A stretch of 64,000 nucleotides of DNA from Lacipirellulaceae bacterium (lineage in GTDB: Bacteria > Planctomycetota > Planctomycetia > Pirellulales > Lacipirellulaceae): assembly GCA_040218535.1 (NCBI GenBank), contig JAVJRG010000005.1, positions 1,860,001 to 1,924,000 of the forward strand, written 5' to 3'. This document shows positions 1 through 64,000 of the stretch, in pieces (the stretch's first letter is position 1; each line of letters begins with the position of its first letter). Below the pieces are notes generated by a model that had not been told where the DNA came from, did no database searches, and saw only the letters and a list, made by a program, of their open reading frames with translations. Made by a program: the position numbers and the translations under genes.

Positions 1-196
1 CAAGGCTACTAAGCGTGACCGCCGTTGGTGGATCGATCACGACCAAATCTCCCGAGAAGCTGGAGATGGCCGCCGGGGCATCCGTCGCGAAGAGCAGACC
101 AAGTAAGAGTCCTGCCGTCGAAGCAATAGCTCTGTTAAGACTTATGCGGAGCCGCATCAGTACGATAAGATCGCCTCGAATTGAATGTGTGAACAC
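1..196 (-). CDS. Secreted protein, N-terminal part only (runs off the left edge)
   Basis: Only about 65 codons are inside the window. The GTG at 196-194 is preserved behind a strong ribosome binding site, GAGGAGG (202-208 on the plus strand as CCTCCTC), five bases upstream. An in-frame ATG follows at 157. After a short basic stretch comes a hydrophobic segment of about 20 residues (IASTAGLLLGLLFA) ending near an Ala-rich site (DAPAA), which is a typical Sec signal peptide. The mature part that can be seen begins with a Ser/Val-rich segment without a recognisable domain. Function unknown. A secreted or PEP-CTERM protein is likely by analogy with neighbouring genes, but the C-terminus cannot be seen. 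Confidence 0.6.
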   Translation of the reverse strand, partial: MFTHSIRGDLIVLMRLRISLNRAIASTAGLLLGLLFATDAPAAISSFSGDLVVIDPPTAVTLSSL

Positions 197-511
197 TAGC
201 ACCTCCTCAAGCTGAGAGTGTTAGCAGCTTGCCCCGAAAACACTCTTGCCAAAAGGCCCATTCTCTGAGGACGTACAACCTAGTGGAAAACCGCAGTGCC
301 GTAAAATTTCTATAGGTCTCTCGGGTTCCACTGAGACCAAAGGTCGAGTTTATTTCAATCCAGTGGAGAGAACTGGCTTGGGCGGAGACGGGATATTTGG
401 ATAACTGCACAGGACGATGAAGCCGAGGCAGCTTGTCATCGCAATCGGTGTACCCAACCTCAGCAGATTGGAGCCTGAGGTATCTGTCGGCGGAGTTAAC
501 GTTTCGTGCAG
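197..511. other. Gene-free stretch with a leader hairpin
   Basis: No convincing gene. The stretch holds the leader of the truncated left gene and the region downstream of the PEP-CTERM gene at 512. A perfect 8-bp inverted repeat (215-222 and 239-246, AGAGTGTT/AACACTCT, 16-base loop) lies just upstream of the left gene's ribosome binding site and would sit in its 5' leader. Its function is unknown. A 67-codon open frame on the minus strand here has no protein-like features. Confidence 0.4.
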
Positions 512-1150
512 TTAGCGACGGCGACAGCCCAGCAGGCAGAGTGCAGCCAGAGCGAGTGTGCAGGTCGTGGGTTCGGGGATGCCGAGGTAGTAGTTATCCG
601 CTTCACCGTTGCCGTAGAAACCAATTCCAGCACCAGTTCCCGTGTAAGTCGAGTTTAGCGTGCCACTGAAGAATTCACCGGTGGCTTCCACGTACGCGGT
701 CGCAGTGCCATCCCCGTTGTCGGTGGCTTGGAAGTAAGTCGCGCCCACTTGGCTAGAAAGGTCGAAAAAACTTGATCCGATAAAAGCAGCTACTCCGTTA
801 TTGCCTGTATAGAAGAAAACGCGATCAAATAGACCGTTGGCGTCATTATCTTGAATCTTGATAAACAAGTTGTCGCTTAGCGAGTTGTAATTTAGCACCA
901 GGGCCACGTAGTCAGTTCCAGGATTAGCGATTGCGTCGACACCGAGGCTTGAACTGGATACGCCATCGAGCGTGGCCAAAGATTCATCAGTGCCATAGAA
1001 TACCCCGCCCGACTCGGTGATTGTGCCGTTTTGAATCGTCCAGCCTGAAGTGCTGCCATCGTTGAAGTCGTCCACCAGAAGTTGTCCCTGCGCCGAAGAT
1101 GAAGCTAGAACCAGGGCGTAGGTCAGGAATCCATAAAATGTCGTTCTCAT
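512..1150 (-). CDS. PEP-CTERM sorting domain protein, 212 aa
   Basis: Secreted protein of unknown function. It starts with a signal peptide (MRTTFYGFLTYALVLASSSAQG), followed by about 160 residues rich in Asn, Gly, Asp and Ser with alternating hydrophobics, as in small beta-sandwich (LamG-like) folds. It ends in IPEP, a hydrophobic stretch and CRRR, the tripartite PEP-CTERM signal that exosortase and its sorting machinery recognise for surface anchoring. The ATG at 1150 is chosen because GAGGGAAG (1156-1163) lies five bases upstream; a further in-frame start at 1177 lacks such a site. It stands alone, with long gaps on both sides. Confidence 0.8.
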   Translation of the reverse strand: MRTTFYGFLTYALVLASSSAQGQLLVDDFNDGSTSGWTIQNGTITESGGVFYGTDESLATLDGVSSSSLGVDAIANPGTDYVALVLNYNSLSDNLFIKIQDNDANGLFDRVFFYTGNNGVAAFIGSSFFDLSSQVGATYFQATDNGDGTATAYVEATGEFFSGTLNSTYTGTGAGIGFYGNGEADNYYLGIPEPTTCTLALAALCLLGCRRR

Positions 1151-1720
1151 TAATTCTTCCCTCAGTTGTGTTTGCAAATGCTGTTGCGGAGTTCAAAAAT
1201 CAATGACAGAAGGCTGGGCGGTTGACCCGCGTCGAACCGATTCCGTTAATATGAAATGGGGGAGCGGTCGAAAAACTCTCACGACAAGTTCGGCACGGAT
1301 AAGATCCACTTTCACCCTGCTCAGTGCGCACAAACCGGCAGTAGCTCTTCTGATCAGTCTAAATCGTTGCTGACCGAGTTAGTGCCCCCTTCAGGATTCT
1401 ATGCTACCCTGGGCCAATTCGACCGCAAGGCTCTTTCAAGGAAAACTGGTTGTACGCAAATTGATGTGGGTTGCCAGTCTCCGAGTCCCCTTTCGCAAAT
1501 GGTTTAGAACGACCTCCGTAACGCCAACGAACATGCTGCAACAAAAGGCAGCGGTGAATCTGACGACGCTCGATTCGGCTACTGGCAAACCGACAGAGGT
1601 CGCATGAACCGACTTTCATTTCGACTTCGCGAAACATGCACAAGCGTGAAACACTGAACGCAAGAAATCAAATCGGATCCACAGCCGCAGGACTCTAAAT
1701 CTTCAGCTCTCCTAGACCGA
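1151..1720. other. Gene-free stretch, nothing recognised
   Basis: About 570 bases between the PEP-CTERM gene and the end of the aminotransferase gene. Open frames of 60-83 codons exist on both strands, but they overlap one another, have no good ribosome binding site and encode unusual compositions. I see no clear terminator, repeat or RNA structure. The right part should contain the 3' end of the sulfotransferase-aminotransferase transcript, the left part the promoter of the PEP-CTERM gene. Confidence 0.4.
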
Positions 1721-2668
1721 TCAATCAACCACTTCGACACCCGAGCGTGAGGTCAACTCTCGAAAGGCTGTGGTCAATCGTTTCAAGATCGGTCCTGCGT
1801 CGCCGTCGCCAATTTGATTGCCGTCGATCAGGCTAACGGGAACCAACTCGCCCATGGTTCCCGTGCAGAATACTTCGCTGCTTCGGTAGAGTTCGGCAAG
1901 TGAAACGTCGCGTTGCTCGTGAGGGATTGAGAGCTGTTGACAGATTTGCAGGACGATGGCTCGTGTGATTCCTTCAGGACAGGCGACCGTCCGGGAGGTG
2001 ATCACTTTGCCTTCGGCGACCATGAAGACGTGCGTTGCGTTGGTTTCCGCAACGAATCCACGGCTATCCAGCATCAGGGCGTCGTCCGCCCCGGCAGCGT
2101 TGGCCTGGATTTTAGCAAGAATGGAATTGAGTAGGTTGTTGTGATGAATCTTCGAATCCAACACGTCAGGCGAGGGACGACGGTATGTTGAGGTAATGAG
2201 GCTGATCCCCTCCGCCCCATAAACAGGCTTCTTGAATTCCGCCAAGACAATGAGCGTCGGGCCGGATTGGTTGAGTCGTGGGTCCATGCCGCTGGTGATC
2301 TTCACCCCGCGGGTCAAGGTGAGACGGATGTGGACTTCGTCCCGCATTTTGTTCGCTTTGAGAGTTTGGCGAATCTCCTCCACGAGTTGTTCGCGCGTGG
2401 GAATCTCCTGAAAAGCCAGCGACTTGGCGGAATGTCGCAGTCGGTCCAGATGCTCGTGCAGTTGGAAGATCCGCCTATCGTAGAGCCTGAGACCTTCCCA
2501 AACGGCATCGCCACCCTGTACGACCGAATCGAACGGGCTGACTCCCGCCTCGTCGCGATGCAGCATCTTGCCGTTGATGTTGATTAGCAGGTCGCGATTT
2601 CTTTCGTCAAACTTTTGTAGCACTGGTGTTGTCTTTGCTTTTGCTGGAAGGGAATTGAACGCAGACAA
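1721..2668 (-). CDS. Class IV aminotransferase (branched-chain amino acid aminotransferase-like)
   Basis: PLP enzyme of fold type IV, 315 aa, about the usual family length. The N-terminal half has the pattern NINGKMLHRDEAGVSPFDS followed by a WEGLRLYDRR stretch, as in IlvE and D-amino acid aminotransferases. The PLP-binding lysine is in DSKIHHNN, and the cofactor phosphate region is ETNATHVFMV. The C-terminal half has the GTMGELVPV segment. The family transfers amino groups from branched-chain or related amino acids to 2-oxo acids; the exact substrate cannot be read from the sequence. The start is uncertain: the listed start is a TTG, and a GTG 15 codons further in is also possible. It follows a sulfotransferase gene by 35 bases on the same strand, so the two are probably co-transcribed. 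Confidence 0.85.
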   Translation of the reverse strand: MSAFNSLPAKAKTTPVLQKFDERNRDLLININGKMLHRDEAGVSPFDSVVQGGDAVWEGLRLYDRRIFQLHEHLDRLRHSAKSLAFQEIPTREQLVEEIRQTLKANKMRDEVHIRLTLTRGVKITSGMDPRLNQSGPTLIVLAEFKKPVYGAEGISLITSTYRRPSPDVLDSKIHHNNLLNSILAKIQANAAGADDALMLDSRGFVAETNATHVFMVAEGKVITSRTVACPEGITRAIVLQICQQLSIPHEQRDVSLAELYRSSEVFCTGTMGELVPVSLIDGNQIGDGDAGPILKRLTTAFRELTSRSGVEVVD

Positions 2669-2703
2669 ACGCGGATTTTGCGGATGAGCACGGATTGAGC
2701 TAC

Positions 2704-3444
2704 TCAGGTTATTGAGAGCTTGTGATTACTTAACGAGTTGTACAGAGCTTGGCATTGTTGGAGTAGTCGTTTGTGCTTGCTGGGAATTTCTCCGGTACGT
2801 GGCGAATAGGGCGAAAAGGTTGTGGATTCCGCTACGTTCGCATACCAAAACTTGGCCCAGACGCCGTCGGTCTCGTGAATCCCCGGCTTCCAGCGCAGCA
2901 TTTCTTCGCGGAAAGGAACGGCAATCGACGCGCACAGTTTTTTGAGCATGCCAGGAGGATCCAGCAGCACATCCTTCGCATCAATCACCGCCGGGATGAT
3001 GCCTTTCTGATTTCGAATTCGCTCGAAGAGGGCGACTTGTTGTGGCAGTCCGGTTTCTTCGATGGTTGGTTCGGGAATCTTTTGAATCAATGAGAGGAGC
3101 ATCTCGCGGGGGTCGCGTATGAGAAACATGTTGATCATTTCATCTGCCCAGGAGAGAGAATAATCACCCACCAAATGGTGCGCCATCTGTTTTTGGTAGA
3201 GAATTTGATTGTTGTCAGGTAGTGAGCCAGTCAGCTGATCGACAACTTGTTGCCAATCCGATTCCTGCGTTGACAGCACTTCCTGGTAACCGGGGTGATG
3301 TGTGTAGCCGGTCGTCTTTAGATAGTAGGCGTAGAACGGCTCGTCGCACACAATCGTGTCGGGTCGACTACCCCACGAGCGCATGAGTGCTGTGGAAATA
3401 TTGCGAGGGCCTGACCACATAGCAATGCGATGGACTTGGCTCAT
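2704..3444 (-). CDS. Sulfotransferase family protein
   Basis: Predicted cytosolic PAPS-dependent sulfotransferase-like protein, 246 aa. The N-terminus carries the 5'-phosphosulfate loop (MWSGPRNISTALMRSWGSR), and the middle carries the 3'-phosphate motif (FLIRDPREMLLSL). No signal peptide is seen. The ATG at 3444 (MSQVHRIAMW) is preferred because it begins just before the P-loop and follows AAGGCAGG; a longer frame from a TTG at 3492 would add 16 residues and run into the adjacent hairpin repeat. The gene is 35 bases upstream of the class IV aminotransferase. The acceptor of the sulfuryl group is unknown, and the pairing suggests the two enzymes act on the same metabolite. Confidence 0.82.
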   Translation of the reverse strand: MSQVHRIAMWSGPRNISTALMRSWGSRPDTIVCDEPFYAYYLKTTGYTHHPGYQEVLSTQESDWQQVVDQLTGSLPDNNQILYQKQMAHHLVGDYSLSWADEMINMFLIRDPREMLLSLIQKIPEPTIEETGLPQQVALFERIRNQKGIIPAVIDAKDVLLDPPGMLKKLCASIAVPFREEMLRWKPGIHETDGVWAKFWYANVAESTTFSPYSPRTGEIPSKHKRLLQQCQALYNSLSNHKLSIT

Positions 3445-3495
3445 TGCCTGCCTTGGATCAGAGGATGGCGACGATACGTTGAGGCCGTTCAAAAT

Positions 3496-3584
3496 ATCAG
3501 CCGCAGGGCGTTAGCGTCCGGTTCTCTAGGCAACCGGGGGCTAACGCCCTGCGGCTGATGGATTATCGAAACTGCTTCTAGCAC
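3496..3584. repeat. Large palindromic hairpin with a conserved 3' tail (copy A of a dispersed repeat)
   Basis: Perfect 20-bp inverted repeat (3496-3515 against 3540-3559) with a second nested stem (CCGGTT 3518-3523, AACCGG 3532-3537). It is followed by a tail reading GGATTATCGAAACTGCTTC (from 3560). The same hairpin core (GCGTCCGGTT) and a similar tail occur at 58119-58196. It lies between the DUF1501 gene that ends the long minus operon and the start of the sulfotransferase gene, so it could act as a terminator or mRNA-protecting structure. It resembles REP-type intergenic elements. Confidence 0.75.
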
Positions 3585-3586
3585 TT

Positions 3587-5026
3587 TTAACTGAGAATGT
3601 CTTTGACGACATGAGCCGGCTCGACACCCGTCAGCTTTTGGTCGAGTCCCAAGAAGGGGAAGGTCAGACGATTGTGGTCGATGCCAAGCTGATGCAAGAT
3701 CGTTGCATTAAAGTCGCGGACATGCACGGGATTCTCGACGATGTTGTAGCTGAAGTCATCCGTCTGCCCGTAGGTCATGCCGCCACGAATGCCGCCACCC
3801 GCCATCCATGCCGTGAAGCAGCGCGGGTGATGGTCACGACCGTAGTCAGTCCGGGTGAGTTTGCCTTGGCAATAGGTGGTACGACCAAACTCGCCACTGA
3901 AAACCACGAGCGTATCTTCCAACATGCCCCGCTGTTTCAGGTCGGTCAGCAATGCTGCCGCGGGTTGGTCGACATCGTAGGCTTGGCCGCGCAGTTTGGG
4001 CGGCAAGCCTTTGTGGTGGTCCCAGCCGCGGTGGAACAATTGAATGAAGCGAACATCACGTTCAGCCATTCTCCGCGCGAGCAAACAGTTTCGCGCAAAC
4101 GAGCCGCTCTTTTGAACTTCGGGACCATACAGTTCAAAGATGTGATCCGCCTCTTGCGAAAGGTCCGTCAATTCCGGAACGGAAGCCTGCATCCGGAACG
4201 CCATCTCTTGCTGCGATATCGTCGTTTGAATCTCTGGATCGCCTACCTCCTCGAGATGTTGGCGGTTCAGGTCCGTCACCAAGTCAAGCATCTTGTGGCG
4301 ACTCTCTCGATTCACACCGGCGGGATTCGACAGGAAAAGGACCGGATCGCCAGAAGGTTGGAAGGAGACGCCTTGATGCTTCGAGGGCAGGAATCCCGAC
4401 CCCCACAGGCGGCTGTAGAGTGCCTGCACATTGGCGCGGTCGCCGCTCCAGAATGCGGAACTGAGCACGACGAAATCGGGAAGATTCTCGTTGAGTCTTC
4501 CAAGTCCGTAGCTCAGCCACGACCCCATGCTTGCTTTGCCCGGGATTTCTGTCCCGGTGCAAATGAGCGTTTTCCCCGGGTCGTGATTGATCGCATCGGT
4601 GTGCATCGACTTGATGAAGCAAATGTCGTCAACCCGCTCGGACAGGTGCGGAAGCAGTTCGCTCATGCGGATGCCACTTTGGCCGGCAGGTGCGAACTTG
4701 AACATCGAGGGGGCAATGATCTGGTCCTGCCCGATTGTCATCGCAGTGACCCGTTGCCCCATGCTGACGCTTTTTGGCAGCGGCTGATTGAACTGCGACT
4801 GCAATTCGGGCTTCTCATCGAACATGTCGATTTGGCTGGGAGCGCCTGCCATGAAGAGGAAGATCACTCGCTTTGCTTTGGCGGGGAAGTGCAGACCGAG
4901 ATTCGCTGCCTGTGCGTGACTGCCCGCAAACAGCGATCCCATTGCCGTTGCCCCTAACCCCATCGCTGAAGTCTTGAGGAACTGGCGTCGATGTTGGCGC
5001 TCGTTGAATTCTCGGATTGCGTTCAT
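3587..5026 (-). CDS. DUF1501 domain-containing protein
   Basis: 479 aa. It begins with a twin-arginine signal ([12 protein letters not shown] then a hydrophobic Ala/Gly stretch ending SHAQA), so it is expected to be exported folded by Tat. The remainder matches the DUF1501 family, which has an alkaline-phosphatase/sulfatase-like fold. Visible landmarks are [15 protein letters not shown] near the N-terminus, [16 protein letters not shown] in the first third, [13 protein letters not shown] in the second half, and FSGEFGRT with GRDHHPRCF near the C-terminus, probably metal ligands. The biochemical role of the family is not established. It follows a PSD1 protein by 37 bases; this pairing is common in Planctomycetes and occurs a second time at 49403-54043. 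It is the last gene of the minus-strand run starting at the sigma factor (16434). Confidence 0.9.
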
Positions 5027-5063
5027 AACAAAGGAACCAAGGTTCGGCAGGAAAAGTTGTTGA

Positions 5064-7469
5064 CTATTCCCGCGTTTTCGTTGTGTCGAGGTTCAAGATC
5101 GAATGGACGACCATCGTCCAAGCCGCCAGTTCACTGTGGTCCTCTGCGGACAAGGAAACTACCTGAAGGGCTTGCGAGTTTTTCTCAACAAGTTGTTTGG
5201 CTTCTTCCGCTTCTGATTGGTAAAAAGCGCGGAACCCATGCAGCCCGGCAATCAAACGCTCCCCTACTTCTGCATTGGGGGGATGAGCCGTGATGCTTTC
5301 ATAAGCCAACGCGATGCGCTCCCGATCAGTGAGTTCCTGCTGGAGCAATCCCTGTGCATAGTGCGTAGCCGCAGCGAAAAACTGCTGCTCATTCATCAGC
5401 AGCAAAGCCTGCAACGGGGTATTCGTGCGTTCGCGACGCGCGATGCAGCTTTCTCGAGTTGGCGCATCGAAAATCGACATCTGAGGGGGAGGAATCGAGC
5501 GTTTCCAGAACGTGTAGACGCTACGGCGATAGATTTTCTCTCCGGAGTCAGGGTCGTACTTATTAGGATAGGAGCTCGGCATCGAAACAACTTCCCAGAG
5601 CCCCTCAGGCTGGGGCGGTTTAACGCTTCGTCCGTAGAGCTCGTCGTTGAGTAGCCCCGTCGTCGAGAAGATCTGGTCGCGAATCACTTCGGCGTCCAAT
5701 CGGAATCGAGAGCCGCGGGAGAGTAGCCGATTCTCAGGGTCGTTGATGAATCGCTCGCGATCTGCGCGAGACGACTGTTGATAGGTCTTCGAGAGGACCA
5801 TCTGCCGCATGAGCTTTTTGACGTCCCAACCCGACTCAACGAATTCAATCGTCAAATAATCAAGCAGCTTCGGGTGACTGGGGACTTGGCCTTGCGCGCC
5901 GAAATCCTCCGAAGTTTTCACGAGCCCCACGCCGAACAGTTGCTGCCAGAACCGATTGACGGCAACGCGAGCAGTGAGCGGGTGGTCCGGCTCAACTAGC
6001 CACTCCGCCAAGTCCATTCGCGTCTTCAAACCTTCCTGCTTTTTCATGGGTGGCAGGAAGCTGGGCGTATCTCGTTCGACCTGTTCACCAAGTTGGTCGT
6101 AGACCCCACGAAGCAGAATATGTGCGGGGCGAGGCTCCTCGCGTTCCTTCATCACAAGTGTTGCAGGAATCTGCTTGAGGAGTTCGTCACGGCTCGCCTT
6201 CAGACTTTCCAGTTTCTTCGCTAGTGCCCCGGCATCGCTCGTTGCGTTTTCCTGCTCATCAGTGAGGGAAGTCTGAAGCTGCTGCTTGTTCAGTTCGGCG
6301 ATTTGCCGTTCGACTTTTTTGATCGCGGCCTCGAGCTCTTCCAACTGCTTCTCTTGCTCGGGAGAAGGAAGCTCAAGATAGGGCGGCTGCAAGCCGCGAT
6401 AGAAATGAACCCCGTCTCTCCAGCCCGTCTCTGGTTCGCCATCAAAGTTGTTGAAGAAGGCGTAGAGCTGATAGAAATCTTTCTGGGTAATCGGATCGTA
6501 CTTGTGGTCGTGGCAGACGGCACATTGCAGAGTGAGTCCCATGAAGGCGGTCCCCACCGCCGAGACGCGATCGACCACGTTGCGATTGAAGCTCTCCTCG
6601 GGTAGCGCAGTGCCTCGGTCAATGATAAGGTGCAGTCGATTGAAGCCTGAAGCAATCTGCTGATCAATCGTGGGCGACTCGAAGAGATCGCCGGCGACTT
6701 GATACTTGATGAATTCGTCCAACGGCAGGTTATCATTGAAGGCCCGGATGACCCAGTCGCGATAGGGCGTCATCTCGCGGTAGTGATCGTGATGCAGTCC
6801 GTTGGTGTCGGCGAAACGGACCAAATCAAGCCAATAACGCGCCATGTGCTCGCCGTAATGGGGCGAAGCGAGCAGTCGTTCCACAACCTGCTCGTAAGCA
6901 TTCTCTGAATCATCGCTCAGGAATGCACGAAGCTCTGACAGCGTCGGGGGAAGCCCCGTCAAGTCGAAGGTGACACGCCGCAGGAGTGTCCTTTTGTCAG
7001 CACTCGCGGAAGGACGAAGCTCTTTTTTCTCTAACCGCTCAAGGACGAATTGATCGATCGGTTGTTCGCTCCAAGTCGAGGAAGCGACTTCGGGGACTTG
7101 TGGCGCGGCCGGCGGAACAAAAGCCCAATGCTCTTGATAGGGAGCACCTGCAGAAATCCAGCGTTTCAGCGTCTCAATCTGTTCGGGTTTGAGCGGTTTG
7201 TGGGCTTCAGGCGGGGGCATCACCTCGTATTCTTCCTTGGACGTGATGCGGGCGACAACCTCTTCGAGGTCGACATGCCCTGGCATATCGAGCCGAACAC
7301 CTGCTTCCTGGTGATGTTCGTCCGGCCCGTGACATTGGAAGCAGTGATTCGAAAGAATCGGACGAACTTCTTGGTTAAAGTCGATCGTTTCCGCAGCCTG
7401 CGTCGTTACAGACAGAAGCAACGAAGTGGCGATAATAATCAGAAGTTGTAAAGCGTGACCGTTAGACAT
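5064..7469 (-). CDS. PSD1 and planctomycete cytochrome c domain protein
   Basis: 801 aa exported protein. Signal peptide at residues 1-25, then the planctomycete cytochrome c domain with the haem-binding motif CFQCH (residues 43-47). DUF1549 (PSCyt2) follows from about residue 130, with a second CxxCH ([11 protein letters not shown]). Next is a charged, helix-prone, coiled-coil-like region around residues 370-440, and then DUF1553 (PSD1) to the end. The two CxxCH sites point to covalent haem and electron transfer in the periplasm. Established biochemistry for the family is lacking. It lies 21 bases after the SGNH hydrolase and 37 bases before DUF1501, inside a run that also carries sulfatase and glycosidase genes, so it probably belongs to the same degradative programme. 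It lacks the large insert seen in the second PSD1 protein at 49403. Confidence 0.9.
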
Positions 7470-7490
7470 CGATTCTTTGTTGGTCTCGTT

Positions 7491-8327
7491 TCAGTGAGAT
7501 ACTTTGTTTGGGGAGGCCGTTCTGGCGGTAGCGGGCAAGACTTTTGCAGGCTCGAAGAACCACTTGGTGATCATGGGAACGACCATCTCGTGCCCTTTGC
7601 GATTGGGGTGGTTTCCCTGCGACATGACGGGGCCGAGTTGTTTTCCATCAGCGACATACCTCTGGAATACATCATAGCTGTCAGCCAGCGCAACACCATT
7701 CTTGGCGGCCAACGCCCGTACTTGTTCCGCATGTTGCGTGAGGGGATCGGATGGATCATTGAGCTTCGCTCGCTGGTCAGCCGTCGGTGTCAGCAGGATT
7801 ACTTTCACCCCAGCCTCTTTCGCCTGAAGAATCATGCTCTCCCAAGCTTTTCGCGGCTGCTCCAAACCCAAGTGACGATCATTGAGCGAATAGTCGATGG
7901 CCACTACATCGGGGTTTTTGGCTAAGACGTCCTTTTCGAATCTTTGAGCACCTTTCACTGAGTTTTCACCACCGATTCCCGTGCGGATGATCTCGATGAC
8001 GCTCGTTGGATATCGTTTCTGTAGAGCTACGTGTGATAAGTGGGGATAAGAATCGAACGGTCGCACCTGACCGGTGCGAAAATATCCGGTAGGGACACTA
8101 TGGCCGTGAAAGACGATCGTAATTGTCCGATTCTTTGGCCATTTTTTCTGAAGTTCGCTAACGATCTCTTGCAGATAGGTTTGCGGATCGGCAACTCCTG
8201 TCACGTCTGACGGTGTTCCTTTGCAGGCACCCATTTCGGCTCCGCCGAACCAAGCGATGCTCAGAATCAGACCACATAGAAGTCGCTTTGCGTTGCGTCC
8301 TGCACTAGCCCGAGGTAACCAGATCAT
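7491..8327 (-). CDS. SGNH/GDSL-type hydrolase, exported
   Basis: 278 aa with an N-terminal hydrophobic signal. The block I nucleophile motif reads FHGHSVPTGY, with GHS in place of the usual GDS. It keeps the serine that would be the nucleophile. Further landmarks are GIGGENS (block II), IDYSLNDRHLG (block III, N) and NHPNRKGH (block V, with the catalytic-type His). Family members are esterases or lipases, often deacetylating carbohydrates; the substrate here is unknown. The start ATG overlaps the stop of the upstream glycosidase gene (ATGA), which indicates translational coupling, so it may remove acyl groups from the same polysaccharide. Confidence 0.85.
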   Translation of the reverse strand: MIWLPRASAGRNAKRLLCGLILSIAWFGGAEMGACKGTPSDVTGVADPQTYLQEIVSELQKKWPKNRTITIVFHGHSVPTGYFRTGQVRPFDSYPHLSHVALQKRYPTSVIEIIRTGIGGENSVKGAQRFEKDVLAKNPDVVAIDYSLNDRHLGLEQPRKAWESMILQAKEAGVKVILLTPTADQRAKLNDPSDPLTQHAEQVRALAAKNGVALADSYDVFQRYVADGKQLGPVMSQGNHPNRKGHEMVVPMITKWFFEPAKVLPATARTASPNKVSH

Positions 8328-11300
8328 GACGCCCCTCCGCTTGTTCGGCGACGAGCGAAGAAACTGGCAATTGATCCCGCGACGAGTAACGCAAGTGTGC
8401 TAGGCTCGGGTACCGAAGCCAAGCTAGAGGGTACCGCCAGCTCAACGTAAACCACGCGACCAGTGACGGTGCCGAGAGCAGTCTCGCGGAACTGGAACTG
8501 TAAGTCCTGCGTGCCCCCAACGGTGTCGAAGAGGCCAGCCAATGACATCGTACTGCCGTCGGCCAACAGCAAGTCCCCAGTCGGATTTAACTCTGAGACC
8601 CGACCGGGGCTGGGAAAGGCCTCGATCCAATCAATGACACCTTGGTCATCAAGACTGTTCCAGCTAGTAAGCAAAGAGCCAGACTCTGAGCTGATCGAGT
8701 AAGAGTCAATCACGAAATCGAGGCCCGTCGTGTTTCGGATTTCAGCATCTCCGGTTGTTGGATCGACGACGAGTTCGAGTGTGTTGGATTGCGAGGTCGA
8801 ATCCACTTTGCGTTGCCAAGTGAGAAAATCGCTCCCGGAGGCAACTCCATCCTGGTCCGCGTCGGAGCCGGTACCAAAACCGTAATCGGCGAGCCATTGA
8901 TCACGGTCTTGGCCATCAATGCGGCTATCGCGCTTAAAGTCGACCAGATTCACCACTTCGACGATGACATCGCGTGAACTGGGATGAAACTCCCAAGCGA
9001 GTGTCTCTTCGCCCAGCTCCGGAAGATCGACACTGTTGAAGTCTTGCCCTGGGGACGTGAACCTCGCCACCGTATAAACGCTTCCCCAATGGGCCTGTTG
9101 ACCCGCGGCAAGATTGACCTCGAGTGTGCCGTCCAAGGTAGCGTTTTCACCAATCGATACCGATGGCGTGAGGCTCGCCTCAACAGCCAAAGTGCCAGCT
9201 CCCATGTCGAAGCCGTCGGCAAGTTGAAGCTGCCCTGAACCAGTTTTCGTTAGGGTTGAACCGTTCAACGCAAGTGAACCATCAATCACTAACTTTGCTC
9301 CATCGACGGCCTGGAATTCTGTATCGCCGGCGAGCGATGTCGAAGCTGTGATCGTGTGAGTCCCGCTGCGAGTGTCCACCTTTGCCGGAGTCGACCCATC
9401 ACCCAAGGTGAGTGTTCCGCTTCCCTCAAACTGATAGCCTGCTTCGCTATCAAGGGTTAATTCGTTGACGTTAACATTCGAGTCTACGGTGATGGTGCGC
9501 TTCACTGAATTCTCAGGCCCGAAGTAGGCGTTGCTGTTGTAGGTGGTTGCCGCGTCATCCTGCCAACGGGCCGATTGACTCCAAGCACCGTCGGAACCGC
9601 CTTGCCAAGCTCTTGCCCTGGGGACAAAACGCGTTTCTTGCAGGTAAGCGTTGTCGAGTTCGATTTGTCCGGTGCTGCCGGGGACGACTGTCCCAAAACG
9701 AACGACCGGACGGACGTAACGCGAGCCAGCAGGCGCTTGGACGGTAGCCGTGCGAAAGACTCGATAGTTGGCATCTTCCACATTGCTCTTGAGCGACTCC
9801 GCGAAATCGAGCACCGAGGAATGTGTAAGCGTTTGGCCATCAGCGCCATAGAATTCGAGCGCAATGTGCGCATCGGCACCGTACTGGCCAACTTCGTTTT
9901 CAAGTGCTGCATCAACGGAGAACTCGTACGCTTTCCCAGTGATGTCACGGAGAGCGTGACCGATTCCCTCCTGACGCAGCGAACCGGAATTGCCGGGGAT
10001 GTGCGAGGCCAGCACCATTCCGCCACTCCCATCCTGGGTGTTGTCCACTGACGCATTGAAACTGACGTTACCGGAAGTCTGCCAACTACCGCTACCCGCG
10101 AAGGTGGCGTTCTGGATTAAGTTCGGGCGATGATGGGCCACAACCGTGGTGACCGCGTTGCCCGGCGAGTTGACCGTGATCTGGCTCCCGACCACGTTGC
10201 CCGGTCCGAGGCTCACGTAGTTGCCTGCTGCGTCGGTGCGAATGACACGAGTGAAGGTCGGCGTTTGATCAATCAAGTCATAGACATTCGTGTCGGCGGT
10301 GGTTTCGTCATTGGTAAACACCAACACGGTCGAATCCTGCCCGGGGTTGTAGGCAGCAACGGTCTCAATGTCGCTGTTGTTGAGGATTCTCGCTCCAGGT
10401 CGGATGTGCGATGAAAACTGCCGCATCACGTGATACTGCTTTCGCACAACGTAGGAACTGCCGTTGATGCCGTAGTCTGCCCACAGCAATCCCCAGCCGG
10501 CACCTGAAAGCGAGAGCGGCTCAACCGCCTGCCAGAACGTCCAACCGTTAACACCCATCGTGTTGATGTCGGCTGTAATCCGATTGGCAACGCCGATGCC
10601 ACCCTGAAGGCCAGTCGTGGCGTTGTTACCGTACTCGCTGTTGTAGAGCGGAACGCCTTCTGTCGCGGCGATGTTTCTCAACTGTTGCAACGAACTTGTC
10701 GAATTGCCTCCGTAGGCGTGCGTGTTGATTTGCTTGATCAGGGACCGCGTCGTGCTGTTGTATTGATTGTAAGCCGAGACGGTGCTTGCAGCATTGAACT
10801 CATCGCCAACCGCGAGACCGGTACCTAGGCCTTTACTAGCGAGCATCTGTCCGACTTCCGTGTAGACCGCATTTTGGTTAGTGCCGGTCGAGACGTGCAT
10901 GCCTTCCTGCTGGCCCCCCGCCTGCCACCAAGTCGCATCGGCTTCGTTGATGGGATTATGGGTGCCGAATTGAATGCCAAGATTATCGTTAAAGTGCTTC
11001 ACGACCTCAGTTTGGTAGTGAGCCAGCGCATTGACGTTTGCGAGAGGCAGATTGTCGCCGCCCCCAACTGCGCCTGCGGAATCTAGACTGTTGGTCATCC
11101 AATAAGGAGCTGAGTACGAAACGGAATCCACCCGATGGACACCACGCGAGATCGCCGAGTTTAAGGTTTTTCGCTGACCAATATCTGCGTTCCAGTTCCA
11201 GTTCCAAGTATTGGAATCGGTCACGCTGGATGGGGCCGAAGGGACCCAGCCCGGCACAGCCGCACCAGGACGGAAGTTCCCAATCAGCGAGGGATTCTGC

Positions 11301-11608
11301 CCGCCACCAATGTTATAGCGAGCATAGTTGAAGCCCAAGCCGTTGGGGCCATCAAACAACAGGTCCATCACTTCGGTGTGAGCCGCGTCGTTGGACCAGA
11401 TACCAAGGGAGTTGCCAAACCACGCCAGCGACGTTCCCCAAGACTCGAACTCCTGGTCTTGAAAAGCACTGCTGGTGCCGATATCGATTGCGGATGCTAC
11501 GCGAGTGTTACCAAAGAACGTAACACAGCCAAGAAAGAGTAGGACCGCACTAGCCCGAAATCTTCTTTCAGGTGTCGGCCTCACTCGTTTTGATGTCGTT
11601 GATTGCAT
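8324..11608 (-). CDS. GH30-type glycoside hydrolase with dockerin, repeat module and PEP-CTERM anchor
   Basis: 1094 aa secreted enzyme. Signal peptide at residues 1-40. The catalytic TIM barrel (about 41-400) resembles GH30 endo-beta-1,6-galactanases: FESWGTSLAWFG at the start, NYARYNIGGG, SYSAPYWMT, then the acid/base glutamate in NPINEAD (E222) and the nucleophile in NSEYGNN (E325). A beta-sandwich and a carbohydrate-binding-like region with WQGGSDGAWS follow. Next are a type I dockerin-like pair (DSRIDGQDRDQW and DADQDGVASGSDFLTW), one copy of a ~110-residue module shared with two other proteins here, and a C-terminal VPEP anchor with an RRR end. It sits between a sulfatase and an esterase, so a sulfated, acylated galactan is a plausible substrate. 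The GH30 call is firm in outline; the linkage specificity is inferred. Confidence 0.83.
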   Translation of the reverse strand: MQSTTSKRVRPTPERRFRASAVLLFLGCVTFFGNTRVASAIDIGTSSAFQDQEFESWGTSLAWFGNSLGIWSNDAAHTEVMDLLFDGPNGLGFNYARYNIGGGQNPSLIGNFRPGAAVPGWVPSAPSSVTDSNTWNWNWNADIGQRKTLNSAISRGVHRVDSVSYSAPYWMTNSLDSAGAVGGGDNLPLANVNALAHYQTEVVKHFNDNLGIQFGTHNPINEADATWWQAGGQQEGMHVSTGTNQNAVYTEVGQMLASKGLGTGLAVGDEFNAASTVSAYNQYNSTTRSLIKQINTHAYGGNSTSSLQQLRNIAATEGVPLYNSEYGNNATTGLQGGIGVANRITADINTMGVNGWTFWQAVEPLSLSGAGWGLLWADYGINGSSYVVRKQYHVMRQFSSHIRPGARILNNSDIETVAAYNPGQDSTVLVFTNDETTADTNVYDLIDQTPTFTRVIRTDAAGNYVSLGPGNVVGSQITVNSPGNAVTTVVAHHRPNLIQNATFAGSGSWQTSGNVSFNASVDNTQDGSGGMVLASHIPGNSGSLRQEGIGHALRDITGKAYEFSVDAALENEVGQYGADAHIALEFYGADGQTLTHSSVLDFAESLKSNVEDANYRVFRTATVQAPAGSRYVRPVVRFGTVVPGSTGQIELDNAYLQETRFVPRARAWQGGSDGAWSQSARWQDDAATTYNSNAYFGPENSVKRTITVDSNVNVNELTLDSEAGYQFEGSGTLTLGDGSTPAKVDTRSGTHTITASTSLAGDTEFQAVDGAKLVIDGSLALNGSTLTKTGSGQLQLADGFDMGAGTLAVEASLTPSVSIGENATLDGTLEVNLAAGQQAHWGSVYTVARFTSPGQDFNSVDLPELGEETLAWEFHPSSRDVIVEVVNLVDFKRDSRIDGQDRDQWLADYGFGTGSDADQDGVASGSDFLTWQRKVDSTSQSNTLELVVDPTTGDAEIRNTTGLDFVIDSYSISSESGSLLTSWNSLDDQGVIDWIEAFPSPGRVSELNPTGDLLLADGSTMSLAGLFDTVGGTQDLQFQFRETALGTVTGRVVYVELAVPSSLASVPEPSTLALLVAGSIASFFARRRTSGGAS
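8444..8783 (-). repeat. Shared ~110-residue module, single copy in the GH30 protein
   Basis: Encodes a segment that starts LELVVDPTTGDAEIRN and continues through IDSYSISSESGSLLTSW, WIEAFPSPGRVSELNP and FQFRETALGTVTG. Clearly related segments occur twice in each of the proteins at 18796 and 20828. In this protein it lies between the dockerin and the PEP-CTERM anchor, whereas in the other two it precedes the dockerin. Approximate boundaries only. Confidence 0.7.
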
Positions 11609-11666
11609 GACTTTCGCCTTCTCTCATCCTCGCCCCTGCAAAGCGCCGTTCCAAAGCGTGCAGGAG

Positions 11667-14132
11667 TTAGTTCCTCTTGTCGCCTCGCTGTCTCACAGAC
11701 AACAACGACCATAAAAGGGCAACCCCAGAGGCCGCTGCTGTAGGCTCTGGCACAGCCGAGGTGTTACCAATCGCCGTGAAGCTACTTTGCCAGAGCAGGA
11801 AGTCTGAACTGTCGATTTCGTTGTCTAAGTTCGCGTCGCCGTCGGATTGCTCCGCACCCGTCGCGAGCCCGTAGTTGGTCTGCCATGTCGACAGGTCGGA
11901 TTGGTTGACGGTTCCGTCAGCGTTGAAGTCCCCAGGCAATTCCAAGTCGATGGCAAAGCTGGCTACTTGAGCATTGGCTACATTCGCGGAAAAGCTACCC
12001 TGCGTGATCCCAAGCAGGATCTCATCGGGCAGATCCGAGCGTACGAACGTAGTATACTCGGACCAAACGGCTCCGTCGTTCGAAACAAACGCCAAAAAGG
12101 TATCTCCCTCGCGGGTTAGTCGGTAGTACCGATAGTCGCCCAGTTGATTGACTTCTTCGAGGCGCACCCCATCATCGATGTTGCGTGACTGGGCGAAGTC
12201 GTTCTCTCCCGTGCGATCTTGTTGTCCGATCCACAGAAAGTCTTGATCCAGCGAGTCAGGATCGGCTACCAGCATGGCCAGGACGTTGAAATTCTGACTA
12301 TCCATGTCGGCTATCTCCATGACCGCTGAAAAATCGCCGCTAACTTTCTTGTAGAGGAAAGACGAATTGAAGTTGTTGGCGACAAAACGGCCATTACTGC
12401 TGATAGCGAGCGTCTCGCTACCAGAGGTACTGGCGAGGCTGGTTGATGCGTTGGGATTGAGTAGGCCGTCCCACTTCGTGTTGCCCACACCAGCCACTTG
12501 ATAGTCGACCGTCTCATTGAAACGCTCGAGGAACATGGGGCCAGCCAAATTGAGATCGAGTGCCGGGGGAGCATCCACGGGGTTGTTCGTGTTGATGTCG
12601 ATCGGCATCTGAGCATTGATGCCTACCAAGTGCTGCCGCAGTGCGGCACTCAGATCGTTTGCCACTTGGGGGTTGGCCAGTAAGACACTATCGCTTTCGC
12701 CTAGGTCGCTGGATAAATCGTAAAGTTCGTAGTGCGGATCATCGTAGAAGTAAATGAGCTTCCAATTGTCTTTGATCACCGAACTGACGAAGCTACCACC
12801 GCTGACGATGTCGCTTCCTGAGTCTTGTGGACTGGTGTGCGGATAGTGCCAAAACTGGTGTCCGCGATCAAAACTGCCACCTTCCAGGGCGGCTCGGAAG
12901 CTAGTTCCGTCCATATTCGCGTTTTGCGTCGCGTCTCCAGCAACCCCGGTGAGATCGAGCAGTGTGGGGTAAATGTCGTGAGAAGAACTGCGAGCAGTCG
13001 ACGCCAGCCCTGAGTTGATCGCCGAGTTGCCGGTCCAACTAACAACCAAGGGGACCCGCGTACCGCCTTCGTAAAGACTTCCTTTTCCTGCCCTCAAGGG
13101 TGCATTGTCCGTGGCGAAGGTCTCAGAAGTGTCGAGCCCACCGTGATCGGAAGTGAACAAGATGATTGTGTTATCCCGAATGCTGTCCGAGGTGTTGCCA
13201 TCGGCATTCGGGTCTTCCAAACGACTGACAAGCATCCCCAGCGACTCGTCCATCTTCTCAACCATCGCCGCGTAAGTTGCGTTGTTGTGGCCTTTGAGAT
13301 CGACGTTTTGCTGTTCAAGCGTGTTGATCTTCGTCTGGTACTTGCTGACAAGTGAAGCCGGCGCCTGTAATGGCGTATGCACCAGATAATGTGACATCGT
13401 CAGAAAAAAGGGAGCAGGGGAGCCACCCTGCTGTGATTGGGTGATGTAGTCGCTGGCCTTCTCCGCAAGCGCGTCGGAGAGATACTTCGAAGAAGGGTAT
13501 GTGCCCGGCGTGTCGAGGCCCGGCATCCCTGCCCACGCACCGTCGGAACCCGCGAAGAATCCACCGGCAAAACCGGGATTCCCAGAGGCGGTTCCGCCAA
13601 CGTTTGAGTTAAATCCGTGGGCGAGCGGTGTCGTTCCAGGGTTGCCGGATTGACCGATGTGCCACTTGCCAAAGAACGCCGTATCGTAGCCGCCTGTTTT
13701 CAGAGCCTCGGCGAGTGTTACTTCCGAGGCCGCAAGATTCTGCGTCCAATTAGCGGGAGAGCGCACTCTTGTTCCTGTGGAAACGCCCGCTCCTATCCAA
13801 TCGGTAATGCGTGTCTTGGCGGGGCTCTTACCCGTCATCAGTGAGGCACGGGTTGGCGAGCAAACTGGGGCCGAAGCGTAGGCGTTGGAAAATGTGACGC
13901 CGGCACTGGCCAAAGCGTTCAAGTTGGGCGTTTCGTAGACGGGGCTGCCGTTGGGATTCGTGGCCGACGCCTGCCAGTCCGTCCAGCCCATGTCGTCGAC
14001 GAAGAAAAGAACAACATTAGGTTCCGTTTCCCCAAGCAACGTTGACGGCAAGCTAATAGCAAGCAGAAGCATCCAAGCGAGTGTTGAATACTTCAGCAAG
14101 ATTCCGAGGCTATTAATCTCATGCTTCATCAT
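11667..14132 (-). CDS. Sulfatase with C-terminal lectin-like, dockerin and PEP-CTERM regions
   Basis: 821 aa secreted type I sulfatase. Signal peptide at residues 1-34. The sulfatase domain starts at PNVVLFFVDDMGWTDWQ, whose aspartates (D46, D47) are metal ligands. C91 in CSPTRASLMTGKSP is the C-x-P-x-R site to be converted to formylglycine. FGKWHIGQ and LFTSDHGG are further active-site segments. After residue about 510 come a DUF1349/concanavalin-like domain, a type I dockerin (DFNADGTVNQSDLSTW, DANLDNEIDSSDFLLW) and a PEP-CTERM tail (VPEPTAAASG). The maturase must be encoded elsewhere: the FGE-like gene in this window lacks the key cysteines. It is 28 bases downstream of FecR and 58 bases upstream of the GH30 gene, so it is likely co-regulated with both. 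Confidence 0.9.
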   Translation of the reverse strand: MMKHEINSLGILLKYSTLAWMLLLAISLPSTLLGETEPNVVLFFVDDMGWTDWQASATNPNGSPVYETPNLNALASAGVTFSNAYASAPVCSPTRASLMTGKSPAKTRITDWIGAGVSTGTRVRSPANWTQNLAASEVTLAEALKTGGYDTAFFGKWHIGQSGNPGTTPLAHGFNSNVGGTASGNPGFAGGFFAGSDGAWAGMPGLDTPGTYPSSKYLSDALAEKASDYITQSQQGGSPAPFFLTMSHYLVHTPLQAPASLVSKYQTKINTLEQQNVDLKGHNNATYAAMVEKMDESLGMLVSRLEDPNADGNTSDSIRDNTIILFTSDHGGLDTSETFATDNAPLRAGKGSLYEGGTRVPLVVSWTGNSAINSGLASTARSSSHDIYPTLLDLTGVAGDATQNANMDGTSFRAALEGGSFDRGHQFWHYPHTSPQDSGSDIVSGGSFVSSVIKDNWKLIYFYDDPHYELYDLSSDLGESDSVLLANPQVANDLSAALRQHLVGINAQMPIDINTNNPVDAPPALDLNLAGPMFLERFNETVDYQVAGVGNTKWDGLLNPNASTSLASTSGSETLAISSNGRFVANNFNSSFLYKKVSGDFSAVMEIADMDSQNFNVLAMLVADPDSLDQDFLWIGQQDRTGENDFAQSRNIDDGVRLEEVNQLGDYRYYRLTREGDTFLAFVSNDGAVWSEYTTFVRSDLPDEILLGITQGSFSANVANAQVASFAIDLELPGDFNADGTVNQSDLSTWQTNYGLATGAEQSDGDANLDNEIDSSDFLLWQSSFTAIGNTSAVPEPTAAASGVALLWSLLSVRQRGDKRN

Positions 14133-14160
14133 ACGTGACTTTGCCCAATGGTTCTGTTAA

Positions 14161-15894
14161 CTAGAGCGATGCCTGGGCTTGCCCATCGGACTGATAGCGA
14201 TCCTTCAAGTACTCAATGACCGCTTCGCGTTGTTCTTCCTCCAGCGCACTGTCATAAATCAGCACTTCGTAAATATCACCCCGATAGAAACGATAAACGT
14301 TCTCCTCCTTGCCGTGCCCGCCGATAGTGCGAGATGAGGTCGTCTTCGGTTTGAGCGGGGCGGGGACGAAGCCCGAGCTGTGTCCGTTCACCCATAGTTC
14401 TGCTTGATTATTGTCGAGGTCGTAACGGTAGCAGAAAACTTGCGGCTGTCCTGGAACGAACTGCTGGTCAAACAACACTCCAGTCGTAATTTCTTTACCG
14501 AACGCGTTTGCGGCCCAGAGGCCGGAATAGATGTAGTGATCGTGGCTCAAAGACATTTCAATCGTCGGAGCCTGACCACCGAAGTTAAGAAGCTGTCCCC
14601 CATGCACCTTATTGATCTGTCCCTTATCCGACGGGACGCAGGCCACGTAGATCGTCACTTGATTGCCAGTGGAAAATTCATCAGTCGTCAGACGCGTCGA
14701 CTTCCCGTTGAAGCGGATCGCCGGACGACCGAACCCGGCGTCTGGCACCCAGAGCGGTTGAGCTTCTTCGTCAAATTGGCAGGCGTCGTTGCTCATTTGG
14801 TTGTCGCCAATGCATACGTCTCGCCACGCGCTGACATAACCCTGCCTGCGGCTCACCAAGAGGTCGGCAGCCACCCAAAACTTCAGCGAGTCAGTCACTG
14901 GCAGCGGAGGCAACTCTTCGGCGGTCAGCTTGGGAGTGATCTGACGGGCGAAACGACCGGGGTCGGCGGTTATCCGTTCTGCTTTGCCGACTTGTAGGTC
15001 AAATCGTAAGGCTTCAAGTTTGCTAGCTTGGATCGCCTCGCCATGCGGTTCGCCTCCGACGCTGCGTTGCCTAGCGACAACTTCGCCTTCGAGAACGTGA
15101 AGCTCGGTCGCACCATCATCTCTGACGTCCAGGGCAAACTCGGTTCCCAGGTCAACAACTTCGGCACTAGGAGTCATCACGGTGTAGCCGCGAGCTGATT
15201 CGGAAACCACGGCAGAGAGCTTGCCACGCTCTAGGCGAGCCTGCATGCTCGACATCGGAACGAAACGTGCCGGGCCCTGGACAATGACCTTGGCACCACT
15301 GTCGAAGGTTAGTTGCAAGAGGCCAGCAGCAAGCTCGACCTGCTCGCCAGGGGTCACCACACTTCCGAACTGAAAAGCTGTTTGGCCCTCTTCCCACTGG
15401 CAATCTACCAAGCCGGTTATACGAGCAACTCGATCAGCCTGCTCAGCCTCCGTCGGTTCTTCGTTAGCTTGCGATTTCGCAATCTGGCTGGAAGAAGCCG
15501 TGCTATCAAGCGCGGGCTTGTTCGCAAACGTCATCCAAACAAGTAGGATCGAAGCAGCTAATGCAAAGAGGCTGAACAAGTTGATGCCTTGTGCCACTCG
15601 ACTCCATGGAGAAACGTGAATCATCCCAGCGACCGCCTTTTCTCGGTCGTCGGCTGTCACTTCGGCTTCGTCAGGGGCGGTAACCCACTGCAAGCTCGCG
15701 TGCATATCCTTGTAATCGACGTAAGTATTTACGGCTTCGGTGTCTTCTCGAAGCCAGTTGTCGAGCTGCTCGACCGCGGCATCATCGCTTTGCCCGTTGC
15801 ACTGGGCATCGACCAGCTTAATCAAATTGTCGGGGGTTCTCGGTTTCATTTTCGTTTGAGACTCTGAATCAAGAGTGTGTTTCTTGTTATTCAC
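14161..15894 (-). CDS. FecR domain regulator with C-terminal LamG domain
   Basis: 577 aa. The N-terminal cytoplasmic part (about 1-100) looks like an anti-sigma interaction region. A single membrane segment lies at about residues 103-123 (INLFSLFALAASILLVW). The external FecR domain follows, with LTFDSGAKVIVQGPARF and the hallmark VVDLGTEFALDV. From about residue 330 there is a LamG/concanavalin-like domain (FWVAADLLVSRRQGYVSAW to IYEVLIYDSALEEEQ), which could bind glycans outside the membrane. The GTG start lies seven bases past the sigma-factor stop, with GAGAG just before it. By analogy with FecR systems it should hold or activate the adjacent sigma factor in response to an extracellular signal. 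The FecR-LamG fusion is compatible with direct sugar sensing (inference). Confidence 0.85.
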   Translation of the reverse strand: MNNKKHTLDSESQTKMKPRTPDNLIKLVDAQCNGQSDDAAVEQLDNWLREDTEAVNTYVDYKDMHASLQWVTAPDEAEVTADDREKAVAGMIHVSPWSRVAQGINLFSLFALAASILLVWMTFANKPALDSTASSSQIAKSQANEEPTEAEQADRVARITGLVDCQWEEGQTAFQFGSVVTPGEQVELAAGLLQLTFDSGAKVIVQGPARFVPMSSMQARLERGKLSAVVSESARGYTVMTPSAEVVDLGTEFALDVRDDGATELHVLEGEVVARQRSVGGEPHGEAIQASKLEALRFDLQVGKAERITADPGRFARQITPKLTAEELPPLPVTDSLKFWVAADLLVSRRQGYVSAWRDVCIGDNQMSNDACQFDEEAQPLWVPDAGFGRPAIRFNGKSTRLTTDEFSTGNQVTIYVACVPSDKGQINKVHGGQLLNFGGQAPTIEMSLSHDHYIYSGLWAANAFGKEITTGVLFDQQFVPGQPQVFCYRYDLDNNQAELWVNGHSSGFVPAPLKPKTTSSRTIGGHGKEENVYRFYRGDIYEVLIYDSALEEEQREAVIEYLKDRYQSDGQAQASL

Positions 15895-15900
15895 TCACTC

Positions 15901-16434
15901 TCATTGTGCAAGTCTTTGCTCAATACATTTGTGAAGCGAGATACGAATTCGCTGAAGTAGTTTGTAAACGCTTGCTGTGGTCTGTTGGTTCTTTTTGGCA
16001 ATGTGCTTCACGTCTTGTTTCTGCCAGTAATAGTCGTGAAGCAAATCGCGTTTCGCTGCTGGAAGCTTCTCCAAGCAGCGTCTTAAGGCGGTCTGTCGAT
16101 CACCCAACTCGTACGATTCTTGTTTGTGCAGCCACGCTGAAGAGATAAGCTCGATCACTTCTTCGCTCAGCTGCTTCGATTTCGATGCCCGTTTTCGGCG
16201 ATGATTTAGCACCTTATAAAACGCCACTTTGCATCCCCAGGCTACAAAGCGGTCGATGTTGGGCTCACCCTCTTGTGTTGCTAGGAATTCATCGAACTTC
16301 TCCCAGATCACGATGCTTGTCTCCTGCATCAGCTCCTCGGCATCCTCGACCGTAGGTAGGAGCGTGATGAGGTAGCCGAGAAACTTCCGCTCCGCGGCGA
16401 CAAATAGCTTGATGAACTGGGTTTCCTTGCTCAT
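15901..16434 (-). CDS. ECF RNA polymerase sigma factor (Rhodopirellula/Verrucomicrobium type)
   Basis: 177 aa, the length of a two-domain ECF sigma factor. Region 2 is at about residues 10-80 (FLGYLITLLPTVEDAEELMQET, then VAWGCKVAFYKVLNHRRK). Region 4 is at about 115-172 (LRRCLEKLPAAKRDLLHDYYW, then a helix-turn-helix around KHIAKKNQQTTASVYKLLQR). It matches the sigma-70 subfamily expanded in Planctomycetes and Verrucomicrobia. It heads a minus-strand run of FecR, sulfatase, GH30, SGNH, PSD1 and DUF1501 with gaps of 6-58 bases or overlaps, so it probably directs its own operon. Two other such sigma-FecR pairs lie at 41280-43345 and 58216-60484. Confidence 0.92.
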   Translation of the reverse strand: MSKETQFIKLFVAAERKFLGYLITLLPTVEDAEELMQETSIVIWEKFDEFLATQEGEPNIDRFVAWGCKVAFYKVLNHRRKRASKSKQLSEEVIELISSAWLHKQESYELGDRQTALRRCLEKLPAAKRDLLHDYYWQKQDVKHIAKKNQQTTASVYKLLQRIRISLHKCIEQRLAQ

Positions 16435-16608
16435 TGCTCGCCGTCCTGAATGACTCGCCTCAACTCAACAGCACAATTGCTAGTAGGAGAGAGTGCATGA
16501 AATCCGCAAATCTCTACCATCAATGTGTTTGCGCTGGCCAACCGCATGGAACGCATACAATTTCGGTGGGCCAATTTACCTAGGAAAATTAGCTTTCTCG
16601 CATATTTA

Positions 16609-16635
16609 GTGTCCAATTGCGACCAACTTGGACAC
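16609..16635. promoter_or_regulatory. Perfect inverted repeat in the divergent promoter region (candidate operator)
   Basis: GTGTCCAA (16609-16616) and TTGGACAC (16628-16635) form a perfect 8-bp inverted repeat with an 11-base spacer, so the half-site centres are about two helical turns apart. It lies almost midway between the divergent starts of the sigma factor (16434) and the PEP-CTERM gene (16803). The remaining 368 bases of this intergenic stretch hold no gene; they are AT-rich toward the right and include a T-rich leader. A dimeric regulator could bind here. No matching repeat is seen near the other two sigma genes. Confidence 0.45.
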
Positions 16636-16802
16636 ATTTCATATAGGAATCGTGTAGAACGAATCGCCCGCTGTGGCGACGTTCAAGGACTTTGATTTCC
16701 GATGACACGCCTTGGATGAGTTCAAGAGACCTATTTCTATTCTATTTCTTTTCAGCAAACTTAAGTTCACTTTTACTTTTCAGTTTTCGAGGGAGGGTTC
16801 TA

Positions 16803-17495
16803 ATGAGAATTGGTATGAAGTTACTAGCTGTGTTCTGTGCCGTGTTCACGGCAACACATCTTGCCCAAGCGGCAACCGTCACACTTAGTCCGACAGACAT
16901 TCATGGGAACGATACAAACACGGCATCATTCAGCAACGGTGATTTGACTTTGACGCCATTTATCGGCGCGACTCAGGACACGTTTAATGGCAATCCCACT
17001 CGTCTCGGCCTCGACAACGCCGGCACGAACAACAACGCCTTTAACGATCCTGACACAGACCCTAACAATGGCAATGAGGAGATCCTGGAATTCATCTTCT
17101 CTCCCCTTGCCGGTCTGTCACAGATTGTTTGGGACTTTTCTCGAGCCGATGGCCCAGGACCCGACGACGCGGTCACGATCTCTGGGTTTGTATCAGACCC
17201 TGGTGCCACGATCACTCCTGGCGTGAGTGTCACAAACCCCAACACCGTGTCCTTCAGCGGCGGGGTGCTAAGTCTCGACATCACTGGGCAGAATTTCGGT
17301 GGAGCGCTCGATTCGGTAACCCTGGCCAACCCAGGTGCTAGTGCTGGACAAACCTTGATTCTCAAGGTGACTGACACCACGCAAGGTGGCGCTCAACTGG
17401 CGATTCGCTCGATTAGTTATGAGACCATTCCAGAACCAACTTCGCTGGTTCTGTTTGGTTTGGCGGGAATCTGCATGATTTCTCGCCGTAGATAG
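16803..17495 (+). CDS. PEP-CTERM sorting domain protein, 230 aa
   Basis: Small secreted protein. Signal peptide MRIGMKLLAVFCAVFTATHLAQA, then a Thr/Asn/Asp-rich beta-type domain without a recognised family, ending IPEPTSLVLFGLAGICMISRRR, a full PEP-CTERM signal. The ATG at 16803 is taken because GGGAGGG (16791-16797) lies five bases upstream; an open frame extending to 16692 has no such site and adds a non-signal-like stretch. A terminator follows directly (17509-17560), so it may be transcribed alone, diverging from the sigma factor operon. Its T-rich leader shares a 12-base string with the leader of the PEP-CTERM gene at 57227. It may be a target of the sigma factor; no enzymatic role is visible. 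Confidence 0.82.
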   Translation: MRIGMKLLAVFCAVFTATHLAQAATVTLSPTDIHGNDTNTASFSNGDLTLTPFIGATQDTFNGNPTRLGLDNAGTNNNAFNDPDTDPNNGNEEILEFIFSPLAGLSQIVWDFSRADGPGPDDAVTISGFVSDPGATITPGVSVTNPNTVSFSGGVLSLDITGQNFGGALDSVTLANPGASAGQTLILKVTDTTQGGAQLAIRSISYETIPEPTSLVLFGLAGICMISRRR

Positions 17496-17508
17496 TCATT
17501 TCGGATCT

Positions 17509-17560
17509 CCCTCACTCCAGTCGGATGCACGCCTCTGGAGTGGGGCCTTATTTAATTTTT
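17509..17560 (+). terminator. Rho-independent terminator
   Basis: Stem CCCTCACTCCAG (17509-17520) pairs with CTGGAGTGGGG (17535-17545): eight perfect pairs extended by three more, with one G-T wobble. A 14-base loop separates the arms. The T-rich run CCTTATTTAATTTTT follows immediately. It lies just after the stop of the PEP-CTERM gene at 16803-17495. Confidence 0.8.
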
Positions 17561-17722
17561 CGTTCACACACAACTCAAACAATTGATTCGCTCGGTTCCT
17601 CAAAGCTACCGCGAATCAGCCGGCGGACGGGTCCTGGGGCAGGGACTCGTGCCGACCCGGCAGTTCGAGGGCTACTTCCCCCAGTCAATTTTGACGCATT
17701 CAAATTCGACGGAGAATCAGAG

Positions 17723-18649
17723 ATGAAAGTTAAGTTTCACGCACTTCTAGTGGCAGCTACGTTCGGACTATTCGCTGCCTGTACAACACAAATTGCATCT
17801 GCCCTCACCTTTGGTCCTGCAGATATTTTCACGGGAGATACTGATTTCAGTTCCACGGGCATTCTCGTCGAGCCGGTCTCACCTGCCGCGACTCCAGAGT
17901 TTGGTTCCAACGGTGGGTGCTGCCTCGGCGTGGTGGGTGGTGGAAACGACAATTCCATCAACAACCCTGACGGGCTTGCTGGCGGCGGCGACGACGAGGG
18001 GCTGAAGTTCACTTTTAGTGGTGGCTACGCACTGACACAATTAGATGTCATTTTTACTCGCGGCGACATCCTACTCTCAGGCTTCACAGCGAATCCACTA
18101 GCTAGCTTTGCCGATGGAGCCACCGGCGATCCGGTCACAGGCGGCGGCTTCTTCACGGTTTGGGATGGGGCTAACAGTACACTGACGATCTCTCACGCAT
18201 GGCGTGGTGGTAATACCACCGAAATCGCTTTCGCCAATGCCGGAGCCTCAACGGATCAAGTCATTGATCTCGCCTTCGTTGACCCCGACCAGACAGCCCC
18301 TGCGCTTTCACTGATTGGAGTTGAGTGGGACATTGCTTCCCCAATTGTCGCAGGTGACGTTGACGGCGACGGAGATGTCGACCTCGTTGAAACCGACGGC
18401 GACATGATCAGCGACTTCGACATCATCCGCGACAATTGGTTCAACGCGACATCGCTCCGCGAAGAAGGCGACCTGAACGCTGATGGCATCGTTGATTTCA
18501 GCGATTTTGGTGAGTGGAAGGATGCTTTCGGAATGCCAATCGTTGGGAGCATCACAGCAGGCTTCCGTGTTGTCCCAGAACCAAGCAGCGTCCTACTGAT
18601 GGGACTAGCCATGGTTGGCCTGGGCATACGGAATCGCCGTCACGGCTAG
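17723..18649 (+). CDS. PEP-CTERM protein with dockerin-like repeats, 308 aa
   Basis: Signal peptide MKVKFHALLVAATFGLFAACTTQIASA, a beta-rich domain (residues about 30-205, LTFGPADIFTGDTDF onward) similar in style to the protein at 16803, then a type I dockerin pair of Ca-binding loops (DVDGDGDVDLVETDGDMISDFD and DLNADGIVDFSDFGEW). A PEP-CTERM tail (VPEPSSVLLMGLAMVGLGIRNRR) ends it. The ATG at 17723 is chosen because the signal peptide begins there, and GGAGA and CAGAG precede it; the longer open frame from 17525 would add 66 residues without a plausible function and run through the preceding terminator. Both this gene and the one before it encode small secreted beta proteins; the role is unknown. 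Confidence 0.8.
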   Translation: MKVKFHALLVAATFGLFAACTTQIASALTFGPADIFTGDTDFSSTGILVEPVSPAATPEFGSNGGCCLGVVGGGNDNSINNPDGLAGGGDDEGLKFTFSGGYALTQLDVIFTRGDILLSGFTANPLASFADGATGDPVTGGGFFTVWDGANSTLTISHAWRGGNTTEIAFANAGASTDQVIDLAFVDPDQTAPALSLIGVEWDIASPIVAGDVDGDGDVDLVETDGDMISDFDIIRDNWFNATSLREEGDLNADGIVDFSDFGEWKDAFGMPIVGSITAGFRVVPEPSSVLLMGLAMVGLGIRNRRHG

Positions 18650-18795
18650 TCAGCTTTCTGTAGCAATCAGGTCGCCGCTTCTAGTTACGGGAGCAGGCCT
18701 CACCTTCTTGCTGCAATGCTAAGGCTCGAAGTTATTCGTGAAGGCAATAGTACCTGATCACACCAAACAAATAGCTACCTTGAAAGGTATTACCT

Positions 18796-20643
18796 GTGAA
18801 TATTCATCATCTTACTCGCTTGGCGATTGTGCTTGCATTGGGAGCAATACTCTCCCACATGCCAGCAGCCGTCGCCCAAGTTGATTCAGTCTGGATCGGC
18901 AGCTCTGGCGTTCCGCTCGATTGGAATGGCAGCACTTGGACCCCGACTGGCACTCCTCCAGATGTCGCCTCGGATCAAATCGGCGTTATCAACAATGGCG
19001 GCGTTGCCTTCCTCGACTCCGCAGCCTCTGCCACGGCTGGGGGGCTTATTCTAGGACGTTTCGACGACCCTTCTGGAGGCACCGGCGCTCTGGAAATTCG
19101 CAGCGGCGGCTCGCTGATCCTGCAAGACAACGGGACGACCAATGGAAATATTTCCGTCGGTACAAACGCTGGTGGCGGTATTGCCGGCACGCTCGACATC
19201 TTGCCCGGCGGCTCCTTGACGGCCGACACGCTCATCCATCAGCAGGCCGCGTCGAACGTCAACCTGGGGGGGACTACCGCAGGCACAGCAACTCTGAGCC
19301 TTAACTCAGCTCTGGTTGACGGAACGCTCTCTCTGACGGGTCCTAATGTCAACTTCACGACGAATTCTTACCAGATGTTCGGTGCCTCGACCTTGCGTGC
19401 CGTGATTACGGGAGCAACACACTCGGCGATTAACGTCAATGGGACAGCAATTCTGAATGGACGTGCCCAAGTTGATTTCTCGGGCTTTTCGCCGAGCGTC
19501 GGAGATTCTTGGACACTGATCGATGCAGGTGCCGTGGTAGGAAACTTCGCCAACCAGGCTATCGAAACCAATGCGTCACTAAATACTGGTGAGGCTTTCG
19601 TCGCGTCGCGTTCCAACGGTCAGTTGAATGTTTCTCTTGAACGAGTGCTCACCTTGCAGGTGGATCTCAGTAACGGCGGCATGACCTTCGTGAATGAAGG
19701 CTCCACTACACTCGGCTTCGATGCGTACAGCATTCGTTCCGCGTCGGGGGTCTTCAATGTGGCTAACTGGAATAGCATGGCCACGAACGGCTTCCCTGAC
19801 TTCCAAGAAGCAAATCCTTCCGCGAACCAACTCGGTGAGATTAATCCCTCGAGCGCGGCATCGTTTGCCTCATCCGCTCAGCAGTCGCTGGGGACTCCTC
19901 TTGATGTCAATGCGATTGCTTTTCAAGCACCTGTCTACGATGGTTCCGACCTTGGTTTCAGTTACCGTCGAGACACTGACGGAGCAACGATTGCCGGCAT
20001 CATCGAAGTCATTGGCACGCCTCGGCAGAATGATCTCATCCTGTCGATCGATCCGACGACTGGCAATGCTACGATTACGAATGACTCGTACCAGACCATT
20101 GCAATCGATTCTTACGCGATCGAATCAGCATCCAACTCATTGCTGACTAGTTGGGATAGTCTCGAGGACCAGGGTGGCAACGATTGGCAAGAAGCTTCGC
20201 CAACGGTCGGTCGACTCTCCGAGTTGCTTCCTGTCGGTCAGCTCACGCTAAATCCCGACGAGACGATCCAACTCGACGGGCTCTGGAACACGAGCGGATT
20301 GCAAGACGTTGATGACCTGACCTTCCAGTTCCGTGAGGTCGGCCAAGCTCTGGGAACGCTCACCGGCACCGTTGAATTCTTAGGTTCCGGCCTTACCGCC
20401 GACTTCGACAACGACGGCGACGTTGACGCTAACGACCTTGCCCAGTGGCAAGGTGACTATGGCGTGAACGGCGACTCCGACGCCAATGGAGATAGCAGCA
20501 GCGATGGATTTGATTTCCTCGCTTGGCAGCAGCAGTTCACGGGACCCTCCGCAGTTGCTTCTGCAGGAGCTGTCCCCGAGCCGATGTCCGCCACTCTTCT
20601 ACTTGTAGGCATGTTTGCCTTTGTGGGTAGAAAGAAGCATTGA
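18796..20643 (+). CDS. PEP-CTERM protein with autotransporter-like N-terminus, two repeat modules and dockerin
   Basis: 615 aa. It starts at GTG (18796) behind GAAAGG. Signal peptide up to AVAQ. The N-terminal half (about 30-270) has the parallel-beta character of autotransporter-associated repeats (WIGSSGVPLDWNGSTW, GALEIRSGGSLILQDNGT, GTLDILPGGSLTADT). Two copies of a ~110-residue module follow (from LTLQVDLSNGGMTF and from LILSIDPTTGNATI), then a dockerin pair (DFDNDGDVDANDLAQW and DANGDSSSDGFDFLAW), and a VPEP anchor ending GRKKH. No catalytic motif is seen. It is likely a surface structural or adhesin-like protein. Its C-terminal half is closely related to that of the protease encoded next door. 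Confidence 0.82.
   Translation: MNIHHLTRLAIVLALGAILSHMPAAVAQVDSVWIGSSGVPLDWNGSTWTPTGTPPDVASDQIGVINNGGVAFLDSAASATAGGLILGRFDDPSGGTGALEIRSGGSLILQDNGTTNGNISVGTNAGGGIAGTLDILPGGSLTADTLIHQQAASNVNLGGTTAGTATLSLNSALVDGTLSLTGPNVNFTTNSYQMFGASTLRAVITGATHSAINVNGTAILNGRAQVDFSGFSPSVGDSWTLIDAGAVVGNFANQAIETNASLNTGEAFVASRSNGQLNVSLERVLTLQVDLSNGGMTFVNEGSTTLGFDAYSIRSASGVFNVANWNSMATNGFPDFQEANPSANQLGEINPSSAASFASSAQQSLGTPLDVNAIAFQAPVYDGSDLGFSYRRDTDGATIAGIIEVIGTPRQNDLILSIDPTTGNATITNDSYQTIAIDSYAIESASNSLLTSWDSLEDQGGNDWQEASPTVGRLSELLPVGQLTLNPDETIQLDGLWNTSGLQDVDDLTFQFREVGQALGTLTGTVEFLGSGLTADFDNDGDVDANDLAQWQGDYGVNGDSDANGDSSSDGFDFLAWQQQFTGPSAVASAGAVPEPMSATLLLVGMFAFVGRKKH
19642..20388 (+). repeat. Two tandem copies of the shared ~110-residue module
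   Basis: Copy one runs from about 19642 to 20016, copy two from about 20029 to 20388. Shared pattern in the second copy: L-x-I-D-P-T-T-G-N-A-x-I, then IDSYAIES, WDSLEDQ, WQEASP, LSELLPVG and FQFREV. The first copy is more diverged (LTLQVDLSNGG, FDAYSIRSASG, FQEANPSANQLGEINP). Related segments are in the proteins at 8324 and 20828. Confidence 0.75.
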
Positions 20644-20678
20644 TCTCAACAGAGTTGTTAAGCGAGTTCTCCTAAGCG

Positions 20679-20715
20679 GGGCTCTCCTCTTGGCGAATGT
20701 GCCAAGGGAGAGCCC
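20679..20715 (+). terminator. Strong hairpin after the PEP-CTERM gene, probable terminator
   Basis: GGGCTCTCC (20679-20687) pairs with GGAGAGCCC (20707-20715), extended inward by CTTGGC/GCCAAG past a one-base bulge. An outer pairing of TCTCAACA (20643-20650) with TGTTGAGA (20715-20722) is also possible. No T-run follows on the plus strand, so it may terminate poorly or protect the mRNA end. Confidence 0.55.
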
Positions 20716-20827
20716 TGTTGAGAAAAAGAAGAAGCGAAGAAGCATTGTTCGCTGGAGAAGAGGTAAACAGCCGGCGAACCTCGGAACAGTTATAGGCACC
20801 CTATTTCATTGACGTAGAATCAGTCTC

Positions 20828-23080
20828 TTGTTTGAAACCACAGCTAATCAACTGAGGAACAATGACGCCGTTTGCAATCGCGTCGGGCTCCATCGCGTAA
20901 TCCGCCTAGCATTTTTTACTGTGTTGGTTGCATTCGGATTCGCAAACCTTGTAATCTCTCCGGCGATGGCCTTCGACATCGTAAACCGCTGGACGAATAC
21001 ACAGACCGATGGGGCAGGGATCAACCGAGGGGACGCAATTACCCTAACCTGGAGTTTCGTGCCCGACGGAGAAGACTACTCACGGGCACTCAACAGTGAA
21101 CTGATCGATTACCTCGATGATGGCTGGAACGTGGCAGCAATCGACCGAGTCCCTGACCTCACAAATCGCCCCTGGTGGTCAGTTTTCGAGACGGCTTACG
21201 ACCAATACAACCGCGTCTCAGGAATCACGCTGGCCTATGTTGCTGAGCAGGATTCCGGAGGCAACGACACGGGCCAGTTTGGCGACATTCGGATAGGCGG
21301 CGCGGTGATCCCCGAAACGAACAGCAACATCCTGGCAGATAACGCTTTTCCGAATAATGGCGACATGCGGATCGACACTCGACGGGTCAATGGCAACGCC
21401 GATTTCTTTCACGTGAATACGCCTCAGCTACGCAACTTAGTTTCACACGAAACGGGGCACGGCGTGGGACTCGGTCACTCCGACATCATCAGTGGTGCCA
21501 ACGCGGTGATGGAAACGCCACTCGAGTCGAACTTCTTCGCTCTCCAATTCGACGATATCTACGCGTTGAACCGTTCTTATGGTGATCCGCTCGAAAAGAA
21601 TGGCGGCAACGACTCGTTTGCAACAGCTTCTACCTTGGGATCCCTGAGTATTAATGACTCAGTAGTCATCGGAACCTCTGCTGACGATGCTGTTGTAGAA
21701 CAAAACGATAGCGATTGGGTCGGACTCGACGGCGGAAACGACATTGATTGGTTCCGCTTCACACTTACCGAGCCCGCTGCGGTGAACATTAACCTACGGC
21801 CTCAAGGCCCCACCTATGAAACACAGCAGCAGGGCGTTTTCAACGCTCAAGCCCAGAGCAACCTGAGCTTCAGCTTGTACAGTTCCGGCGGCAACTTCCT
21901 GACGGCGGTGGATAGCCAGAGCATTGGAGAAGCGGAACAACTCATCGGTTTCACTCTGCCAGCCGCTGGCGATTACTTGGTGCGTGTCGATAGCCTTGAA
22001 GATCAGAACCAGTTCTACGAGCTCGACATCGCGACTACGCGGCAGGTTACCTTACAAGTCAATCAATCGACGGGAGACCTGACATTAACCTCACCGGTGG
22101 CCAGCGTTGAGATTGATGCCTACACGATCACTTCCACTGCGGGGCGACTCGACGCCGCCAACTGGCAGAGCCTTGAAGACCAACAGACCGCCGGCTGGTC
22201 GGAAGTTCCGGCCAGTAGCAATCTGTTGGGAGAACTCCAGGCCACGGGCACCACGGCAGTATCCCCTACTTCATCGTTTACCATCGAACAAGGCTATCAG
22301 ACGAGCCTGGCTGGCTTGCCTTTCGGCACGAGCCCTGAGCGAGACGTAGTCTTTCAATATCGCAATGCGACGACAGGCGAAACCGAACAGGCGATCGTTG
22401 TGTACGTAGGTGATGCACGTGAAAATAATCTTGTGCTGCGAATCGATCCCACAACGGGTGACGCTCGCATTACCAATGAATCAGATACGATCATCAACAT
22501 TGATTCCTATTCAGTCGCCTCCGACGGCGAGCATCTTCTGATCGACTGGGAAAGCCTCAGCGACCAGCAAGAAGCTGGCTGGAGCGAAGCGTCCCCCACC
22601 GCGGCGCGGTTGTCTGAGCTCAATCCCACCGGAGCAATGACGCTCAACCCGGACGATTTCTTTAGTTTGGCAGGGCTTTGGGACATAGCCGGACTCGAAG
22701 ACATTTCCGACTTAAGTTTTCTCTTCCGCGACACGACCCTTGGCACTTTTGAGGGGGTCATCGAATTCGGCACTTTAACCGCCAGCTTTGCCGCTGACTT
22801 TGACAACGACGGCGATGTTGACCGAGACGATCTTGCCCAATGGCGTGGCGACTACGGATTGAACGAAAACTCAGACGCCAACGACGATGGGCTAAGCAAT
22901 GGTCTTGATTTTCTATCATGGCAAAACGAATTTGGCAGCGGCAATTCGCAGGTGGCTGCCTCGACGAGTGTCCCCGAGCCAACAGCATCCAGCCTTTTTC
23001 TACTTCTAATCCTCATTGGTGCCGCAGGACGTCGTCCATCGCAGCGACCCAATGACATCCGGCAGTCCACGATCGTGTGA
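20828..23080 (+). CDS. Matrixin-like metalloprotease with repeat modules, dockerin and PEP-CTERM anchor
   Basis: 750 aa secreted protease. Hydrophobic signal at about residues 26-48 (ends AMA). The metalloprotease domain (about 50-255) contains HETGHGVGLGH at residues 207-217, the zinc site of M10 matrixins (HExxHxxGxxH), followed by AVMETPL in the place of the Met-turn. A pre-peptidase-like beta domain (about 270-400, DWVGLDGGNDIDWFRF), two shared modules, a dockerin (DFDNDGDVDRDDLAQW) and a VPEP anchor follow. The only in-frame start is TTG 20828 with no clear ribosome binding site. An ATG at 20862 behind GAGGAA is in another frame, so the true 5' end is uncertain. It may process surface proteins or substrate. 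Confidence 0.85.
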   Translation: MFETTANQLRNNDAVCNRVGLHRVIRLAFFTVLVAFGFANLVISPAMAFDIVNRWTNTQTDGAGINRGDAITLTWSFVPDGEDYSRALNSELIDYLDDGWNVAAIDRVPDLTNRPWWSVFETAYDQYNRVSGITLAYVAEQDSGGNDTGQFGDIRIGGAVIPETNSNILADNAFPNNGDMRIDTRRVNGNADFFHVNTPQLRNLVSHETGHGVGLGHSDIISGANAVMETPLESNFFALQFDDIYALNRSYGDPLEKNGGNDSFATASTLGSLSINDSVVIGTSADDAVVEQNDSDWVGLDGGNDIDWFRFTLTEPAAVNINLRPQGPTYETQQQGVFNAQAQSNLSFSLYSSGGNFLTAVDSQSIGEAEQLIGFTLPAAGDYLVRVDSLEDQNQFYELDIATTRQVTLQVNQSTGDLTLTSPVASVEIDAYTITSTAGRLDAANWQSLEDQQTAGWSEVPASSNLLGELQATGTTAVSPTSSFTIEQGYQTSLAGLPFGTSPERDVVFQYRNATTGETEQAIVVYVGDARENNLVLRIDPTTGDARITNESDTIINIDSYSVASDGEHLLIDWESLSDQQEAGWSEASPTAARLSELNPTGAMTLNPDDFFSLAGLWDIAGLEDISDLSFLFRDTTLGTFEGVIEFGTLTASFAADFDNDGDVDRDDLAQWRGDYGLNENSDANDDGLSNGLDFLSWQNEFGSGNSQVAASTSVPEPTASSLFLLLILIGAAGRRPSQRPNDIRQSTIV
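22039..22776 (+). repeat. Two tandem copies of the shared ~110-residue module in the protease
   Basis: First copy about 22039-22412 (VTLQVNQSTGDLTL, IDAYTITSTAG, WQSLEDQ, GELQATG). Second copy about 22424-22776 (LVLRIDPTTGDARI, IDSYSVASDG, WESLSDQ, WSEASP, LSELNPTG, LFRDTTLGTFEG). The second copy is closest to the second copy in the neighbouring gene at 18796, and the following dockerin is also similar at DNA level, which suggests duplication or recombination between the two genes. Confidence 0.75.
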
Positions 23081-23104
23081 CTCGATTTTTGAAGGAGATT
23101 CAAA

Positions 23105-24163
23105 ATGAACTACTCCCATCCTTCTCAAAACTCCCATAAGCAATCCCGTCAGGGCTTCACGCTTGTCGAACTGCTTGTGGTGATTGCGATTATCGGCGTG
23201 CTTGTCGGTCTGCTTCTGCCAGCCGTCCAAGCAGCGCGTGAAGCGGCCCGTCGCTCACAGTGCCAGAATCAGATGAGACAGATCGGTCTCGCTTTGCAGA
23301 GCTACCACGATGCTAACGGGCAACTACCGGCTGGTGAGTTCTGGGTTCAGGATGCGAATCGTTTGCCTAATCCTGGTATTCCCGGCTGGGGTTGGTTGCC
23401 GAAGATCATGCCCTATATGGAGCAGGGACCTCTTATGGATACGGCTGACATGCGTTACGCGGCTACTCGGCGAAGCGTATCACTAGGAATCTATAACCGT
23501 GATGTGATCAAAACGGATGTTCCCGGGATGCTATGCCCGTCAAATCCGTTCCGTGGAGAAGTGACTGAGAACGAGGGCTTTGCCGCGTTGGCAAGTACGG
23601 CATCACAAATCGCCGAAGCAGATTACGCTGCTTGCATTGGCGATTACAAGAACGGCGGTGGGGCCGGTGATGGTCTAGACACAACCATTGACGAGGATGG
23701 CGATGGCTTGCCCGATTATCCAGCGTTTGGAAATGTCTTTGGCCCCGGATTCAATGGCCCGGACTACCCCAGTCGTCACCCGACTCGTGGCGTCATCAAC
23801 CGGTTTGGTTGGGCCGCCGAATTCCGCCAGATTCCTGATGGACTCTCGAACACGTTTGCTGTTGGGGAGTGCATCGGTGCTTGGTGCTTGACGCAGAACT
23901 TTGGAACCCAGTCGATTTCTACCACAGCTCAACCGATCAACCATCTCAATAGTTTCTACGCCTCGAATTACGATAACTGGCCGACCAATGCGAATCCACA
24001 ATGGGCCGACGCGATTGCTTTCCGCAGCTTGCATCCGGGCGGGGCACACTTCATTATGTGTGATGCGTCCGTGCATTTCGTATCCGAGAATATCGATCAT
24101 GCCTCGTATCGCGCATTTGCTTCACGCGATGGGGGCGATATTTCCCAGGAAGGGCTTCAATAA
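23105..24163 (+). CDS. DUF1559 pseudopilin-like protein (first copy)
   Basis: 352 aa. The N-terminus is a type IV prepilin-like signal: GFTLVELLVVIAIIGVLVG then LLLPAVQAAREAARR, with cleavage expected at the Gly before Phe. The rest is the DUF1559 domain, with the C-terminal pattern LHPGGAHFIMCDASVHFVSENID (H-x-G to D motif). Such proteins are very numerous in Planctomycetes; pseudopilus or minor-pilin roles in secretion are assumed but not proven. The ATG has an excellent site (GAAGGAGAT). The stop TAA is directly followed by the ATG of a lipoprotein gene, so the two are translated from one mRNA. The same pair recurs at 43683 and 61720. Confidence 0.92.
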   Translation: MNYSHPSQNSHKQSRQGFTLVELLVVIAIIGVLVGLLLPAVQAAREAARRSQCQNQMRQIGLALQSYHDANGQLPAGEFWVQDANRLPNPGIPGWGWLPKIMPYMEQGPLMDTADMRYAATRRSVSLGIYNRDVIKTDVPGMLCPSNPFRGEVTENEGFAALASTASQIAEADYAACIGDYKNGGGAGDGLDTTIDEDGDGLPDYPAFGNVFGPGFNGPDYPSRHPTRGVINRFGWAAEFRQIPDGLSNTFAVGECIGAWCLTQNFGTQSISTTAQPINHLNSFYASNYDNWPTNANPQWADAIAFRSLHPGGAHFIMCDASVHFVSENIDHASYRAFASRDGGDISQEGLQ

Positions 24164-24661
24164 ATGGAATTCGCAAAGTCTTATCTGAAATACTTCTCTC
24201 TCTTCGTACTGGGGGCATCGTCGCTCGGCTGCAGCGGGTCCGACCAGCTGGAGAGAGGGGAAGTCACAGGGATGGTGACTCTCGATGGCAAACCGCTTGA
24301 CAGTGGGCGGATCATCTTTCGCCCGGTGAAAGGTCGTGCTGGGAGAGGCGAGGTCCGAGACGGTAAGATTATTTCGACCGGCACTTACGACATGGACGAT
24401 GGCATCGTGCTCGGCACTCACAAGATTGCAGTCCAGCCGATTGTCAAAGATGCCCCGATTACCATAGATCGCATGGCCGAGGAAGTTGATGATGAGAAAC
24501 CCAAAAAACGTCGTAGTCGAGTCGAGAAACCGAGCTATGCGGCGTTACCTTCGACAAACGTGAAAATCCCTAGACGTTACCACAACCCAGATACCTCTGG
24601 CTTTACGAAGGAAATCGTTGCGGGTGAGAACACTCTCGAATTGAAGCTTACGAGCCAATGA
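24164..24661 (+). CDS. Lipoprotein with transthyretin-like (carboxypeptidase regulatory) fold
   Basis: 165 aa. Signal sequence with the lipobox SLGC near residue 23, then a beta-sandwich start (GEVTGMVTLDGKPLDSGRIIF) typical of the small planctomycete lipoproteins that follow DUF1559 genes. The middle has a Lys/Arg cluster (KPKKRRSR), and the end reads NTLELKLTSQ. Location: membrane-anchored, facing the periplasm or surface. The start abuts the DUF1559 stop, and its own stop overlaps the next gene's ATG (ATGA at 24658), so three genes form a coupled unit. Function unknown; a partner or chaperone of the pseudopilin is plausible from the conserved pairing. Confidence 0.85.
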   Translation: MEFAKSYLKYFSLFVLGASSLGCSGSDQLERGEVTGMVTLDGKPLDSGRIIFRPVKGRAGRGEVRDGKIISTGTYDMDDGIVLGTHKIAVQPIVKDAPITIDRMAEEVDDEKPKKRRSRVEKPSYAALPSTNVKIPRRYHNPDTSGFTKEIVAGENTLELKLTSQ

Positions 24662-26940
24662 GTTTTTGCAGGTTCTTTGCTATCGTGAGCCTTTTCGTAG
24701 GCACTTGCGTCCAAGTGTCGAGCCCGTGCACAGCCGGTTCCCCGAAACGGGGTTTTGCTGGCGGCGGCATCGACAACACGTTGGCAACCAACGCGGGGTG
24801 GTTCTACCATTGGGGCCTCGACAAACCAGTTGCGGAGTACGACGCGAACTTCGTCCCCATGTTCTGGGGCGACGGATCGGTGACGACCGCCAACATCAAC
24901 AAGGTGCTTGGCTACGGCGATACGACGCACGTCCTGGGCTTCAACGAACCCGAAAGAAGCAATCAGGCCAATATGACCGTCGCCAATGCGATCAGCCGTT
25001 GGCAAACGCTTGAAGCGGGCTTTGCGGGGTCAGGAATCAAACTCGTCAGCCCAGCAGTTTCTGACAATGGGGCGGGGCAGCAGTGGCTCGCCAACTTCAT
25101 GAATCAGGCTGACAACCTCGGCTTGCAGGTCGATGCCGTTGCGTTCCATTGGTACGGGGTGAACAACCCCAACAATCCGGTGGGAGCGGCCAATCAATTC
25201 TTGAATCGTGTGGATTCCTATCACAATACCTACAACAAACCCGTCTGGATCACCGAGTTCGCGATCCACGATTGGGGCGGTAACTACTCCGATCAGGCGA
25301 TCAGGGAAGCGAATCAGATATTCCTCGAAAATGTCATCCCCGGCCTCGAAGCACGTAACTACGTCGAGGGGTACAGCTTCTACCAATGGTTTAGCGATGC
25401 CATGCTGGTCGAAGGCCCCGACAAGCTGCCAACGATTGTTGGCGACGCATACATCCCAAGTATCGGCGTTGGCGACACGTTCGATCTGGCCGGTCAAAGC
25501 CAAGGGGATGATCGGCTTTACCTCAAGGGCGGCACGGTTGTGAATTCCGGCAGCGTCGTAAACAACGCGGTCCGCTACTTGGATGCCATTTCAGGCACCA
25601 GCAGTTTGAGCGGTACAAGCAACTGGGGAATCACGGGTGAGGGAACCGTTCAGGTGCGTAGCGGAGCAACCCTACGAAAAACGGGAACGAACGAATTGCT
25701 GATTCGTGGCAAACAGGTTATCAACAATGGCATACTCGAAGTGGCTGATGGTTCCCTCTGGCTCAACCGCGAAACTACGATCACCGGGACCGGATCGATG
25801 AGCCTCAAGCCAAACGGGATTCTCACTCTTGGCACGACATTTGACCAAGGTGGTATCGCACTCGCGCAGCCGCTCGACTTGCGTGGTGGGACGATCCACA
25901 GCAACGCGGTGCAAGCCGGTACACATCGCATGGATAATGTAGGGTTTCTACATGCAACCACAACTTTTAAGGGCGACGGGCACTTTACCGCCAATGGACC
26001 TTTGTTTGCCGCTGCGGGTGCTGGTAGTAGCGGCATCGTAAAGCAAGGGTCCGGCGAACTGACGCTCAACGCGGCAAACACGTTTCAAGGAACAACGACT
26101 GTCGCTGACGGGAAGCTCACACTCGGTGCCAACGGATCGATCGCGAATTCGCCGACCATTGAAATCGAGTCTTCTGCAACTTTTGACGTAACCAGTCGCA
26201 GCAACGGTTACGAATTGCAAGGGCAGTCGCTGCTACTACAAGGTCAAGTCGAGGGTGCGCTACAAGCAGACGATGGCTCGATCATTACCGTGACAGACAG
26301 CGGCAGTCTTATCACGGGAGACCTCAGCATTGCGGATGCAACTTTGTCTATCGGTGGAGTTGGATTTAACGAAATGTCGCCGACCCCACAGTCGACCACG
26401 ATGAACCTTCAGGGAAACTACACACAGAATACCGAAGGCTTGTTGCAGGTTGATTTGCTCGATCCCTCGCAACACGATCAACTCAGCGTGTCCGACAGTG
26501 CTGTTCTCGGGGGGACTCTTGAGGTCCAAGCGATTCAGGGTTTTGACGCTGATTTTGGCGACCTCTTCACGATCGTGACAGCCGACGCCGGCATTTCCGG
26601 CGAGTTTGACTCGCTTGTGCTGCCTGACTTGTCTCCAGAAAAAGTGTTTCTCATCGAGTACGGTGAAACGGAAGTGACGCTCGCGGTCGCCGGTTCGCCT
26701 GCCGACTTCGATCTTGACGGAGACGTTGACGGAGACGACCTCAGCCTGTGGCAGACTGAATTCGGCACCCAAGCCGGAGGAGGTTTTCTCGAATGGCAAC
26801 GCGAGCTCGCGATGGGGCCAAATGCTACCTCCTATTTACAATCCGTGCCGGAGCCACATTCCTTGCTTTGCTCGTTGCTGTTTATGTCCTTCATACTTAC
26901 CCAACGCCAATCGAGTAGCTTGCTTCACGAGGCTCGTTAA
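24658..26940 (+). CDS. GH128-like glycoside hydrolase with autotransporter repeats and PEP-CTERM anchor
   Basis: 760 aa secreted enzyme. Short signal peptide, then a TIM-barrel of the Glyco_hydro_cc type (GH128, beta-1,3-glucanases): KRGFAGGGIDN, FVPMFWGDGSV, LGFNEPERSNQANMT with the likely acid/base E97, FHWYG, and WITEFAI with the likely nucleophile E200. From about residue 290 the protein is parallel-beta-like, with an autotransporter-associated repeat (GIVKQGSGELTLNAANTFQG). Near the end are a single dockerin-like loop (DFDLDGDVDGDDLSLW) and a VPEPHSLL anchor. The start overlaps the lipoprotein stop (ATGA). It would cleave a beta-glucan outside the cell if GH128 is right; the substrate is inferred from the family only. 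Confidence 0.82.
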   Translation: MSFCRFFAIVSLFVGTCVQVSSPCTAGSPKRGFAGGGIDNTLATNAGWFYHWGLDKPVAEYDANFVPMFWGDGSVTTANINKVLGYGDTTHVLGFNEPERSNQANMTVANAISRWQTLEAGFAGSGIKLVSPAVSDNGAGQQWLANFMNQADNLGLQVDAVAFHWYGVNNPNNPVGAANQFLNRVDSYHNTYNKPVWITEFAIHDWGGNYSDQAIREANQIFLENVIPGLEARNYVEGYSFYQWFSDAMLVEGPDKLPTIVGDAYIPSIGVGDTFDLAGQSQGDDRLYLKGGTVVNSGSVVNNAVRYLDAISGTSSLSGTSNWGITGEGTVQVRSGATLRKTGTNELLIRGKQVINNGILEVADGSLWLNRETTITGTGSMSLKPNGILTLGTTFDQGGIALAQPLDLRGGTIHSNAVQAGTHRMDNVGFLHATTTFKGDGHFTANGPLFAAAGAGSSGIVKQGSGELTLNAANTFQGTTTVADGKLTLGANGSIANSPTIEIESSATFDVTSRSNGYELQGQSLLLQGQVEGALQADDGSIITVTDSGSLITGDLSIADATLSIGGVGFNEMSPTPQSTTMNLQGNYTQNTEGLLQVDLLDPSQHDQLSVSDSAVLGGTLEVQAIQGFDADFGDLFTIVTADAGISGEFDSLVLPDLSPEKVFLIEYGETEVTLAVAGSPADFDLDGDVDGDDLSLWQTEFGTQAGGGFLEWQRELAMGPNATSYLQSVPEPHSLLCSLLFMSFILTQRQSSSLLHEAR

Positions 26941-26996
26941 GGCGTTTTCAAAGTTGGGTACGTACTTCTTTTCGCGACACCGATTGCGAATGCTCT

Positions 26997-27983
26997 CTAG
27001 GAAAAAGCTTTTCGGAGTAAGGCGAGGCTTTTGGGTATGGCGGTTTCCCAATGCTCTCGACCTTCAAATTCGAGCGACACGTAGCCTCGGTAGCCGTGTT
27101 TTTGCAGGAGCTTCGCAATCCTTGGGTAGTCCAACTCAAGAGTGTACCACTTGCCCCCACCATAGTAGGTTTTCGCCTGCACTAAGACGGCATGAGGTGC
27201 CATCTTCTCCAATCGATCGTAGGGGTCTTCGAGAAAATTGCCCGTGTCGAGCGTGCATTTGAACCACGGCGAATCAAGTGCTTCGACAATGCGAAGTACT
27301 CCCTCGGGCGTTAAGCCTAATCCCCAGTGGTTTTCCAACCCAAGTGTGACGCCACACCTTTCAGCAGTAGGCAGACACTTCTCGAACGCTTCGACGACCC
27401 AACCAAACGCATCCTCGTCGGTATAGCCCTTGAGCTGAGGTTCGACTCCACGATTCTTCATCAGCTCATCGAAACTTCCCGATGTGCCCCAACGGCCTGT
27501 GTTAACCCGCATGGTTGGGATACCCAACTCGTAGGCGAGTTCGATCTGATGAATTGTCTTTTCGAGATTCGCTTGCCTCTTTTCGGCGTCTGGGGAGACA
27601 AACCCCTGATGAGTGCTGAAGCCGCACAGGTCGAGACCATTGACGAAGGCATGCTGCTTGATGCGTTGTAGGCAACCACGCCCCTGGTCATCAAGTTGTT
27701 CTTGAAGTTGGTAGAGGAGAATCTCTACGCCATCGAATCCCATGCGGGCCGCTTCATCAATACACTTGTCAACCGGCACCTTCGAATCGTCATTGAAACG
27801 CCAAAAGGAGTAGGTCGAAACGGCAATTCGATTGGGCACTCTCGGACCTTTGGTAACTCCATCGATCGATGCTGTCGATTCCCCAGTCTCGGCATGTGCC
27901 CGATCGCTTTCGAGTAGCATCGCTCCCGAGGCAGCAGCAAGAAGAAGCTTGCTAGTAAGAAAGTCGCGTCGGCTGGTGGTCAT
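26997..27983 (-). CDS. Sugar phosphate isomerase/epimerase family protein, Tat-exported
   Basis: 328 aa. The N-terminus has a twin-arginine signal (SRRDFLTSKLLLAAASGAMLL). The body is a xylose-isomerase-like TIM barrel (AP endonuclease 2 fold): IAVSTYSFWRF, GFDGVEILLYQL, TLGLENHWG (metal Glu), KCTLDTGNF (metal Asp), YVSLEFEG (metal Glu). Family members isomerise or epimerise sugars or inositols or act on 3-keto sugars. It is the last gene of a minus run with two Gfo/Idh/MocA oxidoreductases and an FGE-like protein, so a role in periplasmic oxidation-linked sugar conversion is plausible. It converges with the GH128-like gene, with 56 bases between stops. Confidence 0.88.
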   Translation of the reverse strand: MTTSRRDFLTSKLLLAAASGAMLLESDRAHAETGESTASIDGVTKGPRVPNRIAVSTYSFWRFNDDSKVPVDKCIDEAARMGFDGVEILLYQLQEQLDDQGRGCLQRIKQHAFVNGLDLCGFSTHQGFVSPDAEKRQANLEKTIHQIELAYELGIPTMRVNTGRWGTSGSFDELMKNRGVEPQLKGYTDEDAFGWVVEAFEKCLPTAERCGVTLGLENHWGLGLTPEGVLRIVEALDSPWFKCTLDTGNFLEDPYDRLEKMAPHAVLVQAKTYYGGGKWYTLELDYPRIAKLLQKHGYRGYVSLEFEGREHWETAIPKSLALLRKAFS

Positions 27984-28036
27984 TGGTCTACCTTGTGGGG
28001 ATCCGCGCTCAATTTAGGAGAGGTGAAGATATGAAC

Positions 28037-29077
28037 TCAAGACGCCCGCAGGTTATCTGTCTCGGCGTGGCAAATCTGAATGGCATCGCGAGCTAAGTCG
28101 CAGGCTAGAGGACCAGCTTCGGCTTCGCCTGACATCGTTTTGACAGCGTGTTGCAGTTCTGCTTGAAAGGCGTTCATCGGATCGCCATCGCCAAGGTCTA
28201 CATGATGGGCCCTACCCGAATCGTCAAACAACGTGGGTGGGCAGTTGTAGGCTGCCACATCTTCTCCCGCAGCATTTCTCGTGACTGAGAACTCAAATGC
28301 CAACGTCGCACGCTCCAGTTGGATCTCGAAACCTTGCAGGAAGGGCCGGCTCTGTTGATCAATGACCCCACCAACCGCATGAACGACTCTGCCACCTTCG
28401 AACTCGAAGAGCGAATGCCAACGCTTTGCCAAGTTGTTCTTAGTGGTTCCTCGCGTAGTTACTGTCTGGGGTTCGCCGAAGAGAAGGCGAATCAAATGCG
28501 CATCGTGAACATGAAGATCAAGCATCGGTCCGCCGACGGCTTTCGCATCCCAAAAATGAGTCAGCCAGGCCGGGTCGGAAATGACACGCTTGAAAGAGCC
28601 GCCCAGCAGTTGTCCGTGCTTGCCAGAGTGAATCTCTTGAAGTGCCCAGGCATATTCGGGAAAGAAGGGTAAGACGTGGCCGATCAACAGTTGTCGATCA
28701 TGTGACTTGGCGGCTGCTGCCATGCGGTCGCAATCTTCGACCGACATCGCCATGGGCTTTTCGCAAAAGACATCTCTTCCCGCTTTCAGGGCTTTGATCG
28801 CGACATCGGCGTGCAACGCAGGAGGTAGCGTAATATCCACCAGATCAACTTGAGGATCACTAATCAGTTGCTCAGCCGACTCGTAGACATTAATCCCCGT
28901 CAAATCCATCTGCTGGCCAGGGGGACCGAAGTTGCCTTGAATACCCGTCCAATCTCCTGCCAAGCGATCGCGATTGCTGTCACACAAAGCAACCACTTGA
29001 GCATCACGGATCTTGGCATAGCTCAGATAGTGCACCATGCCCATGAAACCAAGACCGACAATTCCTACGCGCTTCAT
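28037..29077 (-). CDS. Gfo/Idh/MocA family oxidoreductase (cytosolic)
   Basis: 346 aa NAD(P)-dependent dehydrogenase. Rossmann motif at the start (VGIVGLGFMG), then the family's EKP motif (VFCEKPMAMS), with the active-site Lys in EKP. The C-terminal domain has DLHVHDAHLIRLLFG. No signal peptide, in contrast to the paralogue at 30359. The ATG at 29077 is chosen since GAGG lies seven bases upstream and the Rossmann motif starts there; an upstream extension to 29158 is not supported. It probably oxidises or reduces a sugar or inositol derivative. It sits 103 bases after the FGE-like gene and 53 bases before the isomerase. Confidence 0.9.
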   Translation of the reverse strand: MKRVGIVGLGFMGMVHYLSYAKIRDAQVVALCDSNRDRLAGDWTGIQGNFGPPGQQMDLTGINVYESAEQLISDPQVDLVDITLPPALHADVAIKALKAGRDVFCEKPMAMSVEDCDRMAAAAKSHDRQLLIGHVLPFFPEYAWALQEIHSGKHGQLLGGSFKRVISDPAWLTHFWDAKAVGGPMLDLHVHDAHLIRLLFGEPQTVTTRGTTKNNLAKRWHSLFEFEGGRVVHAVGGVIDQQSRPFLQGFEIQLERATLAFEFSVTRNAAGEDVAAYNCPPTLFDDSGRAHHVDLGDGDPMNAFQAELQHAVKTMSGEAEAGPLACDLARDAIQICHAETDNLRAS

Positions 29078-29180
29078 CCCATTGCCTCGTTTGGATTCAC
29101 CAAAATGGATTCTATTATTTTCAAATAGCCGATCAACATGGGTAATTCCCCCTAACAAAAGTCAATCATCGCTTGAGAAT

Positions 29181-30359
29181 CTACTGCAAAGCTTTGATCG
29201 CCTTCGGCAAATCAGGATCAATGATCCCACGTTTGCCTCGCCCTTCCTTGTCGATGCGGCGATCAGCATCGCGTTGAATCTCCTCAAGGTCAGCATCCCA
29301 AAAGTTCGACCACTGCGACTTCGGCGGGGGATGCACGGGCCGCACGATGCGAAAGCCCACGGTTTGGCCTTCATCGCTGGCAAACCACCAGGGGCTCTTG
29401 GGCGTGTTGGGATCGTAGGACCGCCATTGGTCGTCATCCGATGCCAGCCGCGCTGCGGATCGTAAGCGGGCCGGGTCTTCCGAATACCAGCTTCCGCCAC
29501 GCAGAACTCTTGGGAACCGCTTCGTTGGCCAATTCACAGCGAGATCGCCCTGCTGCTGAGCAGCGGCCAGTTTAGCGTAGCCTTTCTCTTCGTACCCGTC
29601 GATCACCCATTCCCAAACGTTCCCGTGCATATCGAGCAAACCCCACGGGTTCGGCTTGAACTGCCCAACCTTGGCAGTTACATAGTCTTCCTCAGCATTT
29701 TCGTAGTACCAGGCGTACTGGGGAAGTTGGCTTGGGTCGTCTCCGAAGTAATAAGCCGTCTGGGTGCCTGCGCGGCAAGCGTACTCCCACTCTGCCTCTG
29801 TCGGCAGTCGATAAAAATCACCCGTCAAAAGGCTGAGCCATTTGGTGTACTGCTTGGCAGCAAATTGGCTCATTGAGACCGCAGGCTGGCGCGGATCGTC
29901 CCCGGTCTCGAACGTGAAGCCCGGATCATAGAGCTTTGACGGGGCGGTCACGGCGTCTACTTGGTTTTCTACGGTGACCTGCCTCAGTCCTTGGTCGTTG
30001 AACTTCTCGAAGACGTTGGTGAGTTTGGTGAACTCGAGATACTCGCCCCAGGTGACTTCATGCTTCCCCATCCAAAAGGGCTCGACATTGATCTCGACTT
30101 GTGGGCCCTCGTCTGCACTTCTTCCTGGTTCGCTAGCAGGGCTGCCGAGAGTAAACTTGCCCGCGGGAATCGGAAGCATCTCAAAGGAGACCTCTGTGCC
30201 TGGAATGGTTTCCAGATAAGGAACCATCGCCTTGCCTGCAGTACTCTTTGCTGTTTTTAGCGCGGTAACTTCGGCGGCCTCTCTAAACGGCAAGGAGGGC
30301 CAATGAGCTAACAAGCACAGGAAAGTCAACCAGAACACGATAGCGGTTCCCAAACGCAT
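29181..30359 (-). CDS. Formylglycine-generating-enzyme-like (SUMF1 fold) protein without the copper cysteines
   Basis: 392 aa with an N-terminal hydrophobic signal or anchor (MRLGTAIVFWLTFLCLLA). The SUMF1/FGE-sulfatase fold is clear: MLPIPAGKFTLGSPASEPGRSADEGP, MGKHEVTWGEYLEF, RLPTEAEWEYACRAGT, NPWGLLDMHGNVWEWV, RVLRGGSWYSEDPARLRSAARL, VGFRIVRP. True FGEs have two active-site cysteines between GGS and the final GFRC; here that stretch has none and GFR is followed by Ile. It is therefore probably not a sulfatase maturase. The ATG at 30359 overlaps the stop of the upstream oxidoreductase (TGATG), so translation is coupled. A C-terminal charged segment rich in D/R/K (residues about 350-392) is unusual. 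Confidence 0.85.
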   Translation of the reverse strand: MRLGTAIVFWLTFLCLLAHWPSLPFREAAEVTALKTAKSTAGKAMVPYLETIPGTEVSFEMLPIPAGKFTLGSPASEPGRSADEGPQVEINVEPFWMGKHEVTWGEYLEFTKLTNVFEKFNDQGLRQVTVENQVDAVTAPSKLYDPGFTFETGDDPRQPAVSMSQFAAKQYTKWLSLLTGDFYRLPTEAEWEYACRAGTQTAYYFGDDPSQLPQYAWYYENAEEDYVTAKVGQFKPNPWGLLDMHGNVWEWVIDGYEEKGYAKLAAAQQQGDLAVNWPTKRFPRVLRGGSWYSEDPARLRSAARLASDDDQWRSYDPNTPKSPWWFASDEGQTVGFRIVRPVHPPPKSQWSNFWDADLEEIQRDADRRIDKEGRGKRGIIDPDLPKAIKALQ

Positions 30360-31648
30360 CAAACCGAGAATTCCTTTCCTGGAATGGCAACCTCTGGTTC
30401 GGGCAGATCTGACCATGCGTACTCAGTAGGACCAAGGCGCTCTTCGCTGTTGTAGCATTCGTCCCAACCCAGGGTCTTGCCGCTGTAGGCGGCCATACGA
30501 CCCATTAATCCGATCATCGTGCTGTTACACATATAATGGCCGTCGTTGATCGGCTCGCCTGCGCGAATACTCCTGAAGAGGTGTTCATGTTCAACGCGAT
30601 ACATGCTCGGTTTCGGGCCACGGTAACGCCAAGTTTTCCCTTCGGCAGGCATTATCTTATTGCGCAATATTTGTGCTTTTCCCTTGGTGCCAAGAACAAG
30701 CTCATCAACATGCGTTGAAGTTCCATCTTGCTGGCGGCAGGTGAAATACACGTGTTGGCCAGTGGGGTACTTATAGAATACGGTGAAATGATCGTAGACG
30801 TGGCCATACTTGGGGTCGGTCCGTTGCTGACGACCACCCAATGCCATCGCCGATTCGGGTTGAATGTCGCCCAAGAGCCAAGCCGTCTTATCGAGAGAAT
30901 GAACGGCCTGCTCTAAAATGTGATCGCCTGAGAGCCAGGTGTAGTAGAGCCAGTTTCGCAGTTGGTATTCCATCCGGCTCCACTCAGGTTTGTCACCCCG
31001 ATGCCAAAGCGTATTCGCGTTGTAACTCGACTCAATGGCGACCAAATCGCCAATGACCTTCTCTTCCAAGACTTGCCGCATGGTTTCACGAACCCCCAGG
31101 TCGTACCGCCAGCAGAGTCCAGAAACGATCGAGAGGGAATTCTCTTTCGCCTTCTTGCAACTCTCGATGACACTCCGTACTCCGGGAGCATCCACGGCGA
31201 CGGGTTTCTCGACGAGGACGTGCCTGCCCTTCTCGACGGCGTAGGCCAAGTGTCTTGGGCGAAAGTGGGGCGGGGTTGTTAGCAGCACTACGTCGCAGAC
31301 ATCAATAACCAGTTTGTAATTCTCGAAACCGCTGAAAACGTGTTCCTCATCAACGGTGACTCGATCTCCAAATTCCTTGCTCCTCTTGAGATCCTTGAGG
31401 CACTGCTCTGCTCGATCCAAAAAAACATCACCCACGGCCACAAGCTTGGCATGGGGATCAGCCGCCAAAGCATCAATCGCAGCTCCTGTCCCTCGCCCCC
31501 CGCACCCAACAAGTCCAATACGGAGCGTTTCATCAACGCCGGAATGCACCCCCGAAGTTTCAGCGAGTGCACTCGTCACACTAAGGGCAGCGACCCCTGC
31601 AGATGACTTCAAGAAATGGCGTCGCGAATCGACACTTGGAGTTGCCAT
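30359..31648 (-). CDS. Gfo/Idh/MocA family oxidoreductase, Tat-exported
   Basis: 429 aa. Twin-arginine signal (SRRHFLKSSAGVAALS), Rossmann motif (IGLVGCGGRGTG), EKP motif (HVLVEKPVAV) and C-terminal segments RNWLYYTWLSGDHILEQAVHSLD and YVYFTCRQQDGT-like signatures of the planctomycete exported subgroup. Exported members carry their cofactor through Tat and are proposed to act on sugars or glycosides in the periplasm; the exact reaction is unknown. It is the first gene of the minus run 31648-26997, and its stop overlaps the ATG of the FGE-like gene. The promoter should lie in 31649-31760. Confidence 0.9.
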   Translation of the reverse strand: MATPSVDSRRHFLKSSAGVAALSVTSALAETSGVHSGVDETLRIGLVGCGGRGTGAAIDALAADPHAKLVAVGDVFLDRAEQCLKDLKRSKEFGDRVTVDEEHVFSGFENYKLVIDVCDVVLLTTPPHFRPRHLAYAVEKGRHVLVEKPVAVDAPGVRSVIESCKKAKENSLSIVSGLCWRYDLGVRETMRQVLEEKVIGDLVAIESSYNANTLWHRGDKPEWSRMEYQLRNWLYYTWLSGDHILEQAVHSLDKTAWLLGDIQPESAMALGGRQQRTDPKYGHVYDHFTVFYKYPTGQHVYFTCRQQDGTSTHVDELVLGTKGKAQILRNKIMPAEGKTWRYRGPKPSMYRVEHEHLFRSIRAGEPINDGHYMCNSTMIGLMGRMAAYSGKTLGWDECYNSEERLGPTEYAWSDLPEPEVAIPGKEFSV

Positions 31649-31939
31649 GATTACAAACTCTGCTGTTGAAGAACCGAATCGAGATCAGAATTGCAATAAC
31701 TGATTTGTAACTTTTTTTAGGTTATGGCATCTATTCTTCTCATTCCAGTCCCGTCACGCTAGCCTTTGACCGGCGACAGTCTTTTGTCCCTAGATCATTC
31801 GACTTGTGCCTCTTGCGCTGGAATCGATGCCGAGAAGCTCAAATTTGGTCGCTTGACCGTCAAACTCAAACCGCTCATTCGATGTCAAGAAGGAGCGAAG
31901 TACCTGCCTGTAACTCTGACGACAATGACTCATTGCTTT
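31649..31939. other. Intergenic stretch upstream of the oxidoreductase operon
   Basis: About 290 bases with no supported gene. An AT-rich segment near 31700-31735 may hold the promoter of the minus-strand operon. A 78-codon open frame on the plus strand across 31766-32002 starts at TTG, lacks a ribosome binding site and overlaps the IS3 remnant, so I do not call it. Together with 32165-32455, also empty, it frames the transposase remnant. Confidence 0.35.
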
Positions 31940-32164
31940 TTACTTGAGCCGCTTTTTTTCTTCTTCGAGCTTCTTGAGGCGAACGGTCTCTTCGCTCTTT
32001 AGCCCACCGTACTGCTTCCGCCAGCGAACGAACGTCGATTCGCTAATCTCAAGGGCTTGCAGCACGGCTGCTAGCTCCTTGCCAGCATGGGGCTTCGCAT
32101 CCGCATCGCGCAGCTTCTGCACGATCTGCTTGGGACTGTCGCGTCGTCTTCGTTTCGTACTCAC
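31940..32164 (-). pseudogene. IS3-family OrfA transposase remnant
   Basis: 74-residue frame beginning GTG AGT ACG behind AGGAG. It matches IS3-family OrfA proteins: basic start KRRRRDSPKQIVQKLRDAD, helix-turn-helix around LEISESTFVRWRKQYGG, then KSEETVRLKKLEEEKKRLK. Full OrfA proteins continue roughly 15 residues further, and OrfB should follow; here a stop cuts it and no OrfB is seen on either side. The A7-G run at the end of the frame (31953-31959 as T7) looks like the slippery heptamer used for OrfA-OrfB frameshifting. A minus-one shift leads only to a short frame without integrase motifs. I see no terminal inverted repeats. Dead element or domesticated HTH protein. Confidence 0.75.
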
Positions 32165-32455
32165 CTAAGGGGCTCCTCGCCCATCGTGCTCTAGAAACCT
32201 GCATAGCCGATGGATCAGATTTTCAATAGCAGACCAACAGCAAGAAGTTAGTCAAGGCGATATCATTTCAAGGTGTTATTTCCTACCGTGCTTGCAATCT
32301 GAATGAATGGCGGTAAGCTCCGATAAAGTTGACTCAAAGAAAGAAACGATTCGACCTGCCAAGATCATGCGGTATCTCAGCATAAGCCCTGAAACATCCT
32401 TGCGTTGTAGTTGTCGGCGTTCGAGGCTTGTTGTGTAAAGAGACAGAGGTGCGTT

Positions 32456-33883
32456 TTGCTTCATGGAACATTGTCGCTAGTTGCAGTTGGCGGCTTTATC
32501 GTCGTGATGATTGTGGTTGGCGTTCTGGCGGGGAGACGAGCCACTGGATCGGAAGAATTCCTCGTAGCTGGCCGGTCGCTGCCGCTTTGGCTCTGCACGG
32601 CTACATTAACGGCCACTTGGATGGGGGCTGGTACCGTGATCGGGGCCGCTGGAGCGGCTTACGAAGGCGGCATTTTGGGAGTCATTGCTGACCCGTTTGG
32701 GGCTGCTCTTTGTCTGACGATTGCCGGAACGTTCTATGTCCGTACGTTGCGCCGGATGCAGTTGCTCACCATTGCCGACTTTTTCCAGCTACGATTCAGT
32801 TCCAGCGTGGGAATCCTTTCCAGCGTTGCCCTGATTGTGCTGTACGTGGGATGGACTGCTGTCCAATTCAAAGCTTTCGGAACGGTCGCCGGTTCGCTGG
32901 TCGAGGTTGACCCCAGGCTAGCGATTTCTTTAGGTGCGGTGATCATATTGATCTACACCGCAACGGGTGGCATGTGGGCGGTTGCGTTTACCGACGCGAT
33001 CCAGATTGTTCTGCTGCTGGTCGGACTGGTGATCATGCTGCCTTTGGTTGTTAGTAGTCTGGGAGGATTCGATGCCACGTTTGCGAAGCTCTCGACGGAG
33101 CAATTGCGCTTTACGCCAAGTGAGCCCACCGGTGCCGCGTGGCTCGAATACGTGCGTGCTTGGCTAATCATTGGACTTGGAAGCATCGCCACGCAAGACT
33201 TAATGCAGCGCAGCTTTTCTGCTCGTAGCGAGTCGGTCGCACAGGGATCTGCCTACATCGCTGCCGTGCTGTATCTTACTTTTGGGATGATTCCTGTGCT
33301 GCTCGGCTTGATCGGTGCTCACGCAATGCCAGGACTAGAAGACCCTGAAATGATTGTGCCTGAGTTGGCGTCGCAGCACCTTCACCCCGTCGGCGCGGTG
33401 ATTCTCGTCGGAGCGTTGCTCGCCGCAGTGATGAGTAGTGCTGACAGTGCGTTACTCGCTCCCGCGAGTGTTTTGAGTGCGAACATTCTACCTTTGTTCC
33501 GCCCTAACGCCTCTGAAAAACTCTCATTTGCCGTGGCGCGTTGGTCCATTCCAGTGATTGGCATGGCTGCGTTGGTCGTTGCATTGACGGCCGATAAAAT
33601 CTACGACCTGATGCTCAGCTCGTTCGAGCTGCCACTGGTGAGCTTGTTTGTGCCGTTCACAGCTGGCATTTGGTGGAAACGGGCCAACGCGACCGGCGCG
33701 CTCGCATCGATGCTCACCGGCGGAGTGGTGTGGGGACTTTGCCTAGCATTTGCTGGAGACTTGCCAGCCGAGCTCGTTGGGTTAGGGGCAAGCGCGTTGG
33801 CCTTGTTCGTCGTTTCGCTTGCCACCCAGCGGAGCGATCCGCCACGACCGCTGACTGATCGTGATGGAAAAGTCCTTGCTTAG
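32456..33883 (+). CDS. Sodium:solute symporter family transporter
   Basis: 475 aa integral membrane protein of the SSS (SLC5) family with about 13 hydrophobic segments. Visible family features are GFIVVMIVVGVLAGRRATGSEEFLVAGRSL at the first helix and loop, TATWMGAGTVIG, YTATGGMWAVAFTDAIQ and GALLAAVMSSADSALLAPAS (sodium-site segment). The start is probably the TTG at 32456 with AGAGG seven bases upstream. An earlier TTG at 32411 lacks a ribosome binding site, and no ATG is in frame. The solute is unknown: family members carry sugars, amino acids, nucleobases or carboxylates. It is convergent with the catabolic genes at 33941-37575, which suggests it imports their substrate (inference). Confidence 0.85.
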   Translation: MLHGTLSLVAVGGFIVVMIVVGVLAGRRATGSEEFLVAGRSLPLWLCTATLTATWMGAGTVIGAAGAAYEGGILGVIADPFGAALCLTIAGTFYVRTLRRMQLLTIADFFQLRFSSSVGILSSVALIVLYVGWTAVQFKAFGTVAGSLVEVDPRLAISLGAVIILIYTATGGMWAVAFTDAIQIVLLLVGLVIMLPLVVSSLGGFDATFAKLSTEQLRFTPSEPTGAAWLEYVRAWLIIGLGSIATQDLMQRSFSARSESVAQGSAYIAAVLYLTFGMIPVLLGLIGAHAMPGLEDPEMIVPELASQHLHPVGAVILVGALLAAVMSSADSALLAPASVLSANILPLFRPNASEKLSFAVARWSIPVIGMAALVVALTADKIYDLMLSSFELPLVSLFVPFTAGIWWKRANATGALASMLTGGVVWGLCLAFAGDLPAELVGLGASALALFVVSLATQRSDPPRPLTDRDGKVLA

Positions 33884-33940
33884 CTAGACGAAGCTCAGTG
33901 TTTTTGGTGAGTCGCAGTCCTTCGACGATTTGGAAATCGA

Positions 33941-35341
33941 TTAGCTGAGCAAACCTTCGGCGCGCAAGTCTTCTCCTACCTGAATCATGGCTTTGCGTAG
34001 AACTTCGATGCAGAAATCGATCTCTTCGCGTGTCAAGGTGAGGGGGGGCGATAAGACGTTCAGGTGGACGACTGGCCTGATGATCAGTCCCATCTCCTCG
34101 CAGCGATTCGAGATTTTCTTGCCGATGTTCATCGCGTCAGGGAAAGGTTGCTTCGTCTGTTTGTCGGCGACGCTCTCGACACAAACCATATAATGACTGC
34201 CTCGTACGTCGCCAACCGTGGGTAGGTCTCGCAGCTCCTCTAACTTTTCGCGTAGGTAGGGGCCGTCTTTTCGCACTTTTTCGAGCAGATTCTCACGCTC
34301 GATGATTTCGATGTTCTTGAGTGCTGCCGCACACGAGACGGGATGGCCCGAATAGGTGAAGCCATTGGCGAAGACACGGTCGGGATTCGGCGCAGCGATC
34401 GTTTCGTAGATCTCCTCGGAGAAGAGCACGGCACCCAACGGTACATAACCAGAGGTGATTCCTTTCGCGCAAGTGATGATGTCTGGCTGAATGCCGAAGA
34501 CTGATTCTGAGGCAAACCATTCGCCAAGTCGGCCAAACGCCGTCACGACCTCATCGGAGACGTAGAGAATATCGTTCTCTTTGCAGAGCTCGTGGGTCCG
34601 ACGATGGTATCCGGCTGGAGGAACCACCACGCCGCCGGCGCCCATCACTGGTTCGGCGAAGAAAGCGGCGACATTCTCAGCACCCAACTCATGTATTTTT
34701 GCCTTCATCTCGTCGAGAAGATGGTCGCAAAACTCCGACTCCGACATGCCCTCCGGTGCACGGTAGTAATTCGGGCACGAGAGGTGGTGGATGGTGTCGG
34801 TAATGTAAGCAAACTCCGGCACGCGGTCGGACTTCTTACCGCCAATCGACATCGAGAGATACGTCGAGCCGTGATAGGCCGCCTTGCGAGACAAGATGTG
34901 ACGCTTCTCTGTCTTGCCGCGACAGCTTTGGTAAAACTGGATCAGGCGGTAAGCACTGTCGATGGCGGTTGAGCCACCCGTCGTGAAGAAAACGTGATTC
35001 AGCGAGCCAGGTGCCAGGTCAGCCAGGAGGCCAGCGAGCTGAGCGGCAGGTGCCGAGGTCATGTCGCAAAAGGTATTCGAGTAGGCAAGTTTCTTGGCCT
35101 GATCGGCGATGGCGTCAGCCATTTCCTGCCGGCCAAGTCCAATGTTCGTGCACCACAAACCGCCAACGGCATCGATATACTGTTTGCCGTCTGCGTCGTA
35201 AACGGTCGCCCCCTCGCCGCTTGTGATCGTCAGTGATCCCTCCTCGCGAAAGGAATCAAAGTGCGTAAAGGGATGAAGAAGATGCTTACGATCAGTCTCC
35301 CAAATGTCCTGATTCGGGATGGTTTCGACGTCAAAATTCAT
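33941..35341 (-). CDS. Class III aminotransferase (omega-amino acid:pyruvate type)
   Basis: 466 aa PLP enzyme of fold type I. Landmarks: DRKHLLHPFTHFDSF at the start, GGLWCTNIGLG, FFTTGGSTAIDSAYR (phosphate binding), YHGSTYLS, VSDEVVTAFGRLGEWF (PLP Asp), and ITCAKGITSGYVPLGAV, whose Lys forms the Schiff base. The family moves terminal amino groups of beta-alanine, putrescine, GABA, ornithine or taurine to pyruvate or 2-oxoglutarate. The ATG at 35341 follows GGAG five bases upstream; a TTG 18 bases earlier is less likely. It is the third gene after the carbamoylase and the arginine-deiminase-fold hydrolase, so its substrate is probably the amine those enzymes release. Confidence 0.9.
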   Translation of the reverse strand: MNFDVETIPNQDIWETDRKHLLHPFTHFDSFREEGSLTITSGEGATVYDADGKQYIDAVGGLWCTNIGLGRQEMADAIADQAKKLAYSNTFCDMTSAPAAQLAGLLADLAPGSLNHVFFTTGGSTAIDSAYRLIQFYQSCRGKTEKRHILSRKAAYHGSTYLSMSIGGKKSDRVPEFAYITDTIHHLSCPNYYRAPEGMSESEFCDHLLDEMKAKIHELGAENVAAFFAEPVMGAGGVVVPPAGYHRRTHELCKENDILYVSDEVVTAFGRLGEWFASESVFGIQPDIITCAKGITSGYVPLGAVLFSEEIYETIAAPNPDRVFANGFTYSGHPVSCAAALKNIEIIERENLLEKVRKDGPYLREKLEELRDLPTVGDVRGSHYMVCVESVADKQTKQPFPDAMNIGKKISNRCEEMGLIIRPVVHLNVLSPPLTLTREEIDFCIEVLRKAMIQVGEDLRAEGLLS

Positions 35342-35388
35342 AACTGCTCCGGATTGCAAAGAATCTTCTCTAGTCCATGTGGCAATCT

Positions 35389-36321
35389 CTATCTCGAACC
35401 GTTGTCTCCACCGACTCGGTCACGGCGTAGGGCCTGGCACATGCAGTGCACTCCTCCACCACCGGCGGTGAACATGCTGACTTCGGGATCGATAATCTTT
35501 AGGCCGTGTGCCCTGCAGCGGTCTTTCAGCACTTTGCTCGACCGCGGGAGAAGAACCCTACCGTCCCCCAATGCGACGACGTTCACCTCGAGCTGCATAA
35601 GCGCGCTAAAAGGGATATCTATGATTTCGATGTTGAGTGATTGCAAAAAGTCGACGAGGTGGTCTTCCACAGCTTCGGTACACAGAACGGCAAGCTTTTC
35701 ATCAAGCATTGCGAACATGACATCCAGATGCAGGAAAAACGGATCAAACTGATAGCTGACAAACTTCCAGCCTTCCGCTTCGATCCAGCCGCGAACTTGC
35801 GCGATGCCTGATTCGCTGGTCCGATCACCGCTCGTTCCGCACAGCACAACGCCAGGTTCGACGACCATGAAGTCGCCCCCTTCGAAGCTGCCGGCTGTCA
35901 CTACATCGTAGACGGGGATTTCATTCCGTCCGAAGAAGTCGACGACGGCTCGCCACTCTCCGCGACGCCAGGGGCTCTGCAACTGCGTAATGATTGGCCC
36001 CCAAGGCGTCATCACCGAGGAGTCACGCGCGTAGACCTGATAGGGCAGCGAACCATCGGCTTCGAGAAAGTGGCAGGTGACGCCAGCTTCTTCATACGCC
36101 TGAACCATCTCACCGTACTGAGCCGCCGCTTCCGTTGGTTCGAATCCAAGGCCCATCCGCAACGAGCGGCGTGCCATCGCGTTGCCCGTTTGCCAGGTGT
36201 AGTGATCCCTCGGGCCAATGAGTACATCACGGAGTGTACCAAATTCGCTATCCACCCCCCACGGAGACAGCGCACTGGTGCCACCATTAGCCTCTCGACG
36301 ACGAAGTGGAACAAAACTCAT
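35389..36321 (-). CDS. Arginine deiminase/dimethylargininase-fold hydrolase
   Basis: 310 aa enzyme of the guanidine-modifying superfamily (COG1834-like). Catalytic landmarks: YARDSS (D100), EGGD (147-150), the His in FFLHLDVMF (H198), and the nucleophile in GGGGVHCMCQ (C293). Members hydrolyse guanidino groups to ureido groups: arginine or methylarginine to citrulline, or other guanidino acids. No amidinotransferase-specific feature can be told from the sequence. ATG 36321 with AGG upstream. It lies 15 bases after the carbamoylase gene and 47 bases before the aminotransferase, one transcript. The product, an N-carbamoyl compound, would be a natural substrate for the carbamoylase. Confidence 0.82.
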   Translation of the reverse strand: MSFVPLRRREANGGTSALSPWGVDSEFGTLRDVLIGPRDHYTWQTGNAMARRSLRMGLGFEPTEAAAQYGEMVQAYEEAGVTCHFLEADGSLPYQVYARDSSVMTPWGPIITQLQSPWRRGEWRAVVDFFGRNEIPVYDVVTAGSFEGGDFMVVEPGVVLCGTSGDRTSESGIAQVRGWIEAEGWKFVSYQFDPFFLHLDVMFAMLDEKLAVLCTEAVEDHLVDFLQSLNIEIIDIPFSALMQLEVNVVALGDGRVLLPRSSKVLKDRCRAHGLKIIDPEVSMFTAGGGGVHCMCQALRRDRVGGDNGSR

Positions 36322-36336
36322 CTTTGACCTGGTTCC

Positions 36337-37575
36337 TCAATCTGCATTCGCACGCTCTAGCATGGCATGCAGCAAGACATTACAACCGGCCTCGATGTCG
36401 GCGGGGCTCGCGTCCTCAGCCTCGTTGTGCGAGATACCATCAGCACAAGGGATGAAAATCATGCTTGTCGGAGCAACATGCGAAACATAAACCGCATCGT
36501 GCCCGGCACCTGAAACCATTTCGCGATGCGGATAGCCAAGCATCTCAACGGCACCACGTACGGCACTAATGCAATGGGCGTCGAAAGCCACCGCCGATGA
36601 ATGCCATTCGTCATCCACTTGATAGCCGAGATTAGCGCGTTCAGCTTCTTCTTGGACGATCGTCCGCATGCCGGCATCCATCGCTTCGAGGCTGCTTTGC
36701 TCAGGGTGCCGCAGATCGACGGCGAGTTTCAGTTCTTCAGGCACGGTATTTCGGCTACCAGGGACGACGCTGATGTCTCCGAAGGTTACCCGTGCCTCGG
36801 GAGCATGTTGGGAACCAAGTTCATAGAGTCGAGCCAAAATGCGATGAAACGCCATGAACGGGTCGCGCCGGACTTCCATCGGGGTTGTGCCCGCGTGTAC
36901 CGGCTGCCCAAATAGCTTGACGTCATACCATCGCATCCCCTGCACACCGGTGACAACGCCGATGGTCAGACCTTCGTTTTCCAAAACGGGCCCCTGTTCG
37001 ATGTGCATTTCGAAAGCGGCCCGAATTGGGAAAGGTCGACAGGGCTCCGAGCCCGCGTAGCCCAGTCGGTTGAGTTCCTGACCAATGGTGATGCCCTCCT
37101 TATCTGCTCGGTTGTGTCCATACTCCAAGTCGAATTGCCCCGACCAGACGCCCGACCCGATCATTGCAGGAGAGAAGCGTGCACCTTCCTCATTGGTCCA
37201 GTTCAAGATTTCTAGCGGAGCAAGGGTCTCAACTCCCGCATCGTTGAGAGTTCTGATCACTTCCAGAGCGCCCAACACGCCCAAGATGCCGTCATACTTC
37301 CCACCGGTTGGTTGCGTGTCGAGGTGCGAGCCTGCGACGACCGGCGGCAGGTCGCTGTTGGTTCCAGGACGTCGGGCAAACATGTTGCCCATCTCGTCGA
37401 CTCGCACCGTCAGACCGGCTTGCTCGCACCAGTCGCGAAATATCCTGCGGACTGTGCCGTCGCCATCGGTCAGTGCTTGTCGATTGCATCCACCTCGTTC
37501 GGTTGCACCAACACGGGCGACTTCCATGATGGCGTCCCAAAGTCGTTTTCCGTTGATGCGTAGAGAATCGGTCAT
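36337..37575 (-). CDS. M20-family hydantoinase/carbamoylase-type amidase
   Basis: 412 aa dinuclear metal hydrolase of the N-carbamoyl-amino-acid hydrolase, ureidopropionase and allantoate amidohydrolase group. Metal and substrate motifs: GSHLDTQPTGGKYDG (His and Asp), NWTNEEGARF (Glu pair), FEMHIEQGPVLENEG (His), and GAGHDAVYVSHVAPTSMIF (C-terminal His). The Glu-His-Ile-Glu-Gln-Gly-Pro signature separates this group from simple peptidases. It removes a carbamoyl group, releasing CO2, ammonia and an amine. It is the first gene of the minus run, diverging from the aldehyde dehydrogenase at 37856, with a shared promoter region of about 280 bases between them. Confidence 0.87.
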   Translation of the reverse strand: MTDSLRINGKRLWDAIMEVARVGATERGGCNRQALTDGDGTVRRIFRDWCEQAGLTVRVDEMGNMFARRPGTNSDLPPVVAGSHLDTQPTGGKYDGILGVLGALEVIRTLNDAGVETLAPLEILNWTNEEGARFSPAMIGSGVWSGQFDLEYGHNRADKEGITIGQELNRLGYAGSEPCRPFPIRAAFEMHIEQGPVLENEGLTIGVVTGVQGMRWYDVKLFGQPVHAGTTPMEVRRDPFMAFHRILARLYELGSQHAPEARVTFGDISVVPGSRNTVPEELKLAVDLRHPEQSSLEAMDAGMRTIVQEEAERANLGYQVDDEWHSSAVAFDAHCISAVRGAVEMLGYPHREMVSGAGHDAVYVSHVAPTSMIFIPCADGISHNEAEDASPADIEAGCNVLLHAMLERANAD

Positions 37576-37855
37576 CCGTTGGCCTTTGTACTGTTACAAA
37601 TCGACTGGAATGAAAGGGATAGAAGCAGCTTTTTAGCTTGAAGCTATAAGCCTATTCTCTCTATTGTTGTCCCGAAAGCAATCGTGCGGAAATCAGTGAA
37701 GTGGGTGCGCATTCCAGAGTTTGCGGTTCAACGAACCGAATCGTCGTGGGAAGAGAAGGCTCGATTATCGACCACTCAGAAGGTGTCAACAACTGCCTGT
37801 AAACATGTAGAATCAACCTGTGATTACTCCAACGAAAAATGATCCAGAGAAGAGC

Positions 37856-39316
37856 ATGACTGTCGTTCCCCAACCGGAAGTGCGCTACACAGATTGCTTC
37901 ATCGGCGGCAAGTGGATTCCTTCAGCCAGTAGAAAGACCTTAGAAACGATTCATCCTGCCACCGAAGAGACTGTTGCCGAGGTTGCGGAGGGTGATAAAG
38001 AAGATATCGACCTTGCTGTCCGCGCTGCTCGATCACAATTCGACGGCGGGGAGTGGCACCGGATGGATGCCCGTGATCGCGGAACACTGATCCTCAGACT
38101 TGCCGAACTCGTTGAACAGAATGCGGAAGAGTTGTCCGCACTGGAAACGCTCGACAACGGCAAACCGATTCGCGACGCGCAGAGTGACGATCTCCCGGCC
38201 GTCGTCGATTGCCTACGGTACTATGCCGGCTGGTGCGACAAGATCCACGGCGACACGATTCCATTCAGAGGCGACTACCTCTGCTACACAAAACTCGAAC
38301 CTATTGGCGTGGTCGGTCAAATCATCCCATGGAATTTTCCCGCCCTGATGGCTGCTTGGAAATGGGGTCCGGCACTTGCCGCCGGATGCACGATCGTCAT
38401 GAAACCGGCCGAGCAAACACCACTAAGTTGCTTGCGTATGGCTAGCCTCGCCCAGGAGGTGGGTATTCCCGACGGAGTGATCAATGTGGTCCCCGGGTTC
38501 GGGCCAACCGCCGGGGCAGCACTTGTTTCGCATCCCGGTATCGACAAGATTGCGTTCACCGGTGAGGGGACCACAGCAAAGCTCATTCAACGTGAAGCCG
38601 CAGACTCGATGAAGCGGTTGACCTTCGAACTGGGAGGGAAGAACCCCAACATTGTTTTCGCTGATGCTGATCTCGACTCAACGATCCCGGGAGTTCACGC
38701 AGCACAGTTTTATAATCAAGGACAGTCATGCAGCGCAGGCAGTCGGCTCTTCGTGCAGGACGATGTTTACGACGAAGTCGTTGAGCGACTTGTTGCCATG
38801 AATACAGATCATCGGCTCGGAAACCCCTTCGATCTGGCAACTGAGCAAGGCCCACAAGTGGATGAAGCGCAATTATCCAAGACGCTCAAGTACATTGACA
38901 TTGGCAAGGCCGAAGGTGCCAAGTGCGTGAGCGGAGGCAAGCGTTGGGGAGAGCGTGGCTATTTTGTGGAGCCTACGCTATTTGCCGACGTGAATGACGA
39001 GATGCGGATCGCGCGAGAGGAGATCTTTGGTCCCGTCCTTAGCGTGCTCCGGTTCAAGGACGAGGAAGAAGTTCTACGACGCGCCAACAACACTCGCTAT
39101 GGTCTGGCCTCCGCAGTTTGGACTTCTGACCTTTCTAGGGCTCACCGAGTCGCTAGCTCATTACGCGCGGGGACCGTTTGGGTGAACTCCTACGACGTGT
39201 TCGACGCTGCCGCGCCGTTCGGAGGTTTCGGAGAAAGCGGCATCGGCCGCGAACTTGGGCCAATCGGGCTACTAGCTTACCTAGAAAACAAGACGGTAAC
39301 CGTGTCTACCACATAG
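37856..39316 (+). CDS. Aldehyde dehydrogenase family protein
   Basis: 486 aa NAD(P)-dependent aldehyde dehydrogenase. Landmarks: [21 protein letters not shown], the Rossmann-type [11 protein letters not shown], the general base Glu in FELGGKNP, and the nucleophile Cys in [10 protein letters not shown]-terminal [13 protein letters not shown] and [15 protein letters not shown] are typical of the betaine/aminoaldehyde and indoleacetaldehyde group. Start: the ATG at 37856 follows AGAGAAGAG; a GTG at 37820 is also in frame but has no ribosome site. It diverges from the carbamoylase gene and is suited to oxidise the aldehyde made by the class III aminotransferase. A weak hairpin with a T-rich tail follows the stop. 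Confidence 0.9.
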
Positions 39317-39862
39317 CTTGACTCGCGCTAAATCTGATAGCGTATCATTTATTTTTGCCCTCTCCTTCAAAGCATTGTCGACTGCGGTATGGACTAATCC
39401 CGTCCACGAACATCTTCTCCCAATTGTCGGGGCATCTCGGATAATGATGCAACCACCGAGAAGGCAAAGTCCATAGGAAACGTTTGTGGGGTAATTGGAC
39501 GCGACTTGAACTGTTCCTTTGAGATGTAATCGCTAATCCGGTAGAACACATGCGTTCAGATTGCAAGGAGCTTTGAAGCAGTTGGTGTTGATGAAAGGCC
39601 CGCGACATGCAGGGCTTCTACTGAGATTCACATTTCAAGCTATTAGGGCCACCAACGATACGTCTACCATTATCGAGTCCTTCTAACCGGCTGCTGCACG
39701 CGAATAAACTTTGTGCACGGATTCCTAATGCCTAAATTAAGCAAGAGGCAAGGCGCCTTTGCGGCTCCCTGATGTAGAAGACCAAATCTTCCAGGCGTGC
39801 TGCAGAGCTCTACATCTGAATAATTAAATTACGAGAGAGTTTTGACCTACAGCGTACAGCTG
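39317..39862. other. Gene-free stretch between convergent genes
   Basis: The aldehyde dehydrogenase and the sulfatase both end here. Directly after the first stop there is a short stem (CGCTA/TAGCG near 39330-39346) followed by ATTTATTTTT, a possible weak terminator. An 87-codon minus-strand frame (39345-39608) has a basic, His- and Ser-rich product with no recognised family, and I do not accept it. Otherwise nothing is seen. Confidence 0.4.
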
Positions 39863-41242
39863 TCACTGCACTGTCAATCGCATAACTTTATGAAGACGCC
39901 GAAAGTCTTGGAGCGTACTAGCACTCTCGGGTTGATCTGCCAAGTTCGTGGCCTCCAGTGGGTCTTTCGTAAGGTCGTAGAGTTCTTCGTAAGGCGGGGT
40001 GACATCCAGATAAGTGATGTATTTCCATTGGTGAGTTCTCACGGCTTCGCTTTTTGGAATGCCATTCCAATCAAGATAGTGCCCGTAGAAGAAGTTCGAT
40101 GGCCAGCCAGGTCCACCGTCGGTGCCATCAAAACTGTTACCGTCAACAAGCGGCTTCAAAGAGCGACCCTGCATCGAAGGCGGGCTCGTAAGATTTGCGT
40201 AATCGAGGATTGTCGATGGCAGATCGATGTTCAGCGCCATTTCGGCTCGTCGTTGTCCTGCCTGTGACTCGGGGATTCGTGGGTCGTACACGATTAACGG
40301 CACCCGAATCGACTCCTCATGAGCGTACCACTTACCAGCTAATCCTCTTTCCCCCAGATAAAAACCATTGTCTGACGAAAAGATGATCACGGTATTATCC
40401 GCCAACCCACGCTCTTCCAGAGCTGCCCGAATCTGTCCAACGACAAGATCGACCCCCGCAACAAGCCGGTAGTAGCCTTTCAGAGACGCTTGAGCCAGGT
40501 GCTTAGTGGCGAAACGACTAGTCCAGCGTTTACGGTTTTCAGAGCTTTTCAAAAAATCGGGAAGCTGATCGTAATACTTTGGCTCGGTCAATGGCACCCG
40601 AGGAATCGTGACATCGCTGTAAAGCTCTTTCAGGTTCCGATCGTAATTAAAGACATTCTCTGGATGACCCTCTTCAACATGAGGCGCTTTAAAACTGATC
40701 GAAAGACAGAAGTTGCGATCCGTCTCGACTTGATTTAAGAACTCAAGAGCTTCGTTTCCCATGCGAGCAGTTAAGTGCTCAGCTTGGCCCTCTTCGTCGG
40801 AATAGTATTTTCCTTGACCAGGAAAGCCTCGATTGAAGTCGAAGAAATCTTCTGGCGGAGAGCCGACACCCCACTTCCCAATAAAACCCAACTGGTAGCC
40901 TGCGGATTTCAACTGTCCGAAGTAACTAGCTTGGAGCTGATCTTGAGTTAGCGAAACATTAAAGGCGTTGATACCATGCCGGAGCGCATGCTGACCGAGC
41001 ATGATTGAGGCGCGACTCGTCATGCAGATGCTAGTCGTGACAAAGGCGTTTTCAAAAAGGGTGCCTTGACCGGCCAATTCATCGAGGTTTGGCGTCTTCG
41101 CATACTTGTTACCCGCGACTCCCAAGAGGTCAGCACGCTGATCATCGGTGAGTAGGAACACAATATTGGGTCGCTGCTGGTCCGCGGTAGCAAGGCTCGT
41201 CGCCAACAGAATCAACATCAGACTGGTCAGATAACTTCGCAC
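39863..41242 (-). CDS. Sulfatase (C-x-T-S-R active site)
   Basis: 459 aa exported type I sulfatase. The GTG at 41242 is preferred because GAGG lies five bases upstream and a signal peptide (VRSYLTSLMLILLATSLATA) begins there; a longer frame from 41290 overlaps the FecR stop. Domain: PNIVFLLTDDQRADLLG (metal Asp pair), the modification site CMTSRASIMLGQHALRHG (Cys 73 in this numbering, with Thr where Pro or Ala is usual), FIGKWGVGSP, and FSSDNGFYLGERGLAGKW (Asp-Asn metal pair and Lys). No dockerin or PEP-CTERM is present, so it is likely periplasmic or released. It follows the FecR regulator by about 37 bases and belongs to the second sigma module. The substrate, a sulfated glycan, is inferred. 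Confidence 0.9.
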   Translation of the reverse strand: MRSYLTSLMLILLATSLATADQQRPNIVFLLTDDQRADLLGVAGNKYAKTPNLDELAGQGTLFENAFVTTSICMTSRASIMLGQHALRHGINAFNVSLTQDQLQASYFGQLKSAGYQLGFIGKWGVGSPPEDFFDFNRGFPGQGKYYSDEEGQAEHLTARMGNEALEFLNQVETDRNFCLSISFKAPHVEEGHPENVFNYDRNLKELYSDVTIPRVPLTEPKYYDQLPDFLKSSENRKRWTSRFATKHLAQASLKGYYRLVAGVDLVVGQIRAALEERGLADNTVIIFSSDNGFYLGERGLAGKWYAHEESIRVPLIVYDPRIPESQAGQRRAEMALNIDLPSTILDYANLTSPPSMQGRSLKPLVDGNSFDGTDGGPGWPSNFFYGHYLDWNGIPKSEAVRTHQWKYITYLDVTPPYEELYDLTKDPLEATNLADQPESASTLQDFRRLHKVMRLTVQ

Positions 41243-41279
41243 ACGCACCTCATCGTATTGTTCTTGCCACAACTTGCTC

Positions 41280-42773
41280 TCAGTTTGCACGGACTAAGAT
41301 GCGAATTTGGTCGACCGCTCGCGTACTGAAAGTTGCGGCGAGTCGCTTTCGATCCTTCGAGATTGTTACCAAATCCGAATTATGTTCTGGAGAAGACTCG
41401 AGCCCGCGATGAATATCTTTGCACTGCAATGTCCACCCGGCACCGAGTGCTGAATTCGTCTCATTGAGTCGCTTATGGTCGGTGATGACGCCAAGGATTT
41501 CATGATCGAACTCGACTTGTCCCCCAACGGTATGCTCCTCATGCTCGGGATCACAGTGCAATAAGTAGCAATGCACACGCGTTCCAGCGGGGATGACCCC
41601 AGCCTGGCGACTGAACTTGCGAAAACGGCCCGAGCCCCGCAAGTTGACTTTTAAGTCTTCAGCGAGCACACGATTCGAACTCTCCAGAAACAGAAAGGCG
41701 GTGCCATTCTGGTCAAAGCCATTCCGGTCAAGATCAACAGGATGCTGGCTAATATACTTCCACGTTGACGACAGCTTTGGTTGCAGCATGCGTCCTTGAT
41801 AGTGGGTTAACGTGGATGGTTCACCGCTTGAACTCACGTCTGCGATCAAATCACCCGCAGAACCAATCACGGACTGTTCGTGCTGTTGCGATTTCACACG
41901 TACCCGTCCTTCGGTGACGTGTACCCAGGTTGATTCCGCTTCAACGGTCACGCCGAAACTTGTGCTGAGGTCCGTTACTGTCGAGGTTGGAGTTTGCACC
42001 ACCATCCCAATGGCATCGGGTCCGACGCGAGCAGTCAGGCCACCTTGAGAGAGTTCCGTGAGTTTTGGGCCGATTACCCGAAACTTGGCAGGCCCATGGA
42101 GTGCAACTTGAGCGTCAGGCAGTTTGACTCGTACCAGTCCCGATTCGATCTCGATCCAGCGATTGGCAATCTCTTCACCGATCTCCAACTTCTCGCCAGA
42201 CCAGACGACGTTCTCCAAGGACGAGATCTCGCCTACGCGAGAGCTTTGCGTACCTCGAACGATGACGACGGCAATCAGCAGAGCCGCGGCCAGCGCCACA
42301 AACTTACCGAGCGACATGCGACGCGCTATCCAATCGGAGATCGGAGCATGGTCAATTACAAGTTCACGCCGAGAGGTTTGCGCCTTTCTGCGCTGCTTCT
42401 TTCCGCTCGCATGTTTTTCTTGTGGAACAGCAATGCTGCGTGCTTGGTGAGCGCTCGGATGGCTGCTAGATGAAGCAGACTTAGCATTAGCCTCGGCTTG
42501 AGAACTTGTTACTTTCTCGGGTGTTGTGGTGGCTTGAGAGACAGCATCCCCGAGCATCTGTTCTAAGAGAGGTTTTGCAAGTCGCTCTTCCAAAAGTGCC
42601 TCATTGGCAACCTTCGCGACGTATTCTTGCCTCAACTTCGCATTCGACTGAAGCAGTTCGGCCAATTGATCTTGCTGCTGATCAGGAAGGACACCATCAA
42701 TGGCGGCGGAAAGGAGCCGGTGGAGCTCCTTCGATTGCGTTTGATGGGCATCAGTGTTTGACGAATCGCTCAT
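41280..42773 (-). CDS. FecR domain regulator, second module
   Basis: 497 aa. The cytoplasmic N-terminus has the anti-sigma-like helical segment (LHRLLSAAIDGVLPDQQQDQLAEL), then a low-complexity Ser/Ala/Lys linker (about 80-135). A membrane segment lies at about residues 157-173. The external FecR domain has VKLPDAQVALHGPAKFRV and VTDLSTSFGVTV, a variant of the usual DLGTEF motif. The C-terminal ~170 residues form a beta domain (FLFLESSNRVLAEDLKV) not related to the LamG of the first FecR, so sensing specificity should differ. The start overlaps the sigma stop by four bases (ATGA). It is expected to control the adjacent sigma factor. Confidence 0.85.
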   Translation of the reverse strand: MSDSSNTDAHQTQSKELHRLLSAAIDGVLPDQQQDQLAELLQSNAKLRQEYVAKVANEALLEERLAKPLLEQMLGDAVSQATTTPEKVTSSQAEANAKSASSSSHPSAHQARSIAVPQEKHASGKKQRRKAQTSRRELVIDHAPISDWIARRMSLGKFVALAAALLIAVVIVRGTQSSRVGEISSLENVVWSGEKLEIGEEIANRWIEIESGLVRVKLPDAQVALHGPAKFRVIGPKLTELSQGGLTARVGPDAIGMVVQTPTSTVTDLSTSFGVTVEAESTWVHVTEGRVRVKSQQHEQSVIGSAGDLIADVSSSGEPSTLTHYQGRMLQPKLSSTWKYISQHPVDLDRNGFDQNGTAFLFLESSNRVLAEDLKVNLRGSGRFRKFSRQAGVIPAGTRVHCYLLHCDPEHEEHTVGGQVEFDHEILGVITDHKRLNETNSALGAGWTLQCKDIHRGLESSPEHNSDLVTISKDRKRLAATFSTRAVDQIRILVRAN

Positions 42774-43345
42774 GATTCTGCCGAGCCTCTAAGGCGGTGT
42801 GCAATACATTTGGCTAGTTTTGCCCGGATCCGGTGCAGCATTGCGGATACGGCTCCAGGCGTTTTATTTAAGACATCCGCCATTTCTTCGACACTTCCTC
42901 CAGGAGCGTAGCGAGCTGTCAGCAATTCTTTCTGTGGTTGGGTTAAACCCTTCAAGCAGGCTTCCAGTGCGACGCGTCGTTGATCAATGGAAAGGGCTTC
43001 CGCCTCGGCATCCACGGCAATGAGAGCCAGCAGTTCGTCATTAAACAAGTGACGGTCTCGCGTGCGAGAGCGTCGCTCACTTAAAACTTCGTAAAATGCC
43101 ACGCTACAAGCCCAGGCACCGAAGTTGGTGCCCCACTGAAACTCGGACTCCTTCTCTAATAAAACGATATTGGTTTGTTGTAGGACATCGTGTGCTCGAT
43201 CGCGATCCAAGAGGAGTGATAATATGTAGGCGTATAGTCTTCCTTGGGCGGCGATGATTTCCAGGACAAATCGATCGTGCTCAGCAGGAGGAACATTCTC
43301 AGAGTCGCCCGGGGAAGCTTTATCGTCGGGCATCTGTTCGGACAT
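42770..43345 (-). CDS. ECF RNA polymerase sigma factor, second module
   Basis: 191 aa. Region 2: LYAYILSLLLDRDRAHDVLQQTN then FGAWACSVAFYEVLSERRSR. Region 4: LEACLKGLTQPQKELLTARYAPGG then EEMADVLNKTPGAVSAMLHRIRAKL. Same subfamily as the other two; the closest in wording is the one at 58216. The ATG at 43345 (MSEQMPDDK) is chosen because a longer open frame to 43621 would run into the promoter of the divergent DUF1559 gene and encode a basic, non-conserved extension. Its stop overlaps FecR's ATG, so the two are co-translated. Confidence 0.9.
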   Translation of the reverse strand: MSEQMPDDKASPGDSENVPPAEHDRFVLEIIAAQGRLYAYILSLLLDRDRAHDVLQQTNIVLLEKESEFQWGTNFGAWACSVAFYEVLSERRSRTRDRHLFNDELLALIAVDAEAEALSIDQRRVALEACLKGLTQPQKELLTARYAPGGSVEEMADVLNKTPGAVSAMLHRIRAKLAKCIAHRLRGSAES

Positions 43346-43682
43346 CTGGTTCTTGACCGAAGCTGCACGGCCCTTTGTGGTTACACTTTGGTAATGACAC
43401 TTCTCCGGACACCGTTTTACTCCTCGCTGAACGCGAATCTTACTATAAAAGTGCGCTGTTCTTGAAACTATCGCGGGTGCGTTAAAGGGCAGCCGATAAT
43501 TAGCTGTCTTTCTAGTGTGAAATCGGTGTATTAAGAATAGGGATGGAAATTTACGTAAGAACCCGAAACTGAGTGGCGTATTTCTATTGAGCGGAAATAG
43601 TTCGTTTCCGCATCTCATCACTATTACACTTGCTTTTCCAGTGTTTACTCGACAACGACCATGTGTCCGCAGGAGCTTACTC
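43346..43682. promoter_or_regulatory. Divergent promoter region, sigma factor / DUF1559
   Basis: About 337 bases between the divergent starts of the sigma factor and the second DUF1559 gene, AT-rich at 43480-43600. It must hold promoters in both directions. I cannot see a repeat matching the inverted repeat at 16609, nor a clear -35/-10 pair. Minus-strand open reading continues through it but lacks coding character. Confidence 0.4.
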
Positions 43683-44714
43683 TTGGCTAGACCATACGCA
43701 AAATCCGCATGGACGAAACCTGCAAGTAGCCTTCAATCGCGTATCGGCTTTACTCTCGTGGAGCTATTGGTAGTGATCGCGATTATCGGTGTGCTCGTCG
43801 GTTTACTGCTGCCAGCGGTGCAGGCGGCTAGAGAGGCTGCTCGGCGGGCTCAGTGTCTCAACAACTTGAAGAATGTTGCTCTTGCTCATTTGAATTATGA
43901 GTCGGCGCGTGGTGAGCTTCCGCCAGGAAGCCTGGGTTGGAATCCTGATACCAGTAATCATGGGCTGATAGGTCCTTCCCAACCGAGGACGCCCAACATC
44001 GTTTTCTTGCTTCCTTATCTCGAGCAATCGTCACTGGCTGATCTCTACGACATGAAAACACCATGGTGGCAGCAACAGGCGCAAGTTCGCCAGGCCATGG
44101 AGATTCCAATGCCGATGTATCAGTGCCCTAGTGACGAAAGTCTCCGGATGGAGGGTGCGACAGGCGCTACCATTCGAGACGCGAAAGGCAATTACGGTCT
44201 TAATTGGGGCTCCTTTTTCTATTACGACCAAGAAAACGAAGAGCTCTTCGACTTGCCGCTCGAGAATCAGCTAATTGAGGATGGTCGGAAGGCTCCTTTC
44301 TGGCTGGGGTTTGGTGCGAAAATGGGTCAGATCACCGATGGGACATCCAACACACTTCTCTTGCTAGAAATGATTCAAGCTCCTTCAGGCACGACCGCCG
44401 CTGACAGAGATCGACGAGCTCGCATCTGGAATGAGGCAGCGAGTTGCCACCTGATTACTACCTATCTATCTCCCAACAGTGGCGAAGCCGACTTCGGCGA
44501 GTGTAAGAACCAACCCGAAATTGGACTGCCTTGTATCGACTTGAATGATGCCAACTATGGCAGCCACACGCTCGGTTCGCGAAGCCGCCACGCCGGTGGT
44601 GTGAATGCCGCGTTGTGTGATGGAGCGGTTCGCTTCATATCGAATGAAGTCGACATAAGGACCTGGGGACTGCTGTCTCTTATTGATGATGGGCAAGTCG
44701 CGACACTGGAATAA
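43683..44714 (+). CDS. DUF1559 pseudopilin-like protein (second copy)
   Basis: 343 aa. Prepilin-type start after about 24 residues: GFTLVELLVVIAIIGVLVG then LLLPAVQAAREAARRAQC, nearly identical to the copies at 23105 and 61720. DUF1559 body with ITDGTSNTLLLLEM and, at the end, HAGGVNAALCDGAVRFISNEVD. The start is taken as TTG 43683, since AGGAG (43671-43675) stands seven bases upstream and the prepilin leader then has a normal length; an upstream TTG at 43587 gives an over-long leader. It is followed 58 bases later by a lipoprotein. It diverges from the second sigma-FecR pair. Confidence 0.88.
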   Translation: MARPYAKSAWTKPASSLQSRIGFTLVELLVVIAIIGVLVGLLLPAVQAAREAARRAQCLNNLKNVALAHLNYESARGELPPGSLGWNPDTSNHGLIGPSQPRTPNIVFLLPYLEQSSLADLYDMKTPWWQQQAQVRQAMEIPMPMYQCPSDESLRMEGATGATIRDAKGNYGLNWGSFFYYDQENEELFDLPLENQLIEDGRKAPFWLGFGAKMGQITDGTSNTLLLLEMIQAPSGTTAADRDRRARIWNEAASCHLITTYLSPNSGEADFGECKNQPEIGLPCIDLNDANYGSHTLGSRSRHAGGVNAALCDGAVRFISNEVDIRTWGLLSLIDDGQVATLE

Positions 44715-44772
44715 CTTTAGCTTCTGTTGTTTGTTGCCCGGTAACGAAATTTTGAACCACTACTGAATCGAA

Positions 44773-45237
44773 ATGCAAAAACGCAAGATCAGAACATCTA
44801 GAAGCATGTCGTGTCATCTCGCACGAGCACTCGATTTTTTCGTTCGACTATCAGCCGTCGTCGTATTGATAACTATAGTTGGGTGTGGTGATTCTACTGG
44901 CAGACGAGAAGTAAGCGGCACCGTCACCTATGCTGGGCAGCCTCTCGAAGAAGGGCGGCTATCGCTACGTCCCTTAGGTCAGGGACCTTCATCAGGTTGC
45001 GAGATTCGAGACGGGGAGTTTTACATTCCCAGCCAGAAAGGGCCGAAGCCTGGAGAATACAAAGTCTCGATTCAGGCTTATCAAGAAACGGGACGGATGA
45101 TTGCCTCTGCTACCAACCCACGTGAAAAAGTCGCGGAGGTTGCTAACAAATTACCCAATAAATACGCGTTCAACTCGGAGCTACGAATGAACGTGGCCAG
45201 CGATGGCGAGAATGTGTTCGAATTCAAACTCGATTAG
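44773..45237 (+). CDS. Small lipoprotein paired with DUF1559 (second copy)
   Basis: 154 aa. Basic N-terminus, hydrophobic segment and lipobox (ITIVGC, residue about 38), then REVSGTVTYAGQPLEEGRLSLRPLGQ, the same transthyretin-like opening as in the lipoproteins at 24164 and 62855. It ends GENVFEFKLD, like NTLELKLTSQ in the first. The leader is long for a lipoprotein, so translation may begin at the inner ATG (44806). It is 58 bases after DUF1559 and 64 bases before a PEP-CTERM gene. Location: lipid-anchored. Role unknown. Confidence 0.8.
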   Translation: MQKRKIRTSRSMSCHLARALDFFVRLSAVVVLITIVGCGDSTGRREVSGTVTYAGQPLEEGRLSLRPLGQGPSSGCEIRDGEFYIPSQKGPKPGEYKVSIQAYQETGRMIASATNPREKVAEVANKLPNKYAFNSELRMNVASDGENVFEFKLD

Positions 45238-45301
45238 TTGTCGTGCGTCAAAAAAACGACGTCGATTCAATGGCCAGTGAGCCACTTAAGAGGGGAAAAC
45301 C

Positions 45302-47317
45302 ATGAGACTTATCAGTTTAGGCCGCTTAACCATCGCTTTGGCGGCGATTCACGTAGTTGGACTCTGTGCATCGGCTGATGCCCAGGTCCTCTTCTCCGAT
45401 AGCTTTGGGCGTACCACCGGTGCGTTTGGCGACCTTGGCCCGCCGCCGATTCCTGCGGTCTCAGACTTTGGTTCTTTCGATAACGCCCTTGGCGGAACGG
45501 TTTTGCCGACGGCTTATCTGACAACCGACCCGGCCGGGAATAACAACATCCAATCGGTCGGGTTGGACAATCGTGCAGACTATAACAACTCAGGCACGAT
45601 CGGCGGTCTCGACCTTCTGCAATGGCAGCGCGAAAACGGAACCATGCCCGCTGAGCCGGGCGATGGAGCTGACGGCACGGGCAACGGCCGCGTAGGGCAG
45701 GCTGACTTGGTCTTGTGGCAAGAAAATTACAGCGGCCCCCTCGGGCAGGGTGAATTGCGGAATGGTCGTGTGATTGCTAACGTCAACCTGGCATCACTTC
45801 CAGCCGTCCAATCGGCTGGTGGCTTCGTTGTGCAGGCGGACTATTATCCCTCGAACTCTGGAGGCCAAGGTGCCAACGGTCGCGATTGGCCGGCAATCAT
45901 GCTGACCGACTCGTCCGACACCACGATCATTGGCGGGCCACAGGCGATTGCCAACTTGGGGAACGACAATATCCGCGCAGGTTTCGCGCCTCGGAACTCC
46001 GGAAGTTTGCTACGTCGCTTAAACAACGAGGCTCCCGGTGGAAGTAATGCGAACGATAATCTCAACGCCGCCGGCAACCCGTTCAACGCGGGGATCAATG
46101 AGCCGGTCATCGACCAGGGCACGTTTACGAACTACAGCATCAACTACTTGGGTAGTAGCAGCCCCAGCCCCCCCGACGCTTTCGTTAATCCCACTTCCTA
46201 TTCGGTCCGCGTCGATGTCGATGCTCCGAACGGTTTTGGAAGCGGGGCTCAAGCCTTCGCAACGGTCACCGTGGGCGGCAACACCGTTTTCACAAACGAG
46301 GCGTTCACTTGGGGAAGCGATCCTGAGGATAACAACAATGTCTACCTCGGGTTCGTAGGCTTCGGTCCGGAGAATGGCTCAGTTGGCTCGGTCGCAGGCC
46401 ACGAGTTCGACAATCTGGTGCTTTCCTCCAACGGAACGACCATCCTTTCCGACAATTTCAACGGAAGGACAACTGGCAACGCTACCGAGCCGGGAGGAAT
46501 CTCTGACTGGGGTTCACCCAACAACGGCTTGGGGGGAAGCGTTTCGACAAGCTATCTCACAACGACTTCAGGCAATGCCCAACAACAAACGGTCGAAGGT
46601 GGTGTCGGCGTGCTTCGCACGGGTCGGACGATTGTCGACTACAACCTGGCAACGGACTCAACCATCACAAGCAATGGTGAGTTTACCATCGAGTTCGAGG
46701 TCGATCCCACTGATGACGGTGCCGGCGGTAGCCTAGGACGCTCTTGGGGTGGCTTTGCACTCGGCAACACGAATGATCTGATCAATTGGGGCGGCGCCCT
46801 GTTTCTGCCCAATAATCCCAACGCACGTTTGGGCTTCGCGCCGCGCAACAGCGGTTCAATGCTCAGCGTTGCCCGCGGTGGCTTCGGAACCTTGACCGAC
46901 GGCAATCCGAGCAACACCTTCAATGAGTTGGTCTTCGATCAGGCTGTCTTTGATGATTACGCGGCCAACTATAACAACGGTTCTGGCGACGATTTTCTCA
47001 ACGCCAAAGGTTACACGATGCGAATCGAAGTTGCCTCGGACTTCTCTGCCAATTCCGCCTCGACGGCGACCGTCTTCATTGGCGAGGTTGGCGGAATGTT
47101 GACGAACATCGGCACTTTCGATTTCCAATGGGGTGACAACGCCGGAGAGGCTTACATCGCTCTCGCTGGAAACACGGACTTACACAAGATTGATAACTTG
47201 ATTGTCGAAGTCTTGCCCGCGAGCTCACTAGCGGGCGTACCTGAACCAGCCGCTTTCATGCTGGGGCTTATCAGTTTCGGGGCGTTCCTCGCACGTCGGG
47301 GGCGCAGCCGAGTTTAG
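45302..47317 (+). CDS. PEP-CTERM protein with duplicated lectin-like domain and inserted dockerin
   Basis: 671 aa. Signal peptide ending ADAQ. Two related beta-sandwich halves: first LFSDSFGRTTGAFGD to FAPRNSGSLLRRL and INEPVIDQGTFTNYSINY; second ILSDNFNGRTTGN to FAPRNSGSMLSVA and NELVFDQAVFDDYAANY. A dockerin-type pair (YNNSGTIGGLDLLQW, GTGNGRVGQADLVLW) sits inside the first half, around residues 95-145, rather than at the C-terminus. VPEP anchor with an ARRGRSR end. ATG with GAGGGG upstream. Probably a surface glycan-binding protein (inference from fold style). It is followed by a hairpin and by a single-domain relative (47389). Confidence 0.8.
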   Translation: MRLISLGRLTIALAAIHVVGLCASADAQVLFSDSFGRTTGAFGDLGPPPIPAVSDFGSFDNALGGTVLPTAYLTTDPAGNNNIQSVGLDNRADYNNSGTIGGLDLLQWQRENGTMPAEPGDGADGTGNGRVGQADLVLWQENYSGPLGQGELRNGRVIANVNLASLPAVQSAGGFVVQADYYPSNSGGQGANGRDWPAIMLTDSSDTTIIGGPQAIANLGNDNIRAGFAPRNSGSLLRRLNNEAPGGSNANDNLNAAGNPFNAGINEPVIDQGTFTNYSINYLGSSSPSPPDAFVNPTSYSVRVDVDAPNGFGSGAQAFATVTVGGNTVFTNEAFTWGSDPEDNNNVYLGFVGFGPENGSVGSVAGHEFDNLVLSSNGTTILSDNFNGRTTGNATEPGGISDWGSPNNGLGGSVSTSYLTTTSGNAQQQTVEGGVGVLRTGRTIVDYNLATDSTITSNGEFTIEFEVDPTDDGAGGSLGRSWGGFALGNTNDLINWGGALFLPNNPNARLGFAPRNSGSMLSVARGGFGTLTDGNPSNTFNELVFDQAVFDDYAANYNNGSGDDFLNAKGYTMRIEVASDFSANSASTATVFIGEVGGMLTNIGTFDFQWGDNAGEAYIALAGNTDLHKIDNLIVEVLPASSLAGVPEPAAFMLGLISFGAFLARRGRSRV

Positions 47318-47327
47318 TTTCTTTGTT

Positions 47328-47361
47328 GGCGACCTGTCGGAGGGGCAGTCGATGGGTCGCC
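47328..47361 (+). terminator. Hairpin between PEP-CTERM genes, possible terminator
   Basis: GGCGACC (47328-47334) pairs with GGTCGCC (47355-47361) around a 20-base loop, followed by TAATTCTTATTCT. The T-rich tail is weak and the next gene starts only 28 bases on, so partial termination or processing is more likely than a full stop. Confidence 0.45.
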
Positions 47362-47388
47362 TAATTCTTATTCTGGAGGGAGAGACTC

Positions 47389-48273
47389 ATGAGACGTAAC
47401 ATCCTAGTTTTCGCTTCCGTGGTGGCCACGCTCTGCTTGGCTTGCACGGGTGCAAACGCAGCAATTGTCACGGATACTTTCAGCCGTACGCTTGATCCGG
47501 GCTGGGGTTCGGTTGACAACGGTGTCGTTAATGGCGATACGGGAACCGTGGCGGCATCTTACACGCTTGATGGCGGGGTGACCGTCGATGGTGCCAACGG
47601 CATCGTGAACAACAACCGTGTGGTGCTTGATTACAACTTGGCTGCTGATGCTAGTGTGATCGCCGCAGGTGGTTTCGTCGTGGAGTGGCGGGTCAACCCC
47701 ACCGATGGCGACGTTAATGGTACGGGTCGCGAATTCGCTGGCATTGGCATCGGCGATAGCAACATGAACCCTCCTTTTGGCGGTGCTGGTGCAATCACCA
47801 ACACAAACAACAGCACGCTCCGCTACGCATTGTTCCCACGAAATAGCGGTAGCGTTGGTTTCTTAAGCCGTGACCCCGGGCCGAGCCCAGGCGTCTACAA
47901 TCTGCAAGCAGGTGGTAATCCAAACTCGGGTTTCAACGAAACCGTGTTCGATCAACCCGTCTTCGATGATTATGTCAACCAAGGCACGCCCGATCCTTTC
48001 GTGAACGACAAGTTCTACGATGTCAAAATCGTTGTCGAGGGCGACTTCTCCACCGATAGCTTGGTGACAGTCACCTCGACCGTCAACGGCCTGACTCTGC
48101 CTGCAAAGACGATTCAGTGGGGTACAGGTGGGCAAGCTTACTTGTCAGCCGTCTCCTTCAATGGGCCGCATCAGTACGACAATCTGCGTATCAGTGCGAT
48201 CCCTGAGCCTGCAAGCCTTGCCTTGTTCGGGCTCGGAATGTTCGGTTTCGTCACCTGCACTCGACGACGCTAA
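47389..48273 (+). CDS. PEP-CTERM protein, single lectin-like domain
   Basis: 294 aa. Signal peptide MRRNILVFASVVATLCLACTGANA. One beta-sandwich domain of the kind duplicated in the previous protein: IVTDTFSRTLDPGWGS, RVVLDYNLAADASVIAAGGF, GREFAGIGIGDSN, LFPRNSGSVGFLS, FNETVFDQPVFDDYV. PEP-CTERM tail IPEPASLALFGLGMFG with TRRR. Clear site GGAGGGAGA before the ATG. It most probably arose by duplication of the neighbouring gene's domain. No enzyme motif. A terminator follows. Confidence 0.82.
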   Translation: MRRNILVFASVVATLCLACTGANAAIVTDTFSRTLDPGWGSVDNGVVNGDTGTVAASYTLDGGVTVDGANGIVNNNRVVLDYNLAADASVIAAGGFVVEWRVNPTDGDVNGTGREFAGIGIGDSNMNPPFGGAGAITNTNNSTLRYALFPRNSGSVGFLSRDPGPSPGVYNLQAGGNPNSGFNETVFDQPVFDDYVNQGTPDPFVNDKFYDVKIVVEGDFSTDSLVTVTSTVNGLTLPAKTIQWGTGGQAYLSAVSFNGPHQYDNLRISAIPEPASLALFGLGMFGFVTCTRRR

Positions 48274-48302
48274 ACGCGTCCTTTTGTTCGACATGACAGA
48301 GC

Positions 48303-48358
48303 GCACTGACCGACTGCTGAGTCGGTCAGTGCAGCTTTGTTCTTTCTATATTTCTCTC
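48303..48358 (+). terminator. Rho-independent terminator
   Basis: Perfect 13-bp stem (GCACTGACCGACT, 48303-48315; AGTCGGTCAGTGC, 48320-48332) with a four-base loop, followed by the T-rich stretch AGCTTTGTTCTTTCTATATTT. It separates the PEP-CTERM gene from the acetylesterase gene. Confidence 0.85.
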
Positions 48359-48387
48359 ATTGCTCTTAGAAGCAAAGTAGGTTCGCT

Positions 48388-49341
48388 ATGCGCCGTCACC
48401 TTCGTTTATTACCGATCAGCTCGCTGCTGGTTCTTCCGCTGCTATTGATATCAACGTCGTCGACGAGTGCTGTCGAGGTCGATCTCCTGATTCTTGCTGG
48501 TCAATCCAACATGGTCGGCCAAGCGAACACGACCGCCACTCAGCCAGGTACCGATCCGGTCGATGCTCAAATCGAGTTCTACTATGACGTAACGAATACT
48601 GCGGGGAGCTTTAATGATGACAGCGGTCAGACGTTCGGGCCTTTGCAACCGTGGCAATTCAATCCGAGTGTCACCCGACTTGGTCCAGAAATGAGCCTTG
48701 GACGAGATCTCGTTAACGACGCGGGCTTAGACTTAGCAATGATTAAGGTGGCTATTGGTGGTTCGAATATCGCTCGCTGGCAACCGCCGGCGGGCATCGA
48801 CTACCTCTCGCTCGTGGCTGCCGTCAACGATGGCATTCTCGAAATCCAAGCACGAGGTGACACCGTCAATCTGTTAGGGATGGCTTGGCTCCAAGGTGAG
48901 AGCGACTCCATTAGTACTGCCCGAGCGGACGCATATGCTTCGAATCTCGACAACTTTATGAACGGTTTCCGCCAACAAATGGACCTGGCCAACCCGGGAC
49001 TCGGATTCGCAGATTTGAATCTCTTCCTGGTGGAACCGGCCGATTGGAAGAACGGGTCAAATCCAGGCATTGCCACCACGGCGAATATCGCGAAGGTCGA
49101 TCAAGCACTCATCGACTTTGCGGATAACGATCCGAATGCGTGGCATATTCCGACCGACGATTTCACCCAGTTTGGCGACAACCTGATTCATTTTAGTGCG
49201 ACTGACCAACTGACTTTGGGCTCACGGATCGCCGATGCCGTCCTGGCTACCATTCCTGAACCCTCCGCGCTCTGCTTACTAGGGGTTGGCCTTTTGCTGT
49301 CATGCCAACGGCGCTGTCGCGAGTCTCGTTCGTCCGCATGA
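48388..49341 (+). CDS. Sialate O-acetylesterase-type (SASA) carbohydrate esterase, PEP-CTERM
   Basis: 317 aa secreted esterase of the SGNH fold. Signal peptide up to TSAVE. Block I is LLILAGQSNMVGQAN (nucleophile S40), block II AIGGSNIARWQP, block III GMAWLQGESDS, and the acid/His block near the C-terminus is DNLIHFSATDQLTLG. The family, SASA/CE6-like, removes acetyl groups from sialic acid, xylan or other sugars; which sugar applies here is unknown. PEP-CTERM tail IPEPSALCLLGVGLLLSC with a basic end. It precedes the PSD1-DUF1501 pair by 61 bases and probably deacetylates the glycan handled by this module. Confidence 0.85.
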   Translation: MRRHLRLLPISSLLVLPLLLISTSSTSAVEVDLLILAGQSNMVGQANTTATQPGTDPVDAQIEFYYDVTNTAGSFNDDSGQTFGPLQPWQFNPSVTRLGPEMSLGRDLVNDAGLDLAMIKVAIGGSNIARWQPPAGIDYLSLVAAVNDGILEIQARGDTVNLLGMAWLQGESDSISTARADAYASNLDNFMNGFRQQMDLANPGLGFADLNLFLVEPADWKNGSNPGIATTANIAKVDQALIDFADNDPNAWHIPTDDFTQFGDNLIHFSATDQLTLGSRIADAVLATIPEPSALCLLGVGLLLSCQRRCRESRSSA

Positions 49342-49402
49342 TAGCTCCTACGGCCTCTTGCAATCCTTGCAGTTGAAGAATGGCGGAGGTTAGGATAACG
49401 CT

Positions 49403-52400
49403 GTGCGCGAACTACTTGTTCACTTCTGGTGTCGACGCTTTCTAGTCGCTCTGATTGTTGCGTCTTCTAGCCTGAGAGTTGCTGGCGCGGAAGATACGCC
49501 GAACTTTAACCGCGACGTGAGACCGATTCTCTCAGCGCACTGCTTCTTTTGTCACGGACCCGACGAAGCCCATCGGCAGGCAGATCTGCGTTTGGATGTG
49601 GCGGAGAATGCTCTGGAAGATCGTGGGGGATACGCGGCCCTCGTGCCAGGAGACCCCGAGGCGAGCGAGCTGTTCCAGCGCATCACGACGGACGATGCCG
49701 ACCTGAAGATGCCTCCCGAGGACATTCACAAACCCCTTAACAACGATCAAATTGAAACTCTACGTCGCTGGATCGAAGCAGGAGGCGAGTATCAAACACA
49801 CTGGGCGTTTATCCCTCCTGCTAAACCCAAACCTCCCGCGGACCCTACCGGATGGTCGCACAATCCCATCGATAATTTCGTGAGGTCAGAACTAGCCCAA
49901 CGGAAAGTATCGCCGACTCAAGAGGCGGAACGACGTGTCTTGGCGAGACGCGTTGCACTCGATCTAACGGGTCTGCTACCAACGGCTGAAGACCTCAGCC
50001 AGTTTCTTGCAGATTCAGAGGAGTCGTCTTACGAAAAATTCGTTGACCGTTTGCTTGCAAGCCCGCATTTCGGTGAGCGGATGGCGCTTGATTGGCTCGA
50101 CGCGGCACGCTATGCCGATACAAACGGATACTCGATTGATGGTGGACGTCACATGTGGTTGTGGCGCGATTGGGTGATTGACGCTTTCAATCGAAACCTG
50201 CCCTACAACGATTTTCTTCGACACCAAATTGCCGGTGATTTGCTACCCGATGCCAATGATGCCACATTGATCGCTTCGGGATTTCAACGCAACAATATGG
50301 TAACTCACGAAGGGGGGACGATCCCTGAGGAGAATCTGGTCAACTACAACGCTGATCGAGTGAAAACGCTCGGCGAGGCGGTCCTGGGGCTGACGCTGGC
50401 ATGTGCACAGTGCCACGATCACAAGTACGATCCAATTTCGCAGCGCGAGTACTACCAGCTGTTTGCTTACTTCAACACGATCGAAGACAAAGGGCTGGAT
50501 GGGAACTGGGGAGTGAATCCGGCTCCTTACCGTCAATTGCGTACCGTGTTGCGAACCGCTGAAGAAGCTGAGTTAGAGCAGCAGATCGAAGCGTTGAAGA
50601 AGAAGCTTAGCCAGCCGGAGGAATCGGCGGTCACTCGGTGGGCGAAACAACAAGCTGAGAAGCTTCAAGAGCGTGGCAAGGACCTGCAGCTCCATCCCGT
50701 TCGACTGACGCGCATCAGCACGCCTAACGCCGGAGCCGGGTTTGCCATTGAGAAAGAGAAGTTTGTGACGGTCACCAAGCCGGCCGGTTTTCTCGCCTAC
50801 GATGTGGTCGCTGAGTTGAAAAGGCTGGAGAAGCCAATCACCGGGCTGCGTGTTGTTGTCCATCCGCATGCCTCAACATCGGCTGTTGGTTGGGGGCATG
50901 GTCCCCCGTCAAGCCGCGACGGACAGGCAGCAAGCGAGGATAAGAAGGAAAGAGTAGCCGAGAAAAACACGTTTGTGCTGACGGCACTGTCCGTGAGTGC
51001 CAGCGCTTCTCCAGCAGAGCAAGTCAACTTGCATGGCCTAAAACGTTTTGCTGCTGTATCCGCCAGTAGTTGGGCTGAAGGATTTCGCCCCGAGTTGGTC
51101 CGTGACCCCCGCCGCCTCAATGGTTGGTCGCCAGCAGACGAACAAACCGGCCCGGCTGAGTTGACCGTCACTTTTGATGAGCCAATTGACTCAGCAATCA
51201 CGCCGCACCTGACACTCCAGTTCAATTTTGGTTTCGGGCATCGCCTCATCGCACGCCGTTTCGAGGTGCAAGCTCTCACTGGTTGTGACGACGGTTCCGA
51301 CCTCCCTGAGGATATCATCACTGCTGTGCTAACTGACCCGTCAGAACGCTCGTCAGTGCAGCGGAAGCAGTTATTCGAGCATTACAGTACGTTCGCCAAA
51401 GATACGGCACCGCTCCGCATAGAATTGGAGAATCTGGAAGATCGACTTCGCAGTCTGACCGAGCTTCATTCAACGATGGTGATGCGTGAAGCGTCCGATC
51501 CACGGCCCACATTTGTGCTGACGCGCGGCGACTACCAACAGCCTGCGGAACAAGTAAAACCTGCGACCCCAGCAATTCTTCCGCCGGTCCCCAAGGGTGC
51601 GGCGGCTAATCGGCTTGGTTTAGCCCAATGGCTGACCTTGCCAGAGCATCCGCTCACAGCAAGAGTGGCGGTTAATCGGATTTGGAAGTTGTTTTTCGGT
51701 CGCGGGCTCGTCACCACGGAGGCCGACTTCGGTGCGCAGGGCGCGTACCCTAGCCATCCGGAACTGCTTGACTGGCTGACGGTTGACTTCATTGAGTCGG
51801 GATGGGACGTCAAGCGGTTAGTCAGACAAATGGTCCTCTCGGCGACCTACCGCCAGTCTTCGATTCCTACACCCGCGCTGTTAGAGGAAGATCCGGAGAA
51901 TCGGTGGTTAGGGCGAGGACCGCGATTCCGTCTGCAGGCGGAGTTCATTCGCGATTCAGCTTTGCAGGCCAGTGGTCTACTCGTGCGGCGGATTGGCGGG
52001 CCGAGCGTGAACCCCTATGCACCGGGCGACTTGTGGAGGGAAGTCAGCCACTACGCCAGTACCCCCGCCACGGCGCAGGCGTTTGTCCAAGATCACGGTG
52101 AGAAGCTTTACAGGCGTTCGTTGTATACCTACTGGAAACGCACTTCGCCCCCTCCGAATCTCGCTACGTTCGATGCACCGAATCGAGAAACATGCGTGAT
52201 CGCCCGCCAGAAAACAAACACCCCGCTCCAGGCGTTGGTGCTTCTCAACGATGTCCAATTTGTCGAAGCGGCTCTTAAACTGGCCGAGCGGATGTTGCAT
52301 CATTCAAAGGACGAGGCCGTTCGGATTGAGTGGGCCTTTGAAGAAGTCCTCTCGCGTCCCCCTTCGCCCAATGAGATTGCCATTTTGATGAACTTAGTGC

Positions 52401-52564
52401 AACGGGAGACGAGCCGATTCCGAAAGGATCCACGCGCAGCCAAAAAGCTCTTGGCTAGGGGCGAAGCATCGCTTGATGAAGAACTCAAGCCAGTCGAGTT
52501 GGCTGCCTGGACTCAGGTAGCGGCAGTCATGCTTAACCTAAGCGAAACGATCACTCGTAATTGA
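49403..52564 (+). CDS. PSD1 and planctomycete cytochrome c domain protein, long form
   Basis: 1053 aa. Signal peptide at 1-29, haem motif CFFCH (residues 47-51), DUF1549 from about 145, second motif [11 protein letters not shown] at about 335-340, a coiled-coil-like stretch (EEAELEQQIEALKKKL), then an insert of about 200 residues that looks like a beta-sandwich (ITGLRVVVHPHASTS, LTVTFDEPIDSAITPHLTLQ), and DUF1553 to the end ([22 protein letters not shown]). It is about 250 residues longer than the PSD1 protein at 5064 because of this insert, which may bind carbohydrate. GTG start with AGGA seven bases upstream. 15 bases separate it from DUF1501. Expected in the periplasm with two c-type haems. 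Confidence 0.9.
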   Translation: MRELLVHFWCRRFLVALIVASSSLRVAGAEDTPNFNRDVRPILSAHCFFCHGPDEAHRQADLRLDVAENALEDRGGYAALVPGDPEASELFQRITTDDADLKMPPEDIHKPLNNDQIETLRRWIEAGGEYQTHWAFIPPAKPKPPADPTGWSHNPIDNFVRSELAQRKVSPTQEAERRVLARRVALDLTGLLPTAEDLSQFLADSEESSYEKFVDRLLASPHFGERMALDWLDAARYADTNGYSIDGGRHMWLWRDWVIDAFNRNLPYNDFLRHQIAGDLLPDANDATLIASGFQRNNMVTHEGGTIPEENLVNYNADRVKTLGEAVLGLTLACAQCHDHKYDPISQREYYQLFAYFNTIEDKGLDGNWGVNPAPYRQLRTVLRTAEEAELEQQIEALKKKLSQPEESAVTRWAKQQAEKLQERGKDLQLHPVRLTRISTPNAGAGFAIEKEKFVTVTKPAGFLAYDVVAELKRLEKPITGLRVVVHPHASTSAVGWGHGPPSSRDGQAASEDKKERVAEKNTFVLTALSVSASASPAEQVNLHGLKRFAAVSASSWAEGFRPELVRDPRRLNGWSPADEQTGPAELTVTFDEPIDSAITPHLTLQFNFGFGHRLIARRFEVQALTGCDDGSDLPEDIITAVLTDPSERSSVQRKQLFEHYSTFAKDTAPLRIELENLEDRLRSLTELHSTMVMREASDPRPTFVLTRGDYQQPAEQVKPATPAILPPVPKGAAANRLGLAQWLTLPEHPLTARVAVNRIWKLFFGRGLVTTEADFGAQGAYPSHPELLDWLTVDFIESGWDVKRLVRQMVLSATYRQSSIPTPALLEEDPENRWLGRGPRFRLQAEFIRDSALQASGLLVRRIGGPSVNPYAPGDLWREVSHYASTPATAQAFVQDHGEKLYRRSLYTYWKRTSPPPNLATFDAPNRETCVIARQKTNTPLQALVLLNDVQFVEAALKLAERMLHHSKDEAVRIEWAFEEVLSRPPSPNEIAILMNLVQRETSRFRKDPRAAKKLLARGEASLDEELKPVELAAWTQVAAVMLNLSETITRN

Positions 52565-52579
52565 ATCAGAAGGTTTGCC

Positions 52580-54043
52580 ATGCTGAGCAATCGCCAGTGC
52601 AACTATATCTTGTCGCGAAGGGCCTTCCTTGGCACCTCTGCCGGAGGAGTTGGACAACTCGCCTTCGGCTCGTTACTCGCAGGCGCCTCGGGTTCTCCCT
52701 CGCACGCTAGTGAGACGACGGGCGGGCTGTCTTCCTTACCCCACTTTCCACCAAGAGCGAAACGCGTTGTCTGCCTCTTTCAATCGGGCGGCTTTTCGCA
52801 CGTTGACTTGTTCGATCATAAGCCAACACTCCGGTCACAGCATGGTCAAGAAATCCCAGCGTCGGTCAAAGGCGACCAACGGCTTACTGGCATGACCTCT
52901 GGCCAAACAGCCTATCCCGTCGTTGCCCCGCTCGCACCGGGAAAACGGTGTGGTGAGTCTGGAACTTGGATTAGCGATCTTCTGCCTCATACGCAGTCCA
53001 TCGCGGATGAGATTTGTCTTGTGAAGTCGATGCACACCGAGGCGATCAATCATGACCCGGCAATTACTTTCTTGAATACAGGCAACCAGCAGCCGGGTTA
53101 TGCCAGTCTGGGTGCTTGGGTCAATTACGGGCTGGGCAGCATCAACAAAAACCTCCCGACCTACGTTGCGATGTTGTCGCAGGGTTCAGGTAAAAACCCG
53201 GGGCAGCCGATTTTCTCGCGACTGTGGGGCAGTGGCTTCTTGCCCTCGTCCTTCCAGGGCGTGGGATTGCGGCCAGGAGCCAATCCGATTCTGTATTTGG
53301 AAAACCCTCAAGGCGTCACGCGCAAAGGTCGACGCGAACAACTTGATGCGTTGGCGAAGCTCAACCAGTTGAGCGCCGCCGAATTGCACGATCCGGAGAT
53401 CGTCGCTCGCATCAACGCCTACGAGATGGCGTTTCGAATGCAAAGCTCCGTCCCTGAGCTAACCGATTTTCGCGACGAAACTGCTGAGGCGATGCAGCGT
53501 TATGGCCCGGACGTGCAGAATCCTGGTAGTTATGCGGCCAACTGTTTACTTGCACGGCGACTGCTTGAACGCGATGTGCGGTTCGTCCAATTGTTCCATC
53601 GTGGTTGGGACCAACATATCGACATCGCAGGTCAGTTGCCTCGTCAATGCCGTGATGTTGACCAACCGACCGCTGCCTTGGTGAAAGACCTGAAAGAGCG
53701 GGGAATGCTTGAAGATACGCTCGTCGTGTTTGCTACGGAGTTCGGCCGGACGGTTTTCAGCCAAGGGAAACTTGGGAGCCCCGGCATGGGACGCGATCAT
53801 CATGGACGATGCTTTTCCGTATGGCTTGCCGGGGGCGGAATTCGCCCGGGGATCGAATACGGTCAGACGGACGACTACTGTTACAACATCGTCGACAAGC
53901 CTGTCCATTTGCGTGACTTGCACGCTACTATTTTGCATTGTCTGGGAATCGACCATCATCGATTGACGTATCGATTCCGCGGACTCGACGTAAGGATGAC
54001 AGGCGTCGAACCAGCAGCAGTTCAGCAGGAACTCTTGCTATAA
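52580..54043 (+). CDS. DUF1501 domain-containing protein (second copy)
   Basis: 487 aa. Twin-arginine signal (LSRRAFLGTSAGGVGQLAFG). The DUF1501 core matches the protein at 3587 closely: [96 protein letters not shown]. The histidine and aspartate positions fit a metal-dependent hydrolase fold. It follows the long PSD1 gene by 15 bases. In both places the pair stands downstream of secreted carbohydrate-active genes, suggesting a shared but undefined role. Confidence 0.9.
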   Translation: MLSNRQCNYILSRRAFLGTSAGGVGQLAFGSLLAGASGSPSHASETTGGLSSLPHFPPRAKRVVCLFQSGGFSHVDLFDHKPTLRSQHGQEIPASVKGDQRLTGMTSGQTAYPVVAPLAPGKRCGESGTWISDLLPHTQSIADEICLVKSMHTEAINHDPAITFLNTGNQQPGYASLGAWVNYGLGSINKNLPTYVAMLSQGSGKNPGQPIFSRLWGSGFLPSSFQGVGLRPGANPILYLENPQGVTRKGRREQLDALAKLNQLSAAELHDPEIVARINAYEMAFRMQSSVPELTDFRDETAEAMQRYGPDVQNPGSYAANCLLARRLLERDVRFVQLFHRGWDQHIDIAGQLPRQCRDVDQPTAALVKDLKERGMLEDTLVVFATEFGRTVFSQGKLGSPGMGRDHHGRCFSVWLAGGGIRPGIEYGQTDDYCYNIVDKPVHLRDLHATILHCLGIDHHRLTYRFRGLDVRMTGVEPAAVQQELLL

Positions 54044-54487
54044 GGGCAGCAATCGCTACTAGTGGAATGGAGTAGTTAGGCTTACCTGACCAAACGCAAA
54101 TTTTCGAAAATCGGCTGTTCGACTTATTAACACTCGGTGAGGTAGCTCTAGCCTCTCAATGGAGAAAGCCTTCGATGCTTGGCAGAAGGGTACTCTCCCA
54201 AAGTCAGTCGGAGTATCTGGATGTCCGTTGATGGATTTCTTTAAGAGAAAAGGTAAGCCTAGTTGTGCTCGTGAGCTAGGATCACATTGAGCAGCAACTA
54301 GTTCAATAACTTCCATGAAAAGTCCCCAGAAGTCTTTGCGGGGTTATCGAATCAAACTAAATGTTGTTTTGGACTGAGAAGCGACCTCCACCTCTTGAAT
54401 CGATAGCAATCCTTATAGTGTGCGTCATGCTCAGCTTTCTCTCGTCGACGACTTTTCTGATCCCCTGCGACGTTTGAGAAAGATATT
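54044..54487. other. Gene-free stretch between convergent genes
   Basis: About 440 bases after the DUF1501 stop and the SGNH hydrolase stop. An 85-codon minus frame (54059-54316) is not protein-like and I reject it. A short inverted match CTACT/AGTAG near 54056-54075 is too weak to call a terminator. I see nothing else. Confidence 0.4.
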
Positions 54488-55225
54488 CTACTTCGCGGAC
54501 ATCAATTGCTGCAGCCTTGGTTCAAGTTTCTCGGCTAGAAGTTGGTATCCTTTGGATGAGAGATGCAAGAAGTCGGGCATGATCTCTTTGGAGATCATCC
54601 CTTCGGACTGAAGAAAGTGTTGTCCTAGGTCGAGGAAACGCACGGTTTCGCCGAAACTTTTTTGGCTTAACGACAAATTGACCGCGGCTGTATCTTGGCG
54701 TTGTTGTGAAGTAGGTGACTCGCCGCAGGGGAGGATGCCGAGGAGTAGGATTCGGGTCTTGGGTAGCTGTTTCGCAAGAACCTCAACGACCTTCTCGATT
54801 CCCTCCACAGTTTCGGGGGGAGTGTTCCGTTGCTCTTTGATGTTGTTTGTTCCAATCAGAACAACAACGACTTCCGGTTGATTCTCCAGGAAGTAGCCAT
54901 CCTGGATACGATAGAGCAGGTGCTGAGTACGGTCGCCAGCGATGCCGAAGTTGGCGGCTGCAAGCGGATTATAGTAGTGGTTCCAGGTTTTCAGACCCTC
55001 TTTCGTCCAGCCTTGAGTAATGGAATCACCGAGAAAGATCAGTCGCGGACGCTCGGTACTAGATTGTTGCTTGAAGCGTCGATGCAGTTTCGTCCATTCG
55101 GACCAGTCCTTGCTCGCCGGTACGACTGCGGAGTGGCACGATGTAGGCAATTTAATGTTCTGACCTAGCGTATCGACAGTCGAGAGCGCGGCTGTCAGGA
55201 CGATGAGAATGCGTAAACCTATCAT
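54488..55225 (-). CDS. SGNH/GDSL hydrolase (PAF-acetylhydrolase-like)
   Basis: 245 aa exported esterase. Signal peptide at 1-22. Blocks: LIFLGDSITQGW (GDSI, nucleophile Ser), NFGIAGDRTQHLLYRI (block II), VVVLIGTNNIKEQ (block III, GxNN), and DFLHLSSKGYQLLAEKL (block V, Asp-x-x-His). This is the canonical arrangement of the PAF-AH-Ib-like subfamily, which deacylates small esters or acetylated sugars. The protein keeps the normal GDS, unlike the SGNH protein at 7491. It lies 74 bases downstream of a PEP-CTERM hydrolase on the same strand, so both may be co-expressed. The substrate is not predictable. Confidence 0.88.
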   Translation of the reverse strand: MIGLRILIVLTAALSTVDTLGQNIKLPTSCHSAVVPASKDWSEWTKLHRRFKQQSSTERPRLIFLGDSITQGWTKEGLKTWNHYYNPLAAANFGIAGDRTQHLLYRIQDGYFLENQPEVVVVLIGTNNIKEQRNTPPETVEGIEKVVEVLAKQLPKTRILLLGILPCGESPTSQQRQDTAAVNLSLSQKSFGETVRFLDLGQHFLQSEGMISKEIMPDFLHLSSKGYQLLAEKLEPRLQQLMSAK

Positions 55226-55299
55226 CAGTCAGCGGTACAGTTCCCTTAAATGTACGCCAGAACTTAGTTTGGCGGGCATCGATCATTGCCAACTGCACA

Positions 55300-56754
55300 T
55301 CAGCGACAAGAAGATTTTCTATGGCGGCCACAGAGACCACGGCGCACCTTGCCGCAGCAACATTGAGCGCAAGGTCGCGTGGCGTGCTTTACTCTTCGGC
55401 AGCGGTTAAAGCAGAGCAAAGTCGCTCCGCTGCAGTAAACGATGCCGAGGGTTGCTGGTTCGGGAATCGCGATGAAGCGAAGCCGATCGCCGTCAGCAAA
55501 GCCCTGGTAGACGTAAGGATTTGTCAAATCGACCTGATCGACAATCGTGCCGTTGAGTTCAACGGCGGCCAGCGGGCTCGATAAACGATTCTCGTAGATC
55601 GTTAGATCTCCGGTAATTGACTTGTTCAAACTCGCGATATTGAGTTCGAAAGTCATTTCCGAGTCGCTGAGGGAGTAATTCAAATCGCCAGCGGCGTTTT
55701 GGCCGTCTCCCAGCCAAACTTGAAAAGGTTTCGTACGCACATAGCCGGCAACGAACAGCTCGTCCTGGTCATTCAGCACTGGTTGCGGCAAGTTGCCAGC
55801 GAGAAGGTCGTCAAGAAACCAACGCTCGCCGCGGTCCTGGACGGCGATGGCACTGCTGTGCGGATAGTCTTGAAGTTCAATCGACTGCTGCATGCCGTCG
55901 TTATTCCAATCGACCCAATCCGTGGGATTTCCTGGCCCCTCGTACTCGACGCCCGACTGGCCGTTGATGAAAGTAATATTGTCGAATTCTCCAGGAAAGG
56001 ATTCCGCAGCGACGGCGTTATCACGATAGGTGATGTCGTTGACGATCGGCGAGATCGTTTCAGCCTGATTCGAAAACAAATAGATCGTCGCGTAGGGATT
56101 GTTCTTTGAAGCCAGATTGGAAGCTCGCGCGTGGTATCGATCAATCACGTCAGGATCGTTGCTGGTGCGAACGCCGATGTCCTGATCAAGAATGCTGGTG
56201 CGTCCTCCCGCTCCGTTATAGTACCAGCCATCGGGGTTATCGTATCCGTAGTCCGACATGCCAACGAACGAGGCCCCAGCATTCCAGTAGTCGGGGAACT
56301 TGGTGAGAGCTGACATCGTATTGCCGCCGCCGCCGGAATAGCCTGTGACATACTTTATGTTGTCGTTGAAGCGGCCAGCATATTGCGGCATGGCTTTAAT
56401 CGCTTCGACCGCGTCAAAAATGTCGTAAATCTCAAGGCCGCCGGAATCTCTTTTGCCATCGGAGCCGTCTCGTTCGCGCATTGCGACAAGTATCGAGAAG
56501 AACCCCTGATCACGGAGCCGATCTGCGTTCGGAAAGGTATTGCCAAAAGTCGTGAGCGACGAGAAGGGGTGCATCACTACGGCGATCGGCGCATTGTTGA
56601 GCGTATCGTCCCAAATAACCCCAGCTTGCAAATCAAGCGGACCATCATTGTCGGTGCTGATAGTCGACTGATATTCGACAACGTCGTTGATTTCAGCAGC
56701 TTGGACTGTAATTGCAGCACAGCCAACGAGAGCAGCAGTGAGGAATCGGATCAT
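55300..56754 (-). CDS. PEP-CTERM alpha/beta hydrolase with an unusual Cys-rich tail
   Basis: 484 aa. Signal peptide MIRFLTAALVGCAAITVQA. The alpha/beta hydrolase core includes IAVVMHPFSS and the nucleophile elbow GYSGGGGN (G-x-S-x-G), with ISPIVND and PHSSAIAV as candidates for the remaining catalytic region. A beta domain follows (about 360-440). The anchor IPEPATLGIVYCSGATLLCFNRCRR is then followed by about 28 extra residues rich in Cys and Arg (PCAQCCCGKVRRGLCGRH), while PEP-CTERM proteins normally end within a few residues after the basic cluster. A longer open frame starts at 56796; the ATG 56754 is preferred as it begins the signal peptide. Function likely esterase or peptidase-like. 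Confidence 0.78.
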   Translation of the reverse strand: MIRFLTAALVGCAAITVQAAEINDVVEYQSTISTDNDGPLDLQAGVIWDDTLNNAPIAVVMHPFSSLTTFGNTFPNADRLRDQGFFSILVAMRERDGSDGKRDSGGLEIYDIFDAVEAIKAMPQYAGRFNDNIKYVTGYSGGGGNTMSALTKFPDYWNAGASFVGMSDYGYDNPDGWYYNGAGGRTSILDQDIGVRTSNDPDVIDRYHARASNLASKNNPYATIYLFSNQAETISPIVNDITYRDNAVAAESFPGEFDNITFINGQSGVEYEGPGNPTDWVDWNNDGMQQSIELQDYPHSSAIAVQDRGERWFLDDLLAGNLPQPVLNDQDELFVAGYVRTKPFQVWLGDGQNAAGDLNYSLSDSEMTFELNIASLNKSITGDLTIYENRLSSPLAAVELNGTIVDQVDLTNPYVYQGFADGDRLRFIAIPEPATLGIVYCSGATLLCFNRCRRVKHATRPCAQCCCGKVRRGLCGRHRKSSCR

Positions 56755-57226
56755 GAATGACTCACGAATCTTGAAGAGTTGATTACTACGCCGCATTCGA
56801 CATTAAAAGTCGTAGCAAATGGTGTGAGAAGTTTCCCGCTCCTAGCAAACTCTTGTTTACTATATTCTTAGAGAAGCTCCCCTCATTCATTATGAAACTG
56901 CCTTTCGTCGCTCGTTCATCACAACGAAATCCAGAAATTGATACTTCCGGGGAAAATCTGCCCTAATTCCCCTCTATTCTCGTCCATGAATTCGTGATGG
57001 CGTCGTAAGGCGAAGCATTAAAGCAAGATAAACGTTTTTCAAGTTCTTTGAAGAAAGCTGTGATGAATCGCGTCTGCCAGGCAGTCTTATAGTAGGTGCA
57101 GAGGAATGAAGGCTTGTGCCGTCTATTTGATGGCAGAGAACGGGAAACACTTTCAGTTGCTGTGGCTTTTCCGTTAGGCAGAGACTCTTTTCAAAACCTT
57201 TTACTTTTCTCTTATGGGAGGTGCTC
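56755..57226. promoter_or_regulatory. Divergent intergenic region with T-rich leader
   Basis: About 470 bases without a gene between the minus-strand hydrolase and the LamG protein. It contains AT-rich stretches near 56860-56960 and, close to the right gene, the leader string CTTTTACTTTTC (57198-57209) just before GGGAGG. The same 12 bases precede the ribosome site of the PEP-CTERM gene at 16803. Promoters for both directions should be here; no clear -35/-10 is seen. Confidence 0.4.
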
Positions 57227-58099
57227 ATGCATTGCAGAACCTTTGCCTGCCAGGCGTTAGGGGCCTTGGCTATCTGTTTGTTTGTCGGTCTTGCTGCCGA
57301 TGCCCAGACGCTTATCTCGCACTACGAATTTGAAGGAAACACCGATAACTCCGTGGCGGGGCAGCCGACAGGAACGATTGTCGACTTCAATCCCGGCAAT
57401 CCGGCCTCCGGGCTAGGCGCTGGTGCCGTCGGTTCTGGCGGGCTGAATCTGAATTTCGGCGACTACATGGGAATCACGACAGCAGGCGAGCCCAACGAGG
57501 CCGTCTTGCACGACATGACCATTGCCATGTGGATTAAGACGGCCCCCGGATTGACTGACGGAGAACTCGGCAATATCCAGATCTTGGGGACTTTGAACGA
57601 CGTCGATTCAACAGCGCTGCTCTTGGGGACCAACGGTGTTGGCAATTTACAGTTGTTCCCGCGTGTCTCTACCGGCGGATTCAATCGACCTCGGCTCGAA
57701 CCGGGTGGAGATGTCTTCGCGCTAGAGAGAAGCTGGGCAGACGGCGAGTGGCATCACATTGCCATCTCCATGACCAACGGGGCGACCAATGGCGATGCCG
57801 TGGGCCAGTGGTATATCAACGGGCAGCCGATTGATACCGGACTAAGCGGTGGAGGTGGAGGTATCGATACCAGCCTCACGTTTAGTCCTTGGGAATTCGA
57901 ACTGATCATTGGCGGAAGAAACAACCGAGGCGCTCCCGACTCCTTCCTACCCGGCGGCATGATGCTCGATGATATCCGTGTTTACAGCGGGGCTCTTTCT
58001 GCCTCGCAAGTCGCGGCGTTGGTTCCCGAGCCCACAAGCCTCTTCATGCTGTTGACGAGCAGCGTTGGCTTACTTGGAGTTTATCGTCGCAAGAATTAG
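57227..58099 (+). CDS. LamG-domain PEP-CTERM protein
   Basis: 290 aa. Signal peptide up to AADAQ. One LamG/concanavalin domain: LISHYEFEGNTDNSVAG at the start, MTIAMWIKTAPGLTDG, GEWHHIAISMTNG, WYINGQPIDTGL, IIGGRNNRGAPDSFLPGGMMLDDIRVYSGALSASQV, the standard LamG strand order. Tail VPEPTSLFMLLTSSVGLLGVYRRKN. ATG 57227 is chosen because GGGAGG (57216-57221) is five bases upstream; a GTG at 57221 lies inside that site. Probably glycan-binding and surface anchored. It precedes the third sigma-FecR module, with a repeat element between them. Confidence 0.85.
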   Translation: MHCRTFACQALGALAICLFVGLAADAQTLISHYEFEGNTDNSVAGQPTGTIVDFNPGNPASGLGAGAVGSGGLNLNFGDYMGITTAGEPNEAVLHDMTIAMWIKTAPGLTDGELGNIQILGTLNDVDSTALLLGTNGVGNLQLFPRVSTGGFNRPRLEPGGDVFALERSWADGEWHHIAISMTNGATNGDAVGQWYINGQPIDTGLSGGGGGIDTSLTFSPWEFELIIGGRNNRGAPDSFLPGGMMLDDIRVYSGALSASQVAALVPEPTSLFMLLTSSVGLLGVYRRKN

Positions 58100-58118
58100 A
58101 GACCGGTCGCACTACGAG

Positions 58119-58196
58119 AGCGTCCGGTTCCAACTCGAACCGGACGCTCATCCTACCGCTCGGCAGTTGAGGGATTATTGAAATCGCTTCCAGACG
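58119..58196. repeat. Hairpin and tail repeat (copy B)
   Basis: Perfect 11-bp stem AGCGTCCGGTT (58119-58129) and AACCGGACGCT (58138-58148), loop of 8 bases, then the tail GGGATTATTGAAATCGCTTC (from 58171). The tail matches the tail of the element at 3496-3584 at 15 or more positions, and both share GCGTCCGGTT. It lies after the LamG PEP-CTERM gene, 20 bases before the sigma factor start, so it may act as a terminator or processing site between them. Confidence 0.7.
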
Positions 58197-58215
58197 TGCT
58201 AAGGCCAAATGATTG

Positions 58216-58764
58216 ATGAGCCAACCCATGGACAATTCGACTTGTGACAGCGGAGTGAATGACGAATTCATTCGCAACCTCACGAGTTGCCAAAACAGAC
58301 TGTATGTCTACATCCTGTCGCTCATGCCCGATCCCGAAGGAGCTCGTGACCTACTTCAAGAGACTAATCTCGTCTTGTGGCGTAAGGCGAAAGACTTTCA
58401 GCCGGGCACGAGCTTCGAAGCTTGGGCTTGCAAAATTGCCTACTACGAGGTTCTCACGGAGCGTCGTAAGCGAGGACGTGATCGACACATGTTCAGTGAG
58501 GCAGTGGTTTCGCTATTGGCCTCCGAGGCAGAGCCAAAATTAGCTCAGCTTGATGAACGATCGTTAGCCTTGGATGAATGCTTGGGGCAGCTTCATCCCA
58601 GGCAGCGACAGCAGTTGCTAGAGCGTTATAGCCCAGGCGGTTCTGTCAAAGCATTGGCAGAGGCGACGGGTACCACACAAGGAGCTGTAGCAACGACGCT
58701 TTATCGTATCCGTAATTTGTTGTCCGACTGTATCAAGTCGAAGCTTTCGAGAGGAACCGTCTGA
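58216..58764 (+). CDS. ECF RNA polymerase sigma factor, third module
   Basis: 182 aa. Region 2: LYVYILSLMPDPEGARDLLQETNLVLW, FEAWACKIAYYEVLTERRKR. Region 4: LDECLGQLHPRQRQQLLERYSPGG, KALAEATGTTQGAVATTLYRIRNLL. Very similar in layout to the sigma factor at 42770 (YAYILSLLLD, FGAWACSVAFYEVLSERR, RYAPGG). ATG 58216 is used; a TTG directly upstream at 58213 is possible. One base separates its stop from FecR. It leads the plus-strand run FecR, LamG-dockerin protein, DUF1559, lipoprotein, DUF6807. Confidence 0.92.
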   Translation: MSQPMDNSTCDSGVNDEFIRNLTSCQNRLYVYILSLMPDPEGARDLLQETNLVLWRKAKDFQPGTSFEAWACKIAYYEVLTERRKRGRDRHMFSEAVVSLLASEAEPKLAQLDERSLALDECLGQLHPRQRQQLLERYSPGGSVKALAEATGTTQGAVATTLYRIRNLLSDCIKSKLSRGTV

Positions 58765-58765
58765 G

Positions 58766-60484
58766 ATGAGTGCTGGCAGCCCTGATCATAGAAGAATCCG
58801 TCGGATGATCGCCGATTTGCATGACGGATTGCTATCTGATGAGCAAGTTGCCGAACTCGAAAGCGTTCTGAGGCAGGATGCCTCGTTGCGATCAGAGTAT
58901 TTCGATTTCGTAATGCTGCATGCACTCTTAGAAGTGAAGCACGAACCGGCACTCCGCGCGGCGACTGCCGCGGAAGTCGATGTGGAGATGTCTTATCTGG
59001 CGAACGCGACCTCAACGTCTGCTACAGCCGGAGGACACGCGGAATGCGAACTTGCCAGTCCACTGGCTTCAGTGAAAACTGCGGAAAGCGTATCATCACA
59101 CACGCGGAGCAAGCGTCGTGTGCTGGGGTTTTTTGCAACTATCTGCTCGATGCTTCTTATCGGCATTGCTTACCTACTATGGTCGAACAACCAGTTCAGC
59201 GACCAGCGTGACGCGAATGAATACATCGCTGTGCTTTCCAAGACAACGCGCGCTCGTTGGCTCGCCAATCCGCCAGGAGCAGCACCGGCAAGACTGCGGT
59301 CGGGCCGTTCTCTACAACTCATGGAAGGACTGGCCGAAGTCACCTTGAGTAGTGGTGCCGTTGTTGTGGTGCGAGGACCTGCTGATTTGCAGCTTGTTTC
59401 ACCGATGCGTGTTAAAGCCAATCGGGGTACGGTCCGCGCACGAGTCGGCGAAGAGGCGACGGGCTTTGTCATCGAAACCCCCAACGCCGATGTCGTCGAT
59501 CTCGGGACCGAGTTCGGCGTCAATGTGAGTGAAGCAGGAACCACCGATGTCGTGGTGTTTGAAGGTGCCGTCGATCTGGCCTATCACGCTACCGATCGCT
59601 CTACCAACGAAATAAAAGGTAGTTCACCGACGCAAGCGGCAACGAAAGCTTCGCATCGTAAACGACTGAGTTCTGGCGAAGCACTGCACGTCAATACCGA
59701 GGGGACGCTGCAGCGGATCGTTTCGATTGACAGCAAGCTCTATCCGACGTCTGCGGTCATCGGCTCATTAGCCCAGCCCCGCCCGGCAATTATCACACGC
59801 GTCTCTGACAACATTCGCGATCCCGAGAACGCCCAGTACTACCAGGTGGTCCACGAAGGCTTATGGGAAGATTCACGAGCCTTCGTCGATCGGCATCACG
59901 AGTGGAACGGGGTCGACGAACAAGGCATTCCGCACTTCCTGCTTGGTGCCGACTACGTGATGACTTTTAACTCTGATAAGTGGCAATCGGATCTGGCAAT
60001 CAACGTTGAACTGAGCCGCCCAGCAACGCTGTACGTGTTCTACGACAATCGTCGGACTGTGCCGGACTGGCTTTCTCGCGGATTCAAGGATACGGGCATC
60101 GATATCGGCGTGGACGAGGGCTTCCCCGATAATCCTCGACTACCTGAACTTAACGCCATTGGGCCGGGCAAGAGCGTGAATGTTCGCCATTCGATTTGGA
60201 AACTTGTGGTTGATCGTCCTGGTGTGGTCACGCTTGGCTCGCTCGCGACCCAAGAGATCGCCGTAAATATGTACGGAATCGCTGCAGTTCCGCTCCCAGA
60301 CGTCGAATTGAAACGGGCGGAGTTTCCTCGAGAAGATTCGTCGTTTCGCATACCCGCTCAGGACAACGACACCCCGAATACTTTTCCCGAGCCTATAGCT
60401 CATTCAGACGAACTTTCAAACGCTAAGAGCGGCTTGAATCTCATCAAAGAAAGTTTTGCTTATCCGGGAGGTGGAGTACTATGA
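58766..60484 (+). CDS. FecR domain regulator, third module
   Basis: 572 aa. The N-terminal helical region (MIADLHDGLLSDEQVAELESVL) is anti-sigma-like, the membrane segment lies at about residues 119-139, and the FecR domain has VTLSSGAVVVVRGPADL and VVDLGTEFGVNV (canonical). The C-terminal ~220 residues (ITRVSDNIRDPENAQYYQVV to VNMYGIAAVPL) form a further beta domain, distinct from the LamG of the first FecR. Its stop overlaps the ATG of the next gene (ATGA at 60481), so it is translated with a surface protein. Likely transmits an envelope signal to the adjacent sigma factor. Confidence 0.87.
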   Translation: MSAGSPDHRRIRRMIADLHDGLLSDEQVAELESVLRQDASLRSEYFDFVMLHALLEVKHEPALRAATAAEVDVEMSYLANATSTSATAGGHAECELASPLASVKTAESVSSHTRSKRRVLGFFATICSMLLIGIAYLLWSNNQFSDQRDANEYIAVLSKTTRARWLANPPGAAPARLRSGRSLQLMEGLAEVTLSSGAVVVVRGPADLQLVSPMRVKANRGTVRARVGEEATGFVIETPNADVVDLGTEFGVNVSEAGTTDVVVFEGAVDLAYHATDRSTNEIKGSSPTQAATKASHRKRLSSGEALHVNTEGTLQRIVSIDSKLYPTSAVIGSLAQPRPAIITRVSDNIRDPENAQYYQVVHEGLWEDSRAFVDRHHEWNGVDEQGIPHFLLGADYVMTFNSDKWQSDLAINVELSRPATLYVFYDNRRTVPDWLSRGFKDTGIDIGVDEGFPDNPRLPELNAIGPGKSVNVRHSIWKLVVDRPGVVTLGSLATQEIAVNMYGIAAVPLPDVELKRAEFPREDSSFRIPAQDNDTPNTFPEPIAHSDELSNAKSGLNLIKESFAYPGGGVL

Positions 60485-61668
60485 AAGTCTTCAATTTTCA
60501 GACGAACGCTGCTGTAGTAGCATTACTAGTTGTCAGCGTTGCTGGACCTGTTTTTGGTCAGACCTTGCTCTCGCAGTACAAGTTTGATGGGGATCTGACG
60601 AATAGCTCCACCTTCATGGACACCAATGGCACGTTGGCTCCTGATGGAACCTATCGCACGGGTACCGATTCGGCGACCGCCGCTGCGGGCACTCCTACCT
60701 TTACGACCGGAGTTGACGGCACGCCGAACGGAGCAATCGTGTTCGATGGAAATTCTGGAGAAGGCGGATCGAACGGTTGGGTCGATATCACGACAGCGGG
60801 CCATCCGGGTGCCCCGATCGGTCTGCAAGGGACGCCTACCGATGACGATCCGTTCGCCAGCAACGGCCCAGGTCTAGTCTCGGGGACGGCTATGGCCTGG
60901 GTCAAATCGACCAACACAGCCGGAGCACGTTGGATCATGGGTAACCTCAATGCAAATCCCTCACCCCCCTTCGTATTCGACACGCAGGCTTGGCTGATGG
61001 GTTGGAGTGGTTCCGCGCTACAGGTCTTTCCTCGCGCCTCAGGTCCCGGCTCCACGGGCGTTCAGCGATTCATCGTTTCCGATCCCACCGGGACGACTGA
61101 CTGGGCGGACGACGAGTGGCACCATGTCGCCTTCCGTTGGAATGGTGGGGCAGAACAGGGCAATGGCACTCCCGAATATGCCTCTGTCTTTCTGGATGGT
61201 GTCAATCTTGGGGCCGCGGCTACCAACTTCTTTCTAGACCCGACGGACACACAGAATGCTTGGCAATTCCCCATGGCCATCGGGGCACGAAATAACCGCG
61301 GTACACTCGATGGTTTTTTTGATGGTGCGATTGATGATCTGCGAATCTACAGCGATTTTCTCTCGGACCAAGAGATCCTCGACATCTTCAACGAAGTTTC
61401 AGTCGGTAGTGACAATGCCGACTTCGACGGCGACACGGATATTGACGGTACGGATTTTCTCACCTGGCAAGAAGGATTCGGCGTAGGAGTGACTCTCGCT
61501 GAGGGTGACGCTAATGGCAGTGGCGGAGTTGACGGAGACGATCTGGCTATTTGGAACACTCAGTACGGAACCACTTCGAGTGCGATTGCAGCACAGTCCG
61601 TCCCGGAACCGGCAGCCCTGATGCTGGCTCTTTCGGGGGTGCTCTCTATGGTGCGTCGATATCGCTAG
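60481..61668 (+). CDS. LamG-domain, dockerin and PEP-CTERM protein
   Basis: 395 aa. Signal peptide up to VFGQ. LamG domain: LLSQYKFDGDLTNSSTFMD, GTAMAWVKSTNTAGARWIMG, DDEWHHVAFRWNGG, VFLDGVNLGAA, AIGARNNRGTLDGFFDGAIDDLRIYSDFLSDQEI. Then a dockerin pair (DFDGDTDIDGTDFLTW and DANGSGGVDGDDLAIW), and VPEPAALMLALSGVLSMVRRYR. It overlaps the FecR stop (ATGA), which is strong evidence that this surface protein is the direct partner or target of the regulator. It is similar to the LamG protein at 57227 but with a dockerin added. Confidence 0.87.
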   Translation: MKVFNFQTNAAVVALLVVSVAGPVFGQTLLSQYKFDGDLTNSSTFMDTNGTLAPDGTYRTGTDSATAAAGTPTFTTGVDGTPNGAIVFDGNSGEGGSNGWVDITTAGHPGAPIGLQGTPTDDDPFASNGPGLVSGTAMAWVKSTNTAGARWIMGNLNANPSPPFVFDTQAWLMGWSGSALQVFPRASGPGSTGVQRFIVSDPTGTTDWADDEWHHVAFRWNGGAEQGNGTPEYASVFLDGVNLGAAATNFFLDPTDTQNAWQFPMAIGARNNRGTLDGFFDGAIDDLRIYSDFLSDQEILDIFNEVSVGSDNADFDGDTDIDGTDFLTWQEGFGVGVTLAEGDANGSGGVDGDDLAIWNTQYGTTSSAIAAQSVPEPAALMLALSGVLSMVRRYR

Positions 61669-61719
61669 AGAGAAGCGACTCGCTCTTCCAGCGGCTTCTA
61701 GCGGAAAGGGACTATTCAA

Positions 61720-62766
61720 ATGCAAGTTACAGGCCGAACTGTTAAACGCGGATTCACGCTCGTCGAGCTTCTCGTGGTGATTGCCATTATTGGAGTCCTC
61801 GTCGGCCTACTACTCCCCGCCGTGCAGTCGGCGCGTGAAGCAGCACGTCGTGCCCAGTGTCAGAACAACATGCGGCAGTCGGGCTTAGGGGTGCAGAACT
61901 ACGTTTCCTCATCGGGCGGAGAACTTCCTACCGGCGGTATCACCAATGGTCCCTGTTGTAATTCCAAGAGTGAGGAAAGCTGGACGATCCTGCTACTTCC
62001 TCACATCGAGCAGCAACAACTATACGATCTCTATGACTTTACGGTCGAGAATGCGCACCCCAATAACGCACAAGTTCGCACCGCTCAAGTACCTGCTTAC
62101 ATTTGCCCTTCCGACTTAGGAACCGACGAGTTAGTCATGCCGGGCAGTGGTCCGGGGGCGAATGTCGATCCCGGTTGGGCACGCGGCTCTTATCGTGCGG
62201 TCACGGGACGCGGGGGAGAGGACCCGATCTCCGGGACGAGAATCTACTGGGACAGTCACGCGGGCACCAGCGCTCGCCCCGACTGGATGGGCCCCATGCC
62301 AACGACGGTGAATCTCCAATTCTTTCAATCGGTCACTGCTGGCGCCCCGCCCGACGCGCTCAAAGACTTTGTACTCCGGCCTGTAGAGTTGCGGCAGATC
62401 ACTGATGGTACTTCGAACACGTTGCTCATTGGCGAGCGTCACAGTGTTGATACAAGTGGCTCAGAATGTTCGGCAATCCTCGATTCGACTCGGCGGCAAG
62501 GGCTTTGGGCATATACCTATACGTCCTATAACAAATCACAGGTGACTGCCCTTTCGGGCACTATTCTGCCGGATACATGTCGTTGTTTCATGACAACTGG
62601 AGCTGGCGAGGCATGCAAACGTGGATGGGGAGCTCTGCATCCTGGAGGGCTTCACTTTACCTTTTGCGACGGTAGCGTTCAGTTCATCTCTGAAAACGTG
62701 GATATGTTTTTGCTAGCTGAACTGGCAACGATTGCTGGTGACGAACTTGCTTCCTATCAGGAATAA
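61720..62766 (+). CDS. DUF1559 pseudopilin-like protein (third copy)
   Basis: 348 aa. Prepilin segment GFTLVELLVVIAIIGVLVG then LLLPAVQSAREAARRAQCQNNM, starting only 10 residues from the N-terminus, the usual short leader. DUF1559 body with LRQITDGTSNTLLIGERHS, and end motif LHPGGLHFTFCDGSVQFISENVDMF. The ATG is preceded by GCGGAAAGGGA. It is followed after 88 bases by a lipoprotein, as in the other two modules. It may form a minor pseudopilin for moving the LamG protein or substrate across the envelope (inference). Confidence 0.92.
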   Translation: MQVTGRTVKRGFTLVELLVVIAIIGVLVGLLLPAVQSAREAARRAQCQNNMRQSGLGVQNYVSSSGGELPTGGITNGPCCNSKSEESWTILLLPHIEQQQLYDLYDFTVENAHPNNAQVRTAQVPAYICPSDLGTDELVMPGSGPGANVDPGWARGSYRAVTGRGGEDPISGTRIYWDSHAGTSARPDWMGPMPTTVNLQFFQSVTAGAPPDALKDFVLRPVELRQITDGTSNTLLIGERHSVDTSGSECSAILDSTRRQGLWAYTYTSYNKSQVTALSGTILPDTCRCFMTTGAGEACKRGWGALHPGGLHFTFCDGSVQFISENVDMFLLAELATIAGDELASYQE

Positions 62767-62854
62767 TCGTGTGGCACGCGTGTTGGTTGATTGACCCAAG
62801 TTTCGTCCGGTCTCTCGAGAATCTCATCAATACCAAACAATCTGGGCATTACGC

Positions 62855-63349
62855 ATGGCAAGTCCGATAAACGGACCGTTCTGCAGCACAAAACGAACGA
62901 ACTTCCACCGTGGAATGTTCTTCTTGTTGGCGGTTGACATGCTCACATGCTTGGGCTGTAAGGATCGACCCTATGAAGTTGCGCCTGTCTCAGGAGTCGT
63001 CACGCTCGACAACGAACCCTTAAGAGAGGCAATTGTTAATACTCAGCCCCTGGGATCATCCGAATCGAGTAACCCAGGGCCCGGGTCGTTTGCCAAGACG
63101 AATGAGAAAGGAGAATTCACTCTTGAGCTTGTCTCGCCGGCAGAGCCAGGAGCCGTCGTCGGTCAACATCGCGTCGTCATTCGGATCCCCGAGGAACTTT
63201 CGGCAAGCGACGACCTAAATCCTCGTGCACGCCCAAAAGTGCAACTCCCTGTAACCGCGCTCGATGGAACATTGCGGCTGGAAGTTCCTCCCGAAGGCCG
63301 CAAGGATGCCAACTTCGAACTGCAGTCGAGAAAGAGAAAACGACGTTAG
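62855..63349 (+). CDS. Small lipoprotein paired with DUF1559 (third copy)
   Basis: 164 aa. Hydrophobic segment with lipobox LTCLGC (residue about 35), then the transthyretin-like opening YEVAPVSGVVTLDNEPLREAIVN seen in the other two lipoproteins, a KGEFTLELVSPAEPGAVVGQHRVVIRI strand pair, and a strongly basic end (SRKRKRR) that the others lack. The leader before the lipobox is long, so a later ATG near 62914 (MFFLLAVDML) could be the true start. Membrane-anchored; function unknown. Confidence 0.8.
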   Translation: MASPINGPFCSTKRTNFHRGMFFLLAVDMLTCLGCKDRPYEVAPVSGVVTLDNEPLREAIVNTQPLGSSESSNPGPGSFAKTNEKGEFTLELVSPAEPGAVVGQHRVVIRIPEELSASDDLNPRARPKVQLPVTALDGTLRLEVPPEGRKDANFELQSRKRKRR

Positions 63350-63450
63350 AGCCACTCAAGTCCAGCTACTGTGAAGATGAGAGAACAAGAGCCTCGGAGT
63401 CAGTTCGTCACAATGAACTTTTATCAGCTCAAGCTATTTTGGTATCCGCA

Positions 63451-64000
63451 ATGAGTCTTCCGATGAGAATTCCTTTAATAGCTCTTCTCGCGGCGACGCT
63501 TTGCCTGTATTCGGATGCGGTTGTTGCAAAGATAACGATGGAGAAGACCGGAGACACGGTGCGTGTTCTAAACGACGGCGAGCTATTTTGCGAGTATCGT
63601 ACTTCCTCTCAGGGTCAGCCGGTGGTTTGGCCCATCGTTGGTCCCACCGGCGCTGAATATACTCGGTCCTACCCCATGGGAGTCCGGTTGGAAGCTGAGC
63701 AACCGGATCATCCCCATCATCAGTCCCTCTGGTTCGCTCACGGTGATGTTAACGGCCATGACTTTTGGCACGGCACGCTTTCGGATTCCAGAACAGTGAT
63801 CAAGCATTGTGGATTCTCTCAGATTTCTGCCATCGGAAACCTCGGGACAATCATCGCTAACAATCTGTGGAGAGCCAAAGGCAAAACGCTGATAAGCGAC
63901 TGCCGACTCATTCACTTTGGGGTTGAGGGCCAGCTTCGCTGGATTGATTTCACGATCAAGCTGACCGCCGTTGGCGGCGAGGTAAGATTCGGAGACACAA
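63451..64000 (+). CDS. DUF6807 (PmoA-like) family protein, N-terminal part
   Basis: Truncated by the right edge: 183 residues are visible. ATG 63451, signal peptide up to about residue 26 (LIALLAATLCLYSDAVVA). Then VLNDGELFCEYRT and the family hallmark DHPHHQSLWFAHGDVNGHDFW. DUF6807 proteins, often labelled methane oxygenase PmoA, are abundant in Planctomycetes near carbohydrate genes; the PmoA label is misleading and the activity is unknown. A second in-frame ATG at 63463 is possible. It lies 101 bases after the lipoprotein, on the same strand as the third sigma module, and may be its last visible member. Confidence 0.8.
   Translation, partial: MSLPMRIPLIALLAATLCLYSDAVVAKITMEKTGDTVRVLNDGELFCEYRTSSQGQPVVWPIVGPTGAEYTRSYPMGVRLEAEQPDHPHHQSLWFAHGDVNGHDFWHGTLSDSRTVIKHCGFSQISAIGNLGTIIANNLWRAKGKTLISDCRLIHFGVEGQLRWIDFTIKLTAVGGEVRFGDT

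What the first reader, a model, noticed from the sequence alone, without database searches (positions are those of the whole stretch)
32456..39316. Possible complete guanidino-compound degradation route
Seen: a minus-strand run of carbamoylase-type M20 amidase, arginine-deiminase-fold hydrolase with D100, H198 and C293 present, and class III aminotransferase; a divergent aldehyde dehydrogenase; and a convergent sodium symporter. Known family chemistry gives guanidine to ureido, ureido to amine plus CO2 and ammonia, amine to aldehyde, aldehyde to acid. Inference: the five genes import and degrade a guanidino acid (arginine derivative, guanidinobutyrate, guanidinopropionate or similar) without using urea or carbamoyl phosphate. 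No dihydropyrimidinase or hydantoinase gene is seen, which argues against the usual pyrimidine pathway.
Basis: partly seen in the sequence, partly recalled or inferred. Interest (0 to 1): 0.65.

Follow-up and report, generated by a model that had tools for sequence, protein, structure and literature searches.

The report
Urea-free breakdown of 4-guanidinobutyrate
A small gene set in a planctomycete bacterium, shared with many marine bacteria, most likely breaks down the arginine product 4-guanidinobutyrate in two steps that release ammonia directly instead of urea, a route that I could not find described.

Summary
The core is a pair, a DDAH/ADI-fold hydrolase plus an M20 carbamoylase, adjacent and same-strand in 55 of 57 fetched loci outside one sister clade of the hydrolase (0 of 23 inside it). 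In marine Gammaproteobacteria the pair sits with 2-ketoarginine decarboxylase (AruI) and, in some, GABA transaminase and succinate-semialdehyde dehydrogenase. One Alteromonas locus holds the set from AruI to succinate-semialdehyde dehydrogenase in 15 kb, and its genome gave no ureohydrolase match. This points to 4-guanidinobutyrate -> 4-ureidobutyrate + NH3 -> GABA + CO2 + NH3, a urea-free stand-in for guanidinobutyrase. In the window the pair comes with a class III aminotransferase and a sodium symporter; no AruI, ureohydrolase or urease was found in the genome, so it most likely scavenges imported 4-guanidinobutyrate. The aldehyde dehydrogenase is ALDH2-like, below the succinate-semialdehyde dehydrogenase cut-off, and missing beside the same module in a second planctomycete, so its part is unproven. 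Eight searches of one open-access library found no description. No activity is shown; all rests on sequence and context.

The parts
36337..37575 (-). M20 hydantoinase/carbamoylase-family amidase; predicted 4-ureidobutyrate (N-carbamoyl-GABA) amidohydrolase
   Evidence: TIGR01879 412 bits > 204; NF006769 608 > 452. Adjacent to the hydrolase in 55 of 80 relatives. Alignment A1 of 8 rows.
35389..36321 (-). DDAH/ADI-fold Cys hydrolase; predicted 4-guanidinobutyrate deiminase
   Evidence: PF19420, PF02274; invariant Y94 R99 D100 R119 E147 R167 H198 D200 C293 in 30 of 30; model pLDDT 89.3; ADI Z 29.8, DDAH Z 28.3.
33941..35359 (-). Class III (omega) aminotransferase; predicted GABA (or other omega-amine) transaminase
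   Evidence: NF005447 (PRK07036, named only 'aminotransferase') 733 bits > 618; 83% identical copy in the same place in L001.
32456..33883 (+). Sodium:solute symporter; predicted importer of the guanidino acid
   Evidence: SSF PF00474 2.2e-48; 72% identical convergent copy in L001. Cargo inferred only.
37820..39316 (+). ALDH1/2-type aldehyde dehydrogenase, divergent; part in the route unproven
   Evidence: Aldedh 1.1e-179; best solved relatives mitochondrial ALDH2; SSADH model 401.9 bits < 646.35; not found beside the L001 module.
37576..37819 (.). Divergent intergenic region between M20 and ALDH, G+C 0.459 against 0.542 for the window
   Evidence: no promoter scan was made.

Best explanation
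The hydrolase and the M20 amidase form a two-step, urea-free guanidino-acid module. The hydrolase, using Cys293/His198/Asp100/Glu147, deiminates 4-guanidinobutyrate to 4-ureidobutyrate and NH3; the M20 amidase splits that into 4-aminobutyrate (GABA), CO2 and NH3. In marine Gammaproteobacteria this stands in for guanidinobutyrase in the arginine transaminase pathway (AruH, AruI, guanidinobutyraldehyde dehydrogenase before it; GABA transaminase and succinate-semialdehyde dehydrogenase after it). In the window's planctomycete, where no AruI or ureohydrolase was found, the module works as a scavenger: the symporter imports 4-guanidinobutyrate and the class III aminotransferase turns GABA into succinic semialdehyde, oxidised by the divergent ALDH or another one. 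Shown: gene families, conserved catalytic residues, gene linkage, failure to find the alternative enzymes. Inferred: every reaction, the substrate, and the symporter's cargo.
For: (1) Linkage: M20 beside the hydrolase in 55 of 57 loci outside one sister clade (L043 is cut by its contig end; in L057 none was found), in 0 of 23 in that clade. (2) Upstream enzyme: AruI-like gene within the fetched stretch in 11 of those 57 (about 0.26 expected for one AruI per 4.5-Mb genome; relatedness ignored), over the curated cut-off of 500 in 6 of 6 proteins scanned (685-853 bits). 10 of 15 carrier genomes have one over cut-off somewhere, 0 of 14 controls. The stretches of L019, L025 and L029 end within about 1 kb of an AruI or just inside it (overlaps exact). 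Five Haliea/Parahaliea loci have a compact AruI-AruH-M20-hydrolase order (L002, L006, L010, L012, L013). (3) Downstream enzymes: GABA transaminase over the TIGR00700 cut-off in L011 and L029, SSADH over the TIGR01780 cut-off in L011, L029 and L048. (4) L107 (Alteromonas sp. C1M14): hydrolase, M20, ALDH, AruH-like, GabT, SSADH and AruI in about 13.5 kb. (5) No competitor: the genomes of L019, L024 and L029 carry AruI but gave no PF00491 ureohydrolase match; nor did the window's genome, which also gave no urease. (6) Active site: the residues aligned with PaDDAH R85 and R132 are invariant Arg (R119, R167), while the residue aligned with PaDDAH D60 is an invariant Tyr (Y94). By recall R85/R132 hold the alpha-carboxylate and D60 the alpha-amino group, so this fits a guanidino acid without an alpha-amino group. 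(7) Same four-gene module without the ALDH in L001, with other flanks.
Against: No activity data. 12 of 17 carrier genomes also have a ureohydrolase (one asked-for genome, L011, not held), so the route is not exclusive; completeness of those genomes was not told. Five of 15 carrier genomes gave no AruI over cut-off: L001, L032, L048, L049, L054, and in L003, L005, L034 and L036 AruI lies far from the pair or on another contig; the Vibrio type has quite different neighbours, so the substrate may differ there. AruI homologues can prefer other 2-oxo acids: a passage of PMC7268258 reports sevenfold more activity of a Sinorhizobium homologue on 5-amino-2-oxopentanoate. The SSADH and GabT hits pass the broad models but not the stricter single-function models (for example 727 of 828 and 625 of 724). 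The three AruH-like proteins scanned reach no cut-off among the models listed. The window's aminotransferase is not of the GabT type of L011/L029 (NF005376 224 of 676), its ALDH is not an SSADH by cut-off, and no gene of its genome passes the SSADH cut-off. The trees place the planctomycete pair differently, with weak support in one (83/77 against 95/86). Of the 23 M20-less loci, 9 are cut within 1.3 kb of the hydrolase on one side (lengths), so 0 of 23 is partly a limit of the data.
Confidence: 0.7

Rival explanations
1. Same chemistry, other chain length: the window's module degrades 3-guanidinopropionate via N-carbamoyl-beta-alanine and beta-alanine.
For: The M20 amidase is close to a solved N-carbamoyl-beta-alanine amidohydrolase (8c46, 3e-130); solved relatives of the aminotransferase include a beta-alanine:pyruvate transaminase (4b98, 9.3e-68); no AruI over cut-off in the genome.
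Against: In relatives the flanking enzymes are those of C4 compounds: AruI before, GabT and SSADH after. The window's ALDH is below the methylmalonate-semialdehyde dehydrogenase cut-off (252 of 448.5).
Confidence: 0.12
2. The aminotransferase and ALDH act first: imported agmatine is transaminated to 4-guanidinobutyraldehyde and oxidised to 4-guanidinobutyrate, then hydrolase and M20 make GABA.
For: Solved relatives of the aminotransferase include a polyamine:pyruvate transaminase (9j4z); the ALDH is of the broad ALDH2 type; several Microbulbifer and one Thalassotalea carrier have a FAD-dependent DAO-family oxidase, an ALDH and a weakly GadC-like permease near the pair.
Against: In L011 and L029 the class III aminotransferase is a GABA transaminase paired with SSADH, in L048 another one is paired with SSADH; ALDH not beside the L001 module; no arginine decarboxylase SpeA over cut-off in the genome, so agmatine would have to be imported or made otherwise.
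Confidence: 0.15
3. The M20 enzyme is a beta-ureidopropionase of pyrimidine breakdown (or an allantoate enzyme), and the hydrolase is an unrelated neighbour, for example a dimethylargininase.
For: The best family's name is 'allantoate amidohydrolase'; a hydantoinase/dihydropyrimidinase-type gene stands elsewhere in the genome, with no carbamoylase read among the ORFs of 230 aa or more in 17 kb around it.
Against: 55 of 57 adjacency with the hydrolase; the allantoate step is probably covered by two other M20 genes beside an allantoinase-like gene, a cupin and a xanthine-dehydrogenase-like gene (roles read from sequence); hydrolase far below the three dimethylargininase cut-offs.
Confidence: 0.06
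4. The hydrolase is an amidinotransferase, making rather than breaking a guanidino compound.
For: Same fold: SxtG Z 27.5 and glycine amidinotransferase 26.9 against ADI 29.8; fold does not decide.
Against: Profile search: DDAH 1.9e-17, ADI 8.9e-11, glycine amidinotransferase 0.017; invariant E147 in an EGGD motif, Glu also in the DDAH and ADI rows, where amidinotransferases have Asp (recalled, not tested); the partner is a carbamoylase-family hydrolase.
Confidence: 0.03

Closest known systems
Arginine transaminase (AruH/AruI) pathway with guanidinobutyrase GbuA
   Same: Same proposed intermediates: 2-ketoarginine, 4-guanidinobutyraldehyde, 4-guanidinobutyrate, GABA; AruI genes, and in fewer loci GabT and SSADH genes, near the pair in marine relatives.
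   Different: The guanidino group would be removed by a Cys hydrolase plus an M20 amidase (2 NH3 + CO2), not by a ureohydrolase (urea). No AruI over cut-off and no ureohydrolase in the window's genome.
Agmatine deiminase plus N-carbamoylputrescine amidase
   Same: Same logic: deiminate, then remove the carbamoyl group.
   Different: The window protein matches DDAH_eukar and ADI in Pfam; the agmatine enzymes are another branch of the fold and a nitrilase-type amidase (recalled), and act on an amine, not an acid.
Dimethylargininase / arginine deiminase / arginine dihydrolase ArgZ-AgrE
   Same: Fold and catalytic set.
   Different: Scores far below the curated cut-offs (68 of 300, 45 of 489, 37 of 450); 15-23% structural identity; invariant Tyr where PaDDAH has D60.
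M20 carbamoylases (beta-ureidopropionase, L-carbamoylase, allantoate amidohydrolase)
   Same: Member of the hydantoinase/carbamoylase family; about 400 residues aligned with 5thw, 4wjb and 8c46.
   Different: Paired with the hydrolase gene (loci were selected by the hydrolase); predicted substrate 4-ureidobutyrate.

Membership tests
Dimethylargininase (DDAH) | Score over a curated NCBIfam cut-off | tested here: not met
   67.9 of 300, 58.9 of 340, 52.6 of 450 bits.
Arginine deiminase (ArcA) | Score over TIGR01078 cut-off | tested here: not met
   45 of 489.1 bits.
Guanidino-group modifying enzyme superfamily | Asp, Glu, His, Cys catalytic set in the fold | tested here: met
   D100, E147, H198, C293 invariant in 30 of 30, aligned to PaDDAH and ADI; Z 28-30 to ADI and PaDDAH.
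Amidinotransferase | Closer in sequence to amidinotransferases than to hydrolases | tested here: not met
   E 0.017 against 1.9e-17 for DDAH. Fold alone does not separate them.
Hydantoinase/carbamoylase M20 family | TIGR01879 over cut-off | tested here: met
   412 bits, cut-off 204.
Allantoate deiminase AllC | TIGR03176 over cut-off | tested here: not met
   250.7 of 597.75 bits.
4-Guanidinobutyrase (ureohydrolase) | PF00491 protein in the window's genome | tested here: not met
   0 matches; the control rings in 9 of 14 genomes; genome 95.79% complete.
Arginine transaminase pathway (in the window's genome) | AruI (NF005712) over cut-off | tested here: not met
   Best 288.8 of 500 bits. Met in 10 of 15 carrier genomes.
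Succinate-semialdehyde dehydrogenase (window ALDH) | TIGR01780 over cut-off | tested here: not met
   401.9 of 646.35 bits.
Predicted 4-guanidinobutyrate deiminase / 4-ureidobutyrate amidohydrolase | Activity on these substrates | not testable with these tools
   Needs purified enzymes.

The most novel reading that the evidence does not exclude
An undescribed, urea-free branch of arginine breakdown: a DDAH-fold 4-guanidinobutyrate deiminase plus an M20 4-ureidobutyrate amidohydrolase stands in for guanidinobutyrase in marine Gammaproteobacteria, and the pair has moved, with a symporter and an aminotransferase, into rare planctomycetes as a self-contained scavenging cassette for 4-guanidinobutyrate.
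Probability: 0.6. Interest if true: 0.7.

Novelty: new variant of a known kind. Interest (0 to 1): 0.6.

Why it matters
If true, it gives functions to two protein subfamilies that the profile libraries used here leave unnamed or label 'allantoate amidohydrolase'. It explains how genomes with AruI but no detected ureohydrolase can finish arginine breakdown, and shows a route that frees both remaining guanidino nitrogens as ammonia without urea or urease. It makes direct predictions for cultured marine strains. A methyl 4-ureidobutyrate unit coupled to a bromophenol was isolated from a marine red alga (PMC3705374, passages seen), so the intermediate's skeleton exists in the sea.

Tried and rejected
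Fold comparison could not tell deiminase from amidinotransferase: ADI, DDAH, SxtG and glycine amidinotransferase all lie within Z 26.4-29.8. Foldseek alone gave the same mixed list. Model coordinates were not at hand, so no docking or distance was computed.

I considered N-carbamoylputrescine or agmatine as the direct substrate. I set it aside because Asn276 and Arg289 of the M20 enzyme (carboxylate-site roles recalled) are invariant in 8 of 8 rows, the two DDAH-like arginines in 30 of 30, and because AruI, GabT and SSADH are the neighbours.

I looked for specificity residues in A2. Alteromonas-type and Pseudomonas-type proteins, both AruI-linked, differ strongly around 43-56 and 115-123, so no simple rule emerged beyond Y94, R119 and R167.

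G+C of the five genes (0.55-0.574) is within the range of the window's 1-kb stretches (0.482-0.583, mean 0.542), so composition does not show transfer.

Literature: searches (eight of ten allowed, one open-access library) listed no paper that I recognised as describing a 4-guanidinobutyrate deiminase or bacterial 4-ureidobutyrate catabolism. I saw listings, starts of abstracts and matched passages (PMC7268258, PMC10741476, PMC2242806, PMC9772407, PMC3705374), no whole paper. Subscription journals and much old biochemistry are not covered.

Only the best 80 of 217 relatives were kept; all counts of loci refer to those 80. A2 holds 30 rows (the window and 29 loci).
Full report
What is there. The window (5.36-Mb genome G000, contig C5) holds a minus-strand run M20 amidase - DDAH/ADI-fold hydrolase - class III aminotransferase, with a convergent sodium symporter and a divergent aldehyde dehydrogenase. 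Pfam and NCBIfam give the families. Among the 80 relatives kept, the nearest is in Bythopirellula (L001; 76% in the hydrolase, 78% in M20); the next are Gammaproteobacteria.

The hydrolase. It is below the curated cut-off of each NCBIfam model it matches. Profile search finds DDAH at 1.9e-17, arginine deiminase at 8.9e-11 and glycine amidinotransferase at 0.017. An AlphaFold model (pLDDT 89.3, pTM 0.89) matches ADI (Z 29.8, 2.5 A over 278 residues), NnhA (28.7) and DDAH (28.3, 2.1 A over 251) best, but amidinotransferases are close behind. In 30 aligned rows Y94, R99, D100, R119, E147, R167, H198, D200 and C293 never vary. D100, E147, H198 and C293 align with the catalytic set of DDAH; R119 and R167 align with PaDDAH R85 and R132, and Y94 with PaDDAH D60 (PaDDAH numbers counted from the printed alignment, their roles recalled: R85/R132 alpha-carboxylate, D60 alpha-amino group). 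Keeping the carboxylate arginines and losing the alpha-amino anchor fits a guanidino acid without an alpha-amino group.

Linkage. Of the 80 relatives kept, 23 form one clade of the hydrolase tree and no M20 gene was found in their stretches (9 of these are cut within 1.3 kb of the hydrolase on one side). Of the other 57, 55 have it next door on the same strand; one exception is cut by a contig end (L043), in the other none was found (L057).

Substrate from both ends. An AruI-like gene is in the fetched stretch of 11 of the 57; 6 of 6 scanned proteins exceed the curated cut-off for 5-guanidino-2-oxopentanoate decarboxylase. In three more loci the stretch ends within about 1 kb of AruI or just inside it. 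Three arrangements occur: AruI-AruH-M20-hydrolase in Haliea and Parahaliea, hydrolase-M20-ALDH-AruH with a second block ending in AruI in Alteromonadales, and a looser one in two Pseudomonas. On the product side, L011 and L029 carry a GABA transaminase and an SSADH over the broad cut-offs, and L048 an SSADH with another class III aminotransferase; these pass TIGR00700 and TIGR01780 but not the stricter single-function models. L107 (Alteromonas sp. C1M14) shows the set in order: LysR, hydrolase, M20, ALDH, AruH-like, ferredoxin, reductase, GabT, SSADH, Rieske oxygenase, Gate-domain transporter, AruI. In three Microbulbifer genomes the same ALDH type sits beside AruI away from the pair (L103-L105), fitting a guanidinobutyraldehyde dehydrogenase.

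Missing competitor. Known 4-guanidinobutyrate breakdown uses a ureohydrolase that makes urea (passages of PMC2242806 and PMC9772407). The genomes of L019, L024 and L029, all with AruI, gave no PF00491 match; nor did those of L001 and L054 or the window's own. Against this, 12 of the 17 carrier genomes searched do have one, which may or may not be a guanidinobutyrase. A ureido-C4 acid can bind a carbamoyl-amino-acid hydrolase: human beta-ureidopropionase, of another fold (recalled), accommodates 4-ureidobutyric acid and is inhibited by it (passage and table row of PMC10741476); turnover was not shown there.

The window's version. Its genome (95.79% complete) gave no AruI over cut-off, no ureohydrolase, no urease alpha and no SpeA over cut-off. 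The likely source of substrate is therefore import, and the symporter travels with the module (72% identical, same place, in L001). The cassette is rare: 1 of 392 genomes of the phylum sample (E <= 1e-40) and 2 of 396 of the order sample (E <= 1e-30), its own counted in both; the one same-genus genome among the rows shown lacks it. Flanks differ between window and L001. Patchy presence and mostly gammaproteobacterial kin suggest transfer, but I did not test this formally and G+C is unremarkable.

The aldehyde dehydrogenase. It resembles mitochondrial ALDH2, fails the SSADH cut-off, and is not beside the module in L001. It may oxidise succinic semialdehyde, an upstream aldehyde, or be unrelated. 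No gene of the genome passes the SSADH cut-off.

Pyrimidine and purine rivals. A hydantoinase/dihydropyrimidinase-type gene lies about 600 kb away, with no carbamoylase read among the larger ORFs around it, so a role of the M20 enzyme in pyrimidine breakdown is not excluded. Two other M20 genes (35-36% identical) lie in what reads as a purine cluster, with an allantoinase-like gene, a cupin and a xanthine-dehydrogenase-like gene (names from reading, no profile scan), so allantoate is not needed as its substrate.

Verdict. The two-step core is well supported by context and its substrate is most likely 4-guanidinobutyrate (0.7). I call it a new variant of a known kind: known enzyme families and a known pathway, joined by a step pair that I could not find in print.

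Noticed in passing
L107:9264-16209; L018:14986-19224: A Rieske oxygenase (weakly GbcA-like, 128.7 bits against a cut-off of 670), with ferredoxin- and reductase-like genes (read, not scanned) and a Gate-domain transporter, is embedded in the Alteromonadales clusters. Its role is unexplained; N-demethylation of a methylated arginine is one guess.
   Followed up: partly
L060:5637-17573 and 22 more loci (clade of 23 rows): A sister clade of the hydrolase with no M20 gene found; 11 of the 23 loci have a glutamine-synthetase-like gene and 11 a class III aminotransferase of the PRK07480 type, and ABC-transporter-like genes follow in L060 (read, not scanned). Probably another guanidino or polyamine substrate.
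   Followed up: partly
L049, L050, L052, L054 (Psychromonas, Vibrio): The pair is followed by four to six conserved genes; in L054 these include an SBP_bac_3 binding protein, a class II aldolase and a weakly GhrA-like reductase, suggesting a different source of the guanidino acid.
   Followed up: no
L115:5185-12613 (G000:C12): What reads as a purine breakdown cluster with two M20 amidases, an allantoinase-like gene, a cupin and a xanthine-dehydrogenase-like gene in the same planctomycete.
   Followed up: partly
L011:5439-12174; L028, L036 and other Microbulbifer loci: A FAD-dependent DAO-family oxidase and a weakly GadC-like permease sit near the pair and an ALDH; possibly an agmatine entry branch.
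   Followed up: partly
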